Positions 1 to 61,111 of a DNA stretch of 61,111 bases are shown piece by piece. The notes under the pieces are model-generated. The model searched no databases. It had not been told where the DNA came from and saw only the letters and a list, made by a program, of their open reading frames with translations. The position numbers were made by a program, and so were the translations under genes. This stretch comes from Zygnema cylindricum (lineage: Eukaryota; Streptophyta; Zygnematophyceae; Zygnematales; Zygnemataceae): the NCBI GenBank assembly GCA_037447655.1, contig JBBHKE010002817.1, positions 1 to 61,111 of the forward strand, written 5' to 3'. Each line of letters opens with the position of its first letter. Position 1 is the first letter of the stretch.

Positions 1-863
1 AGGGGTTTTTACTAAAAGGTATGTGCCGGCCACAGGATTTGATCCTAGTACCTGCCGGACGGCAGGCAACCGATAGCCAGTAGCCTTAGCCGTTAAGTCA
101 TTAGCTAGTGTTATGTACTATATAGTTTGATATTCAATTAAACATTAATACGTAGGATAGTTCATTTAACTAAAACTGTTTACGGGAGACATAGATCGAA
201 TTATGTAAAAGTACGGATTACGCTACGGATAAGAAACCAATACCGCGCATTTATTTCTTTAGTGAAACAAATACCGTGCATGTATTTATTAAGGCTACGA
301 TTAAATGTGAATTTAATCGGACGGCCGGAATTAACGCTGAGATCGCGGAAGAGGATTTCGGCGGTTTTTGGTCATCGCCACATTGGACGACACGTGGCGG
401 AATGACACTCGATGGCGACATCTCTGAGGATTAAGGGAGCGAATCCGGACATACCACGTGTCGACATTTAGGCCATGTCGTACAGGGTCTGTATAGAAAA
501 TAAACCGGCAGTTGTACTTTTGTGTACGGATTTGTAATCTGATTGGCTCCGTACATCAATAGATAGAGTCTATGAGAGAGATAGGAGTTAGAAAAATTAG
601 GAGATAAGATCCTATCTCCCAAAGAGCTTTTATACAAAAGGTCAACTTTGACCCTCCATAATTTACTGCTCATGGGAGCAAATTCAGAGATTTTTTTTGT
701 TATCGACTTAGGGGAGTCTTGCCTTCATAAGGGTGAAGGTGGTTAGAGTTATTGTCTGCCAAGGTGGAAGTTGTTTTTGCTGAAACACAAAGGGGTCAGG
801 GTTATCCTAGAGGCTTCTTCGAAGCTGTCCACTCTGAGGACTTATGGAGGTCTCACAGTTACA
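1..863 (+). mobile_element. Copia LTR fragment (C-like family), 5' end outside window
   Basis: This is the 3' part of an LTR related to those at 29733-30781 and 24328-25378. It shares their internal landmarks: a GGATTTGATCC block and GTAC-rich promoter-like sequence, and it ends in a short open frame beginning ATGGAGGTCTCACAG and closing with CA at 863. At 864 the sequence switches to unrelated copia RNase H sequence, so 863 is the LTR edge. By comparison with the complete LTRs, roughly the first 200 bases lie outside the window. It may be a solo LTR or the 3' LTR of an element lying to the left. Confidence 0.7.
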
Positions 864-1321
864 AGGATATGCGAAGCTGAAAATCCACAACCAGCTTTGT
901 CCTAAAGATCGGAGATGGAATTTGCAGTTGGAGCAACAAGCAGCAAAAGGTTACAGCACAGTCTACAATAGAGTCAGAGTACATGGGAGCAACTTCTGCA
1001 CTCAAAGAACTCGTATGGGTTAAGTCCATTTTGCAGAAAACATGGATACATGCAGACAAGTCCACATTTTATTTGGTGTGACAACCAAGTAGCCATTGCT
1101 ATTGCTACTAACCCGAGTCATCATTTTAAGAGCAAGCACATGGATGTCAAACTTCATTTTGTGAGAGAAAATGTGCTTGCAAGAGTGTTAAAATTGTGTT
1201 ATTTACCGGATGAGAAAATGTTTGCTGACAATCTAACCAAACCCCTTCCTGCTCCTTAGTTGCAGTTTTGTAGAAAGGCTATTTGGTTGAGTGAGTGTCT
1301 GAGTGTAAAGATTTAGGGGAG
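864..1321 (+). pseudogene. Ty1/copia RNase H C-terminus and polypurine tract (element A0)
   Basis: These are the last ~140 codons of a copia pol polyprotein. RNase H hydrolyses the RNA strand of the RNA/DNA hybrid during reverse transcription. Visible are a QQKVTAQSTIESEYM stretch (910-990), a DNQVAIAIATNPSHH block (from 1079) and the typical C-terminal LCYLPDEKMFADNLTKPL block ending near 1255. A frameshift at about 1075 separates the first part from the second. A purine-rich PPT (TTAGGGGAG) sits directly before the LTR that starts at 1322. The left end is cut by the LTR ending at 863, so RT and everything upstream are missing. Confidence 0.85.
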
Positions 1322-2303
1322 TGTTGAAATCGGAAATCTTAACTCAGTAGATAGAGCTTTCAGGAGGAATTAAGGACTTTGAATATTTTGGGAAATGAAA
1401 ACCAGTAATACTTACCTCAAATAGTGTTATAGTAACAGAAGACTAAGATAGTGTACTGTACGGCCAGTTGGCCATGCGTCGGCAGGAAAAGAGTGTTCAG
1501 GTTTCATAGAGTAGCGTCGATGACCAGGTACACGTGTCAGGGATTAATGAGCGGATTGATAAAATCGGACGAAATGAATGCAAACTGCATATCTGGAAAG
1601 TATGGTATGGACAGTCAAAAAGGGCCATTGGTTGACATCGAATTGACGGACACGACTCACAAGGGACCACAAATGACGAAGCACACTTAGACGGTATCAT
1701 GTGCTTCGTACTACACAACAACAGTCAGCCAAATGCTATGGACTACTGCTAAATAAGCGCCAGGAACTTTTAATGTACGACCTTCTATTTGTAAATATCT
1801 AGAAACAAGGTTTTGTAGTTTTGCTAATTTAAAATAGTGTCGCACTATTCAGATTTAGAGTAAAGGCAAAATTAGGTTTTGGAAGTACTCTTAGAATAGT
1901 AAGTACAGTTTAGTACTTTGTCGTAGCATAGAACAGTACTGTAGTATAGTCACTTAAATTAGTGTGACCAATAGATATTCACTTTGATTATATAGTTTAA
2001 GACTTAGACAAATTGTTATTATCCAAGTCTACGGATATTTATCAACTAAGGCAGTTTTTGGGAATTTGCAGTGTGAATATCTTATGGTTGGCTAAATCAA
2101 TTAAGTTTAATCTTTGTAGAGTGATTTTACATTGTGCTTACTACGATTATGTAGAATCTGAGTTTGCATAGATCACTGAGTTGCTTTATATCACATCTTG
2201 AAGTTGGCTGTTGAGTAGGGTGCTTGTTAGCTTCTGCTTTATATGTCTAATTCCACTAGACTGCTTCTAGCTCTCCTCCTACTACTGTGGTTGTAGAACA
2301 ACA
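1322..2303 (+). mobile_element. Family A copia 3' LTR (982 bp)
   Basis: It starts TGTTGAAATCGG right after the polypurine tract and ends GTTGTAGAACAACA, the same terminus as the LTRs ending at 5075 and (reversed) 10557. Blocks near its 3' half match the 4135-5075 LTR (for example a TTTTTGGGAA..TTG segment and a TAAATCAATT segment), so they are diverged members of one family. The short gag-start frame that the other copies hold at the LTR end has here been shifted by small indels. What follows at 2304 is not the usual GGTTATGGGCC primer site, consistent with a 3' LTR. Confidence 0.75.
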
Positions 2304-4134
2304 GAAAGCCTTTGACGTTTGGTTCAGTGTACGTGCTATGTATGTTTAGCTTGATGTTATTGTCCAAATTAACATCGCCACTCAAATTTTTGAAATTAAG
2401 TATTATGGAGGCAGTATGTCAGATCATTGTCGTGCTATGAAAAGTTTGTTCCTTCAGAGTACTAGTGCAGTTGGGGACTGTTCAACACCTCAATGGGCTA
2501 TGTTGTTGATGAGAACTTTGTCACATGAATATTAGGGAGCAATGGATAGGCATAAGGCTATTCCACAACGTCAATGGAACATAAAATTAGTAATTCAACA
2601 TTTGTTGAGTGAAGAAGCTAACTAGATGTCACAAAGAGGTAGTAGTAAGTTTGTTGAGGCACTAGCTAACCATTTTTCGGATTCTAAGATTGGCAGTGGC
2701 ACTTACAGTGGTAGTGGTTCTAGAAGGTTACCTTTGACATGCTATTACTATGATGAAAAAATGCATGTGGTCAGAATGTGTAATGCATACAAGAGAACGA
2801 AAGCCATAGGAAATTTTTGCTTCTTGATGGGACAAAAACAGGGTTCCTTCAGAATCAGGTGGTTGACCAACTTTTATTTTCAACGCACTTACGGAGGAGG
2901 ACGTGAGCAGCTTTCCCGACAACAGCGAAAAGAGATACTTTGCGATTGCACAAGCAACGGAAGGCGTGGAGGAAGACAAATGGAGTATGGACTCGGACGC
3001 TTTTGCACATATGTGCCGCAATTGCCATATATTTGAGAGTATTCAATCTATGTCACCCATCAAAATTTATTTTAGAGATGATACATTTGTTGAGTCGAAA
3101 GCAAAGGGGAGGGTGTCACTTATGTTGAATGTTGATGGAAAACCTATGAAAAGGGTCTTGGAAGATGTGTTGCATGTTCCAGCTTTTAAAAGAAACTTTT
3201 TCTCTACGTTAGTGATAGAGAAGAAAGGTTTTAAAACTATATTTGAGAATGGAAAGAAAACAGTAAGAAGAATGGTAAATTAGCTGCAGAGGGATTTGTT
3301 TGAGGAAACAATTTGTATTGGTTGAGTCTTGCAAATGATAATGACAATGATGTTATGTACTCAAGTGTAATGAGTGATTGTGATTTATTGCATAAACTTT
3401 TAAGATATGTGAATTATGATAGATTAAAAAAGATGGTAAATCAAAAAATGGTGGAAGTTCAAAAAATTAGTCAAAAACCAACATCAAATGTATGTGATGG
3501 TTGTGCAATGGGAAAAAATTATAAGTTGCCTTTCCCTTCTCAAACTGATCATAGAAGTAGCAGGGTGCTAGATCTAATTTTTTCAGATGTATGGGGGCAA
3601 TCTAGGTATCCATCTGTAGGAGGTGCTAAGTTTATGCTTATCTTTATTGATGACTATAGTAGAATTACTAAAGTTTATTTTTTGAAAAGTAAGGATGAAG
3701 TTTTTTCAAAATTTAAAAAGTATAAGGCTTGGGTTGAAAATCTGCATGAGAGAAAGATAGCGGGATTTTGATATGATAATGGGGTGTACATTTCTAATGA
3801 GTTTGTAGAATTCCTACAATTGCATGGTATCTTACTTTAGCTAACCGTTCCTTATTCTTCGGAACAAAACTGTGTTTTAGAGAGGATGAATAGGACCATA
3901 TCAGAGTGTGTTAGGACAATGATGGTTGATTCAGACATAGATTTTAAATATTGTGCAGAGGCTATGAGTTGTGTAGTTTATGTGAGAAACACGCTAGAAA
4001 TAAGGGAAGTAAAAAATAAAACTCCTTAGGAAATGTGGAAAGTTAACAAACTAGATGTAAGTCATTTCAAAGTTTTTAGAAGTAAGATATTCATGCTAGA
4101 TAATGATCCACAAAGATGGAAATTAGAGCCAAAA
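2304..4134 (+). pseudogene. Ty1/copia gag-protease-integrase fragment
   Basis: This is a degraded copia polyprotein. 2400-2620 resembles the gag UBN2-type region. Near 2738 is a broken CCHC knuckle whose second Cys is Tyr (CYYYDEKMHVVRMC). Near 2985 is the protease active site, read as MDSDAFAHMC instead of DSGAS. A gag-pre-integrase domain begins about 3390 and contains CDGCAMGKNYKLPF (from 3490). The integrase core follows with IFIDDYSR (3650), YDNGVY (3772) and SEQNCVLERMNRT (3860). Stops occur near 3838 and 4027 and frameshifts in the gag part. The left end abuts LTR A0. The right end is interrupted at 4134 by insertion of the family A LTR. Confidence 0.8.
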
Positions 4135-5075
4135 TGTTGTTTTTGGAAAGCTTTTAGTCTCAACAAATTTATAGGACGGCAAAAAAATAGATCTATAAGG
4201 ACACGCGTCGTCACTTGAAGCACAGTGCAGGTTTTTTTGAATGGTACTGACAATGCAACTGCAACGCAGATAGAACAAGCGCAGCTGCGGTTATTTTTGA
4301 TATGGTCTGTACGAACGAACGCAACGTGCGACGCAACGGGACAAACGCAATTGCAGATATATATGTATAAGACAACGCAGTTGCTACGTAGATGCTTTTT
4401 GGTATGGGACAGCGTAGCTGCTACAAAGATGGAGATATTTGAATGTGATCCGGAATCAGACTGCGGTGCTACGGTTGATATGAATCTAGTCAAAGAACGA
4501 GATTCATAAGAGAATAATTAAGTGGCTCAACAGCCGGATGGAGGTACCCTGACAATTGTCACTAAGCCAGGCGACAAGTATTTGAACAAATCACTTGTAT
4601 AGGATTCTCAGTTATATTGATTGTATAGTGATAGATAAGTTTAAGTATGAGTAGGAGCACTTAGACCTTAGTGGCGGTTTAGTTCTTTTGGACATATCTT
4701 TTAGGAACACTTGTATCAGCGGTACACCACTATCTAGTAGGACAACTGAGTGAAGAGTATAAGACTTAAGACGTAGAACATTTTATGTATCCAGACTTCG
4801 AGACTGTGTAATATGCAGACATTTTTGGGAAACTTGTGAGTTGCATATCTTGGTGTATGTTAAATCAATTGAGCTAAAACTTTGGGAGTTGTGAGTCTTT
4901 GTGATATGCTAAAATGTATTATAGTTTGAAGCAGTTTGGTTTATTTTTTCAGACTTGGTGAGCTGAAGAAAACAACTCTTTGATTGGATTCTTGATAAGC
5001 TTTTGTGAGTGAGATTATGTCTACTTCCACTACTACTGCTGATGCTCCACCTGCTCCGGTGGTTGTAGAACAACA
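4135..5075 (+). mobile_element. 5' LTR of copia A1 (941 bp)
   Basis: It begins TGTTGTTTTTGGAAAGC, matching the start of the inverted LTR whose edge is at 11276, and ends GTTGTAGAACAACA. It is inserted into the integrase of the preceding copia. It contains a run rich in GCAGC/CGCAAC-type words (4240-4430) that also appears in other LTRs of the window. The gag start codon (ATG at 5017) lies inside the LTR, 59 bases before its end. A 20-base word at 4198-4217 recurs exactly at 40980-40999. Confidence 0.85.
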
Positions 5076-6985
5076 GGTTATGGGCCTTTCATCAAGAATT
5101 CCTATTTTCTCGGGAGAAAAATACACGTATTGGGCGGATATGGTGGAAACACACTTCGAAAATGTTAATCTTTTGGATATTTTGGATGGTTCACTGGCAA
5201 AATCGGATCCGTCTTAGTCAAAGAAAAATTCGCAAGCTCGGTCAATTTTGAAGGTTTGTATTTCAGAAGAATTGGCTATGTCACGGATAAAAATGAAAAA
5301 TGCGATCGATATCTGGAAATCTCTCAAGGATGATTTTGAAAAGGCTAATGTTCGAAAAACTATTTTTGGCTAGACGAATTTGGGACTACAAATACACGAG
5401 TGGCGCACTGGTATAATATTGTAGTAAATTTCGATTACTAGTAGATTCTCATGCTTGTGCAGGCAGATATTTTCCTCAGTTTCAGCTGGCTGCTTTGCTA
5501 ATGTGGGGTCTTCCTAATACTTTGAGAGTAACGTTTGATAGGCTGAAACAAAAAGATAAAGCTAGCTAGACACTACAGTTAGCTATTAATTTGATATTGG
5601 AAGAGGAGGCATACTCTAAAATTCTTAATGGTAGTATAGGCATTTAACACAGAATTTGACAAAACATGTCAGTTTAGTCAGCTGAGAAATCAGTTTAATC
5701 AAAATCAGAATCAGTTTAGACAGTTTAATCTAAGAGGAAATAGACAATATTACAATGTTTGTTTTTATTGTAATGAAAAAGGTCATGGATATAAATTCTG
5801 TCCTAAGTTTAAAAAAGCTAATGAAACAGGTCTGTATAGGCCAAGATGGCAGCAAAGCCAGTTTCATCAAGGCTTCACGGGATCATCACAACGAGGAAAT
5901 GCACTGTTCTCGGCGTCTTCATCTCATCACGACGAGTCTCTTTCACTCTCTAACGAGAAGGATGATGATCTATTTGCTATGGCGGCAGCGATGGAGGGCT
6001 CTAAGGACAATGGATGGATAATGGACACAGGAGCGTCGGCCCACATGTGTTGGAACAAGGCAACTTTAAAAAATCTGAAATCAACACCAGAGAAAAATAT
6101 ATACTATTCATGTGAAATGAGTGTGCAAACGCGAGCTGTAGGTGATGTCTCCTTGCTAGTTGATGGAGAGGGCAAGGCAATTGAGAGAACTCTTCATAAT
6201 GTTTTCTATGTCCCAGATTTTAAGAAAAATTTGTTCTCAACTTCTTTCGTAGAAAGTAAAGGGTTTGAGGTCAATCTGAAACATGGCAGACAGGTTGTTA
6301 GCAAAAATGGGAAAATTGCAGTTACAAGAACTAGAGATGCTAGCAAAATTTATCGAATGGATATGCCCGATAATAAAGAAAATGATATTTTGTATTTTGG
6401 TGCATTATCTTTAGATGAGCTGTGGCATAAAAGGTTAGGCCATGTAAATTATTATAGTATCAAAAAGATGGTCAATGTTGGTAAAATAGAAGGAGTCACT
6501 GTGTCAAATTAGTTGCCAAAAACGTGTGATGGATGTGCACTAGGAAAAATACACAGATTAGCGTTTCTTCAAGAGTCTGAACATAGGTCTACTAAACTTA
6601 TGCAACTAATTCATTCTGATGTTTTCGGCCCTGCAAAGGTACCATCTACTAGGGGGATGAAATATATGGTTACGTTTACAGATGATTTTTTGAGGTTTAC
6701 TAAGGTCTATTTCATTAAAGAAAAGAGTGAAGTCTTCACTCATTTTCAACACTACAAAGCGTGGGCGGAGAAACTACACGGTCTGCCAATTTTGGAGCTC
6801 AGATCGGACAATGGCGGAGAATATATGTCAAACGAGTTTGAAAACTTCTTGCTCAAACAAGGTATCAGTCACAAACTAACTCTTCCATACTCTCCGGAGC
6901 ACAATGGTTTCTCAGAAAAAACTAAATAGAACCATCACAAAAAGCTCTAGGTCTAGCTTGCAGATAAGGACGTAGATCTAAAACT
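5017..6985 (+). pseudogene. Ty1/copia A1 gag-protease-integrase, truncated
   Basis: This is the 5' half of a family A copia polyprotein. ATG at 5017 is inside the LTR and the frame continues through the primer site (EQQVMGLSSRIPIF). The gag body runs 5217-5640 with stops and frameshifts. A complete CCHC knuckle (CFYCNEKGHGYKFC) is at about 5758-5800. The protease has an intact active-site motif, MDTGASAHMC (about 6020). Next come the gag-pre-integrase LWHKRLGHVNYY (about 6420) and CDGCALGKIHRLAF (about 6525). The integrase follows with TFTDDF (6676), LRSDNGGEY (about 6798) and EHNGFSE (about 6900). A stop lies at 6510. The element breaks off after an ADKDVDLKLF-like stretch where the minisatellite starts, so RT, RNase H and 3' LTR are absent. 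Confidence 0.88.
5076..5087 (+). promoter_or_regulatory. Half-tRNA(iMet) primer-binding site of copia A1
   Basis: GGTTATGGGCCT directly follows the LTR's terminal CA. The first 11 bases are complementary to the anticodon arm of eukaryotic initiator tRNA-Met (around residues 30-40), not to its 3' CCA end. That is the arrangement of half-tRNA priming known from Drosophila copia. The site lies within the gag reading frame (encoding QVMG). Confidence 0.7.
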
Positions 6986-9900
6986 GTTTGTGTAAGTTAG
7001 ATAACAATTCTTGTTGGCGCTAACAGCTTATGTAAGTTAGGTAACAATTCCTGTTATCGCTAAGAGTTTGTGTAAGTTAGATAACAATTCATGTTATCGC
7101 TAATTGTTTCTGTAATTTAGGTAACAATTTTTGTTAACGTTAACAATTTGTTTAATTTAGGTGACAATTATTGTTATCGCAAATTGTTTGTGTATTTTAG
7201 GTAACAATTCTTGATATCGCTAACAGTTTGTGTAAATTAGATAACAATTCTTGTTAGCGCTAACAGTTTGTGTAAGTTAGCTTACAATATCTCTTATCGC
7301 TAACAGTTTTTGTAAGTTAGGGTAAAAATCTATCTTAGCGCTACCAGTTTGTGTAAGTTAGATAACAATTTTTGTTATAGCTAACTATTTCTGAAATTGA
7401 GGTAACAATTCTTGTTATCACTAAATGTTTGTGTAATTTATGTAAAAAAAATTGTAATCGCTAATAGTTTGTGTAATTTAGATAACAATTCTTGTTATCC
7501 CTAACTGTTTAGGTAAGTTTTGTAACAATTCTTGTTATCGTTAATTGTTTGTGTAATTTAGATAACCATTTTTGTTATCGCTAACGTTTTCTCTAGTTTA
7601 TCTAACAACTCTTGTTATCGCTAACAGTTTGTGTAATTTAGATGACAATTATTGTTATCGCTAACAATTTGTGTCATTTAGATAACAGTTCTTGTTATCG
7701 CTAACTCTTTGTGTAATTTAGGTAACAGATCTTGTTATCGCTAACATTTTGTGTAAGTTAGATAACAATTTTTGGTAGCGCTAACAGTTTGTGTAAGTTA
7801 GGATACAATTCCTCTTATCGCTAGCAGTTTGTGTAAGTTAGGTTAAAAATCCTTATTAGGGCTACCAGTTTGAGTAAGTTAGATAACAATTCTTGTTATC
7901 GCTAACTGTTCTTTAAATTTAGGTAACAATACTTGTTATCGCTAACTGTTTCTGTAATTTAGGTAAAAATTCTTGTTATCGCTAACAATTTGTGTAATTT
8001 AGATAACAATTCTTGTTATCGCTAACTGTTTGTGTAATTTAGATAACAATTCTTGTTATCGCTAACTGTTTCTGTAATTTAGGTGAAAAAAATTGTTATT
8101 GCTAACTGTTTGTGTAATTAAGATAACAATCTTTGTTATCGCTAACTATTTGTGTAATTTATGTAACCATTGTTGTTATCGCTAACTGTTTGTTTAATTT
8201 AGGTAACAAATTTTGTTATTGCAAAGAGTTTGTTTTTGCAAAGTTAGGTACAATTCTTGTTATCGCTAACTGTTTCTGTAAGTTATGTAACCATTTTTGT
8301 TAGCTCTAATAGTTTGTTTAATTTACATAACAATTTTTGTTATTGCTAACATTTTTTTTAAGTTAGGTAACAATTCTTGTTATCGCTAACTGCTTGTGTA
8401 ATTTAGGTAACAATTCTTGTTATCGCTTACAGTTTGTGTAATTTAGATAACAATTCCTTTATCGCTAATTGTTTCTGTAATTTAGGTAACAATTATTGTT
8501 ATTGCTAACTATTTGTGTAATTATGATAACAATTCTTGTTATCACTAACTATTTATGTAATTTATATAACAAATCTTGTTATCGGTAACTGTTTCTGTAA
8601 TTTAGGTAACCATTTTTTTTATTGCTAATTGTTTGTGTAAGTTAGATAACAATTCTTGTTAGCGCTAATTGCTTGTGTAAGTTAGGTAACAATATCTGTT
8701 ATCGCTAAGAGTTTGTGTAAGTTAGATAACAATTCATGTTAGAACTAACAGTTTGTGTAATTTAGATTACAATTTTTGTTATCGTAAATAATGTGTGTAA
8801 TTTAGGTAACAATTCCTGTTATCGCTAACAATTTGTGTAAGTTAGATAACAATTCATGTTAGCGCTAACAGTTTGTGTAATTTATATTACAATTTTTGTT
8901 ATCGCTAACAATTTGTGTAATTTAGATTACAATTCTTGTTATCGCTAACTGTTTGTGTAATTTATGTAACAATTCTTGTCATCATTAACTCTTTGTGTAA
9001 TTTAGGTGAAAATTCTTGTTATCGCTAACAATTTGTGTAATTTAGATAACAATTGTTGTTATTGCTTACTGTTTCTGTAATTTATGTAACAATTCTTGTT
9101 ATCGCTCACAGTTTGTGTAATTAAGGTAATAATTCATTTAATGGCTAACTTCTTATGTAATTAAGGTAATAATTCTTGTTATCGCTAACAGTTTGTGTGA
9201 GTTGGGTAACAATTCTATTTATCGCTAACAGTTAATGTAATTTAGGTAACAAATATTGTTATCGCTAAAAGTTTTTGTAAGTTAGGTAACCAATCTTGTA
9301 AGCGCTAATAGTTTGCGTAATTTAGATAAAAATTCCTGTTATCGCTAACAATTTGTGTCATTTAGGTAACAATTCCTCTTATCGCTAACTGTTTGTGTAA
9401 GTTAGGGAACCATCCTTGTTAGTGCTAATAGTTTGTGGAAGTTAGTTAACAACTATTGTTATCGCTAATTGTTTTTGTAATTTAGGTAACAATTTTTGTT
9501 ATCAATAAGAGTTTGTGTAATTTAGATGACAATTGTTGTTATCGCTAACTATTTGTGTAATTTATGAAATAATTATTGTTATTGCTAACTGTTTGTGTTA
9601 TTTAGGTAACAGTTTTTGTTATCGCTAACAATTTGTGTAATTTAGATAACAATTCCATTATCGCTAAGTGTTTGTGTAATTTAGGTAACAATTCTTGTTA
9701 TCTCTAACAGTTTTTGTAATTTAGGTAACAATTCTTGTCATCACTAGCAGTTTGTGTAAGTTAGATAACAATAATTGTTGACGCTAACATTTTGTGTAAG
9801 TTAGATAACAATTCCTCTTATCGCTAATAGTTTGTGTTAGTTAGGTAACCATCGTTGTAAATGCTAATAGTTTGTGTAAGTTAGATAACAATTATTGTTA

Positions 9901-10556
9901 TCGCTAATTGTTTTTTTAATTTAGGTAACAATTCTTGTTATTCCTAAATGTTTGTGTAATTTAGGTAAAAAAAATTGTTATCGGTAACAATTTGTGTAAT
10001 TTAGATGACAATTGTTGTTATCGCTAATTGCTTGTGTAATTTATATAACAATTAACGTTATTGCTAACTGTTTGTGTTATTTAGGTATCAATTTTTGTTA
10101 TCGCAAACAATTTGTGTAATTTAGATAACAATTCCTATTATCGCTAACTGTTTGTGTAATTTAGGTAACAATTCATGTTATCGCTAACTGCTTATGTAAT
10201 TTTGGTAACAATTCCTGTTATCGCTAACTGTTTGTGTAAGTTAGGTAACCATTCTTGTTAGCGCTATCAGTTTGTGTAATTTTGATAACAATTCCTGTTA
10301 GCGCTAATAGTTTGTGTAATTTAGGTAACAATTCTTGTTATCGCTAAAAGTTTCTACAAGTTAGGTAAAAATTCTTGTTTTCGCTAACTACTTGTGTAAT
10401 TTAGGTAACAACTCTTGTTATCGCTAACAGTTTGTGTAAGTTAAATAACAATTACTGTTAGAGCTAACAGTTTGTGTTTGTTGGTAACAATTCCTCTTAT
10501 CGCTAACAGTTTGTGTAAGTTATGTAACCATTCTTCTTAATGCTAACAGTTTGTGT
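6986..10556. repeat. 40-bp minisatellite array, ~89 units
   Basis: This is an uninterrupted tandem array with a strict 40-bp period (three units per 120 bases of the printed sequence), about 3.57 kb. Units are diverged by point changes but rarely by indels. The core of each unit is TAACAATTCTTGTTA, an interrupted palindrome. It is often followed by GTTAGCGCTAAC or GTTATCGCTAAC, the first a perfect 12-bp palindrome, then GTTTGTGTAA and TTAGGTAAC. There is no open reading frame of note. The array starts where copia A1 breaks off and stops exactly at the CA terminus of the inverted A2 LTR. I do not recognise the family. Confidence 0.95.
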
Positions 10557-11276
10557 TGTTGTTCTACAACCACTGGTGCAGTTGGAGGAGCGACATTAGT
10601 ATTAGAAGTAGACATGATACACTCTCAGAAGCTATTAAGAATCCTACCAAACAGCTGTTCTCAGGTGCTCACCAATTCTTATACAAGCACCCAAACCTCT
10701 CAAAACTCTATCAGAATACAGAGTAGCATAAACAGTGACAACTCTCAAAGTTTCAGCACAATTGACCCGAGAACACTTAAGATATAACACTAAGAAGTTT
10801 TCCGAAAAGTGTTTGTAGTTTTACTACTTGGAAGTCTAGATACATAATATGTTATGAGTCCTAAGTCTTATACTTGTGTTGAATTCGCAACACTAGTGTA
10901 CTTAAGAGGTACGTCAAACCACCTAGCTACCACTAATCTGTCAAGCTACCATTGAGCTATTACTAGGCTACCACTGAGCTATCACTAAGCTACCAGTAAG
11001 TAACCCACTAAGTTACCACTGAGTTACCCACTAGTTGACTAGAATCGTATCTATCGCAGTTACTCTATCCTGTACAGACTCACATTAAGAATATCAGACG
11101 GTGCGTTGTCTGTACGGACCCTATCAAATATAATCGTGGTTGCGTTATCCTGTCTGTGTTCCATCTTCGCTGCTACGCTGCTCTGCTCCTACGCTGCTCA
11201 GCTGCTGTGCTGCTTTGCTGTATAGCAGCTGCGTTGCTGCGCTTCTCTAAGAGTTAAAGCTTTCCAAAAGACAACA
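10557..11276 (-). mobile_element. 3' LTR of copia A2 (720 bp)
   Basis: On the minus strand it starts TGTTGTCTTTTGGAAAGC at 11276 after a TTTAGGGAAG polypurine tract, and ends GTAGAACAACA at 10557. The 59 bases before its end keep the same short open frame from ATG (10615) as the A1 LTR, with the length conserved. GCAGC-rich words fill 11160-11250. It is shorter than the A1 LTR by about 220 bp. The flanking DNA beyond its end is the minisatellite, so the element probably inserted into that array. Confidence 0.82.
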
Positions 11277-14200
11277 CTTCCCTAAAGCTTTAGACTCAGT
11301 ATACCGGGGCAGCTGCGATGATAAACTAGCGCAGCATCGCAGCATAACAATGTAGCAATTAGCAAGTCACCCCGTCCCACTACATCTCAATGGTGGACTT
11401 ATCGCACAATGGCAGTATAGCAGTGCAGCAATTCAATTATTCACTTATTCCCACTGCGTCCCTACAATACTTCAGCTTAGGAGGAAAAAGAGCTTTAGTG
11501 AGCATATCAGCAATCATTTTTGCATCTGGTAAATAACATAATTTAATCACTCTAGAGAACACTTTTTCTCTTACAAACTGTAATCGTACATCAATGTGCT
11601 TGCTTTTGACGTGATGACTCGGGTTAGAAGTAATGGCAATAGCAGCCTGGTTATCACACCAGATCACCAGTGGACCAAGTTGCATGTATCATAGTTCTTG
11701 TAACATGGATTTTACCCATAAGAGTTATTTGAGGGCCGAGCTTGCTGTCATGTATTTTGACTCCTTTGTCGACAGTGCTGTAACCTTTTGAAGTTTGCTG
11801 CTCCAGCAGCAAGTAGCGTTCTCAATTTGAAGAACGAATTTTGTGGTGGATTTCCAGCTTGGCAAGTCGCCATAGCTTGCATCACTCCACGTTTGCAGCT
11901 TCACTTCTCCTCCGCCTATAGTGAGGTTGAGGTCTTTAGTTCCTCCCAAATATATTAAGACTCTCCTTGCAGCATCAAAATTAGATTTTATCGGATTTTC
12001 TAGACTCCTGCTTAGTACCCCAACTGCTGAAGCAATGTCAAGACGGGTACAGTTCATGAAATATATTAAGCTTCCCACTATCTGTCTATAAGGTATTACA
12101 GAATCATTCTCCCCTGAATCTAAATACTCGCTAACAATGACACCTAGTTCTGTCTCTTCTCCCTCTTACTTTTGTCAAAACTCCATTGGAGTTAAACATC
12201 TTTTTGCCCCCTGCATTCCGTACTCATCTAACATGTTTCCAATAGCCTCTTTTTGAGTCAATTTTATTATTTTCTTATTTCTCTCACTTTCTACTTGGAT
12301 ACCCAGAATATATTTTGCCTCACCGAGGTCTTTCATCTCGAACCGTGAATTTAGAGCAATTTTGATTTTGTTAATTTCAGACATTGATTTGCTAATTAAT
12401 AGTAAATCATCTACATATATTGCTATATACACTATCCCATTTTCACCCTTTAGAACGTAGACAGAGTGATCAAAACTTATCGTTTAAAATCCTAAGCTAG
12501 TCAATAATTCATCAAGCTTCAGATTCCACTGTCTGGGGGCCTACTTTAGGCCATACACAAATTTTAGCAACTTGCATACTAAGTGCTCTTTTCCTGGTTC
12601 CACATACTTTTCAGGCTGCTGCATGTAAATGGTCTCTTCCAGTTCTCTGTGCAAAAAGGCCGTCTTTACATCCATCTGATGAATTTCCATATCTTTTATA
12701 GCAGCTAAAGAGAGCAAAATCCTAACTGTCGAAATCTTACAACCGAGAAAATGTTTCTTCAAAATCGATTCCTTCCTTTTAATTATTCTCATTTGCCACA
12801 ACTCTAGTGTTATAACGTTCAATGGTGTTATCGGGATTTTACTTCACCTTGAATACCCATTTGCTGCTGATCGCTTTTCGGTCCGGAGGAAAGGTCCACA
12901 AGCTCCCATGTTTGAGCCTCCATAATGGACTACATTTCGTCATTTGCTGCCTCTATCCAGTAATTCTGTTTTGGTGATGAGAAGGCCCCCTGAATGGTCA
13001 AAGGCTCCCATGAGGTTGCCGAGTTGGCAAAGTGAGAGCTTGCTTGCAAGCGGCTGCTTGATCTTCTTCCCCTCGGAAATTCTGAGGCTTAGATCCTCAG
13101 ATGCCGCGCATTGCGCTGATTGCGCTGGTTGGGATCTATGTGTACCGACCACTGTTGGTCCGGTTGGAATTGAACGTGTTGAGGAACTCGGAGAGAGACG
13201 GACTCCGGAGTCACTACCGGAGAATGTGGAATATGCGGGACAATTTCCTGCATGCAATCTAAAATGACATATTCTTGTACCTTTTGTTGCTTTTGCTGCT
13301 CTGTCATTTGAAATAAATCTATCGAGTCTAGTTCATCCTTAACAATGATGTTCCTTGCTACAACTATTTTGTGCCTCTCAAACACAAAGACTCTATAACC
13401 TTTGGAGTGATTATGATATCCAAACAGAATACCCGGTAATCCTTTCGGTTCCTTTTTCCATCTATCTGTAGACGTATCCAATATAAAATATTGACTACAA
13501 ATGACTTTGAAATGGCTAACATCTGGTTTGCTACCTGTCCAGATCTCGTAAGGAGTAGTGTCTATTGATCTAAGATCCTATCCTATTTTAAATATAAACT
13601 CCACAATTTAGAGCCTCAGCCCAGAATTTCAGATCCACATTTTTATCTGCAAGCATCGACCTAGAGCTCTCTGTGAGAGTTATATTCAGTCTTTCCGACA
13701 CCCCATTTTGTTCTGGTGAATATTGAACAGTCAATAGATGACTTATGCCTTCCGCAAGTAAAAAGGTTTCAAATTCTTTCGATGTATATTCACCACCATT
13801 GTCCGATCTGAGCTGCAAAATAGGTGAATTATGAAGTTTTTCAGCCCATGCTTTATAGTGTTTGAATTGACCAAACACTTCACTTTTCTCTTTCATGAAG
13901 TAAAATTTTGTAAACCTGGAGAAATCATCTGTGAAGGTGACCATATATTTCATCCCCCCAGCAGATGGAACCTTCGCTGGACCAAAGACATCCGAATGAA
14001 TTTGTTGTAATAGTTTCGTTGACCGATGCTCAAACTCTTTAAGAAATGGCAATATGTGGATTTTGCCTAAAGCGCAACCGCCACAACTTTTGACCGGCTC
14101 ATTTGTGATTGATACACCCTCTATTTTTCCAGCCAAGACCATTTTCCTCAAACTATCATAGTTTACATGGCCAAATCTTTTATGCCACAACTCATCTGAG

Positions 14201-14455
14201 TGCAAAACACCGGAGTACAAAACATCATTCTCGTTGGTATTAGCCATATCCATGTGATACATCTTGCTACTATCTCTAGTACATGTAACCTCAACCTTGC
14301 CATTTTTGCTAACAACTTGCCGACCATTTTTCAAATTAACCTCAAAGCCTTTACTCTCTACCAAGGACGTAGAAAACAGATTTTTCTTAAAGTCAGGCAC
14401 AAATAAGACATTGTGAATAGTCCTTTCAATTGCTTTTCCTTCAACATCAACTAGC
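11277..14455 (-). pseudogene. Ty1/copia A2 protease(end)-integrase-RT-RNase H
   Basis: This is the pol remnant of a family A copia. Reading from 14455, VDVEGKAIERTIHN is the end of the protease region. The integrase (14400-13588) has FTDDFSR, LRSDNGGEY and EQNGVSERLN. After a frameshift comes the integrase C-terminal region (13481-13089), then RT (12940-12175) with WVFKVK, QMDVKTAFLHRELEE and the catalytic AIYVDDLLLISK (about 12425-12390). RNase H segments (12078-11725 and 11685-11437) contain LSTKESKY and DNQAAIAITSNPSHHV, then AKMIADMLTKAL. There are at least six breaks in frame. The 160 bases between the RNase H end and the LTR are noncoding and GCAGC-rich. Gag and most of protease are lost at the boundary with the LTR-like block at 14456. 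Confidence 0.88.
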
Positions 14456-15435
14456 TGTTGTTCTTTGGTCTAAAATAGACCGCAGAAGCCACCCAAACTA
14501 TCATGCAAAAAGCTAAGCGAAGCTAGGCCAATGAACAATCATTTGAAATGCATCCTCCATTTAACATACAACAACTAAGGTTTGATGGAAAAATCAACAT
14601 AAACAAACCTTAGGACAACATCTAAGGTTTGATGGAATAATCAACATAAGCAAACCCTAGGACAAATGCATAAATAATGCATATCAAACAAACATAAATA
14701 ACATAAATAAATAATAACAAAAAGAGTCCAATCTCACATAAACATTAAATAAACAAAAGTATATCAATAAACATATTACTCAAATGCATGACCTAATCGG
14801 CAACCCTAAAAGTTTACATCTTCGGTCCCTACTTTTCATGCTAAGCATTGATGATTTCTTAATGAAGCTCAAATCTATATATACATTTGTGAGCTGTCAA
14901 CAAATAGCTACGTGTCAAATTAAACAACATAACTTCCACTAAATATTATTTAACCATAATAATCTACAACGACAAATAGCTTAACCGTAAGTGTACACCT
15001 GAGAGTTGACCAATCATAAGCGTACACTTGTCTGCAAGTACGACACTGCATACACACAAATTAAAATACCGAAACCCTAAATGATCACCTAAATAGAAAC
15101 TGTAATAATCAACACTAAAATATTAATACACATACGACAAAACAATGTTATTTCAAATATTTTCACCGACGCGTCCGCAAAATATGCGTCATAAGCGACA
15201 ACTCGCTTAGTCACTTGTAGATAGATCCACGTAGTGAACCAACATCGCATATGTACGGTCCACTAGATAATGTGTCATAAAAAACAATGTGGTTTGTTAA
15301 AAATATCGGCAGACGCCGTTCGCCCTCCACGTGTACCATGACCAACTTGCCGAAATCAAACCGTACGATCCAAATCCTGTCCGTACCGAAATCACGTACT
15401 TCGTCATAAATGCGCCTTGTCGCATTTAAGGTACA
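14456..15435 (+). mobile_element. Probable solo LTR, family X (980 bp)
   Basis: This block starts TGTTGTTCTTTGG and ends AAGGTACA, so it has TG...CA ends on the plus strand. Its start resembles family A LTR starts. Its last ~270 bases (CATATGTACGGTCCACT, a GGCGGACGCCGTCCGCCC-like block, ATGCGCCTTGTCGC) match 41040-41260. It sits between two unrelated truncated copia remnants (A2 on the left, D on the right) and has no matching 5-bp target duplication. It therefore probably marks a recombination junction rather than a simple insertion. No coding sequence was found inside it. Confidence 0.55.
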
Positions 15436-18400
15436 CGTCATTTTCGATAAATGAACTCTCTCTCCTCTGGACTCATCTGATCGTCTAAGATCATCACTCC
15501 TCCTACACTCATATCACTTACTTTTTTCAAGTCCATGGGAGTGGTACAACTGTTAGCATTTTCCATCTAGAATTTCTCAAGCATATTACCTATTGCTTCT
15601 TTCTGAGTAAGTCTGATAATCTTCTTCCCCCTATCTCTCTCCATTTGGATCCCCAAAATATATTTTGCCTCCCCTAAATCCGTCATATCAAATCTGCCCC
15701 TAAGATCTTTCTTTAGCCTATTGATATTATCCAAAGACTTACTTAACACAAGCAGATCATCCACATAAATTGCAATAAAAATGACACCATTATCATCTCT
15801 TCAAACATATAGATAGAATGGCAGAGCTGATCCGGATGTATCCGAGATCGGTGAGAAACTCATCTAGTTTCTTATTCCACTGTCGTGGAGCCTGTTTAAG
15901 TCCATATAAGGACTTTATGAGCCTGCAGACTTTGCTCTCTTCTCCTTCTTCCACAAACCCCTCGGGTTGCCACATAAAAATTTCTTCTTCTAACTCACCA
16001 TTAAGAAAAGCAGTCTTAATGTCCATTTGGTGTATTTCCATGTCTTCCGCTGCGGCCTGACTGAGGAGAATCCTTACCGATGGGAACCGAACAACTGGAG
16101 CAAAGGTCTCCTCATAGTCAATCCCCTCTTTTTGGGTGAACCCTTTCTCTACCAATCGAGCCTTATACCTCTCAATCGTATTATCTGGGTTGAGTTTTAG
16201 TTTAAATACCCATTTATATCCAATAGGTTTTTTGTCTGGAGGGCAATCGGCTAGTTCCCAAGTATTTGCTTCCATGATAGAAGCCATCTCATCATTTATG
16301 GCCTAATCCATCTTTATTTCTCTGGACTATTCATTGCCTCTAAGTAAGACTGAGGCTCATCTGGGTGAGATAGCTTAGTTACCTTATGGGCTGCTTGTTT
16401 TTCCTGTATCCTTTTGCTGCTCCTCCTTCCTCCCTCAAACTCCGATGTTGGAATGGATGGAAGTCTTAGATTTCTTCTCACTGTCTCATCGGCTCCCCTG
16501 TCCATAAAAAACCGTATCTTGTCCCGCTTCTTCTATCTCCTCGAAGTCCATAGGAGTATGTAACGTTTCCGGTGAGTCTCTTGTATCTTCGATCTCCCGT
16601 GAATTTGTAATCACGACTTCACTCATGTCTTTTTCCGGAACGACCGAGTTCTCCTCACTTTCACACTGAAATTTGATCCTTATCTTATTTGTATATTTGA
16701 AGGGGTCAAATGACTTCCCTTCATCCATGACAACTAAGTGTTTGACCAGAATGATATCTTTTTTTGCTAAGTCATAGACTCTATATCCCTTAACATCCTC
16801 ATCATATCCCACAAAGTATCCAAGTTTTCCCTTAGCATGTAGTTTCCAGATTTTCCTGTGCGTGTAAAGACTGTAAACTTGGCTACCAAATACTTTAAGG
16901 TGTGAGATATCTGGTTTCCTTCGAACCCATCTCTCATAAGGTGTCATTCCCTTTACAGCTGAGGTAAGGACTCTGTTCTTAATGTAGTTGGCACTGTTCA
17001 TTGCTTCTGCCCAAAATCTCTTTCCTATTTTCTTGTCTGCCAACATACTGCGCACACTATCTCCTAGTGTTCGATTCAACCTCTCAGCTACCCCATTTTG
17101 TTCCGGGTTATATGGTACACTTTTCTGGTGCTGCACTCCCTCATCTCTCAGATATTCCTCAAACTCGTTAGAGGTATATTCCCCCCCATTATCACTCCTT
17201 ATCCTCTTAATGGGGGTTTCATGCAACTTCTCACTCCAAGCTTTATATTCTTTGAAGTAAGTTGATGCTTCAGACTTTGTTTTCAGAAAGTTGACTCCAG
17301 AGTATCTAGACCAGTCATCAGTTATTGTCATCATAAACCTCTTTCCTCGAACCGAAGCTACTTTTTGCAGGTCCTCAAATATCTGTGTGGACAAAATCTA
17401 ACACTTTCTCACCTCTATATGTGGCGGCTTTAGGAAAGGGAAGTCTGTGAGCCTTACCTTGAGCACAACCACTATAATCATCCATCATTTCATTATCCTC
17501 AAACTGAATGCCATCTACTACCCCAAGCTTTTTCATTTCCCTCAACTTATCAAAATGCACATGCCCCAACGGCTTATGCCAAATCATCACCATAGGAACA
17601 CCAACATAATAAGCATTCTTCTTTTTATTACTCAGGTTAAGCCTAAACATTCCTTGGCTACCGTTATCTGCTGTGAAGTAAACTTCATTCCCATACTTAG
17701 CTGTAAAGACTCCCTTTCTGGTGAAAGTATCAAACTCTTTGTCATCTAACACAGACGTAGAGACAAGATTTTTACTCAGCTGAGGAATGTAAAGTACATC
17801 TGAGAATGTAAGTATAGAAGTCTTGCCCTCCACTAAGACTTTTAGATCTACTGATCCCACTAGATCTATAGTAACCACTCTCCCATCCCCATACTCTATC
17901 TCTACAGTAGGAATCTTTCTTAGCTTAGTGAAGAGTTCTTTATCACGACACATATGCATAAATGCATCTGAGTCGATGATACATCTTTCTTGTGGAGCTT
18001 CCCGATTTGCTCTAAGGGCACACTTCTGCCTCCAAGGGATCTCCTTCTCCTCCAGACTCTCATCAAGAAGAAGCTCCCCATCCTCCTCAGATGACTCATC
18101 CTCGGTTTCTCTTGACACTTTTGTAACCACAAGTGTCTTTTTCTTCCCTCCGGAAGAACCTCCTCCACGGTTCTTTTGGAGCCTCAGCTCTGATAGCTTG
18201 ACACAATCTGCAATAAAGTGTCTCGGCTTTTTGCAATAATGACAAAGACCCTTTGGGGGCCTCTGTCCCCCAGAAAGATCTCTTTCCCCCCTCTATAAGG
18301 TTTATTCGGGTCCTTCCCCCATCGGTCCCCTCCTGCTGCTAGAGCTTGAATGCTCTTTCCTCCTCTCCTAATCTCCATTGTGTTTTCCTTCACAAGTATC

Positions 18401-19117
18401 ATCCTGACTACTGTGTTCAATTTCCATGAACTATCAGGCATTCCCTATACTCGGTACACTATGGTTTCGAACTCATCTAGTAATTTCATGATAAGGGTGT
18501 TTACTTTCATTTTAATTGTACCTCTCTACCCGGCACTTTCCATTTCCCTATACAAACAAGAAAGATCATTACAGTAATCTAACATCTTTCCTCTTTTGTA
18601 AGTGTAACTCAATAGCTTTTGCTCAGCCAACTGGAGCTCCTGAATAGTTCCAGCTCTATAAATCTCCACTAAACTCTTCAGAACTCCTCCGCCTTGTAAA
18701 TGTGAAGATGAGGAGTGGCCAAACCTTGAGTGAGGTGCCTCAGAATGAAGTTCTTGGCAGCCATGTTTACATCCTCCCACATTTGAGTATCATTCTCCAC
18801 AGTCTTCACGGTCGCCGCTCCCGATACTGTAGCATAGGAGTGAGGGGTGTCTCCTTCCCTTTTTCCTTTTCGGACACACTGCTGTCCCCATCATCTGCCT
18901 CCTCCGCTGAGGCAGCCGTTGTTGCAGAAAACCTTACTCCCCCAAATCCTGGTGGAGTTCCCGAAGGTGGACGTTTCACTTGTCCACTGACGATACCCCA
19001 GTATCGTTTTTCACACAAAGCTCCCATCATCATGGCTTCCCAATAGATGAACCCAGATCCATTGAAGGTGGGCACCCTAGAGGGTGGGCCCATAACCTGC
19101 AATTCTGTGTCCTCCAT
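15436..19117 (-). pseudogene. Ty1/copia D gag-protease-integrase-RT, 3' truncated
   Basis: Gag starts at ATG 19117 (MEDTELQVMGPPSRVPTF), 20 bases inside the LTR, and its frame crosses the primer site. The gag body runs 19117-18440 with frameshifts. The CCHC knuckle CHYCKKPRHFIADC is at about 18241-18200. The protease reads CIIDSDAFMHMC (about 17970) where DSGAS is expected. Pre-integrase has MIWHKPLGHVHF (about 17585). Integrase is at 17394-16486 with TITDDWSRY, IRSDNGGEYTSNEF and EQNGVAERLNRTL. RT is at 16287-15436 with the catalytic IYVDDLLVLSK split by an upstream break (YMDD-like box near 15764). The element stops at 15436 in the RT-RNase H connection, next to the family X LTR. RNase H and 3' LTR are missing. 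Confidence 0.88.
19086..19097 (-). promoter_or_regulatory. Half-tRNA(iMet) primer-binding site of copia D
   Basis: On the minus strand GGTTATGGGCCC directly follows the LTR terminus (TTGCA). Complementarity to the initiator tRNA-Met anticodon arm extends three more bases (ACC), 15 in total. It is translated within gag as QVMGP. Confidence 0.72.
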
Positions 19118-20143
19118 TGGACTACAGAATACAGGAAGCCTCTAGATAGTGTTTAACTAACCCACTTTAAGCCACGACCACTTCTGCCCAAGAAGGCAAA
19201 CTGACAATTTGACTGCACCCCTGTGCAGCCTGGACTCCCTTGAGTGCGTAGCAAAAAGAATCACTGAAAACGGCCAACCAGCCGATAAGTAATAGGGTGG
19301 CAAAGATGCCAATTTATACAAACTCTCAGAGAGAGAGGACTATCTACCTAAATTTTCCTAAGTTCTAGTTTTTCCTAATTCCCTCTCACAGCTCCTTTCT
19401 ACTGCCTGTACGAACCAATCACAAAACTGTATAGTACTATAAAGTACTACTACCGATGTACTTTCTGTACGACCTCTTTACGACAAGGCCATTAAGTGGA
19501 AGCGTGTCCACTTTCCACTCGTTTGTACGTTCCTCGGAATTCTCGTGACCGAATGATGTCTTCCCACGTGGGGCCAGGTCATGCCTCGTCACTAAATGCC
19601 AAAATGACCATTCCGGGATTTCGGCGATGATGTGCGCCGTTAGATTTGACGCGAAATTCAATCTCGGCCGTAATAAATACTTGTGCGATATTTGTTTCGT
19701 TGTTGAAACAAAATGCGCGATATCCATTTCAAAGAAGTACAATACTTTGTATTTTGTAGAACTATATCTATGCGTGGCGATAAGAGTTTCAATTAAATGA
19801 ATCTAGTACATTACAATAGTTTAAATAGTAATGAAACCCTATATCTCCTAACGGACTTCTACGACAGACTGGTTAGAGCTAACGGCTACGCCGCGCTCTG
19901 CCGGTCGGGGTTCGAGTCCTGCCGGACTCAACCTTTTGTTGAGAGTGGCTTAAGCCACTCTTTAGTCCTTCCTATGGAGTTGAGGCAGCCATGGCTCCAT
20001 TGCTCTCTCTCTCTCTCTCCTTTAATGACTACAACAAGTATGGGGGCGAGAGAGAGAGAGAAGAGATAGAGGCAGGCTGCCTACATTTTCTTTTCTAACA
20101 AATTTAGACCTAGAAAATATACTAAAAACTACTTTTTTCAACA
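19098..20143 (-). mobile_element. 5' LTR of copia D (1046 bp)
   Basis: On the minus strand it starts TGTTGAAAAAAG at 20143 and ends ATTGCA at 19098. It contains a hairpin at 19983-20082, whose arms are a CT-repeat and a GA-repeat, and a plus-strand tRNA-like segment (19870-19935) with GGTTCGAGTCC. It interrupts an older C-type LTR fragment at 20144. It is the LTR of the gag starting at 19117. Confidence 0.82.
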
Positions 20144-20412
20144 ACTTTCCGGTAGGTACCAGGATCAAATCCTGAGGTAATCACATATTCTTTAAGTAAA
20201 TAAACCCATAACGGTAAATAAACTAATATATATATTTCCCGTAAACCTTTGGATAGCCTAGGTAGCCATGGCTCTAGCTTCTTCTCCAACTTCTCAGTGA
20301 CTACGACAAGTTTGAGAGTTAGAGAGAGAAGTTAGAGGTAGACTGCCTCGGCTTCTTTCTATATTTCTATTTAGACCTAGAAAATACTTTAAACGGACCA
20401 TTAATTTCTACA
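20144..20412 (-). mobile_element. C-type LTR fragment nested between D and B LTRs
   Basis: It begins on the minus strand with TGTAGAAATTAATGG at 20412 and is similar to the first ~270 bases of the C LTRs (30781 and 25378 edges), including the 90-bp hairpin (20259-20347). It stops at 20143 inside the GGTACCAGGATCAAATCC block, where the D LTR begins. The rest of this LTR should have been on the far side of D but is not present. Confidence 0.75.
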
Positions 20413-20968
20413 TTCTGGAGATGCCGCCATCTAATGTCATGTTGCCATGTGTCACCTGGTGTGGCTGAGACCTCAAACCGCCAAATCATCCATTTTGCGA
20501 TGCCGACTTCTACCTTTGTCGTCCGATTGATATTGCCCTTAATTTATAGCCGTTAAATTACAAGCCGTACATTTAGATGTGATTATATTAAACTTTATCC
20601 ATGGGATTGTATTTCGTTCGTCAGTGAAATGAACTTTCCTATTTGTACATCTTTAAGTAGCTATCTTACCCTATATATCTCGACAGAGGTTCTAGGCTAC
20701 ATGGTAACGACGCTGGTGTTTTCAAACGGACGATAGGTACCAGGATCAAATCCTGGGTCTGTTAACCTTTTTGGTGAGTTTAACAAAGGACTGCCTACTG
20801 TCTCTAGGAGAAGCATAGGCAGCCATGACTCTAGCTTCTTCTTCTGCCTCGAGTGACTACGAGAAGTATGGGGCTAGAGAGAGAAGTTAAAAGCAGGCTG
20901 CCTCTGCTTTTTCTTCCTCATTTTTAAAAAACCTAGAAAATACATAAGAAATCCTTTTAATTTGAACA
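20413..20968 (-). mobile_element. 3' LTR of copia B, interrupted
   Basis: On the minus strand it starts TGTTCAAATTAAAAGG at 20968, right after a TAAGAGGAG polypurine tract. It matches the complete B LTR (31328-32319) through its hairpin (20817-20903), the tRNA-like block (20690-20755) and the GATGCCGCCATCTAATG stretch. It breaks at 20413, where a C-type LTR was inserted. Confidence 0.8.
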
Positions 20969-23900
20969 CTCCTCTTATTTTCTAGTCATCTTTTAGTTTA
21001 AGTCCACACTTATCTCTGCAAAATATTATTTTAGGTGAAGGCATTGGCTTTGTCATCATATCTGCCACCATTTCACTGTTTGGTCTATATTATAGACTTT
21101 TTATTTGTTCTCCACCTTTTCCCTAACAAACTTAAGTCTGATATCCATGTGCTTTGCTTTAAATGGATGTTTAGGATTAGCAACAATTGCAATTGCTGCT
21201 TGATTATCACAAAATATTTTCTGAGTTCCAATCTTAAGATGTCCCAATTCACCAAGCAAGTATTTGACCCACATCAATTCCTTCACAGCAGAGCAAGATG
21301 CCATATACTCGGCCTCCATGGTGGACTGAGCAATGACCTTTTGCTGCTTAGTACTCCAGCAACAAGTACCATTCCCCACATACAACACATATCCAGATGT
21401 ACATCTTCACATCGGAGCATCCTTATAGCTGGCATCACTCTAAGTGGTTATGTCAGTATTTTCCCCACCCAAATACAACCATAGATCCCTAGTTGCTATT
21501 AGATATCTGAGGACACTCTTAGCAGCTTCCCTATCCCTTTTGGCATGAGCATTCAGACTTCTACGTAGCACTCCTATAGCTGCTGCCAAATCCGGTCTGG
21601 TACAACTCATGAAATAAATCAGACCGCCCATAACCTGTTTGTATGGAATAGTCTGCATGAATTTCCTCTCTTCTGGACCTTGTTCATCTTCAAGAATTAG
21701 GATGTCTCCTTGCTCATTCCCCTCACCTCCCTTCTTTAGATCCATGGGAGTTGTAGAACAGTTGGCTTTGTCTATCTAAAATTTTTCCAACATGTTTCCA
21801 ATTGCCTCTTTCTGAGTTAGTCTAATTATTCTCTTTTCTCTATCTCTCTCTACTTGTATTCCCATAATATATCTCGCCTCCCCTATGTCTTTCATCTCGA
21901 ATCTTCCCTTCAGATCTATTTTTAGTTTGTTGATTTTCTCCATTGACTTACTCAGAACAAGCAAATCATCAACATAAATTGCAATAAAGATGACACCTTT
22001 CTCGTCTTCAAAAACATAAATCGAATGATCTGAGCTTATTCGAATGTATCTCAGACCAGTAAGGAACTCATCAAGTTTGTTATTCCACTGTCTGGGTGCC
22101 TATTTCAAGCCATAGAGAGATTTGATTTGCCGACATACCTTACTTTTTTCTCCTTGTTCCACGAATCCTTTAGGCTGTCGCATGAAGATCTCCTCCTCTA
22201 GTTCTCCATGAAAGAAGGCAGTTTTGATGTCCATCTGGTGTACTTCCATGTCTTCTACAGCTGCCAGACTGAAAAGTATGCAGACCGAGGGGAATTTGAC
22301 GACCAGAGCAAAGGTTTCTTCGTAATCTATTCCCTCTTTTTGAGTAAAACCTTTGGCCACTAACCGGGCCTTATATCGCTCAATAGTATTGTTATGATTC
22401 AGTTTCAATTTGAAAACCCACATATATCCAATAAGTTTGCGATCAGGTGGACAGTCCACCAGTTCCCATGTATCAGCTGCCATGATTGAAGCCATCTGTT
22501 CATTGATGGCCGTCTTCCATCGGTTTCTCTTCGGGCAGTTCATTGCCTCTCCAAATGTTTGAGGTTCATCCGGGTGAGAAAGTTTAATTACTTTGTTGTT
22601 AGCTTGTTTCTTTTGAAGTCTTTTGCTGCTTCTTCTTCCTCCTTCAAAAACTGTGGCCGGAGTAGATGGTTCTCGTGGATTCTTTCAAATCACCTGAGTT
22701 TCTCCCCTATCCCTCGGATCCATATTCGTTCTTTCCACCACGTCTCCCGCTTCAGGTATAGGTGTCACCCCGGTGTTTCCAAATCTTTCTCGGTTTGTTT
22801 TGAGCGTGAAAGGATATCTTCTTCCTGGAAACCCGGATAGTTAAGAAGGTGAAAGTCATCAAAATTATCTGACTCAAATCTGATTCTGACTCACTTTGAG
22901 GATTTGAAGGGATCTACCGACTTCCCTTCATCCATGGCTACCAGATGCTTTACTAGAATTATATCTTCATTTTTTAAATCATACACTCTATACCCTTTTA
23001 CATCCTCATCATATCGTAACAAATACCGAGGTTTCTCTTTAGGATGTAGTTTCCAGTTAGATCTATTTGTATCTAAACTGAATACTTTACTAGCGAAAAC
23101 CTTTAAGTGAGAGAGATTTGGTTTTCGGCCGGTCTATCTCTCATATAGAGTTTGGTCTTTCACTGCCGAAGTAAGTACTCTATTTCTCAAATAATTAGGA
23201 CAATTCATAGCTTCGGCCCAAAATCTTTTTTCTATCCTTTTATCTGACAACATACTCTGGGCACTATCATTCAGTGTCTTATTGAATCTTTCGACAACAC
23301 CATTCTGTTCCGGGTTTTCCGGAGCTGTCTTTTGATGTTGCACACCATCCTCTCTTAAAAACTCCTCAAACTGATTGGAGGTATTTTCCCCTCCATTGTC
23401 ACTTCTTACTCTTTTTGTTGAGATCTCGTGAAGCTTCTCGGCCCATGCTTTATATTGTTTGAAATACTCCGGAGTTTCTGATTTGTTTTTCAGAAAGTAT
23501 ACCCGGGAGTACCAAGACCAATCATCGGTAATAGTTAGCATAAATCTTTTTCCTCCGGGTGATGGCACTCTTGCCGGTCCCCAAATGTTCGTGTGTACCA
23601 AATCAATGACCTTTTCTTCTTTATAAGTTGCTTCTTTTGGAAATGCTAGCCTGTGTGTTTTACCCTGAGCACACTCACTGCAATCACTTACATGATCATT
23701 TCCCCCAAAGCGTATCCCTTCAACTACTCCCATCTTTTTCATTCCTTTTAGCTTTTCTAGATTAACATGCCCAAGTCTCTTATGCCACAACATAATATCA
23801 TTGACACCAACATAGTAAAGTTTGAGTTTTTCATTACTTAAAGCAAGCCTGAACATTCCTTGGCTACCTTTCTCAGCAGTGAAGTACACATCTTCCTCAA

Positions 23901-24327
23901 AGCTAGCTATAAAAACTCCTTTTCTGGTGCTTGTTTCAAATCCTTTATCATCTAATACAGACAGAGAGATAAGGTTTTTGTTTAACCCCGGAATAAACAA
24001 TACATCGGAGAACGTAACTATTGAGGTTTTTCCCTTTACTACAACTTTCAGATCTATCGATCCTACATAAGTAGTGGTACCTACCCTCCCATCCCCATAT
24101 TCAATCTCAACTGTAGGAATCTTTCTTAGGTTATTGAAGAGATGCTTATCCTTGCACATGTGCATGGAGGCACCTGAATCCACAATCCAACCTCCTTCAC
24201 CTTTTAGTCCACCGAAAACACATTTGTGCTTCTGTGGAATTTCAACTTCTGTCTTTGCCTCCAACTCCGCATCCAAAAGAAGTTCGTCGTCCTCCTCATC
24301 AGATTCCTTCTCAAGTACCTCTGTGAC
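20969..24327 (-). pseudogene. Ty1/copia B protease-integrase-RT-RNase H
   Basis: This is the pol portion of the outer element B. It starts at VTEVLEKESDEEDD (24327), upstream of an intact protease motif, WIVDSGASMHMC (about 24200). Pre-integrase contains LWHKRLGHVNLEKL. Integrase has TITDDWSWYSR, VRSDNGGENTSN and EQNGVVERFNKTL (to about 23134). RT is at 22543-22000 with VWKLNP-like and QMDIKTAFFHGELEE motifs. The segment 21964-21440 covers the RT-RNase H link. RNase H (21388-21020) has IAQSTMEAEYM and DNQAAIAIVANPKHP. There are stops near 22100 and 21776 and several frameshifts. Gag and the CCHC knuckle are missing at this edge because C is nested here and about 0.5 kb of gag was lost. Confidence 0.87.
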
Positions 24328-25378
24328 TGAAACTCTGAGACCTCCATAAGTCCTCAAAGTGGACAGCTTCCAAGAAGCCTCTAGGATAATCCTGACCCCT
24401 TTGTGTTTAAGCAAAAATAACTGCCACCCTGGCAGACAAAAAACTCTGACCAACTTCACCCGTGTGAAGACAAGACTCCCCTGAGTCGATAGCAAAAAGA
24501 ATCTATGAATTTGCTCCCCTGAGCAGTAAGTTATGGAGGGTCAAAGTTGACCTTTTGTACAGAAGCTCTCTGGGAGAGGGGGTCCTATCTTCTAATTTTT
24601 CTAAGTCCTGTCTCTCTCACAGACTCTATCTAGTGATGTACGGAACCAATCAGAATTGAGTTCCGTACGCAAAAGTACAGCTGCCGGTGTACTTTATGCA
24701 CGGACATTGTACGACATGGCCAAAATGTCGACACATGTCAAATCCGGATTCGGTGCCATAATCTCCGGAGATTCCACAATCCAACGGAATTTCGCCACGC
24801 GTCATCCGATGTGGCGATGGCCACAAACCGTCGAAATCTTCCTCCGCGATCTCGGCGCTAATCCCGGCCGTCCGATTAAATTCGCCTTTAATCGTAGCCG
24901 TAATAAATACATGCGCGGTATTTGTTTCATTTACGAAACAAATGCGCGATACTGATTTTCGTCCGTACCGTAAGTCGTACATTATATATTACTGGATCTA
25001 TGTATCCCGTAATTTATTTCAGTTAAATGGTTTGTCGCACGTATACATATTTAAATAACTATCAAACTATATACTACGTATCATTACTATTAGACTTAAC
25101 GGCTAAGGCTAACGGCTATATCTATCTGCCGGCCGGTAGGTACAAGGATCAAATCCTGCCGCCGGCACATACATTTTAATTAAACAAATAAACCCTAATA
25201 TAAAATTCCCCGTAAACCTCAGGATAGCCGAGGTAGCCATGGCTCTAGCTTCCTCTCCAATTTCTTAGTGACTGCGACAAGTTTGAGAGTTGGAGAGAGA
25301 AGTTAGAGATAGACTACCTCGGACTTCTATATTTCTTTTCAGACCTAGAAAATACTAATAAAACCATTAGTTTCTACA
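24328..25378 (-). mobile_element. 3' LTR of copia C (1051 bp)
   Basis: It starts TGTAGAAACTAATGG at 25378 after an AATAAGGGGAG polypurine tract and ends GAGTTTCA at 24328. It is nearly identical by eye to the 5' LTR at 29733-30781, with only scattered substitutions in the parts I aligned. It contains the LTR hairpin (25231-25320), a GGATCAAATCC tRNA-like block (25100-25170) and a 110-residue sense ORF (24982-24650) that is also intact in the 5' LTR. Confidence 0.92.
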
Positions 25379-26052
25379 CTCCCCTTATTTTCTAGTCAAT
25401 CTTTAATTTCAGACCACACTTCTCCCTGCAAAAAATTAGCTTAGGGGAAGGCACAGGTTTGGTCATCATATCTGCTACCATCTCACTATCTGGTCGGTAC
25501 TCTAAACTGATTACTTTGTTTTCTACTTTCTCTGTAACAAAGCTGAGTCTGATGTCCATGTGTTTAGCTTTAAAATGGTGTGTAGGATTGGCAGAAATAG
25601 CGATTGCTGCCTGATTATCACAAAATATTTTTTTGCACACCACTCTTAAGGTGACCAAGCTCACCAAGCAAAGACTTGACCCACATCAATTCTTTTACAG
25701 CAGAGCAAGAGGCCATATAGTCAGCCTCCATGGTGGACTGAGCAATAACCTTTTGCTGTTTGCTACTCCAACAGCAAGCCCCATCACCCACATATAATAC
25801 ATATCCAGAAGTACATCTCCTCATCGGAGCATCACCATAACTGGCATCACTCCAAGTAGTGATGTCAGTATTCTCCCCACCCAAATGCAACCATAGATCT
25901 CTAGTTCCTACCTTGTATCTAAGGACTCTCTTAGCTGCCTCCTAATCCTTCTTAGTGGGAGCATTTAGACTTCTACTCAGCACTCCTACAGCTGCAGCTA
26001 AATCCGGCCGGGTACAATTCATAAAATAGATTAGACTTCCCACTACTTGCCT
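25379..26052 (-). pseudogene. Copia C RNase H region
   Basis: RNase H is the 3' end of the C polyprotein. After a stop at 26055-26053 the frame continues as the SLIYFMNCTRPDLAAAVGVLSRSL segment and then has another stop near 25942. The RNase H core (25890-25618) contains WSDASYGDAPMRR, CCWSSKQQKVIAQSTMEADYM and WVKSLLGELGHL. A frameshift near 25620 moves it to KIFCDNQAAIAISANPTHH and the C-terminal SEMVADMMTKPVPSPKL, ending at 25392. The terminal polypurine tract is at 25379-25389. Confidence 0.88.
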
Positions 26053-26955
26053 TTAAGAAATAGTCTGCATGAACTTCTGTTCATCAGGAGATAATTCCTC
26101 GTCTAAGACTATGACTCCTTCTTCCTCACTCCCCTCACTTCCCTTCTTCAATTCCATTGGAGTTGTACAACTATTAGCTTTATCCATTTGAAATTTTTCA
26201 AGCATGTTCCCTATTGCTTCCTTTTGAGTCAATCTTATAATTTTTATTTTTCGGTCTCTCTCTACTTGAATTCCCAAAATATATTTTGCTTCCCCCATAT
26301 CCTTCATTTCAAATCTCCCCTTAAGATCGGTTTTCAGTTTATTAATTTTTTCCATTGATTTACTTAAAACAAGCAAATCATCAACATAAATTGCAATAAA
26401 TATAAAACCTTCCTCATCTTCGAAAACATAGATTGAGTGATCTGAGCTGATCCGGATATATCCCAGACCGGTAAGAAACTCATCAAGCTTCTTATTCCAC
26501 TGTCGAGGCGCCTGTTTCAAACCATAAAGAGATTTAATTAGCCGGCATACCTTACTCTCCTCTCCTTCTTCCACAAACACTTCGGGTTGTCGCATGAAGA
26601 TCTCCTCTTCCAATTCTCCATGCAAAAAGGTTGTTTTGATGTCCATCTGGTGCACTTCCATGTCTTCCGCCGCTGCTAAACTGAGAAGTATGCGGACGGA
26701 GGGAAATCTGACCACCGGGGCAAAGGTTTCCTCGTAGTCAATTCCTTCCTTTTGTGTAAATCCCTTTGCCACTAATCTGGCCTTGTAGCGCTCGATTGTG
26801 TTATCTGGGTTCAGTTTTAGTTTGAAAACCCACTTACAACCGATTGGTTTTCGGTTAGGTGGACAGTCCACCAGCTCCCAAGTATCGGCTGCCATGATTG
26901 AAGCCATCTCCTCATTGATGGCTGTCTTCCACCGGTTTCTTTCTGGACAAGTCAT
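26053..26955 (-). CDS. Copia C reverse transcriptase ORF (300 aa)
   Basis: This is the RVT_2-type copia reverse transcriptase in one open segment: ADTWELVDCPP, WVFKLKLNPDNTIERYKARLVAKGFTQ (about residues 35-70), QMDIKTTFLHGELEEEIFMRQPE (about 112-134), SLYGLKQAPRQWNKKLDEFL, the catalytic IAIYVDDLLVLSKS (about 197-210) and MGEAKYILGIQVERD. It copies element RNA into cDNA. It is separated from the upstream integrase ORF by a frameshift near 26975 and ends at an in-frame TAA (26053) before RNase H. The ATG given is simply the first available. In the intact ancestor this was an internal part of gag-pol. Confidence 0.9.
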   Translation of the reverse strand: MTCPERNRWKTAINEEMASIMAADTWELVDCPPNRKPIGCKWVFKLKLNPDNTIERYKARLVAKGFTQKEGIDYEETFAPVVRFPSVRILLSLAAAEDMEVHQMDIKTTFLHGELEEEIFMRQPEVFVEEGEESKVCRLIKSLYGLKQAPRQWNKKLDEFLTGLGYIRISSDHSIYVFEDEEGFIFIAIYVDDLLVLSKSMEKINKLKTDLKGRFEMKDMGEAKYILGIQVERDRKIKIIRLTQKEAIGNMLEKFQMDKANSCTTPMELKKGSEGSEEEGVIVLDEELSPDEQKFMQTIS

Positions 26956-26977
26956 CGCCTCTCGATAAGTTTGAGGT

Positions 26978-27826
26978 TCATCTTGATGAGATAGTTTTAG
27001 TTACCTTGTTATTAACCTGTTTTTCTTGCAGTCTTTTGCTACTTCTCCTCCCCCCCTCAAAATCTGAGGCCGGAATAGATGGTTCTCGTGGATTCTTTCG
27101 AACAAACTCGGCTTCTCCCCTGTCCCTTGATTCCGAATCAATTTCCACCACGTCTTCCGCTTCGAGTAGAGTTGTCACTGGAGTTTCCACAGCCGAGTCC
27201 TTTTCGGTCTGATTTGTTCCTGCAAGAATGTCATCGTCTCTAAAACCTGGATAGTTAGGAAGCTCAAATTCATAAGAATTTTCTGACTCAAATCTGATTT
27301 TTACTGACTTTGTATATTTGAAAGGATCCACAGACTTTCCTTCATCCATAACTACTAGATGCTTTACTAAGATTATATCTTCTCTTTTTAGATCATAAAC
27401 TCTATATCCTTTAACATCCTCATCATATCCTAATAAGTATCCCGGTTTTCCTTCAGGATCTAGCTTCCAATTAGAACGATCTATATCTAGACTGAATACT
27501 TGACTGCCGAAAACCTTTAAATGAGATAATTCTGGTTTCCGGCCTGTCCATCTCTCATAAGGTGTTTGATCTTTTATAGCTGAAGTAAAAACTCTATTTT
27601 TAAGGTAATTAGCACAGTTCATTGCTTCTGCCCAAAACCTTTTTCCTATCTTCTTATCCGACAACATACTTCTAGCACTATCACTTAGTGTTCTATTTAA
27701 CCTTTCAGCTACCCCATTCTGTTCCGGATTTTCAGGAATTGTCTTTTGGTGTTGAACCCCATCTTCCCTCAAAAAATCCTCAAACTGGTTAGAAGTATAC
27801 TCTCCACCATTGTCACTCCTTACTCT
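26978..27826 (-). CDS. Copia C integrase C-terminal half ORF
   Basis: This continues in the same frame after the single stop at 27829-27827. It contains VRSDNGGEYTSNQFEDF (second catalytic Asp), PEQNGVAERLNRTLSDSARS (catalytic Glu), FWAEAMNCANYLKNRVF, the TPYERWTGRKPELSHLKVFG block and the linker to RT with a DFEGGRRSSKRLQEKQ basic stretch. It is the integrase core and GKGY-like C-terminal portion that inserts cDNA into the host. It ends at a stop at 26978, just ahead of a frameshift into RT. Confidence 0.88.
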   Translation of the reverse strand, partial: RVRSDNGGEYTSNQFEDFLREDGVQHQKTIPENPEQNGVAERLNRTLSDSARSMLSDKKIGKRFWAEAMNCANYLKNRVFTSAIKDQTPYERWTGRKPELSHLKVFGSQVFSLDIDRSNWKLDPEGKPGYLLGYDEDVKGYRVYDLKREDIILVKHLVVMDEGKSVDPFKYTKSVKIRFESENSYEFELPNYPGFRDDDILAGTNQTEKDSAVETPVTTLLEAEDVVEIDSESRDRGEAEFVRKNPREPSIPASDFEGGRRSSKRLQEKQVNNKVTKTISSR

Positions 27827-29752
27827 CTAGATTGGAGTTTCATGGAGTTTTTCGCTCCATGCTTTATATTGTCTAAAACAGTCCTCAGCCTCTGACTTGT
27901 TTTTCAAAAAATATACTCGGGAATACCGAGACCAATCATCAGTTATAGTCATCATAAATCTCTTCCCCCCCGGTGAGGGCACTCTAGCCAGTCCCCAAAT
28001 ATCTGTGTGTACTAGATCTAGAAGTTTTTCTCCCTTGTAGATGGCTGTTTTTGGAAAGGGTAATCTGTGTGCTTTACCTTGAGCACACCCACTACAATCA
28101 CTTATATCATCACTCTCACTGAACTGAATCCCTTCCACCACTCCCATCTTTTTCATCTCTCTTAACTTATCTAGATTCACATGCCCAAGCCTCTTATGCC
28201 ACATCATAATATCATGAACACCAGCATAATAAAGTTTCTTCGTTTCATTACTTAAGATCAGCCTAAACATCCCATGGCTACCTTTCTCAGCAATGAAATA
28301 GTCATCCTCCTCAAAACTAGCAGTAAAGACTACTTCCCTAGTGCTAGTGAAAAAACCCTTATCATCTAATACTGATGTAGAGATAAGATTTTTGTTCAGC
28401 CGCGGAATAAACAATACATCGGAGAATGTTAATATGGATGTCTTTCCTTTTACTAACACTTTCAGGTCTACCGATCCTACAAGAGTAGTGGTGACTATCC
28501 TCCCATCCCCGTACTCTATCTCTACGGTGGGAATCTTTCTTATCTTAGTGAACAGGTATCTATCCTTACACATGTGCATTGAGGCACCTGAATCTATAAT
28601 CCAGCCTGCTTCACCTTTCAATCCACCATAAGCACATTTCTGCCTTCGTGGAATTTCAACCTTAGTTTTCGCCTCCAACTCCTCATCCAAAAAGAGCTCA
28701 TCGTCCTCGTCTTCGGATTCCGCCTCAAGTACCTGTGTGACAAGGGCCTTTTTCTTTCCTCTCGGGGTACCACCGGTCTGCCCCTCCTTTAATCGAAGCT
28801 CGGTTAGCTTGGTGCACTCTGCCATATAGTGCCCCGGTTTCTTACAAAAATGACATAAACCTTTGGGAGCCCTTGGTTCGAACTCGCCAACCTGTTTTTT
28901 CTGCTCCCTACCCCCATAGTTTCCGACCGGTTTCCGGGAATCCTTGTTCCTCCAATCGGTCGCTGTTGCCAAGGCTTGGCCACTCTTTCCTCCCCTTCGG
29001 ATCTCAATCGTATTCTCTCGAACGAGAATCATCCCTACCACTGAGTTCCATATCCACCTTGAGTCAGGCAAGTCCTGCACATGGTTGACTATGTTCTCGA
29101 ACTCATCAGGTAACTTCATTAGTAAACAGTTAACTTTTTCTTTTTCACTAAAAACTTTACCCGCACTCTCTAGCTCCATGAAGAGTGTAGCAAGCTCATT
29201 GCAAAAATCCAACATATTTCCCCCTTTGTATACATACTCCTTAACTTTCTGATCAGCCAACTGTTGTTGCTGAATCGTACCACTTCGGTACATCTCTATG
29301 AGAGCCATCCAAAGATCGGATGCCCTCTCTACCTGCAAATGAGGACATGCAAGTCCTTGAGTGAGATGGCGTAGGATGAAGTGCTTTGCCGCCATATTGT
29401 TGAAGTCCCAGGTTTCAGTATCATTCTCCTCGTTCCTCGGAATAGGTGACATGAATGCTAAACCAGTTGCTATTGGTGTGGTCGCCTCCTTCTCCTTTCC
29501 TTTGTCCACCACCTCTCCTTCCTTTGTTTCCTCCGTTGAAGGTGAATCCTCTTTCCTGGTGTATCTGCTTCCTTTAAACCCTGGAGGAATTCCAAGACTT
29601 GATGGACGCCCCAATCGTCCACTCACTATCCCCCAAAACCTTTTTTCGCATAGAGCTCCTATCATCATACTTTCCCAGTATATGAAGCCAGTTCCATTAA
29701 ATATTGGCACCCTAGAGGGTGGGCCCATAACCTGAAACTCTGAGACCTCCAT
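27827..29752 (-). CDS. Copia C gag-protease-integrase(N) ORF, 641 aa
   Basis: This is the longest open frame in the window. ATG 29752 lies 20 bases inside the LTR; an alternative in-frame ATG lies within the primer-binding site (29726). The gag capsid region (residues ~10-270) includes the GFIYWESMMIGAL and VNHVQDLPDSRWIWN stretches. The CCHC knuckle CHFCKKPGHYMAEC is at about residue 305-318. An acidic EAESEDEDDELFLDEEL linker follows. The protease active site is WIIDSGASMHMC (about 383-394). Pre-integrase MWHKRLGHVNLDKL and CSGCAQGKAHRLPF come next, then MTITDDWSRYSR (first integrase Asp). It ends at one TAG just before the second catalytic Asp. Full-length Ty1/copia polyproteins are one ORF, so C is only a few lesions from intact. 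Confidence 0.93.
   Translation of the reverse strand: MEVSEFQVMGPPSRVPIFNGTGFIYWESMMIGALCEKRFWGIVSGRLGRPSSLGIPPGFKGSRYTRKEDSPSTEETKEGEVVDKGKEKEATTPIATGLAFMSPIPRNEENDTETWDFNNMAAKHFILRHLTQGLACPHLQVERASDLWMALIEMYRSGTIQQQQLADQKVKEYVYKGGNMLDFCNELATLFMELESAGKVFSEKEKVNCLLMKLPDEFENIVNHVQDLPDSRWIWNSVVGMILVRENTIEIRRGGKSGQALATATDWRNKDSRKPVGNYGGREQKKQVGEFEPRAPKGLCHFCKKPGHYMAECTKLTELRLKEGQTGGTPRGKKKALVTQVLEAESEDEDDELFLDEELEAKTKVEIPRRQKCAYGGLKGEAGWIIDSGASMHMCKDRYLFTKIRKIPTVEIEYGDGRIVTTTLVGSVDLKVLVKGKTSILTFSDVLFIPRLNKNLISTSVLDDKGFFTSTREVVFTASFEEDDYFIAEKGSHGMFRLILSNETKKLYYAGVHDIMMWHKRLGHVNLDKLREMKKMGVVEGIQFSESDDISDCSGCAQGKAHRLPFPKTAIYKGEKLLDLVHTDIWGLARVPSPGGKRFMMTITDDWSRYSRVYFLKNKSEAEDCFRQYKAWSEKLHETPI
29721..29732 (-). 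promoter_or_regulatory. Half-tRNA(iMet) primer-binding site of copia C
   Basis: GGTTATGGGCCC on the minus strand begins at 29732, immediately after LTR base 29733. With the next three bases, 15 nt are complementary to initiator tRNA-Met around residues 26-40. The ATG within it is the complement of the CAU anticodon and is in the gag frame. Confidence 0.75.
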
Positions 29753-30781
29753 AAGTCCTCAGAGTGGACAGCTTCCAAGAAGCCTCTAGGATAATCCTGA
29801 CCCCTTTGTGTTTAAGCAAAAATAACTGCCACCCTGGCAGACAAAAACTCTGACCAACTTCACCCCTGTGAAGACAAGACTCCCCTGAGTCGATAGCAAA
29901 AAGAATCTCTGAATTTGCTTCCCTGAGCAGTAAGTTATGGAGGGTCAAAGTTGACCTTTTGTACAGAAGCTCTCTGGGAGAGAGGGTCCTATCTTCTAAT
30001 TTTTCTAAGTCCTATCTCTCTCACAGACTCTATCTACTGATGTACGGAACCAATCAGAATTGAGTTCCGTACGCAAAAGTACAGCTGTCGGTGTACTTTA
30101 TGTACGGATATTGTACGACATGGCCAAAATGTCGACACATGTCAAATCCGGATTCGGTGCCATAATCTCCGGAGTTTCCACAATCCAACGGAATTTTGCC
30201 ACGCGTCATCCGATGTGGCGATGGCCACAAACCGCCGAAATCTTCCTCCGCGATCTCGGCGCTAATCCCGGCCGTCCGATTAAATTCGTCTTTAATCGTA
30301 GCCGTAATAAATACATGCGCGGTATTTGTTTCATTTACGAAACAAATGCGCGGTACTGATTTATGTCCGTACCGTAAGTCGTACATTACATATTACTGGA
30401 TCTATGTATCCCGTAATTAATTCTAGTTAAATGGTTTATCGCTTGTATACATATATAAATAATTATCAAACTATATGCTAGGTAACATTACCGCTAGATG
30501 AAACGGCTAAGGCTACCGGCTACATTGTGTCTGCCGGCCGGCAGGTACAAGGATCAAATCCTGCCGCCGGCACATACATTTTAATTAAATATATAAACCC
30601 TAATATAAAATTCCCGTAAACCTCAGGATAGCCAAGGTAGCCATGGCTCTAGCTTCCTCTCCAATTTCTCAGTGACTGCGACAAGTTTGAGAGTTGGAGA
30701 GAGAAGTTAGAGATAGACTGCCTCGACTTCTATATTTCTTTTCAGACCTAGAAAATACTAATAAAACCATTAGTTTCTACA
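29733..30781 (-). mobile_element. 5' LTR of copia C (1049 bp)
   Basis: It starts TGTAGAAACTAATGG at 30781 and ends GAGTTTCA at 29733. It pairs with the 3' LTR 24328-25378 to define a 6.45-kb element, 24328-30781. It is inserted in the gag of element B (B gag resumes at 30782). The 5-bp flanks (AGTTC at 30782, GTGAC at 24323) do not match, and B gag sequence is missing between the two flanks, so a deletion or recombination accompanied or followed insertion. Confidence 0.9.
30634..30722 (-). repeat. Conserved LTR hairpin (copia C 5' LTR copy)
   Basis: The arms are GGTAGCCATGGCTCTAGCTT... and ...GAAGTTAGAG.TAGACTGCC around a loop near GTGACTGCGACAAG. The inner arms CTCCAATTTCTCA and TGAGAGTTGGAG pair almost fully. 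Equivalent hairpins occur at 19983-20082, 20259-20347, 20817-20903, 25231-25320, 32166-32254, 49872-49960 and, degraded, about 60010-60065. Confidence 0.7.
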
Positions 30782-31347
30782 AGTTCATTGCAGAAATCGA
30801 GCATCTTCTCTCATTTGTGAAAATATTCATTGATCCTTTGATGTGCTATCTTATGTTCCTAAATAGTACCACTTCAGTTTATCTCTATAAACGCATCCCA
30901 CAGATCGGATGCCCTTTCCACTTGAAAATGAGGACCTGCGAGTCCTTGTGTGAGATGACGAAGAACAAAATGCTTGGCCGCCATGTTGTTGTAGTCTCAG
31001 GTATCAATGTCATTCTCCTTATTCCTCGGAATAGAAGACATGAAAACAGAACCGGTTGCTATAGGTGTGGTTTTCTCTTTTTCTTTCCCCTTTTCCATCA
31101 CGATGCTTTCTCCATCTTTTGAGTCCCCAGACGAAGGTATATCTGGTTTCCTACTAAATCAGCTTCCTCCAAACCCTGAAGGAATAGCAGGATCGGATGG
31201 GCGCTTTACTTGCCCACTCACTATTCCCCAAAATCTTTTCCCATATAGGGCTCCCATCATCATACTCTCCCAGTAGATGATCCCTGTCCCATTGAATATG
31301 GGTACCGTAGAGGGTGGGCCCATAACTTGCAACTCTGAGACCTTTAT
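30782..31347 (-). pseudogene. Copia B gag N-terminal fragment
   Basis: This is the start of the outer B element's gag. Translation runs from the ATG-like triplet near 31347 in the LTR through the primer site (QVMGPPSTVPIFNGTGI), IYWESMMMGAL and the capsid region to EKMLDFCNEL at 30782, where element C is inserted. Gag residues aligned with C gag show the same order with several stops and frameshifts. The rest of B continues at 24327 after loss of the remaining gag and knuckle. Confidence 0.8.
31317..31327 (-). promoter_or_regulatory. Half-tRNA(iMet) primer-binding site of copia B
   Basis: Minus-strand GTTATGGGCCC with the following ACC. It is the same site as in C and D, except that the first base after the LTR is A instead of G. 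Confidence 0.65.
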
Positions 31348-32319
31348 GGTACTTAGAGTAGGCAGCTTGCTTGAGGCCTCTAGGATAATCTTAGTTATTA
31401 GATCTTAGTCTGAATATTGCTAACACCTTGACAGAATACAGATTAACCAAACTGCACCCCTTGGAAGAGATGACTCTTTTGAGTCGGCCACAAAAAGAAT
31501 CGTTGAATTTGCTCACCAGAGCAGTAAATTATCAATGGTCAAAGATGACCTTTTATGTAGAAGCACTCTGGGAGGGAGGCTGTTACCTTAATATTTTCTA
31601 AGTCCTCAACCCCTCTCTTATCCCTCTACTACTAAAGTACGAAGCCAATCAATTCAGTGTACAGTACATAAAGGTACTTGGCCCGGAGTTCTTTTCTGTA
31701 CGGCCATTGTACGACATGGCCAAGAAGATGACGCCTGCCATTTCCGGGTTCGCCAAGGTATGTTCCGGAGATGCCGCCATCTAATGTCATGTTGCCATGT
31801 GTCACCCGGTGTGGCTTCGACCTCAACCCGCCAAATTGTCCATTCCGCGATGCTTAGTTCTTCCTTTGTCGCCCGATTGATATTGCCCTTAATTTATAGC
31901 GGATAAAATACCTTGCAGTACATTTAGACATGATTATATCTAACTATATCTATGTGATTATTTTATGTTCGTCTGTTAAATGAACTTTCGTATTTGTACA
32001 TCTTTAAGTAGCTATTATACCTTATATATCTGGACATAGGTTCTAGGCTACATGGTAATGACGCTGGTCTATTCAGATTGACGGTAGGTACCAAGATCAA
32101 ATCTTCGGTCCGTTAACCTTTTTGGTAAGTTTAACAAAGGACTGCCTACTGTCTCTAGGAGAAACATAGGCAGCCATGGCTCTAGCTTCTTCTTTAGCTT
32201 TCAGCGACTACGACAAGTATGGGGCTACAGAGAGAAGTTAGAAGCAGGCTGCCTCTGCTTTTTCTTCCTCATTTTTAAGAAACCTAGAAAATACATAGGA
32301 AATCCTTTTAATTTCAACA
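31328..32319 (-). mobile_element. 5' LTR of copia B (992 bp)
   Basis: It starts TGTTGAAATTAAAAGG at 32319 and ends GAGTTGCA at 31328. It matches the interrupted B LTR at 20413-20968 and so identifies those two as ends of one outer element that hosts C. It carries the hairpin (32166-32254) and the GGTACCAAGATCAAATC tRNA-like block (about 32085). Confidence 0.85.
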
Positions 32320-33094
32320 TTAGTCTGGGACCATTGCTAAGTGCAATAGGGTTTGACAAGTAACTAAATGTTAACAAGTAGACGAATTCATTTAACTAGA
32401 CGAATCAAATCCTAGTACATAGAAACATTTCAAATATTGTGCGGTTTTATGTACTTTACGAAATAGATAACGCGCAATTGTTTCAACCGCAAAACAAATA
32501 TCGCGCATCAAATTTCAACAGAGAGAATTAAAGCCGGTTTTTGATCGGACGGCCATGATAGACGCTGCAATCGCGAAATAGGTGTTTTTGGCGTTTTATA
32601 GTCATCACCACATCAAGCGATATGTGGCGCGATAACATTGGATTGCGGCAACTCCGAAGAATACAAGAACAAACCCCGATATGGCATGTGCCAACATTTT
32701 GGCCATCTCGTTCGATGGTCGTACAGAAAGTCCACCAACACATGTACCTTTCTATACGATATAGTACTTTGATTGGTGTTGTACGTTAGTCGTGGGGGTT
32801 TAGAGAGAGAGATAGGACTTAAAAAAATTACTAGAGAGCCGCCTCTATCCGAGAGAGCTCATGTACAAAAGGTCATCTTTGACCACTCATAACTTACTAC
32901 TCAAGGGAGCAAATTCACAGTTTCTTTTTGCTATCGAATCAAAGGAGTTTTCCCTTTACAAGGGTGGAGGTGGTCAAATTTTTTGTCTGCCAAGGTGGCA
33001 TTTATTCTTGCTGAATCACAAAGGGGTCAGGGTTATCATAGGGGTTTCGTGTGAGCTGCCCATTGTGAGGACCTATGGAGCTCTCATAATTGCA
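32320..33094 (+). mobile_element. Copia LTR fragment (C/S0-like), plus strand
   Basis: This is the 3' ~775 bases of an LTR in plus orientation, ending ATGGAGCTCTCATAATTGCA at 33094. It resembles the LTR at 1-863 (GCGCAATTGTTTC block, GATCGGACGGCC, GTACGGAC-type words). Its first ~200-270 bases are missing where it abuts the B LTR. The gag that follows at 33095 does not start with the primer-binding site, so part of the leader was lost. Confidence 0.65.
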
Positions 33095-34322
33095 CGGAGT
33101 GGCGGCAATCAAAACCGAGGAAAACGATATTCAAACTTGGGAATACACAAAGATGGTTGCCAAACATTTCATTTTGGGACACCTTACTCAAGCATTGGCA
33201 ACCTCCCACCTTCACATCCTCAAGGCCGAAGAGTTGTGGTTAACTTTGGTGGACATCTATAGTGCTGGTACTATTCAGAAGCTTCAGTTGGCCGAGCAAA
33301 GGTTGGGGGATTATACTTACAAAGGGGGAAAAATGTTAGACTACTCTAATGATCTCTCTTGTTTGTATATAGAGATGGAGGAAATGAAGAAGCTTGGTGT
33401 AGTAGAAGGAATTTAGTTTGGTGATAATGAAATGATGGATGATTGTAGTGGTTTTGCCCAAGGTAAGGCTCACAGACTCCCTTTTCCCAAAACTGCCACA
33501 TTTAGAGGTGAGAAAGTACTAGATCTAGTCCACACATATATTTGGGGACCAGTAAGAGTACCTTCAGTCGGAGGGAAGAAGTTTATGCTGACAATTATTG
33601 ATGACTATTCTACATACTCTAGAGTTAACTTCCTAAAAACAAAGTCCGAAACACCAACTTACTTCAAATAATATATAGCCTAGAGTGAGAAGTTGCACGG
33701 AACCCCCATAAGAGAATAAGGAGTGACAATGGGGAGAATATACCTCTAACCAGTTTGAGGAATACTTGAGGGATGAGGGAATTCAGCATTAAAAAACTCT
33801 ACTGAAAAATCTAGAACATAATGGGGTAGCTTAGAGGTTGAACCAGACTCTACGAGAGAGTGTAGGTAGTATGTTGGCCGGCAAGAAGATAGAAAAAAAG
33901 GTTTTAGGCAGAAGCCATGAACTATGCTAACTACATTAAGAATAGAGTCCTTACTACATCCATGAAAGGAATGACACCTTATGAGAGACGGGTTCGAGGG
34001 AAACCACATATTTCTCATATGAAAGTATTCGATTTTTAAGTCTACAGTCTTTACACAGATTGGAAAAACCAGATCCTATATGCTAAGGGGAAACCGGGAT
34101 ATTTTGTGGGATATGATGAGGATGTCAAGGGATATAAAGTCTATGACTTAGCTAAACAAGATGTCATTCTAGTAAAGAACCTAGTAGTAATGGATAAAGG
34201 GAAGTCATTTGATCCCTTCAAATACACCAAGAAGATAAGAATCAGTTTTAAGTCCAAAGAGGAGTACTAAAATCTTCCCGGAAAGGCTATGAGTTAAAAC
34301 GTGATTGTAGATTCAGGGAGGA
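33095..34322 (+). pseudogene. Ty1/copia gag-integrase with internal deletion
   Basis: Gag (33095-33375) reads VAAIKTEENDIQTWEYTKMVAKHF ... YKGGKMLDYSNDLSCLYIEME and then jumps straight into the pre-integrase EMKKLGVVEGI (33381). The rest of gag, the CCHC knuckle and the protease are deleted, about 1 kb by comparison with copia C. Integrase follows with CSGFAQGKAHRLPF (33453), TIIDDYSTYSR (33595) and a badly broken region to about 34270 containing GVA*RLNQTL. Stops occur at 33414 and 33669 and many after that. It is cut at 34322 by the gypsy G1 LTR. Confidence 0.82.
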
Positions 34323-34603
34323 TGTCGAGCGTGCTAGGGAAACGCATGATAAGGGCCCATATCCAGAAATAGTCAACATCGAAGTTCTGCAAATAACCAC
34401 CAAATACGGATGCTTCCCATAATGGTGATAATGCCCATTTCTGGCCCCATCCCTCCCGTAGACATGCATGCAAAACATGGGGGACAATTGGACAAAAAAT
34501 AGAAATGAATGTATGGGAAGGCGAAAAGATATCCCCTCCCCCTTCCTTTCCCCCTCCAATCGGGAAACGGGAGTGGGTTTTTAGGAATCGAGTTCATATC
34601 CCA
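34323..34603 (-). mobile_element. 3' LTR of gypsy G1 (281 bp)
   Basis: It starts TGGGATATGAACTCG at 34603 after the polypurine tract AAGAGGGGGGGAAAT and ends CACGCTCGACA at 34323. It matches the two copies at 53550-53810 and 54115-54376. It is inserted in the copia integrase to the left. Confidence 0.75.
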
Positions 34604-37600
34604 ATTTCCCCCCCTCTTGGTCAACTATGACTAAGAAAATAAAATAATTACCCGTCAACTTCGCAGCTCCCGCAAAAACAGGTGATAGAGGTTTGAGGGC
34701 GTGGCTCCAAAGAGGAAAGAAGAAAAGATTGATGCCAACACTGGCTGCAGTTATCGCACACCAAGACGTTGCCAAGCGGAGAGGACAAGTTACAGGCGGA
34801 GGAATAAAAAGAAGGGTCGGTAAAGTAAGTGAAGTGAAAGGTGGGTTCGTCCTCCAATCCCAGAAGATGGCAAGAGGCCACATTGATTTGATTCACTTTA
34901 ATTCTTCGACCATCCTTCCCCTCGAAGGTGAGAACTCCCTTGTTAGATACCACTACCACTTTCAAAATTACCCACCTGGTAGAAATATCTAGCGTGTCCT
35001 TCTTCAGTTGCATCCGATATACAAAGTCCTCGGGCCTAAATCGCCTTTGCCTTGGCACATATTTTCCGCTCCGGCGTTGAGAGTACCACAACTAACCCCG
35101 TTGTTGAGCCGCCTGCAAATTCCCCATGGCAAGAGGCATCTCTCGGTGGAAGATTTTAGCACTCTCGGCGATCAGTTTCTCGACAATCCCCTAGTCATCC
35201 ATTTTCTGGAGGACCACCGCTTGGGTCGAGGCTACCCCGTGCAGAATGGGATGTCTTCCAAATAAAACGAAGTAAGGGCTATAGGAGTGGAGGGAAGCTT
35301 GCAGGCTATACGTGTATCCCATGGCAATCCAAGGCACCCTTCTGTCCCACTCTCCCAAATCTTTTTCAACTACATAATTCCGTAGTGACCCGTTCACTAT
35401 TTGTACGCACCTTTCGGCCAAAACGTCGGGTTGTGGGTGGTCCCAACTAGTCAGCCGATGGTCCATGAGGCATTTCTCCAAAAGATTGGTAAATTTTCTA
35501 GTATATTCGAAGCCCTAGTTGGTCAAAACCTATGTTGAAACCCCGAATTGTGATAGAACCCTCTGCAAAAAGGCATCTGCAATTGAGTTAGATTCTTTCC
35601 GGGACAGAACCACCAACTCTATCCATTGTGAAAAATATTCGATCATGACAAATATCAAGAGGTTCCCCCGTCTGCTGGACGGAAGAGGCCCCAAAAAATC
35701 TAGAGACCATCGATAAAACATCCCCCAGATGGGAAGAAAATGAAGCTCGGTTCCGCCCTTTTTGTGAAAGGTTGCCTTCACTCTATTGTAGGAAGAGCAA
35801 GTCTGTACAATTCGGTTGACTTGTGCCCCCAGCCCGTGCCACCAATAAGATCGTGTTAAAAGGGAAGTGGTCTGCTTTTGCCCGAAGTGTCTATATAGAT
35901 TATGGAGATACGTGATAGAAGTTTCTCGATTCGAGGGGGGTGGAAACAATTTCCTTTTTCCGTCGGCCCATTTTCGGAGGAAAATGCCTCAGTCCCAGTC
36001 ATACAACACCATCCGGGTCTGCACTCGGGATAATTGAACTCCAGCCAAGTGGGGAAGAGGAGATCCTTGCTGGATAGATTGTGGAGAATCGGAGTCATTG
36101 CATATGTCCTTTCGTCCGGCTCCTATAGCAGCCTGTCCCTCCACGTCTACCGCAAAAGTTGACACTTCCCCCCCAGATCGGGGAAGCGAGATTAAGACAG
36201 AAGATGCTCGAATGAGTCCCAAAGTGATCTTAATGTCCTCAATTTGCCCATCTCGGTAGAATCCAGGGTAGAGGGGTCAAGATTTCGTCTAAGTTCGTCG
36301 GCATTCCCGTGGATTTCCCCTGCCCGGTGAATAATACTGAAATCATATTCCTGTAGGATCAGAACCCATCTGGCGAGTTTGCCAGTTAAATTACTATTTC
36401 CAATGATCCATTTTAGGGGTTGATGGTCGGTAATAAGCGTGAAAAGGACCCAGTACAAATAGGGCCGAAAATGCTGAATTACCCAAAGAGCTGCGGGGAG
36501 CTCTCCATGGTAACTGCTATAATTTCCCTTCGCTTGGTTGTTGCTTCGGTTGGTGTAAGCCACCACATACTCAACCCCGGCGTCATCTACTTGAGCCAAA
36601 ATTGCTCCTAATCCAAACATGCTCCAATCAGTGTAAAGGAGGAAAGATTTTTGGTAATCAGGCATCCGGAACACGGGGTGATGTTTTAGGCCATCCTTTA
36701 AGAACTGAAAGGCAATCTTTTGCTTTTTGGCCCATTGCCATTCTTGGTCCTTCTGCAGTAATTGATTTAGGGGCCGCGGGTGACTACTGAACTCATGGAT
36801 AAGCCGCCAATAGTAGTTGGCCAAGTCCATGAATGTGCGAAGGGCCGAGATGTCGTGCGGTGGAGGAAGAGCGTCAAGGGCTGCCACCTTAACCATATGG
36901 GGGCCCACTGTCCTGGGGGTCACTTCATGTCCAAGGTAAATAATTTTTTGTTCTCCAAAAATACCTTTGCCCAGGTGACATTTCAAGCTCACTCCTTGGA
37001 GGGCCCTGAGGAGAATTTGGACATGCTCTAAGTGTTCTTCAAAGGTCTTGGAGAAGATGATGACATCATCAATATAGCACCAGGCACAATCGATTTCTTG
37101 AATAGCTTCGTCCATTGCCCATTAGAATTTGGCCAGTGCATTCTTCATCCCAAAGGGCATGTAAATCCACTCATACATTCTAGAGCCGCCCAAAATGACG
37201 TTCTCTCTCGGTGCTTCGGTTCCATGGCAATTTGGTGAAACCCATTTTTCATGTCGAGGGTGGAGTATATGGTGGCCCCAGCAAGAGAGTCGAAAATCTC
37301 TTCAGAGGTTGACATCAGATACCAGTTGGAAATGATAGCCGTGTTCAGCATGCGATAATCCCCACACATCCGAAAATCTACAATTTTCCCGGACGAGTCT
37401 TTCTTGGGACAAAGAACTGTCGGGGAAGCAAACCCATGGGGGCCGGTGCTCGGTTGAACCAATTTGGCTTCCACCAAGGTTTGGACTTTAGCCGTAATGA
37501 ACTCCTTCTCCTTCAAGCTGAGAGAATACTGTTTCTGCCAAACAGTTGCCGTCTCGTCGATCAAATCATTTCGTAAAAGGGTTCTTTTGTAGATGTCGAC

Positions 37601-37625
37601 ATCTGTTTTAGACCATGAGAACACT
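34604..37625 (-). pseudogene. Ty3/gypsy G1 RT-RNase H-integrase-PHD polyprotein remnant
   Basis: This is a gypsy pol. RT is at 37624-36850: VFSWSKTDVDIYKRT at its N edge, ASPTVLCPKKDSSGKI, IYSTLDMKNGFHQIAM and the catalytic CYIDDVIIFSKTFEEH (about 37090-37040). RNase H is at about 36650-36300: FLLYTDWSMFGLGAIL and LITDHQPLKWI. Integrase is at 35949-35190: a YRHFGQKQTTSLLTRSYWWHG zinc-binding region, WSLDFLGPLPSSRRG and ERCVQIVNGSL. A post-integrase domain (35091-34840) has FRPEDFVYRMQLKKDTLDIS, followed by a PHD-like cysteine cluster. Several stops and frameshifts are present. The 5' end is cut at 37625 by the G2 LTR, so anything before RT is unknown. RT and integrase are closely related to G3. 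Confidence 0.87.
34663..34806 (-). other. PHD-finger-like module at the end of gypsy G1 pol
   Basis: The minus-strand frame reads YSSAC...LVCDNCSQCWHQSFLL...ITCFCGSC. The spacing CDNC-x3-WH and the final C-x2-C match the PHD (C4HC3) zinc-finger plan. The first ligand is Tyr and the Cys after WH is Phe/Ser in this copy, but both are Cys in G3. It takes the place where chromoviruses carry a chromodomain. PHD fingers commonly read histone H3 tails. Confidence 0.6.
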
Positions 37626-38096
37626 TGCTATAACAGAGTACATATTTTAGTACTTAGTGGCAGGAAACTAGGCTGCTATAGTTGCGGTTGCAGAGCAGCG
37701 CAGCTGCGATTCCCTACGAGCGCAACATAGCAGCGTAGCAACGCAGTAGATTAGCGTAGCAATTTCGCAGCGCAGCATAGCAACGCTGCGGAATGTAGAT
37801 TGAAGTGTATTCTTCTAAAAAGATATTTTGGATAAATTTTGATTGACCGTGGAGGTCCACGTGTAAAATTGTACAGTAATAGGTTGACTAGCCGATAGTT
37901 AGTTTAAATAGTGGAGTAGACTTAGCACAAGGACTGACTCTTTGGGTAGACCTTCGCAGCGAGCGCTGGATGTTGTAATCACCTTCCTAGTAATAAAGCG
38001 CAACCTTTACTTGCCCTTGTGGTGTGATCTTGCTATTGCTACAAGGAGGTCCTTGGTATCCTTTGCTGTGCACTGTGGTGTTTTGTCCCTTTTACA
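37626..38096 (+). mobile_element. 5' LTR of gypsy G2 (471 bp)
   Basis: It starts TGCTATAACAGAG where the G1 frame is interrupted and ends TTTTACA at 38096, one base before a canonical primer-binding site. A GCAGCG/TAGCAACGC-rich segment occupies about 37690-37800. TATA-like and CAAT-like words are present but not assigned. Confidence 0.8.
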
Positions 38097-38097
38097 T

Positions 38098-38109
38098 TGG
38101 TATCGGAGC
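38098..38109 (+). promoter_or_regulatory. Primer-binding site of gypsy G2 (iMet 3' end type)
   Basis: TGGTATCGGAGC matches the complement of the 3' end of initiator tRNA-Met (TGGTATCAGAGC) with one difference. It is one base downstream of the LTR, the usual arrangement in plant LTR elements. Confidence 0.85.
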
Positions 38110-40824
38110 AACTCGTTGTGACTCGACAGCATCGCCGACCACGGCGTGTCCACCGCAGAAATGTTAGCGCAAGATCTACGAGAGTTAGAAAATGTTAGAT
38201 TACAGAATCTAAAAATGAGCAACAGCGTCACAACATTGGAAGCTCGTCTAGGTGAACATTCGCATGGAGGGGCAGAGAGAGACTTAAGGAGACCAAAGTT
38301 AAGACTTCCTGACGAATTTGATCCGGCCAGGCACATGAACCTTAACACGTGGTTGTTTCCATTGCAAATTATCTCAAAAAATTTCCTAGTCTATCAGACC
38401 AGGAGAAGATTCACTACGCGGGTGGTCTTCTTAAAGGAGTAGCGGGAGCATGGTGGAGGACAATGGTTGAAAACAATAAGACGCCGACGAATTGGGCTCT
38501 ATTCATCCAACTCCTCCGCAACTCTTGGCAACCTGTCAATACGATTAAGGCTGCGAGAGATAAAATTGCAGTATTGAAAAAACGAACTTCACTATTGGAG
38601 TTTACACAGCGGTTTTTGGATTGCAAGGTTCAAATACCTACGATGACGAGGATGAAGCCATGGATCGTTACGTGAAGGGGCTTAAGGCATGCATTCGTAG
38701 AGATGTGGAGCAATGGCTGGCTAGGGAAAATACACCTCCTAGTCTCTCGGCAATCATTCACTTTGTTGAACGGACCGATTCGGTAGACTTTACCTTTTGT
38801 AGACCCTACCATTATCGGTCGAGCAGTGGTGGAGGAGGTCGACGCGACAATGGTCCGACTCCCATGGAGCTCGGAGCAATTAATGAGGATAGGGAGGTGG
38901 TCAACGTGCTGCGGAAAAAGAAGAAGACTACCAAAGCCAAGACCAATGACTTGTCCCCCGAGGAGCTCCAACGGAGGAAGAAAAACGGTTTATGCTTCCA
39001 ATGCAGATCCCCGGACCATATGGCCCGAGAGTGCCCAAAACGGAGAAGTTCCAAAAAGGGCAAACTGAACGTCATGAGATTAGCAGGTGAAAGAGGAGAC
39101 CCTTTGATATTTCGAGGTCAAATCGGAGTGAGCGCAGTTAGTTTCATGGTGGACTCTGGTGCATCGGGGAATTTCATAAATGAGGTGACGATGAAAAGAT
39201 TTAAACTTCCTCTCGTGGTGCTAAGGGATCGTCAAAATATACGATTGGCCGATGGAAGTTCCTTAGCCATTACCCATCGTACTCCGAGGTTACGCGTTGT
39301 AATTGGGAGGTTCCAATGGTACGACACACTTCATGTATTAACTCTTCGAGACCATGAGGTAATCTTAGGGAAGCCGTGGCTACAAAAATGGAATCCGACG
39401 ATCGACTGGAGAAGTGGCAGCATGAGAGTGAAGAAAGGTGAAGAAGAGTTTGGGGTAAAAGCGGGAGCGGCTGGTAAGGGAGCGGAAGAGAGACGCCTAC
39501 TTTCAGCCTTACAGCTAAAGAGGGCACTCAAGAAGGGGGAGATGATTGGTATGGCGGTCGTCCAGCCTATGGAAGAGGCGAACGAGGATATTCCGGAGGA
39601 ATGGAAGAAGAAAGACTCCGACTTCGACTCAAAAGGAAGTGACGACACTACAAAAACTTCCGAAGAGGCCCCGGAAGTCGTGACAAAACTTCTCAATGAG
39701 AATGTTGATATTTTTCCCTCAAGCTCCCAGAAGGATTACCTCCGAATCGCGAGGTAGACCACAAGATAGAGCTTGTGCCCGGAGCGGTACCCGCAGCTAA
39801 TCGGATGTACAAGATGAGTAACACCGAATTAGACGAACTCAAAAAGCAACTTGTGGAGTTGGTCGAAGCCGGAGAAATTGAACTGTGCAAGTTACCGTAT
39901 GGAACCCCCGTCCTCTTCATGAATAAGAAAGATGGAGGTTTTCGTATGTGTGTGGATTACCAAGCGCTAAACAAGTTCACGGTGAAAAATGCGTACCCTC
40001 TACAAATTTTTGGATTGATTACGAGGAGTAAAATATTTTTCGAAGATAGACTTGCAAAGAGGTTATCATCAGATCAGAATTGTCGAGGAAGATGTGGAAA
40101 AGACAACGTTTAGAACTCGATAACGCCATTTCCAGTTTCGAGTTATGTCGTTCGGGTTGACTAATGCACCGTCAACTTTTAGGCATTTGATGAATTCCAT
40201 CTTTCGACAATATTTGGACGCGTTTGTAATCGTCTTTCTAGACGACATCTTGGTGTATAGCCGCACGCTGGAGGATCATATGAAGCATCTGCGGACGGTC
40301 CTGCAAGTCCTTCGGGAGAACGAGTTGTACGCAAAAAGAGGTAAATGCGACTTCTTCAAAGAGAAAATTGATTTTTTGGGCCATGTGGTGAGCCGGGAGG
40401 GCATCGCAGTGGATCCGAATAAAACCAGGGCAGTGAAGGAGTGGCCGCAGCCGGCGAACATTACAGAGTTACGAAGCTTTCTTGGATTATGCTCCTACAA
40501 TCGTCGTTTTGTTGAAGGGTTCGCACAAATTGCTGCACCACTCACGGAATTACTCAAAAATGACGTGCCCTATGAGTGGAAATTGGCGCAAGGGGTAGCC
40601 TTTAAAACGCTAAAGGAGCGGTTGGTTACCGCCCCTGTGTTAGCAGTTCTCGACCTAGACTTGCCTTGGACGATAATCACCGACGCCAGCGATACGGCTA
40701 TTGTAGCGATCCTTATGCAGGATCAAGGAAGAGGCCTCCAACCCATTGCCTACGATAGTCGAAAACTAAAGGCAGCGGAGCTTAACAAGGCCACACACGA
40801 GAAAGAAACAATCACAATCATAAA
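38110..40824 (+). pseudogene. Ty3/gypsy G2 gag-protease-RT-RNase H, 3' truncated
   Basis: Gag starts about 38146-38161 (MLAQDLRELENVRLQ, coiled-coil-like). It shifts frame near 38350 (YLKKFPSLSDQEKIHYAGGLLKG) and again near 38625 (YVKGLKACIRRDVEQWL). The CCHC knuckle CFQCRSPDHMAREC is at about 38996. The protease active site is FMVDSGASGNFI (about 39145). The frame shifts again near 39725. RT is at 39770-40480 with [36 protein letters not shown] and catalytic [12 protein letters not shown] (about 40235), then [18 protein letters not shown]. RNase H begins at [13 protein letters not shown] (about 40665). It breaks off at 40824 after KATHEKE, where an LTR starts. Integrase and 3' LTR are absent. 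Confidence 0.9.
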
Positions 40825-41260
40825 TGTTGTTTTTAGAAAGATTTAGTTCTCTCTATGCCTCAGCTGTGAGGGAGAGAGAGCTGTTCAGGACTTCAGTTAT
40901 TTTTTGGTTGAGTTCGGTTCAGTACTTACCGAAATTAGTGTGACAGTGAAGTTGGGAGTTCACGTTTCATTCACACTTAGGACACGCGTCGTCACTTGAG
41001 AGAAATGCGTGAGTATGACCTCCGTGGACGTACGGAAATTCGGCAGGACCACGGGAATTCGTGAATCGACATCACATATGTACGGTCCACTTGATACCAC
41101 GTCATCAAAATTGTGATCTCTTAAAAAAAAAGTCGGCGGACGCCGTCCGCCCTTCAAATGTACCATGACCCACTTGGCGAAATTAATCTGTACCTTCAAA
41201 TATTTTCCGTACTGAAATTGCGTCCTTTGCAATAAATGCGCCTGTCGCAAATAAAGTACA
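40825..41260 (+). mobile_element. Short LTR of family X, probably solo
   Basis: It starts TGTTGTTTTTAGAAAG, like the family A and X LTRs, and ends AAAGTACA. Its last ~220 bases match the end of the family X LTR at 14456-15435. The 20-base word at 40980-40999 is identical to 4198-4217 in the A1 LTR. No target duplication is seen. It truncates G2 RNase H. Confidence 0.5.
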
Positions 41261-41849
41261 CCTGTCCAAATACGACGCTCCGTATTGGCGGCGTACATAT
41301 TCAACATTTCGTATATTTCACATCGGATCGCTTCCCGATCCGCCGTCCAGTTGCAAACGTATTCCAAGCCACTCAATTACTCCCTCACGTCCTTTTAATT
41401 CCAATCGTTCAATTACTCCCCACAATCCACAAATCCATTCGAACCTCTATTTGTACCACCACATTATTTCTAGTAATAATCTACGCACGAAACGTTGCGT
41501 GCGCACAAAATGTGGCGTACGCATGAAACTAACATTTACTGAGAACTCATTTAGCGACGAGACATTATCGTAGCTAAAGTAGCGACGACCAACAATAAAG
41601 AAGTTTCGTCATTAGGTATTTGAAGTGACGTGGAAATTGTTTGGTCATTTCGATTCACGTAAGGTCTAGTCGGACCAAAAATGACTTTTCTAATCATACC
41701 GTGTATTCAAGTCGGTTCCCAATTGCCGGTCGTATATTTCGGCACGTTGACCCTTACGCGTTTCTAGTCGTTTACATATATATTCATTAAGGGTTAGTGG
41801 TTGATTTTTTTTTTTGGAGGTGTAGATTATTATGGAAGAGTAGAAAGAA
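41261..41849. other. Unassigned noncoding stretch
   Basis: I see no gene here. Features are a CG-rich inverted word around 41485-41520 (ACGCACGAAACGTTGCGTGCG) and TAGCGACGA / AGCGACGACC words at about 41553-41590, which resemble subterminal motifs of plant DNA transposons. No terminal inverted repeat pair was located. Confidence 0.4.
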
Positions 41850-42640
41850 CAGCAGCTAAAGGAGCTTTGTACTTTGGCAGTATTTAATATATTGAATTTT
41901 GGAGGAACACCTTTTTTGTTGTGTATTAATTGCTTTTGGTTTGTTAACTTTCACCATCTTGGATTTATAAGTGATGGACAAAAAACGCGATTTGATCGCA
42001 GTTTTAAAAGCTTCCCAATCAACATTATCTGGAACCAAATTAGACCTTCTGTGAGTGTAATACCAAATATGGATTTATTAGTGAAAGACAAAAAACAAGA
42101 TTTGATTGGGTTTTAAAGGCTTTCCAGTCAACATTATCAGGAATCAAATTAGACATTCTCTGAATGTACCAAATCCGAGAATCGCGCTTCAGTCAACTGA
42201 AAGCAAAAAAAGTATGATCATCATGATCAAAATTTCTAAATTCAAAATGATATTCCATATGAAAAATACAAGTATCTAACTAATCAATCTTCTTACCATC
42301 AAAGAATGGTGCCACATTGACAAACAATTTCAACTCTCTTATCTTTTTAGGTCTATTATTATCATCATCTTTAAAACTGACATTCTTCTAACAACTCTTA
42401 TTCATTTGGTCATTAACATCATCTTTGGTATGAATTAGGTTAATGAGCTTATCCAATTTATGATTTTAAAGATTTCAATTTTCTTTAACATCTTTCAATT
42501 CACTTTTTAAGTTAGCAAAGCAGCAGCCTGATTGGTAAACTGTGTTAACCAATTTCAATGTACGTTGCTTCACCACATTCAAGGCATTTTCCATTTCACG
42601 TTTCCATGTGGAATTTTCCAATATCACACAATGATATCAA
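41850..42640 (-). pseudogene. Ty3/gypsy-type gag remnant
   Basis: Minus-strand translation gives a decayed gag. A coiled-coil-like N region (WKREMENALNVVKQRT..., about 42610-42480) is followed by KKIRELKLFVNVAPFFDGKK, a stop, LDTCIFHMEYHFEFRNFDHD, WYIQRMSNLIPDNVDWKAF (about 42160-42090), then a second copy of the last block, LVPDNVDWEAFKTAIKSRF (42038-41990). The F-x-G / W..QM / WY patterns are those of retrotransposon gag capsids. Stops and frameshifts are frequent. It is not obviously the same family as G0-G3. Confidence 0.55.
41961..42175. repeat. Direct tandem duplication, period 110 bp
   Basis: Two adjacent copies begin at 41961 (GGATTTATAAGTG) and 42071 (GGATTTATTAGTG). They share GACAAAAAAC..GATTTGAT and TCAACATTATC.GGAA.CAAATTAGAC. 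They lie within the gag remnant and duplicate its PDNVDW block. Confidence 0.85.
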
Positions 42641-43320
42641 ACAAAATGAAAGATAGAACATACTTATCCTAACAAAATTTGTTGAAGATCTGAGTCCTCA
42701 AATTGCTCCAATCTAAGACTTTTTCTCATTTACAAATCTTTTGAAAAAGATCAAATTTGAGATATCAATAAAACATTAACAGTAGGTTAGTTCTCATTCA
42801 ATTTTTCAATATTCCAAACATTGAAACAAAAAGGTTAGAATTCCCATAAATTTTACAACAACAAAAATTAAAAGCTTTCAAAGGTAACAAATTAGCGTTT
42901 GCAATTTTTTAAGTTATTTTTAGACTCCTTTGCTTTTGAAGAAGTAAATTCCTCTACTTTTATTCTCCTCTATTAAAAAATTTCTAATTTCCCACTACAT
43001 CCAGATCTTTCAAAATCTAACCTCCCATCCTCACAATTTTTTTTTCGCCACTTAAAACATCTTTTCTTCATGCACACTTCTCGGATTGTCAATTGAATGT
43101 CTCTTATTTGAAGGCAAAATTATCACCTTCATATTGGTGATCTACATTTGATAATCAGATAAGTGTGCACGGAGAAAAGATTTTTTATGTGGAGAAAAAA
43201 GAATTTGAACACTAATAACGATTAGCGGTGTGGTGTCCATACTATCCAACATTATTGTCTTTTGTACTCTTCGTATCGTTGAAGGTCTAATGGAGATGTA
43301 CCACTAATTTTGTAATTTTT
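42641..43320. other. AT-rich noncoding stretch
   Basis: I see no convincing coding sequence, RNA gene or repeat unit. It lies directly upstream (minus strand) of the gag remnant and could hold its leader or LTR, but no TG...CA edges or primer-binding site were found. Confidence 0.35.
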
Positions 43321-44670
43321 AGGGTATGGTCGGGTACGAGAAGTCGCGGGAAATCCTATTGCGATTAACTTTTCTTTTCGTGTCAAGCTTGTGGGCGGTG
43401 TTGGCATACCCTTGTATATCTAGGATTTCGGATCCACTTCAACCTTGTATGGTTACTTGTGTACGGAGGAAGGAGTGCACCAAACCAGCTAGATCCCGAA
43501 CTGAGTGCAACACACTTTATTTTTCGTCTAAAGGAGACCGGACAACGGAGTTATTGCATCTCAAACTGTGCCATGGAGCAACATAAAACCCGGTTCCACC
43601 AGCCCTTTTGGAGGGTGCATTGTGGAACGCCCCGTCACTTTCCGGACTCTCATTTTGATAATGCTGTAAAATGTCAGTAGGAATCTAGTGCAGGTCCAAT
43701 AACATTTTATCCATTAATTATATGAGGTAGAAGTAAGGCTCGTGCATGTCCTTTTTAGTTCTTTTTGGTTTAATAGTGGAACCAACTTTGACTTTAGGAT
43801 GTGCATCTAGCCGCAATCTGGAGTATAAAATTTTGCCCCAAGTGTGGTACGGATAATTTGGTCTAATCGGAGTTCATTAACACTTGCTCTCCGCTGATTG
43901 GTTGATTTGATAGCGTGGACCTATGGTTTTGAAACCTGACGAACTGTGATGTGTAAGGCACTTGGGGCCGAAGGAGACAGGTTGTTTTCCAATACTGTCT
44001 CCTGATAAAAACCCTAGAAAATTCCAACAAACCTTCTTTTGGAGAATCTTTGTCATGGTGTGTGGGAATCTTGCCATCTTGGTTTGCAACGTTCTTTTGT
44101 AGAAATTGTAGCTCGGAGGGTAGTTGGCACTATCAATCTTTTGGGCGGTTTCGATTTTTTCTTGTTTGGAACCAAGGGGAGTTTGGTCGATTTTGATTGG
44201 CTCAAATCGAGGGGTAAAGGGGTGCATTAACTGTTGATGATGCCATTGGGGGGAGATTTCGTCTTCTCTTTTGGCCATCAGTTCTCCCATGGGTATGTGT
44301 AGCTTGTTTTGCCATTAATATTGATTTTATCTTTTATTTCTATTTTCTGGGGCAAGGTGATATTGTTAATTCTGAAATTAAGAATTCTTTATTTCTATTA
44401 TATGTGTGTTGAAGTGTATTTTATGGTTCATTTTGGTGGTTCTTCTTGGGTGCGTTTTCACCAAAGTAGACTACAATGATCCCTAGGGCTTGGACCGTGG
44501 GTCTTGAGTAGGCTCTTGTTAGACTTGTAGCAGAGCAGCACAGTATTGAAAAATTACCTATCTCCTCGGATTAGAGGGGATAGGAGCTTGATTGGACCCT
44601 CAGTTCTTGAAAGGAGTTAGGGTTCTCTTTACCGATAGCTTCGACGATTCTGTCTTTTAACCATCACTCA
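43321..44670 (+). mobile_element. Probable 5' LTR/leader of gypsy G0
   Basis: 43490-43650 is homologous to the reverse complement of 53850-54000 in the G3 3' LTR region (shared ACACTTTATTTT, GGACAACGGAGTTATTGC-type and TGTGGAACGCC blocks). This places it at the 5' end of a related gypsy. The exact LTR edges and primer-binding site were not found. 44041-44670 has no gene and is presumably untranslated leader. Confidence 0.4.
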
Positions 44671-47600
44671 ATGGGAGGGGGAGAATCTCAAGAAAAAAAG
44701 GCTCCAAAAATGGGATTTGGGGAGCACAGTTGTCTAGATACTCTTGTACGGGAAGAAGAGTTGCATATGAGAGAGGATTTAGTCCCTATGGCCTTTGTGT
44801 TTGATTCACCTGCAAAGGAAACCATTGAGGCATTCCCTCCTCCACCTCCTCCCTGCCTGACGCCCAAACAATTTCCCTCTTTGTCCGTGGCCGCCTAAGT
44901 CATGGCAGAGGAGAGGAAGAAGTTATCCCCTACGGCTTGCCGAAAGGGGTTAGCTTACAAGGATCCGTTCACGGGTCCCTTTCTATAAGTGGGGTTCTTT
45001 TCCCGGTCAAAGGTTCCCAGACTGAGATCTCCATAGACCCAACGATTTTGGCAGATCCCCGCTCTCCCAGGAGGAAATAACTCTTTGCACTTCACAATTG
45101 GCATGAGTTGAAGGTAAAAAAGAGTTAGTTTGAGGGTGACAAGCAAGGATAAATCAAAGGCCGTCCGACCTATAGGGGGATTAGTGGAGATTCTCAGCAG
45201 TTCATCCGAAAGTAGGTCATCTCGTTGTCTACCTGACAGACCCAGAGTGTCAGCACGATAGTAGGGCACACAATCAGAGGATACTGCCACTAGGTCAACC
45301 CGAGGTCACACAACTTTGCATGTCTAGGCTAGGGAAGAGTTAGCCAGAGGCATTCTCTAAAGACCCGGAATGGTAATTGGTCTGACCAACGAGGCAGCAA
45401 GGGGAGGTTTGCACCCGTTGTGAAGGAGGAAACTTTCCCTCCTCGACGAAATCCGCACCCAGACCGTCTCCTATAGACGTTCCGAATGTTAAACCTTCAG
45501 AAGGATTATGGCGTACCTTGGAAACTGATCCAGAGGTTCCGAGCATGGTGATTGTAGATCTGACTAAGGTGGTTAGCAGGACACAAGAGTTGGTGAAGAT
45601 AATGAAAGCACAAGGTCAAGCTAGGGCGAGGGTTCAAAAAGTTACGGTAGATTTGGAGGCTCTAAAGAAGGAAATATGGGCTTTATGCGAACAAGAAGTG
45701 AACCCTTTTCAAAAAGCTGGGCGCAGGTCCACTAAACTTTTCAATGGGCAGAGGTCCACTCCAACAGGGACTGGTCTACTCCAATAGGGACAAGGGTGCA
45801 TCCAAAGAAACCAATTCACGAAAGTAACAATACCACAGGCAGCCAACCAAGCATTCCTCTCTCACAAAAGAGCCGGGAAACACCTCTTCCGCGAGAAGGG
45901 GGAGGGATTACGAAACCTAATAAAAAGGGTTTGGGTGCAGACATTCTTTTTGACATTGTTGCTCCTCTTTGGGGAGTGCCAACTGTTGTTTCGGTGGAGG
46001 ACGCTTTTTGCAGTGGAAGCCTTGGTGGAGTTAAGAACGGACAAAAGGGTTTACATTCCCTTGAGGGATTCCACTCCTCCTACTTCTCCAACTAGACGAT
46101 CACCTGCTCTTCAAACTTCTCCTTTGCCTTCCCATTCCCCATCTACCGTAGTTTATGGATCTCTCAACCCACTTGTCTTAAACAACCATTTCGTCCTTGC
46201 CTATTCTCCTCCTCAACGGCGTTCTCCTTCTTCTTGTTTAGGAACTCCACCTTTGGAGACACCCAGGAGGCAAACCAGGAGAAAGACGCCTTATCCTACA
46301 AGGCCGTAGCAATCTCTCTCTCCGTAAAGGTCCATTTCCCACAGACCTTTGAACAGACCTTGTCTCCACATCCCATTGTTTAACATAGTTCTAATTGAGG
46401 AACAATATTCTCTTGGATATAGAGGAGCAAAAAATCCAACACCTCATTTAACACCGATACCATCCTCAGTGGGGGGGGGAATCATAACAGTTACACTCGC
46501 CCTTTGTATCGGAAGAGGAAGCGGTTTGGAACTAGAAGGTGTAGATCTAGGAGCAATTCCGCACACTTAGTTTGAAAGGCCCACCAGACCGGCCTTGCTA
46601 CTATTCACCAATCTTGCAGAGGAAGAGAAAAAGATGGGGGACATTCGGATCTCTACAGGGGGTAATTTCGGGATAGCATTTTCCGATATCGAACTATTGT
46701 GGAAATCCTTTACTCAATCTAAAATCATCAGATATTAGGGGTAGGGGCCATTTCGGATGATTTCAAAACTACCCTTTTCCTTATGATGGTCAACAATCTC
46801 TTTGGGGGCGCTTTGGCAGACTAGAAGGAGCAAGAACCTCTCTTGATGGCTCCCATCATTAAGATTTCACACCCGGCTCTCGATAGAGCAATCTTACAAG
46901 CGAAGGCCGATTTCGCCTCAACTGCAGCCGCCCCTACAATGCCCATCTTCACTGAAGAAATGAAGCTGCAAGCATATGGGGGAGCCTACATCAATAAACA
47001 ATAAGCTATTCAGGCCGCTAGGGCTCCCACTCAAATTATTGCCAATCCCACGCCTTGCACAACTCTTCTTGACACCTTCAGCCTTCGGTATACTAAATAG
47101 AATGAGTCCCCCATCAAGAAATTCACGCATTTTCGAAGCCTGAAAAACGAGACGCCGCAAACCTTTTTTTATAGGCTCTCAAGCCTCTTCCAGAATTCAA
47201 AATAGTCAAATATTGACCTTCCACCAATATCAACCAAATATTTTATCGCCTTCCGAAATTCGTTCAGACCTACAAGGCAAACTGCTCTAGATAACTTGAT
47301 TGCAGGCCAGGCAATCCAGGACATTAATCCCTTGGCTAATGAAATCTCCCTGGTGGCCATCAAACTGTACCACCATTTCGTCCACAACGAAGATTGGGAA
47401 AAGGTTGTCACTAGCAAGGCCACAGTTACCTTTGTCATGTTTGCCGGATAAACCTCTTTAAGCCATGAGGAACAAGAGGAAATTTAAGCTTTGCGGAAGC
47501 TTAAAGGGAAACAAGAAGCTGATAATGAATCAGAACCAGCCATGGGGGCGGATGACATACTGTTTTTGTATAATTGCCTGAATTGCTAACAGACAGGCCA

Positions 47601-49024
47601 AGGTTGGAAACTCTGCCCTCGGAAACTCAAACTCGAACTTGTCCTCAAGCAAAAAGAATGGGAGAAAAAAAGAGGTGAAAGGACCCGAAAACAACAGGAG
47701 AGGAAACAAAAAGAAGATGGGGAAGAAAGAACTCCGGTTACCAAAGAGAATTACCGCCCAACTCCTCGATTTGAAACCGTCAAGATGTCTCAATCGCAGC
47801 TGAGACTGAAAATTTGCCAAAATTCGACAATACTCGAATGTCCAACGAGCTCAGGGGAAAATACACAACCAAAGGTTCCAACTGTTCCTCGTGCGGCTTC
47901 ACGGGACACCAAGAAGAACAATGTTTCTACAAAAAAAGGGTACCAAAAAAAATGATGCAATTTGCCTTGTTCACTAGAGAAAGGGAAACCGCGGTCAACA
48001 CTCTCCCTCTTCAGCTCCTCTACCCATAAGGGCGTCGTATTTGGTCGATTCGTGAAACACTAGAGTTACCACCAAACTCGCTAACTCTTACACCGAAAAG
48101 GATTATCTAGCAGCGAAGCCAGCAATTAGCTGCCGTAGTAGCAGAATTGGCTGCCCTACGCTTGAAATCCTCTCCTAAACCTACACTTCTGATAGCAACA
48201 AAAAAACTCTCCTGATAAAAACATGAGTTATTGCTAAAGCTTGCGGAGCATGAGCAACAGACAAGAGCGGGTGAAGATGATGACGATGTCATGGGCTGAG
48301 ACTTAGAACCCTCAAAGGTCACCACGCACGAACCTTTCTATCTAGAGCGTGAAATGTGGGTGAAGGAGACTGTCGAAGATAGCTTCATAATACCACCTCA
48401 GAGCAGAGAAAGGACAGGCAGAAATCGGCTCAAGGTGACTATAATCAGAAAGTCACGTGGCCACTATCTTTTACTCCCCGGGCAATAATTATGAACCCAC
48501 AGATAGGCCTCGGGATCAAGCCTACACAACCACCGCTCTCGGCAACAAAGAAACATCCCCTATGCTTCGAAAACTATAAAACGGAAAAAGAAAAAAGGTT
48601 GGAAAAAGAAGAAATAAAAAAGGAGAATAGAAGCAACCAAGATTGGTTTGAAAGGTACTTCGCTGAGCACCCGGGAAATAGCACTCCAAAGTCCCCGCCC
48701 GCACCGGATTTGGAAGCAAAAAATGAGGAAGCAAAGGAGGGGGAGCAGGAGAAACTAAGGAACTAGATTCCCCCATTTTATTGCCTAATTATCAACCTCC
48801 TTCCCCCAAACTAATTGTTATGTTAATAAGGCATCTAATGCCCTACGCCCTCACCCAAGTGAAAACTCTAGCCTCATCCCATAATCTGCCCGAATATATC
48901 CTCATCTAGGCACTAGGAGAGGAGATCCACTTGAGACAAGGGAAACTAGCGATGGCAGATCAAGCCAGTTTTGTCTTTTTGTTGGCAGATTCCAAGACCC
49001 CTATGATGGATAGGGATTACTAGG
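44671..49024 (+). pseudogene. Ty3/gypsy G0 gag region with two CCHC knuckles
   Basis: An ORF from ATG 44671 (75 aa, ending in a proline-rich EAFPPPPPPCLTPKQFPSL stretch) probably begins gag. A coiled-coil-like segment is at 45518-45700. Capsid-like sequence is at about 47230-47450. Two zinc knuckles follow: CLNC-x4-Q-x4-C at 47575-47616 (the expected His is Gln, with an internal stop) and an intact CSSC-x4-H-x4-C at 47883-47924. A charged linker with many K/E/R residues lies between and after them, to a last open stretch (48820-49010). Stops and frameshifts abound. It is cut at 49024 by a copia LTR before any RT. Its LTR-like leader matches G3, so it is probably the missing 5' half of that family. 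Confidence 0.6.
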
Positions 49025-50017
49025 TGAGATTTTTTGTTCTCTATTGGACTACAAAATCTAGGAAGCCTCTAGATAGTGTTTAACTAATGCACTTCAAGCC
49101 ACAACCACTACTGCCAAAGAAGGCAAACTGACAGTTTGACCGTACCCCTATGCAGCCTCAACTCCCCTCAGTCTGTAGCAAAACGAATCACTAAAACCGG
49201 CCAACCAGCCGATAACTTATGAGCCGGCAAAAATGCCAACTTCATACAAAGCTCTCTAAGAGAGTGGTTTCTACCTACCAAATTTTCCTAAGTCCTAAAC
49301 CCCTCTCACAACCCCTATCTACTGAAGTACAAACCAATCACACCACTCTAAAGTACAGTTAGGTACTATAGGCGATATCATTTATGTACAGCCCGTGTAC
49401 AACAAGGCCAGTGAGTGGTCCCGTGTCTCCATTCCACTTGTCCGTATGTTCCCCGAAATTCTTGCGACCAAATGTTATCCCTCCACGTGACGCCACGTCA
49501 TGTCACGTCCATAAACGCCAAAGTGACCATTCTGCCATCTCGGTTGTGATATACGCCGTCGTATTAAATCCAACATTAAATGTCGGTTGTCGAAACAAGT
49601 GTTCGATTCATTTGTTTCGTGCGAAATGACGTCCGCACTTAAACTTTAACTAGTTTTATGTTCCTATGTTCACATTTTTGTTAATCCGTTTCATGATTAT
49701 TTACAAGTTTAAATATATATCACAACCCATGTAATTTAACGGACTTTTATGACAAACTGGTTAGAGCTAACGGCTACGCAGTATTCTATTGGTCGGATGT
49801 TCGAGTCATGTAGGACTCAACCTTTTGTTGAGAGTGACATAAGTCACTCTTTAGTCCTGCTTGTTGAACTAAGGTAGCCATAGCTCAACCACCCTCTTTA
49901 TCTTTCAGTGAATAGAGTAAGTATGGTGGTTAGAGAGAGGAGGTGGAGGCAGGCTGCCCGCTCTTTTCTAAATCCTTTAGACCTAAAAAATACTCTAGAA
50001 ATCTAATAGTTTCATCA
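49025..50017 (-). mobile_element. 3' LTR of a D-like copia (993 bp)
   Basis: It starts TGATGAAACTATTAG at 50017 after an AAGGGGAA polypurine tract and ends near TTTTTTCTCA at 49025. It is similar to the D LTR (19098-20143), including the GGTTAGAGCTAACGGCTACG tRNA-like segment (about 49755) and a hairpin at 49872-49960 whose arms differ in sequence but still pair. It is inserted into gypsy G0. Confidence 0.82.
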
Positions 50018-52968
50018 TTCCCCTTGTTTTATAGTATAATTCTAACTTCAGTTTTAGTCCACATTTTTCTCTGCAATATTTTAATTCGGGAGAGGGTACT
50101 CGTTCTGTCATCATATCAGCCACCATTTCCTCATCAGATCTATATACCAGATTCACAATCTTATTCTCAACTTTCTCTCTCACAAAACTCAATCTTATGT
50201 CCATATGCTTAGCCTTGAAATGATGTTTTGGATTAGTTGCAATTGCAATGGTAGCTCGATTATCACAAAACACTTCATGCACTCCCTCTTTCATATACCT
50301 TAATTCTTGCAACAAGGATTTGACCCACATTAACTCTTTCATTGCAAAATAAGAGGCCATGTACTCAGCCTCCATAGTAGACTAAACAACCACCGTTTGT
50401 TGCATACTGCTCCAACAACAAGCATCTTCCCCCACATATGACACATACCCTGAAGTGCATCTTCTTATAAGTGCATCCCTATAACTGGCATCACTCCAAG
50501 TAGTGATATTAGTGAGCTCACCTCCCTAATAAAACCATATTTATTTGTTTCCTACTAGATATCTCATGACTCTCTTGGCTGCCTCCTAATCTTTCTTCCT
50601 AGGATTGAAAAGACTCCTACTAAGGACTCCTACTGCTACCGCTATGTCTGACCTTGTACAGTTTATAAATTAGGTCATACTTCCTACGACTTATCTATAA
50701 CGAATAGACTTCATAAACTCTCTCTTCTATAGACTCATCTAATCATCTAAGATTATCATTCATCACTTACTTTCTTCAAGTCTATGGGAGTGGTACAACT
50801 GTTTGCGTTTTCACTCTGGAATTTCTCTAGCGTATTACCTATTGCTTATTTTTGAGTAAGTTTAAAATCCTCTTCCCCATATCTCTCTCCATTTGGATCC
50901 CCAAAATATATCTTGCCTCCCGTGAATCCTTCATATCAAATCTGCTTCTAAGGTATTTCTTTAACTTATTGATCTTTTCCAAAGATTTACTCAACACAAG
51001 GCGATCATCCACATAAATTGCAATAAAAATGACACCATTCTCATCGTCAAACATATAGATAGAATGGTAATAGCTGATCCCGATATATTTCAGACCGGTC
51101 AGAAACTCATCTATTTACTTATTCCACTGTCGAGGAGCGTACTTTAGTGTATATAAGAACTGTATGAGCGTGCAGACTTTGCTTTCTTCTCCTTCCTCCA
51201 CAAATCCCTCTGGTAGAATTATCAAAATTTATTCCTCTAACTCACCATTAAGAAAGGCAGTCGTAATATCCATCTGGTGTATTTCCATGTTTGCCGCTGC
51301 TGCGAGAGTGAGGAGAATCATTACTGATGGGAACGGAACAACTGGAGCAAAAGTCTCCTCATAGTCAATCCCCTCCTTTAGGGTGAACCCCTTTGCTACT
51401 AATCGTGCCTTATATATCTTAATGGTATTATCTGGGTTTTGTTTTAGTTTACACAACCATTTATGGCCAATCGCTTTTTTGTCCGAAGGAGAGTTTGCTA
51501 GTTCCCAAGTATTTGCTTCCATGATAGAGGCCCTCACATCATTTATGGCTCTAATCCATCTATCTTTCTCCAGACTATTTACTGCCTCCAAGTATGATTG
51601 AGGCTCATCTAGGTGAGATAGCTTAGTTAACTTGTAAGCGGCCTGTGTTTGCTCAATCCGTTTGCTGCTCTTTCTCCCCCCCTGAAACTCCGAAGCTAAG
51701 ATGGAGGGAAGTCTTCGATTTCTCCTTACTGTCTCATCAGCTCCCCTATCCATGGTAGCCGGTACCGGTTCCTCCTATTATGTATCTTCAAAGTCAATAG
51801 GAATATGTCAGGTTTCCGGTCAATCTCTTGTGTTCTAAATCTCCCCATAATCTGCAATCCATGTTTCACTCATGTCCCTTTCGGGAAGGATGGAGTCCTC
51901 CCACCTTGAGACTCAAATCTAATTCTTATCTTCTAGGTATATTTAAAGGGGTCAAATGATTTTCCTTCATCCATGACAACTAGGTGTTTGACCAGAATGA
52001 TATCTTTCATTGCTAAGTTGTAAACTCAATATCCTTTGACATCCTCATCATATCCTACAAAGTATCCTGGTTTTTTCTTAGCATCTAGTTTCCAAATTTT
52101 CTTATCCGTGTTAAGACTGTAAACTTGGCTACCGAATACTTTTAGGTGAGAGATATCTGGTTTCTTTCCCACCCAACTCTCATAAGGTGTCATTCCCTTT
52201 ACAGGTGAGGTAAGGACTCTTTTATTAATGTAGTTGGCACAGTTTATGGCCTCTGCCCAAAATCTCTTTCCTATTTTCTTGTCAGCTAACATACTACATG
52301 CACTATCTCCTAGTGTTCCATTGAACCTCTCAGCTACCCCATTTTGTTTCGGGTTATATGGTACGGTTTAGTGGTGCTGAACTCCCTCATCTCTCCAGTA
52401 TTCCTTAAACAGGTTAGAGGTATATTCCCCCCCATTATCACTCTTTATTCTTTTAATGGGGGTTCCATACAACTTCTCACTCAAGGCTTTATATTCTTTG
52501 AAGTAAGTTGATGTTTTAGAATTTGTTTTTAGGAAGTAGACTCTAGAGAATCTAGACCAGTCATCGGTATTGTCATCATAAACCTTTTTTTTCAAAGAAA
52601 AGTTACTTTTGAAGGTCCCCAGATATGTGTGTGGACGAGATCTAGTACTTTCTCACCTCTATTTGTGGCGGCTTTGGGAAAGGGAAGTTTGTGAGCCTTA
52701 CCTTGAGCACAACCACTACAATCATTCATCATTTTATTATCTCCAAACTGAATTCCTTCTAATACCCTAAGAATTTTCATTTCAATCAACCATTCAAAAT
52801 GCACATGCCCCAATTGTTTATGGCAAATCTTCAACTTAGGAACACCAACATATTAAGTATTCTTCTTTTCATTACTCAAGTTAAGCCTAAACGTTACTTG
52901 GCTACCTTTATTTGCCGTTAAGTAAACTTCATCCCCATACTTAGCTGTAAAGCCTCCCTTTCTAGTGA
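50018..52968 (-). pseudogene. Ty1/copia integrase-RT-RNase H, 5' truncated
   Basis: This is a D-like copia pol. The protease end and pre-integrase (52968-52592) have HKQLGHVHFEWL and CSGCAQGKAHKLPF. Integrase is in pieces (52595-52026): TDDWSRFSRVYFLK, KSDNGGEYTSN, FWAEAINCANY and ISHLKVFGSQVYSL. RT (51753-50800) has WELANSPSDKKAIGHKW, QMDITTAFLNGELEE and IAIYVDDRLVLSKS, where the usual Leu after VDD is Arg. RNase H (50600-50040) has MEAEYMASYF, DNRATIAIATNPKHHF and EMVADMMTERVPSPEL. It has many frameshifts and stops. The left (5') end is lost at about 52968, within the protease-integrase region. Confidence 0.85.
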
Positions 52969-53549
52969 ATGTTGTCCATAGCCATTTTCGGTCATGGATT
53001 TTCTCTTAGAAGCACCACGGACTACCCCAAAAACAACCTATTTTGAATCCACTCAGAATTCTTTAGAAATAACAAAATAATCTGAAACTACATAAGAAAA
53101 AAATTCTTCTGTCACTTAGTATCCCCAAAAAATTTCATATAAAAATACAAAAGTAAATTATCACATCACCCAGACAAAGTTGCTGAAAAACAGTATGCAA
53201 TAACTTTGGTAAATTTGATTAACTTCACAAAGAAGTTTCAATCAAAAAAGACAGAAAATAGGTCTAAAAACAAATCAAAATTATTCCAATTCAAATAGGA
53301 ACACACCTGCAAATTTTCAGATAATTCTGCTAATACACTTGAGAGCAATCCTCAATTGAAATTACCAAAAATGAGCAAAAACAGTTTTTGTCCAAAAAGT
53401 TCCAGTGTCCAAAAATGACTAAGTCCTACAAATATACACTAGAGCTTATTATTGACTGTACGGAGGCATACCAGCCGTATGTAACCTATCAAATACCTCT
53501 ATTTATGTGAATATACCCTATACTTCGTGATAAGTCATAAACAAAAGAT
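52969..53549. other. Unassigned AT-rich stretch
   Basis: I see no gene or repeat. It separates the truncated copia from the G3 LTR and does not resemble the other elements in the window. It may be old intergenic or other transposon DNA. Confidence 0.35.
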
Positions 53550-54376
53550 TGTCGAGCGTGCCGGAGAAACACGAAAGGAGGGCCCACTGCCCGGAGTAAT
53601 CGGCATTGGAGTTCTGCAAACAACCCCCCATAATCCGAATGCTTCCCATAATAATGCTTATGCCCACAGCTGCCCACCTTTCTCCCATAAACATGCATGC
53701 AAAAAATAGGGATGAGTGCCAGGGAGGGAGAAAAGATATCTCCTCCCCCTCCTTTCCCCACTTGGCCGCGAAAAGGAATGGAATTCTTGGTAATGGAGCC
53801 GAGTTCTACATAACAGCAAAATCTAAAAGATTATCCCAAAAGTTACGTGGCGTTCCACAATGTAGACCCCAAAGTGACAGGTGGCAACTGGTCGCATGTA
53901 ACAGGAATGGTAATCTTTGTAACGCAATAACTTTGTTGTCTTGCCTCCAATAGGCGCAAAATAAAGTGCGTTCCGCTCAGTTTGGAAAATAGAAGGATCT
54001 TGTCCGGCACTGTACACTTCTTTTGCCGTATTCCGATGACCGTACAAGGGAGAAAGGGCCTAGAAATCCATGGTGATATGAAGAAGTGCCGGTAAAGCCA
54101 ACGAGCTTGACAACTGTTGAGCGTGCCGGAGAAACAAGAGAGGAGGGCCCATAGCCCGGAGTAATTGGCATTGGAGTCCATTAAAAAACCCCCCAGAATG
54201 CGAATGCCTCCCATAATAATGCCTATGCCAACTGCTGCACACCTTTTTCCCATGAACATGCATGCAAAAAATAGGGATGAGTGCCTGGGGAGGGCGAAAA
54301 CATATCTCCTCCCCCTCTTTTTCCCACCCGACCGAGAAAAGGGATGGAATTCTTGGTAATGGAGCCGGGTTACGGA
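53550..54376 (-). mobile_element. Gypsy G3 3' LTR region with internal direct repeat
   Basis: Two ~262-bp direct copies (53550-53810 and 54115-54376) each end with a CGAGCGTGC / TGTTGAGCGTGCC edge and share the CCCATAAACATGCATGC-type block. Each resembles the 281-bp G1 LTR. A 304-bp spacer between them matches part of the G0 leader. The right edge follows the polypurine tract AAGAGGGGGGGAAA. This is either a long LTR with an internal duplication, or an LTR-spacer-LTR recombinant. Confidence 0.6.
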
Positions 54377-57300
54377 TTTCCCCCCCTCTTAGTCAACTGT
54401 GACAAAGAAATAAGAATAATTACCTGCCCAATTCATAGTTCCCGCAGAACCAAAGTGCAAAAGGTTTAGGACGAGGGTCCCAAGAGCCAGGGAGGCAAGA
54501 CTGATGCCAACACTGGTCACATCAATCACAAACCACTACAAGATTCCGAGAGAAGGACGAGAGGCAACCGGAGGAACATTAATGTGGATCAGCAAAGTAG
54601 GTGAGGTGGAAAGTAGGCTCGTCTTCCAATCCCCGGATGCGATAAGGAGCTACTTTGACCTGATTTTTCCTTGATTTTCCAACCGTTCTTTTCCTTCCAG
54701 TGTCAAAAAAGCCTTATTGGAAACCTCAACCACTTTAAAGATCACCATTGGCAGCGAAATGTCCCGAGTGTCCTTTTTTTGTTGTATCCGATACACGAAA
54801 TCCTAAGGCAAAAACCACTATTGCCGCGAGACAAAATACCCGCTTCGGCATTGCGAATACTAGAGTTGATCTCGGTGCTGAGCTGCTTGTAAATTCCCCA
54901 TGGCCAGAGGCATTTCTTGGTGAAATTCCTTGGCCCTGTCGGCAATCAGTTTCTCGACCGTGCCCTTGCTGTCCATCTCTGCAAGAACCACTGCTTCGGC
55001 GGCAGTGCCGGGTAGGATTGGATGTTGTCCGAACAAGATGAAATATGGACTTTAGGAGTGGAGGGATGCTTGCCGGCTCTTTTGTACCCCATGGCAATCG
55101 AAGGCACCTTTCTAACCCATTCTCTTAAGTCCACTTCCATAGTATATATACGTAGTGACCGCTTCACTTTCTATACGCACCTTTCGCCCAAACCCTCCGC
55201 TTGTGGGTGGTCTCACTGGTCAGCCGGTGGTTGATGAGGCACAATTCCAACAAGTTGGAGAATTCTCCCGCGAATTTGGATCCTTGGTCGGTCAAAACTT
55301 TGATAAGGGCCCCAAAATGAGACAACACTCTCTGCGAGAATGCGTCTGCAATCGCCTTGGACACTTTCCGGGGTAAGACCACCAATTCGATCAACTTGGA
55401 AAAATGCTCTATCATTACCAACACAAAGTTGTTCCCTCGTCTGCTAGAGGGAAGTGGACCAAGCAGATCGAGAGACCAAAGATAATTCTTTCACCGGATA
55501 GGAAGGGAATGAAGCTGGGCACCTCCCTTTCTGTCAAAAGCTGCTTTGACGCGGTCCTGGAAAGAACAAGTCCGCACAATCAGGTTGACTAGGATCCGTA
55601 ACGCGTGCCACCAGTATGATCTTGTGACCAGGGAGGTGGTTTGTTTCTGCACGAAATGGCCACATTGTTGGTGGAGGCGAAAAATAAGAGTCTCTATATC
55701 GGCCGAGGGAGGAACCACTTTCCTTGTCCCGTCTACCCATTTATGAATAAAAATGCCTCTCTCCCATTCGTATGTCGCCATTTGAGTCTGAACTTGGGAA
55801 AACTACACTCCAAACAAATGGGAAAGAGGTAAACCTTGTTGGATAGATTGAAGTGCCTCGGGGTCATTCCAAATATCTTTCCGTTTGGCACCTACCCCTC
55901 CACATCTGCAAAGAAAGTTGACCTCCCCCCCCTAGATTGAGGAAGCCAAATAAAGGCAGAGGAAGCTCGAATGAGTCCCAATTTGATTTCGAGATCCTCA
56001 TCGTGACGGGCCACGGTGGAATCTCTAGTGAAAGGGTTAAAATTTATGCTAAGCCCGTCGGCATTACCGTGGATTTCTTCGGCCTGGTGGATTATGTCGA
56101 AATCATGTTCGTGCAGTATTAACACCTATCTGAAGAGCTTGCCAGTTAGCTTGCTATTCTCCATAATCCACTTGAGAGGTTGGTGATCCGTAATTAGAGT
56201 AAAATGAACTATGCACAGATGTGGTCTTAAATGTTGGATGGCCCAAACAGCCGCCAGTAATTCTCCGTGGTAGTTGCTATAATTCCCCTCCGTGTGGTAG
56301 TTATTTTTATTTGCGTAAGCTACCACATATTCAACCCTGGCATCATCCAGTTGAGCTTAAACAACTCCCAATCCTAACCGTCTCTAATCACTGTAAAGGA
56401 GGAAAGACCTATGATGATCAGGCATTTGGAGCACTAGGTGTTGCTTTAGCGAATCCTTCAGAAACTAGAAGAAATCTGTTGCTCCTCCGTCCACTGCCAC
56501 TCTTAGTCCTTCCGCAACAACAGGTTCAAAGGCTGAGCGTGACTGCTAAATTTTGGGATGAACCTCCGATAGTAGTTAGCCTGGCCTAAAATCATGCGCA
56601 GTGCAAAGACTTTCTAAGGAGGGGGAAGGGCATCAAGGGCTGTCACCTTGATCATATGGGGACCCACTGTCCTTGGTGTAACTTCATGTCCTAGGTAAAT
56701 ATTATTCTGCTCCCCAAAAATTCCCTTACCCAGGTGACATTTTAAGCCCGCTGCTTAGAGAGCCGGGAGTACAATCTGTATGTGCTCCAAATTTTCCTCA
56801 AAGGTCTTCGAGAAGATTATAACATCGTCGATGTAGCACCTTGCAAAATCAATTCCCTAGAGCGCCTGTCCATGACATGTTGGAATTTGGCTGGTGAATT
56901 CTTTAGCCCGAATAGCATGTAGAGCCATTCATACAACCTAGACCTTGCCCAAAATGTTGTCCTTTCTCGGTGCTTTGGCTACATTGAAATCTGGTGGAAC
57001 CCATTCTTCATGTCCAAGGTGGAATAAATGGTGGCCCTGGCCGGCAAGTCCAAAATATCTTCTGGGGTAGGCATTGGGTATTGGTCAGGTACGATTGCCC
57101 TATTAAGCATTTAGTAGTGTTCACACATCCAAATGTCTTCCGTTTTCCCAAATGAGACCTTCTTGGGTGGGAGAACAGTTGGGGACGCAAAACCATGGAG
57201 TCCAGTACCTTCCTGCAGCAATCGTACTTCCACCAAGGTTTGTACATTGGTCGTTATGAATTCCTTTTCATTAAAGCTGAGCGGGTAGTGCTTCTGCCAA

Positions 57301-57486
57301 ACAGTAGATTTCTCGTCTATTAAATTGATCCGAAAGGTGGTCCTTTTGTAGATGCCAACGTCGATGTCCGACCAGGAGAACACCTGTTTGTTTTTCTCCA
57401 ACACGTTGGAGAGCCGGGCCTTTTGCTAGGGGTCCAACTGCTCCCTTAAGGTCCAATCCATCTTCACGGGTTCCACGACCACCCAT
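54377..57486 (-). pseudogene. Ty3/gypsy G3 RT-RNase H-integrase-PHD remnant
   Basis: RT (57420-56600) has VFSWSDIDVGIYKRT, GFASPTVLPPKK, IYSTLDMKNGFHQISM and CYIDDVIIFSKT (about 56843-56807). RNase H (about 56450-56100) has the LITDHQPLKWI and YHGELLAAVWAIQHLRPHL blocks. Integrase (55781-55150) has HQQCGHFVQKQTTSL with the zinc-binding cysteine region, WSLDLLGPLPSSRRG and VLTDQGSKFAGEF. The post-integrase domain is at 55100-54650. A PHD-like cluster closes the frame. Catalytic motifs of RT and integrase remain legible, but there are stops and frameshifts throughout. Synteny with G1 is complete over RT to PHD. The methyltransferase lies directly upstream. Confidence 0.86.
54435..54578 (-). other. 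PHD-finger-like module at the end of gypsy G3 pol
   Basis: The minus-strand frame reads CSSGC, then after 11 residues CD*CDQCWHQSCLPG and later LWFCGNY. It has ligands for C-x3-C, C-x2-C, WH-x2-C and W-x-C; the last Cys is Tyr here but Cys in G1, and one internal codon is a stop. Between the two decayed copies every PHD ligand position is seen as Cys/His at least once. Confidence 0.62.
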
Positions 57487-57789
57487 GCCTCCGAGGGTCT
57501 ACCCAAGCGGGAGATATCAAATTCCAACCCTACCTATGGGTCTACTTCCCCTCCTCCTGTCAGAATGCTGATGCTAACGACTTCCGCTAAGCTATCCCCT
57601 CCCGAGCCTCTGCTCCCCCTCACTGAGGAATCCCTTGATTTGGGTGAAATTCTAGAACTGATTTTTTTTATGATAAAATTAGTCTCTTTGCCTCCCTCCC
57701 CCCCTGAAGCTGCAAGTTGGCTTGCACTGCTAACAACTATGGAGCTTGAAGGTAGCTAGCCCTTGACTGAGGAGATTGTAGGCTGGAAA

Positions 57790-58837
57790 AGGCAAGAGAA
57801 TGTTTATCACCCAAGTGATTGCATTGAGATCCATGCTCTGTCTGAGTAGGCCATACCTATTGAGGTCTGAAATACCTGGTGTTGCTGTGGTGGCATGTTG
57901 GAATCCCATTGCTTGTTCTCATTCTTCCACCGTTGGTGTTGTCCAAATTCCAATTTTGTTGTCTAATATCATTCTTGCTGCTCTTTTCTGATACGCATGG
58001 CTGTTGGGGAAGGAAACCAAAGTTGTCACGGCTCGTCGTGGTTCCCATGGTTGATTGCATTTGAAGAACGGAAGAGGATCAGCGTTGGTAACTGCAGTGG
58101 CCCTAGAAATTGTTACTGAGTAATATGGGGATCTGCTTTAAGGTTTTGTAAGAGCTGGTTTAGGATTGTCAGATGTATCAGATTGTTCCAGTAAGCCCAA
58201 AATCCGTGAGCACTGGATCCTAGTTTCGTTGCATCGAAAACAAGTGAAACCCTTAGAATCTGCTTAATTTGATTCCAGGTATTGGCGACCTGCTTTCTCT
58301 TTTAATCTCCTGGGTGAACATTTTCCAAAACATACCCCATTGGTGTGTCTTGGGACTGCTGGAAGCAAGAAGTTAATTCGATCATGTGGAAGAATGTTTG
58401 ACTTTTACTGTCCTGATGTCTCTCACCTTTCCCTACTAGAGATTATCTTTAACATGGCCATCCTCTTATTACCAGATCTACTCGCTCCAGCATAGCAAAA
58501 TGGGGTTTTATGATATTGTCTACGTTCTGTGGAAGGCTTGGGTGAGATCTGCAGATGGCGGATATTGGAAGTTGTTGGGGGTAAAATAAGTGGAGCTATT
58601 GTAGTCGGTGTTTAGTGATTGCTCCGAATCAGGTGAGATTTCCACAAGAAAATAAGACTCCACATTATATCCCGCTTTCAATACAGCCTCTAGGTCTAAG
58701 CTAATTCTAGAGAATAGGGATACTATCCGGAGTCCGAAATCCGGAATTGATAATGACACCACTTGTCGATGAATTTTTTTATTTCCTACTAGAACCTCCG
58801 AAGATTTCGACCGAGGCTTTTTCTCCTTGGCAAACAC
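57790..58837 (-). pseudogene. Cytosine-5 DNA methyltransferase (DNMT3/DRM-like) in gypsy G3
   Basis: This is a roughly 320-codon C5-methyltransferase domain read in order on the minus strand. Motif I is LRIVSLFSRISLDLEAVLKA (about 58738-58680), followed by YFLVEISPDSEQSL (motif II-like acidic end). After a frameshift near 58525 comes VDLVIRGWPC (motif IV, catalytic Cys codon near 58452), then a stop where Gln is expected, and a glycine-rich SLVGKGERHQDSKS. Motif VI is MGYVLENV (ENV at 58317-58325). Motif VIII is FDATKLGSSAHGFWAYWNN (about 58240-58185). The target-recognition/IX-X region is PRRAVTTLVSFP, then QAMGFQHATTATPG and SMDLNAITWVI (57834-57810). The family transfers methyl from SAM to cytosine C5. 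Motif order is non-permuted. Two or three frameshifts and four or so stops make this copy inactive. It sits directly before the RT linker, collinear with pol, so it is part of the element rather than a captured host exon. Confidence 0.8.
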
Positions 58838-58999
58838 AACTACGAAGGACTAGTGTAGTTCCTACCGAAGTGTTGCTATCTATGTTAATCTGCTCTAGTA
58901 TCCATTTTCCCACCGCTTGGAAATAGGGAATTGCTATATAACATCTGCAATATCGGTAGCACTAGCGAGCAGCTTAAAACTCCGTGTGCTCCATTGCCC

Positions 59000-59129
59000 A
59001 CAGAAATCGCAGATCCAAATGAAACTAATCTAGATAGTACCGACTCCTAACTTTATATAAACCCAAATGACTAACCCCAAGACAGTCACAACCTCAAACA
59101 ACCCTTTATGTGTGCTCAGTTCCACCACA
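59000..59129 (-). other. PHD-like cysteine cluster upstream of the methyltransferase
   Basis: On the minus strand, one frame gives FCGGTEHT, then GCDCLGVSHLGLY. Another frame continues with FIWICDFCGQW. Taken together this is the C..., C-D-x-C, H-x2-(C/L), W-x-C-x2-C layout of a PHD finger, broken by at least one frameshift and two stops. The following TDIADVI stretch resembles the short linker often seen after such a finger. One or two ligands are missing or displaced, so this is less secure than the C-terminal module. Confidence 0.45.
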
Positions 59130-59147
59130 GAATGCAAAGTTAGAATA

Positions 59148-60126
59148 TGAGATTTTGACACATTCACCCATTTTGACTTTCCCTTAGAAACGTAGCCACC
59201 CTGGAAAACAAAAACTTAGACCGACTACAACCTTGTGTAGCTTGGACTCCCTTGAGTCGCCAGCAAAAAGAATCACGTAAAATGGTCAAGTAAATGGATG
59301 TGTGTGGTTGCCCAAAATTAGACTTTTTTATTCAAGGTGCTCTCACAAAGAGGCGACTACCTACCCAAAATATTCTAAGTCCTAAAACCCCTCTCTAAGC
59401 CTTATAGTACTGAAACATGGTTATATCACAAGATTGTACCGTACAAGAAAGTACACGTGCCAGAGTACTTTTTGTACGGTAGTTGTACGGCATGTCTATA
59501 ACGATGACAATTGTCACATCCAAATTTGTCATCTTGCGTTGCGGAGATCGTGCAATCCTCCAAGATGTTGCCACGTGTCATCTGATGTCGACGTGTCCAA
59601 AAATTGCCGGAATAACCATTTTGTAAAGCCGGCTTAAACTGCAGCCGTTCGATTATATTTCGTACTTTGAATCTCGACCGTTGAAACAAATGTCTTCGAT
59701 ATTTGTTTCGTGCGCCCCGTATTATTACAGTGCGGTACCTTTCCATGTTCATTTAGTTTAGTTTAGTCGTTAAATGGATGATACTCGTTTATCACATTTT
59801 ATTATTTATTCAATCCATATAGGTGCATCAATCACCTCTACATCTAGCTGATAACGCGGGATACCAATTCTATACGGTCATAGGCTGGATGTTCCAAGAT
59901 CAACTCCAGGACTCTCCGATTAACTTTTGGTAACACCTAAACATTCTCCCCTCCATCTTGTCTCCTTGGCTACATGGGCAGCTCCCCTCCTACCTGTCTC
60001 TTTGTAATTTTGGTAGCCATGGCTATCACAGTCTTCTAGTGACTACGACAAGTATGGATGACTTAGACAGACCATCTACCAAAAAATAAAATAAATTCAG
60101 ACCTGCAAAATACCTAAATTTTAACA
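59148..60126 (-). mobile_element. 3' LTR of a copia (979 bp) inserted in gypsy G3
   Basis: It starts TGTTAAAATTTAGG at 60126 after an AAGGGGAG-type polypurine tract and ends near AAAATCTCA at 59148. It shares blocks with the C and D LTRs (GTAC-rich segment 59440-59480, tRNA-like block 59850-59920, degraded hairpin about 60010-60065). It truncates G3 just upstream of the PHD-like cluster. Confidence 0.75.
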
Positions 60127-61111
60127 CTCCCCTTTTTTTCTAGTCTACTTTTTCTCACAACTCTAATCAAACAAAACATCACAATAATAACAAAGTCTCT
60201 CCCCCCTCTTGCTTTTCTTTTTCTTTTTTCTCTCATAAAACTTTAATTGAATACCCATTGTGTTTAAAGAAGTGTATTAAATGAGTTGAAATAAACATTT
60301 GATCACACATTTTATTTTGCATGTCACTTTTCAAAAATCGGAGCTCTTGGAGCAAGACTTTTTTCCACCTCGTCCTTTTTTCATCCGAGCAAAATCCAAT
60401 TTCCCGCTTGCAGTTCAAACAGCCTGCCCCATCCCCAATCTACAACACATACCAAGATGCTAACCCTTTTACAAGCACATCTTCATAAGTGATATCACAC
60501 CAAGTAGTGATGTCAAATCCACCCTCCCCCAAATTTTCCCAAAAACCACAAAGTCCCCACTACGTTCCTCATAAAAACTACATCTTCTTTAATTTTTATC
60601 CATGATACTCACCCCATTTTCTGAATTTTTTTCACTCTCTCCCATGGAATTCTTTCCACTATCACTTTCTAATTTTACTCCCAATAAATATTTCTTCTCC
60701 CCTAAACGTTTCATTTAACATTGCCTTTCTCCCCTATCTTGTAAAACCTCCTCTAGATTTAATTCTCCCATTTCCTCGGAATCTGTTGAAGTCTCCCTTT
60801 CGACTGGTTTTCAGTTTCCAAAATATCTATAAAATTATCCTCATTATTTTTATTTTTCCCGTTTTCACTTATGGATCCTAGATCTGACTTTCTCATTTGT
60901 AAGTCATACACCCTACACTCCTCGACATCCTCAAGTACCTCCTCTCTCTTTACTTTCGTTATACCTCATAAAGCACAATGTTGCTTTTGTGGAATTTCTT
61001 TGTCATTTTCTCTCTTCCCTATACTACCGATCAGGAGAAGCTCCAACATTTCTTCATCCTCATTCTCCTCTTCCCCTTCTCCCTCCTCATTCCGTTCCAA
61101 CTTCTAAGTTT
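60127..61111 (-). pseudogene. Collapsed copia interior (element 6)
   Basis: On the minus strand this keeps the order of copia landmarks in strongly shortened form. The polypurine tract is at 60127. A few RNase H-like words follow (TTGACATCACTACTTGGTGTGATATC at 60490-60510 corresponds to the ITTWSDASY coding block). Integrase/RT scraps come next, then at 61060-60960 an acidic E/D-rich block followed by FPQKQHCAL, which corresponds to the protease upstream linker. In a normal copia these landmarks are about 4 kb apart, here under 1 kb. No useful ORF remains. The element continues beyond the window. Confidence 0.55.

What the first reader, a model, noticed from the sequence alone, without database searches (positions are those of the whole stretch)
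57790..58837. A Ty3/gypsy retrotransposon that carries a cytosine-5 DNA methyltransferase
Motifs I, IV (GWPC), VI (LENV), VIII (AH....YWNN) and the IX-X tail (AMGF..TTATPG, MDLN) occur in the correct order and spacing on the same strand, directly upstream of the gypsy RT. The GWPC-x-x-x-S-x-x-G-x-G...D.x.S spacing fits C5 methyltransferases even though the Gln codon is now a stop. Retroelement-borne cytosine methyltransferases have, to my knowledge, been reported in a few lineages such as dinoflagellates and charophyte algae. A gypsy copy in this genome could let the element write its own chromatin state.
Basis: partly seen in the sequence, partly recalled or inferred. Interest (0 to 1): 0.95.

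Follow-up and report, generated by a model that had tools for sequence, protein, structure and literature searches.

The report
Jumping gene carrying DNA-methylating enzyme
The window holds the decayed remains of a plant or algal jumping gene that carried its own enzyme for marking DNA, and the same genome holds many other copies, some with unbroken reading frames, that also carry a small domain of a type that usually reads histone marks.

Summary
A DNMT3-type cytosine-5 methyltransferase, broken by stops and frameshifts, lies at 58849-57800 (minus). It is in one element with a gypsy-type RT, RNase H and integrase: 58959-54380 aligns in one piece (72%) to another copy elsewhere in the genome.

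In the 353-Mb assembly PF00145 gave 782 candidates; the 123 scored all pass the cut-off. Of 23 other methyltransferase loci fetched, 18 have RT downstream on the same strand and 15 have methyltransferase, RT, RNase H, integrase and a terminal PHD finger in that order. Some frames are unbroken.

Repeats in three copies run A-coding-B-A-B, as reported for KnitGypsy-Dnmt3 of Klebsormidium nitens.

So the kind is published (de Mendoza 2018); this is a new variant, in two families. Self-methylation of cDNA and chromatin-guided integration are inferred. The window copy is dead. The host is a green plant or alga, otherwise unidentified.

The parts
58934..58936 (-). in-frame TAG followed by CAATTCCC, the gag-protease/pol junction of the family
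   Evidence: sequence
57800..58849 (-). DNMT3-type C5 methyltransferase, broken by stops and frameshifts
57430..57799 (-). linker between methyltransferase and RT
   Evidence: within the single alignment
56600..57425 (-). reverse transcriptase, broken
56050..56470 (-). RNase H, broken
   Evidence: 76% to a relative copy
55491..55802 (-). integrase zinc-binding domain (H2C2)
   Evidence: PF17921 1.2e-8
55164..55490 (-). integrase core (rve)
   Evidence: PF00665 1.9e-8
54420..54578 (-). PHD finger at the end of pol
   Evidence: PF00628 1.8e-5, 25.1 bits, cut-off 24
54380..58959 (-). extent of pol of copy A that aligns in one piece (72%) to a copy on another contig; 5' of it another repeat begins
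34493..37627 (-). second, truncated copy B: RT to PHD, 70.9% to copy A, ends inside the RT N-terminus, no methyltransferase left
34663..34797 (-). PHD finger of copy B, in one frame with the integrase tail; below Pfam cut-off
54115..54371 (-). 257-bp direct repeat, 87.5% to 53550-53805, just after pol; may be what is left of the 3' repeats, not shown
53550..53805 (-). second copy of that direct repeat

Best explanation
The feature is a dead copy of a multi-copy retroelement with a Ty3/gypsy-type pol, in a green plant or alga, whose pol begins with a DNMT3-type cytosine methyltransferase. Shown: the order gag-protease, in-frame UAG, methyltransferase, RT, RNase H, integrase, PHD finger, with A-coding-B-A-B repeats in some copies. 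Inferred, most likely mechanism (about 0.4 for the whole chain): ribosomes mostly stop at the UAG and make Gag-protease; occasional readthrough makes Gag-Pol, so the methyltransferase is made and packaged at pol level. In the particle or pre-integration complex it methylates the new cDNA. The PHD finger on the integrase tail then binds a histone tail and steers insertion, as chromodomains are thought to do in chromoviruses (recalled). The new copy would arrive already marked, in chosen chromatin.
For: Domain identity. One continuous alignment of the window copy to another copy from methyltransferase to PHD. Order complete in 15 of 23 other loci. Unbroken frames of 1520, 1525 and 2239 aa. Purifying selection on the methyltransferase (dN/dS 0.12-0.26, five comparisons; RT-RNase H 0.08-0.21, three; linker 0.49-1.21, five). 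Methyltransferase and RT trees show the same three clades. TAGCAATT junction in 18 of 20 loci and the window. DNMT3A best among solved structures, E 2.8e-14 (M.HhaI 6.3e-5, DRM2 about 0.002; DNMT1 and DNMT2 not listed at 0.01).
Against: No activity, readthrough or histone binding was tested. The 23 loci were chosen for holding the methyltransferase, so they do not tell how many RT copies lack it; the RT search for that did not complete. Eight of 23 lack the complete order, some with no RT. The methyltransferase dN/dS values share one reference and include two pairs identical in this domain, so about three are independent; only unbroken frames were used. Frameshift-tolerant scoring of the decayed copy favoured M.HhaI (85) over DNMT3A (75); no tree with reference DNMTs or reference RTs was built. 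PHD scores of the three unbroken family-1 frames and of copy B are below Pfam's cut-off. CpG depletion (0.62-0.64 in family-1 frames) is not special: an ordinary copia copy in the window has 0.58. A 4-bp flanking duplication is seen by eye in one of two copies. In print the K. nitens gypsy enzyme gave no methylation in yeast, called inconclusive.
Confidence: 0.7

Rival explanations
1. A gypsy element landed by chance beside a host DNMT3 gene or pseudogene, so the linkage is an accident of this place.
For: The window is full of nested insertions, and copy B in the same window has no methyltransferase.
Against: The same order recurs in 15 of 23 other loci on other contigs, unbroken frames hold both domains, and the window copy aligns across the joint in one piece. 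Copy B is truncated inside RT.
Confidence: 0.02
2. The methyltransferase is a passenger carried along without any use to the element.
For: The window copy is dead; loci without RT exist (5 of 23); activity of the gypsy-type enzyme is unproven in print.
Against: dN/dS 0.12-0.26, near that of RT and far below the linker; congruent clades; key motifs conserved between families at 36-40% identity, though family 2 has GWECQG.
Confidence: 0.12
3. The enzyme acts on something other than the element's cDNA: host chromatin in trans, RNA, or as a brake on retrotransposition that spares the host.
For: De Mendoza 2018 lists such roles as open; no direct evidence here.
Against: Position at the start of pol, after a UAG, places it in Gag-Pol and so probably in the particle.
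Confidence: 0.25
4. The terminal PHD-like finger is only a structural or nucleic-acid-binding zinc finger, not a histone reader.
For: Family-1 scores are weak (16-21.5 bits in copy B and three unbroken frames, against a cut-off of 24).
Against: C4HC3 spacing in the alignments; family-2 fingers score 38-44 bits; window copy 25.1 bits.
Confidence: 0.3

Closest known systems
KnitGypsy-Dnmt3 of Klebsormidium nitens (de Mendoza et al. 2018, PMC5890265)
   Same: Dnmt3-type, unrearranged methyltransferase inside a gypsy pol ORF under purifying selection; repeats arranged as in DIRS with gypsy domains (text and legend of Fig. 4).
   Different: Here a PHD finger ends pol (the word PHD does not occur in that paper's main text; figures and supplement not seen), a UAG separates gag-protease from pol in family 1, two families coexist, one with GWECQG in motif IV. 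Sequences could not be compared.
SymbioDIRS-Dnmt3 and SymbioLINE-Dnmt of Symbiodinium (same paper)
   Same: Retroelements that took up cytosine methyltransferases; many copies.
   Different: DIRS with tyrosine recombinase, or LINE; here an rve-type integrase.
Chromoviruses (gypsy elements with an integrase chromodomain; recalled, chromodomain named as accessory domain in PMC6338049)
   Same: A chromatin-binding type of domain after the integrase.
   Different: PHD finger instead of chromodomain; no methyltransferase in chromoviruses as far as I recall.
Plant DNMT3 and DRM host genes (Yaari et al. 2019, PMC6453930, passages seen)
   Same: DNMT3-class catalytic domain.
   Different: Host genes with other partner domains; DRM has rearranged motifs, here the order is I to X.

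Membership tests
C5 cytosine methyltransferase (PF00145) | profile match over cut-off; motifs I, IV, VI, VIII, X in order | tested here: met
   (motif names recalled)
DNMT3 class | closer to DNMT3 than to DNMT1, DNMT2, DRM or bacterial enzymes | tested here: inconclusive
   unbroken copy: DNMT3A far ahead; decayed window copy: DNMT3C/3A best by phmmer but M.HhaI above DNMT3A in the frameshift-tolerant test; no tree with references
Ty3/gypsy-type pol | RT, RNase H, then integrase (H2C2 and rve) on one strand | tested here: met
   no RT tree with references
Ordinary LTR retrotransposon | a complete long terminal repeat at each end | tested here: not met
   A-coding-B-A-B in the 3 copies whose 5' flank was compared; no repeat of 60 bp or more inside L009, L016, L024
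KnitGypsy-Dnmt3-like element | Dnmt3-type domain inside gypsy pol | tested here: met
KnitGypsy-Dnmt3-like element | DIRS-like split repeats | tested here: met
   3 of 3 family-1 copies compared; not shown for the window copy or family 2
KnitGypsy-Dnmt3-like element | sequence kinship with the K. nitens element | not testable with these tools
   protein database switched off
PHD finger (PF00628) | C4HC3 and profile match over cut-off | tested here: met
   window copy 25.1 bits and family 2 (38-44 bits) over cut-off 24; copy B and three unbroken family-1 frames under it
Programmed stop readthrough | conserved in-frame stop between two coding frames | tested here: met
   18 of 20 loci plus the window; L011 keeps TAG but not CAA, L014 has none
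Programmed stop readthrough | measured readthrough product | not testable with these tools
   needs a reporter

The most novel reading that the evidence does not exclude
The element carries both a writer and a reader of chromatin: the DNMT3-type domain methylates the new cDNA while a PHD finger on the integrase tail picks the insertion chromatin, both made at pol dose through UAG readthrough. Family 2, with GWECQG in place of GWPCQG and little CpG depletion (two frames only), would be a natural variant with altered or lost methylation.
Probability: 0.3. Interest if true: 0.75.

Novelty: new variant of a known kind. Interest (0 to 1): 0.5.

Why it matters
Retroelements are normally targets of DNA methylation. 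One that brings its own de novo methyltransferase, together with a putative histone reader on its integrase, turns the question of why a retroelement would methylate DNA into something testable in a genome with many copies, two families and a natural motif-IV variant. It also extends the KnitGypsy-Dnmt3 kind to what is very probably another green host (no sequence comparison with K. nitens was possible) and, to judge by the searches made, adds a combination with a PHD finger that I did not find in print.

Tried and rejected
Chance motifs: rejected. Chance neighbourhood: rejected. DRM-type enzyme: rejected, motif order is I to X and DRM2 scores far lower. Structure prediction of the methyltransferase: mean pLDDT 44.7, not used. 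Window direct repeat 54115-54371 / 53550-53805 as the B repeats of the family: not shown, since it aligns to sequence outside B in L023. Viral contigs: no relatives (16 pattern matches, none confirmed; none). Rfam on the window: no match. Weak MASE1 match not taken as real. LEAFY (SAM_LFY) as host marker: no match, uninformative by the tool's own note. Dirigent and an RT census of the genome: not completed. Folding 110 nt after the UAG in six copies shows a stem near the stop in L009, L016 and L024, but not the same one in the others; not used as evidence.

Literature seen: PMC5890265 first two of seven parts, sections 10 and 11, passages; passages only of PMC12344493, PMC6338049, PMC9998398, PMC6453930, PMC8708638, PMC12477816, PMC9033089; the rest as search listings.

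Full report
Observation. Read in one frame with X at stops, the stretch carries a PF00145 match above the curated cut-off (25.2 bits, E 1.3e-5; the other two frames none). A frameshift-tolerant alignment scored 75 against DNMT3A (100 shuffles: 34.5 +/- 5.2, max 54; 40 shuffled proteins: max 46) and 85 against M.HhaI (34.8 +/- 3.7, max 47; shuffled proteins max 51), the best of 186 tiles of the window in both cases. With an unbroken copy as probe the window methyltransferase reaches E 3.8e-70 at 55% identity, RT 1.2e-89, RNase H 1.7e-61, integrase 1.7e-86 and PHD region 9.5e-26, in this order on the minus strand.

Anatomy of the window copy. Pol of copy A runs from about 58959 to 54380 and aligns as one piece (72%) to a copy on another contig. 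It begins with an in-frame TAG at 58936-58934, then methyltransferase, linker, RT, RNase H, H2C2, integrase core, and ends with a PHD finger (PF00628 25.1 bits, cut-off 24). Upstream of 58959 other repeats take over: 58997-59287 matches the flank of another locus and 59195-59613 matches sequence next to a copia copy. So gag and protease of this copy are missing. Copy B (34493-37627) has RT to PHD and is cut inside the RT N-terminus; the two copies are 70.9% alike. Both are old and dead.

The family in the genome. The assembly has 352,776,454 bases in 2689 contigs. PF00145 gave 782 candidates, 123 were scored and all 123 pass the cut-off; host DNMT exons may be among them. I fetched 20 loci of the window's type and three of a second type, all chosen by methyltransferase match. 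Of these 23, 18 have RT downstream on the same strand, 16 a PHD region, and 15 methyltransferase-RT-RNase H-integrase-PHD in order; L014, L015, L021, L022 and L027 have no RT in the stretch, L011, L017 and L020 lack later parts (two loci supplied the probes). Unbroken pol frames of 1520 and 1525 aa (family 1) and a gag-pol frame of 2239 aa (family 2) exist. Methyltransferase and RT trees give the same three clades: family 2 (L029-L031), subfamily 1b (L015, L018-L021, those present in each tree), and 1a with the window copies; many inner branches are unresolved. This fits one old acquisition.

Enzyme class. The unbroken methyltransferase matches DNMT3A at 2.8e-14, DNMT3C at 6.6e-12, DNMT3B at 1.4e-9, M.HhaI at 6.3e-5 and DRM2 at about 0.002; DNMT1 and DNMT2 are not among the 48 sequences listed at 0.01. 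The decayed window copy is closest to DNMT3C by phmmer, but M.HhaI beats DNMT3A in the frameshift-tolerant score. I call it DNMT3-type, without a reference tree. Family 2 has GWECQG where family 1 has GWPCQG.

Selection. dN/dS for the methyltransferase is 0.12-0.26 in five comparisons with one reference (about three independent, since L016/L017 and L010/L011 are identical here), RT-RNase H 0.08-0.21 in three, linker 0.49-1.21 in five. More distant pairs were saturated. The linker serves as an inner control.

UAG junction. TAGCAATT stands between the protease frame and the methyltransferase frame in 18 of 20 family-1 loci and in the window copy; L011 has TAG followed by TAA, L014 nothing comparable. 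It is kept between subfamilies 1a and 1b, whose synonymous sites are saturated. UAG-CAA-UU resembles the tobacco mosaic virus type of readthrough context (recalled; the paper passages seen do not give it). In family 2 protease, methyltransferase and RT are in one frame without a stop (L030).

PHD finger. Family 2 fingers score 38-44 bits, the window copy 25.1, copy B and three unbroken family-1 frames 15.7-21.5 under a cut-off of 24. The Cys4-His-Cys3 pattern is visible in most copies listed.

Repeats. In three copies whose 5' flank was fetched the order is A-coding-B-A'-B' (A 91-97% alike). A second B lies downstream in L010, L012, L013, L019, L023, L025 and, larger, L026. A starts TGTCAAGC and B ends CTCGACA or CTTGACA; B and A' are joined by two bases (GC or AC) in seven copies, while L009, L016, L024 and L028 have a single B. 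A 4-bp flanking repeat, TTGT, is seen in L025 but not in L013. This is the repeat arrangement that de Mendoza et al. describe for KnitGypsy-Dnmt3.

Host. 88 light-harvesting matches, and the protein from L040 has its best single-domain matches among plant chlorophyll a/b proteins (which ones are Lhcb3 of pea and Arabidopsis is recalled; the top row is a multi-domain protein of 620 aa). So the host is green. Land plant or streptophyte alga is undecided.

Comparison and verdict. The closest published thing is KnitGypsy-Dnmt3 (PMC5890265). Same: Dnmt3 in gypsy pol, DIRS-like repeats, purifying selection. Different as far as seen: PHD finger, UAG junction, two families, GWECQG variant. Searches for a gypsy element with Dnmt3 and PHD returned none that I recognised as such in the listings. 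The mechanism (packaging through readthrough, cDNA methylation, PHD-guided integration) is inferred. CpG depletion is no proof: 0.62-0.64 in family 1 and 0.89-0.92 in family 2, but an ordinary copia copy shows 0.58 and another gypsy 0.98.

Noticed in passing
38000-41000: A different, younger-looking gypsy element on the + strand with zinc knuckle, protease and RT, CpG obs/exp 0.98.
   Followed up: no
L029, L030, L031: Second methyltransferase-bearing gypsy family with GWECQG at motif IV and a strong PHD finger.
   Followed up: partly
L009, L016, L024, L028 against L010, L012, L013, L019, L023, L025, L026: Two end structures coexist: a single B, or B-A'-B' joined by a constant two-base spacer.
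   Followed up: partly
27827-29758: Copia gag-pol part as one unbroken 643-aa frame, with several other copia copies in 2.6-30 kb.
   Followed up: no
L009 from 3014, L016 from 2883 and L024 from 3351 (oriented): A stable stem a few bases after the UAG in these copies; other copies fold differently.
   Followed up: partly
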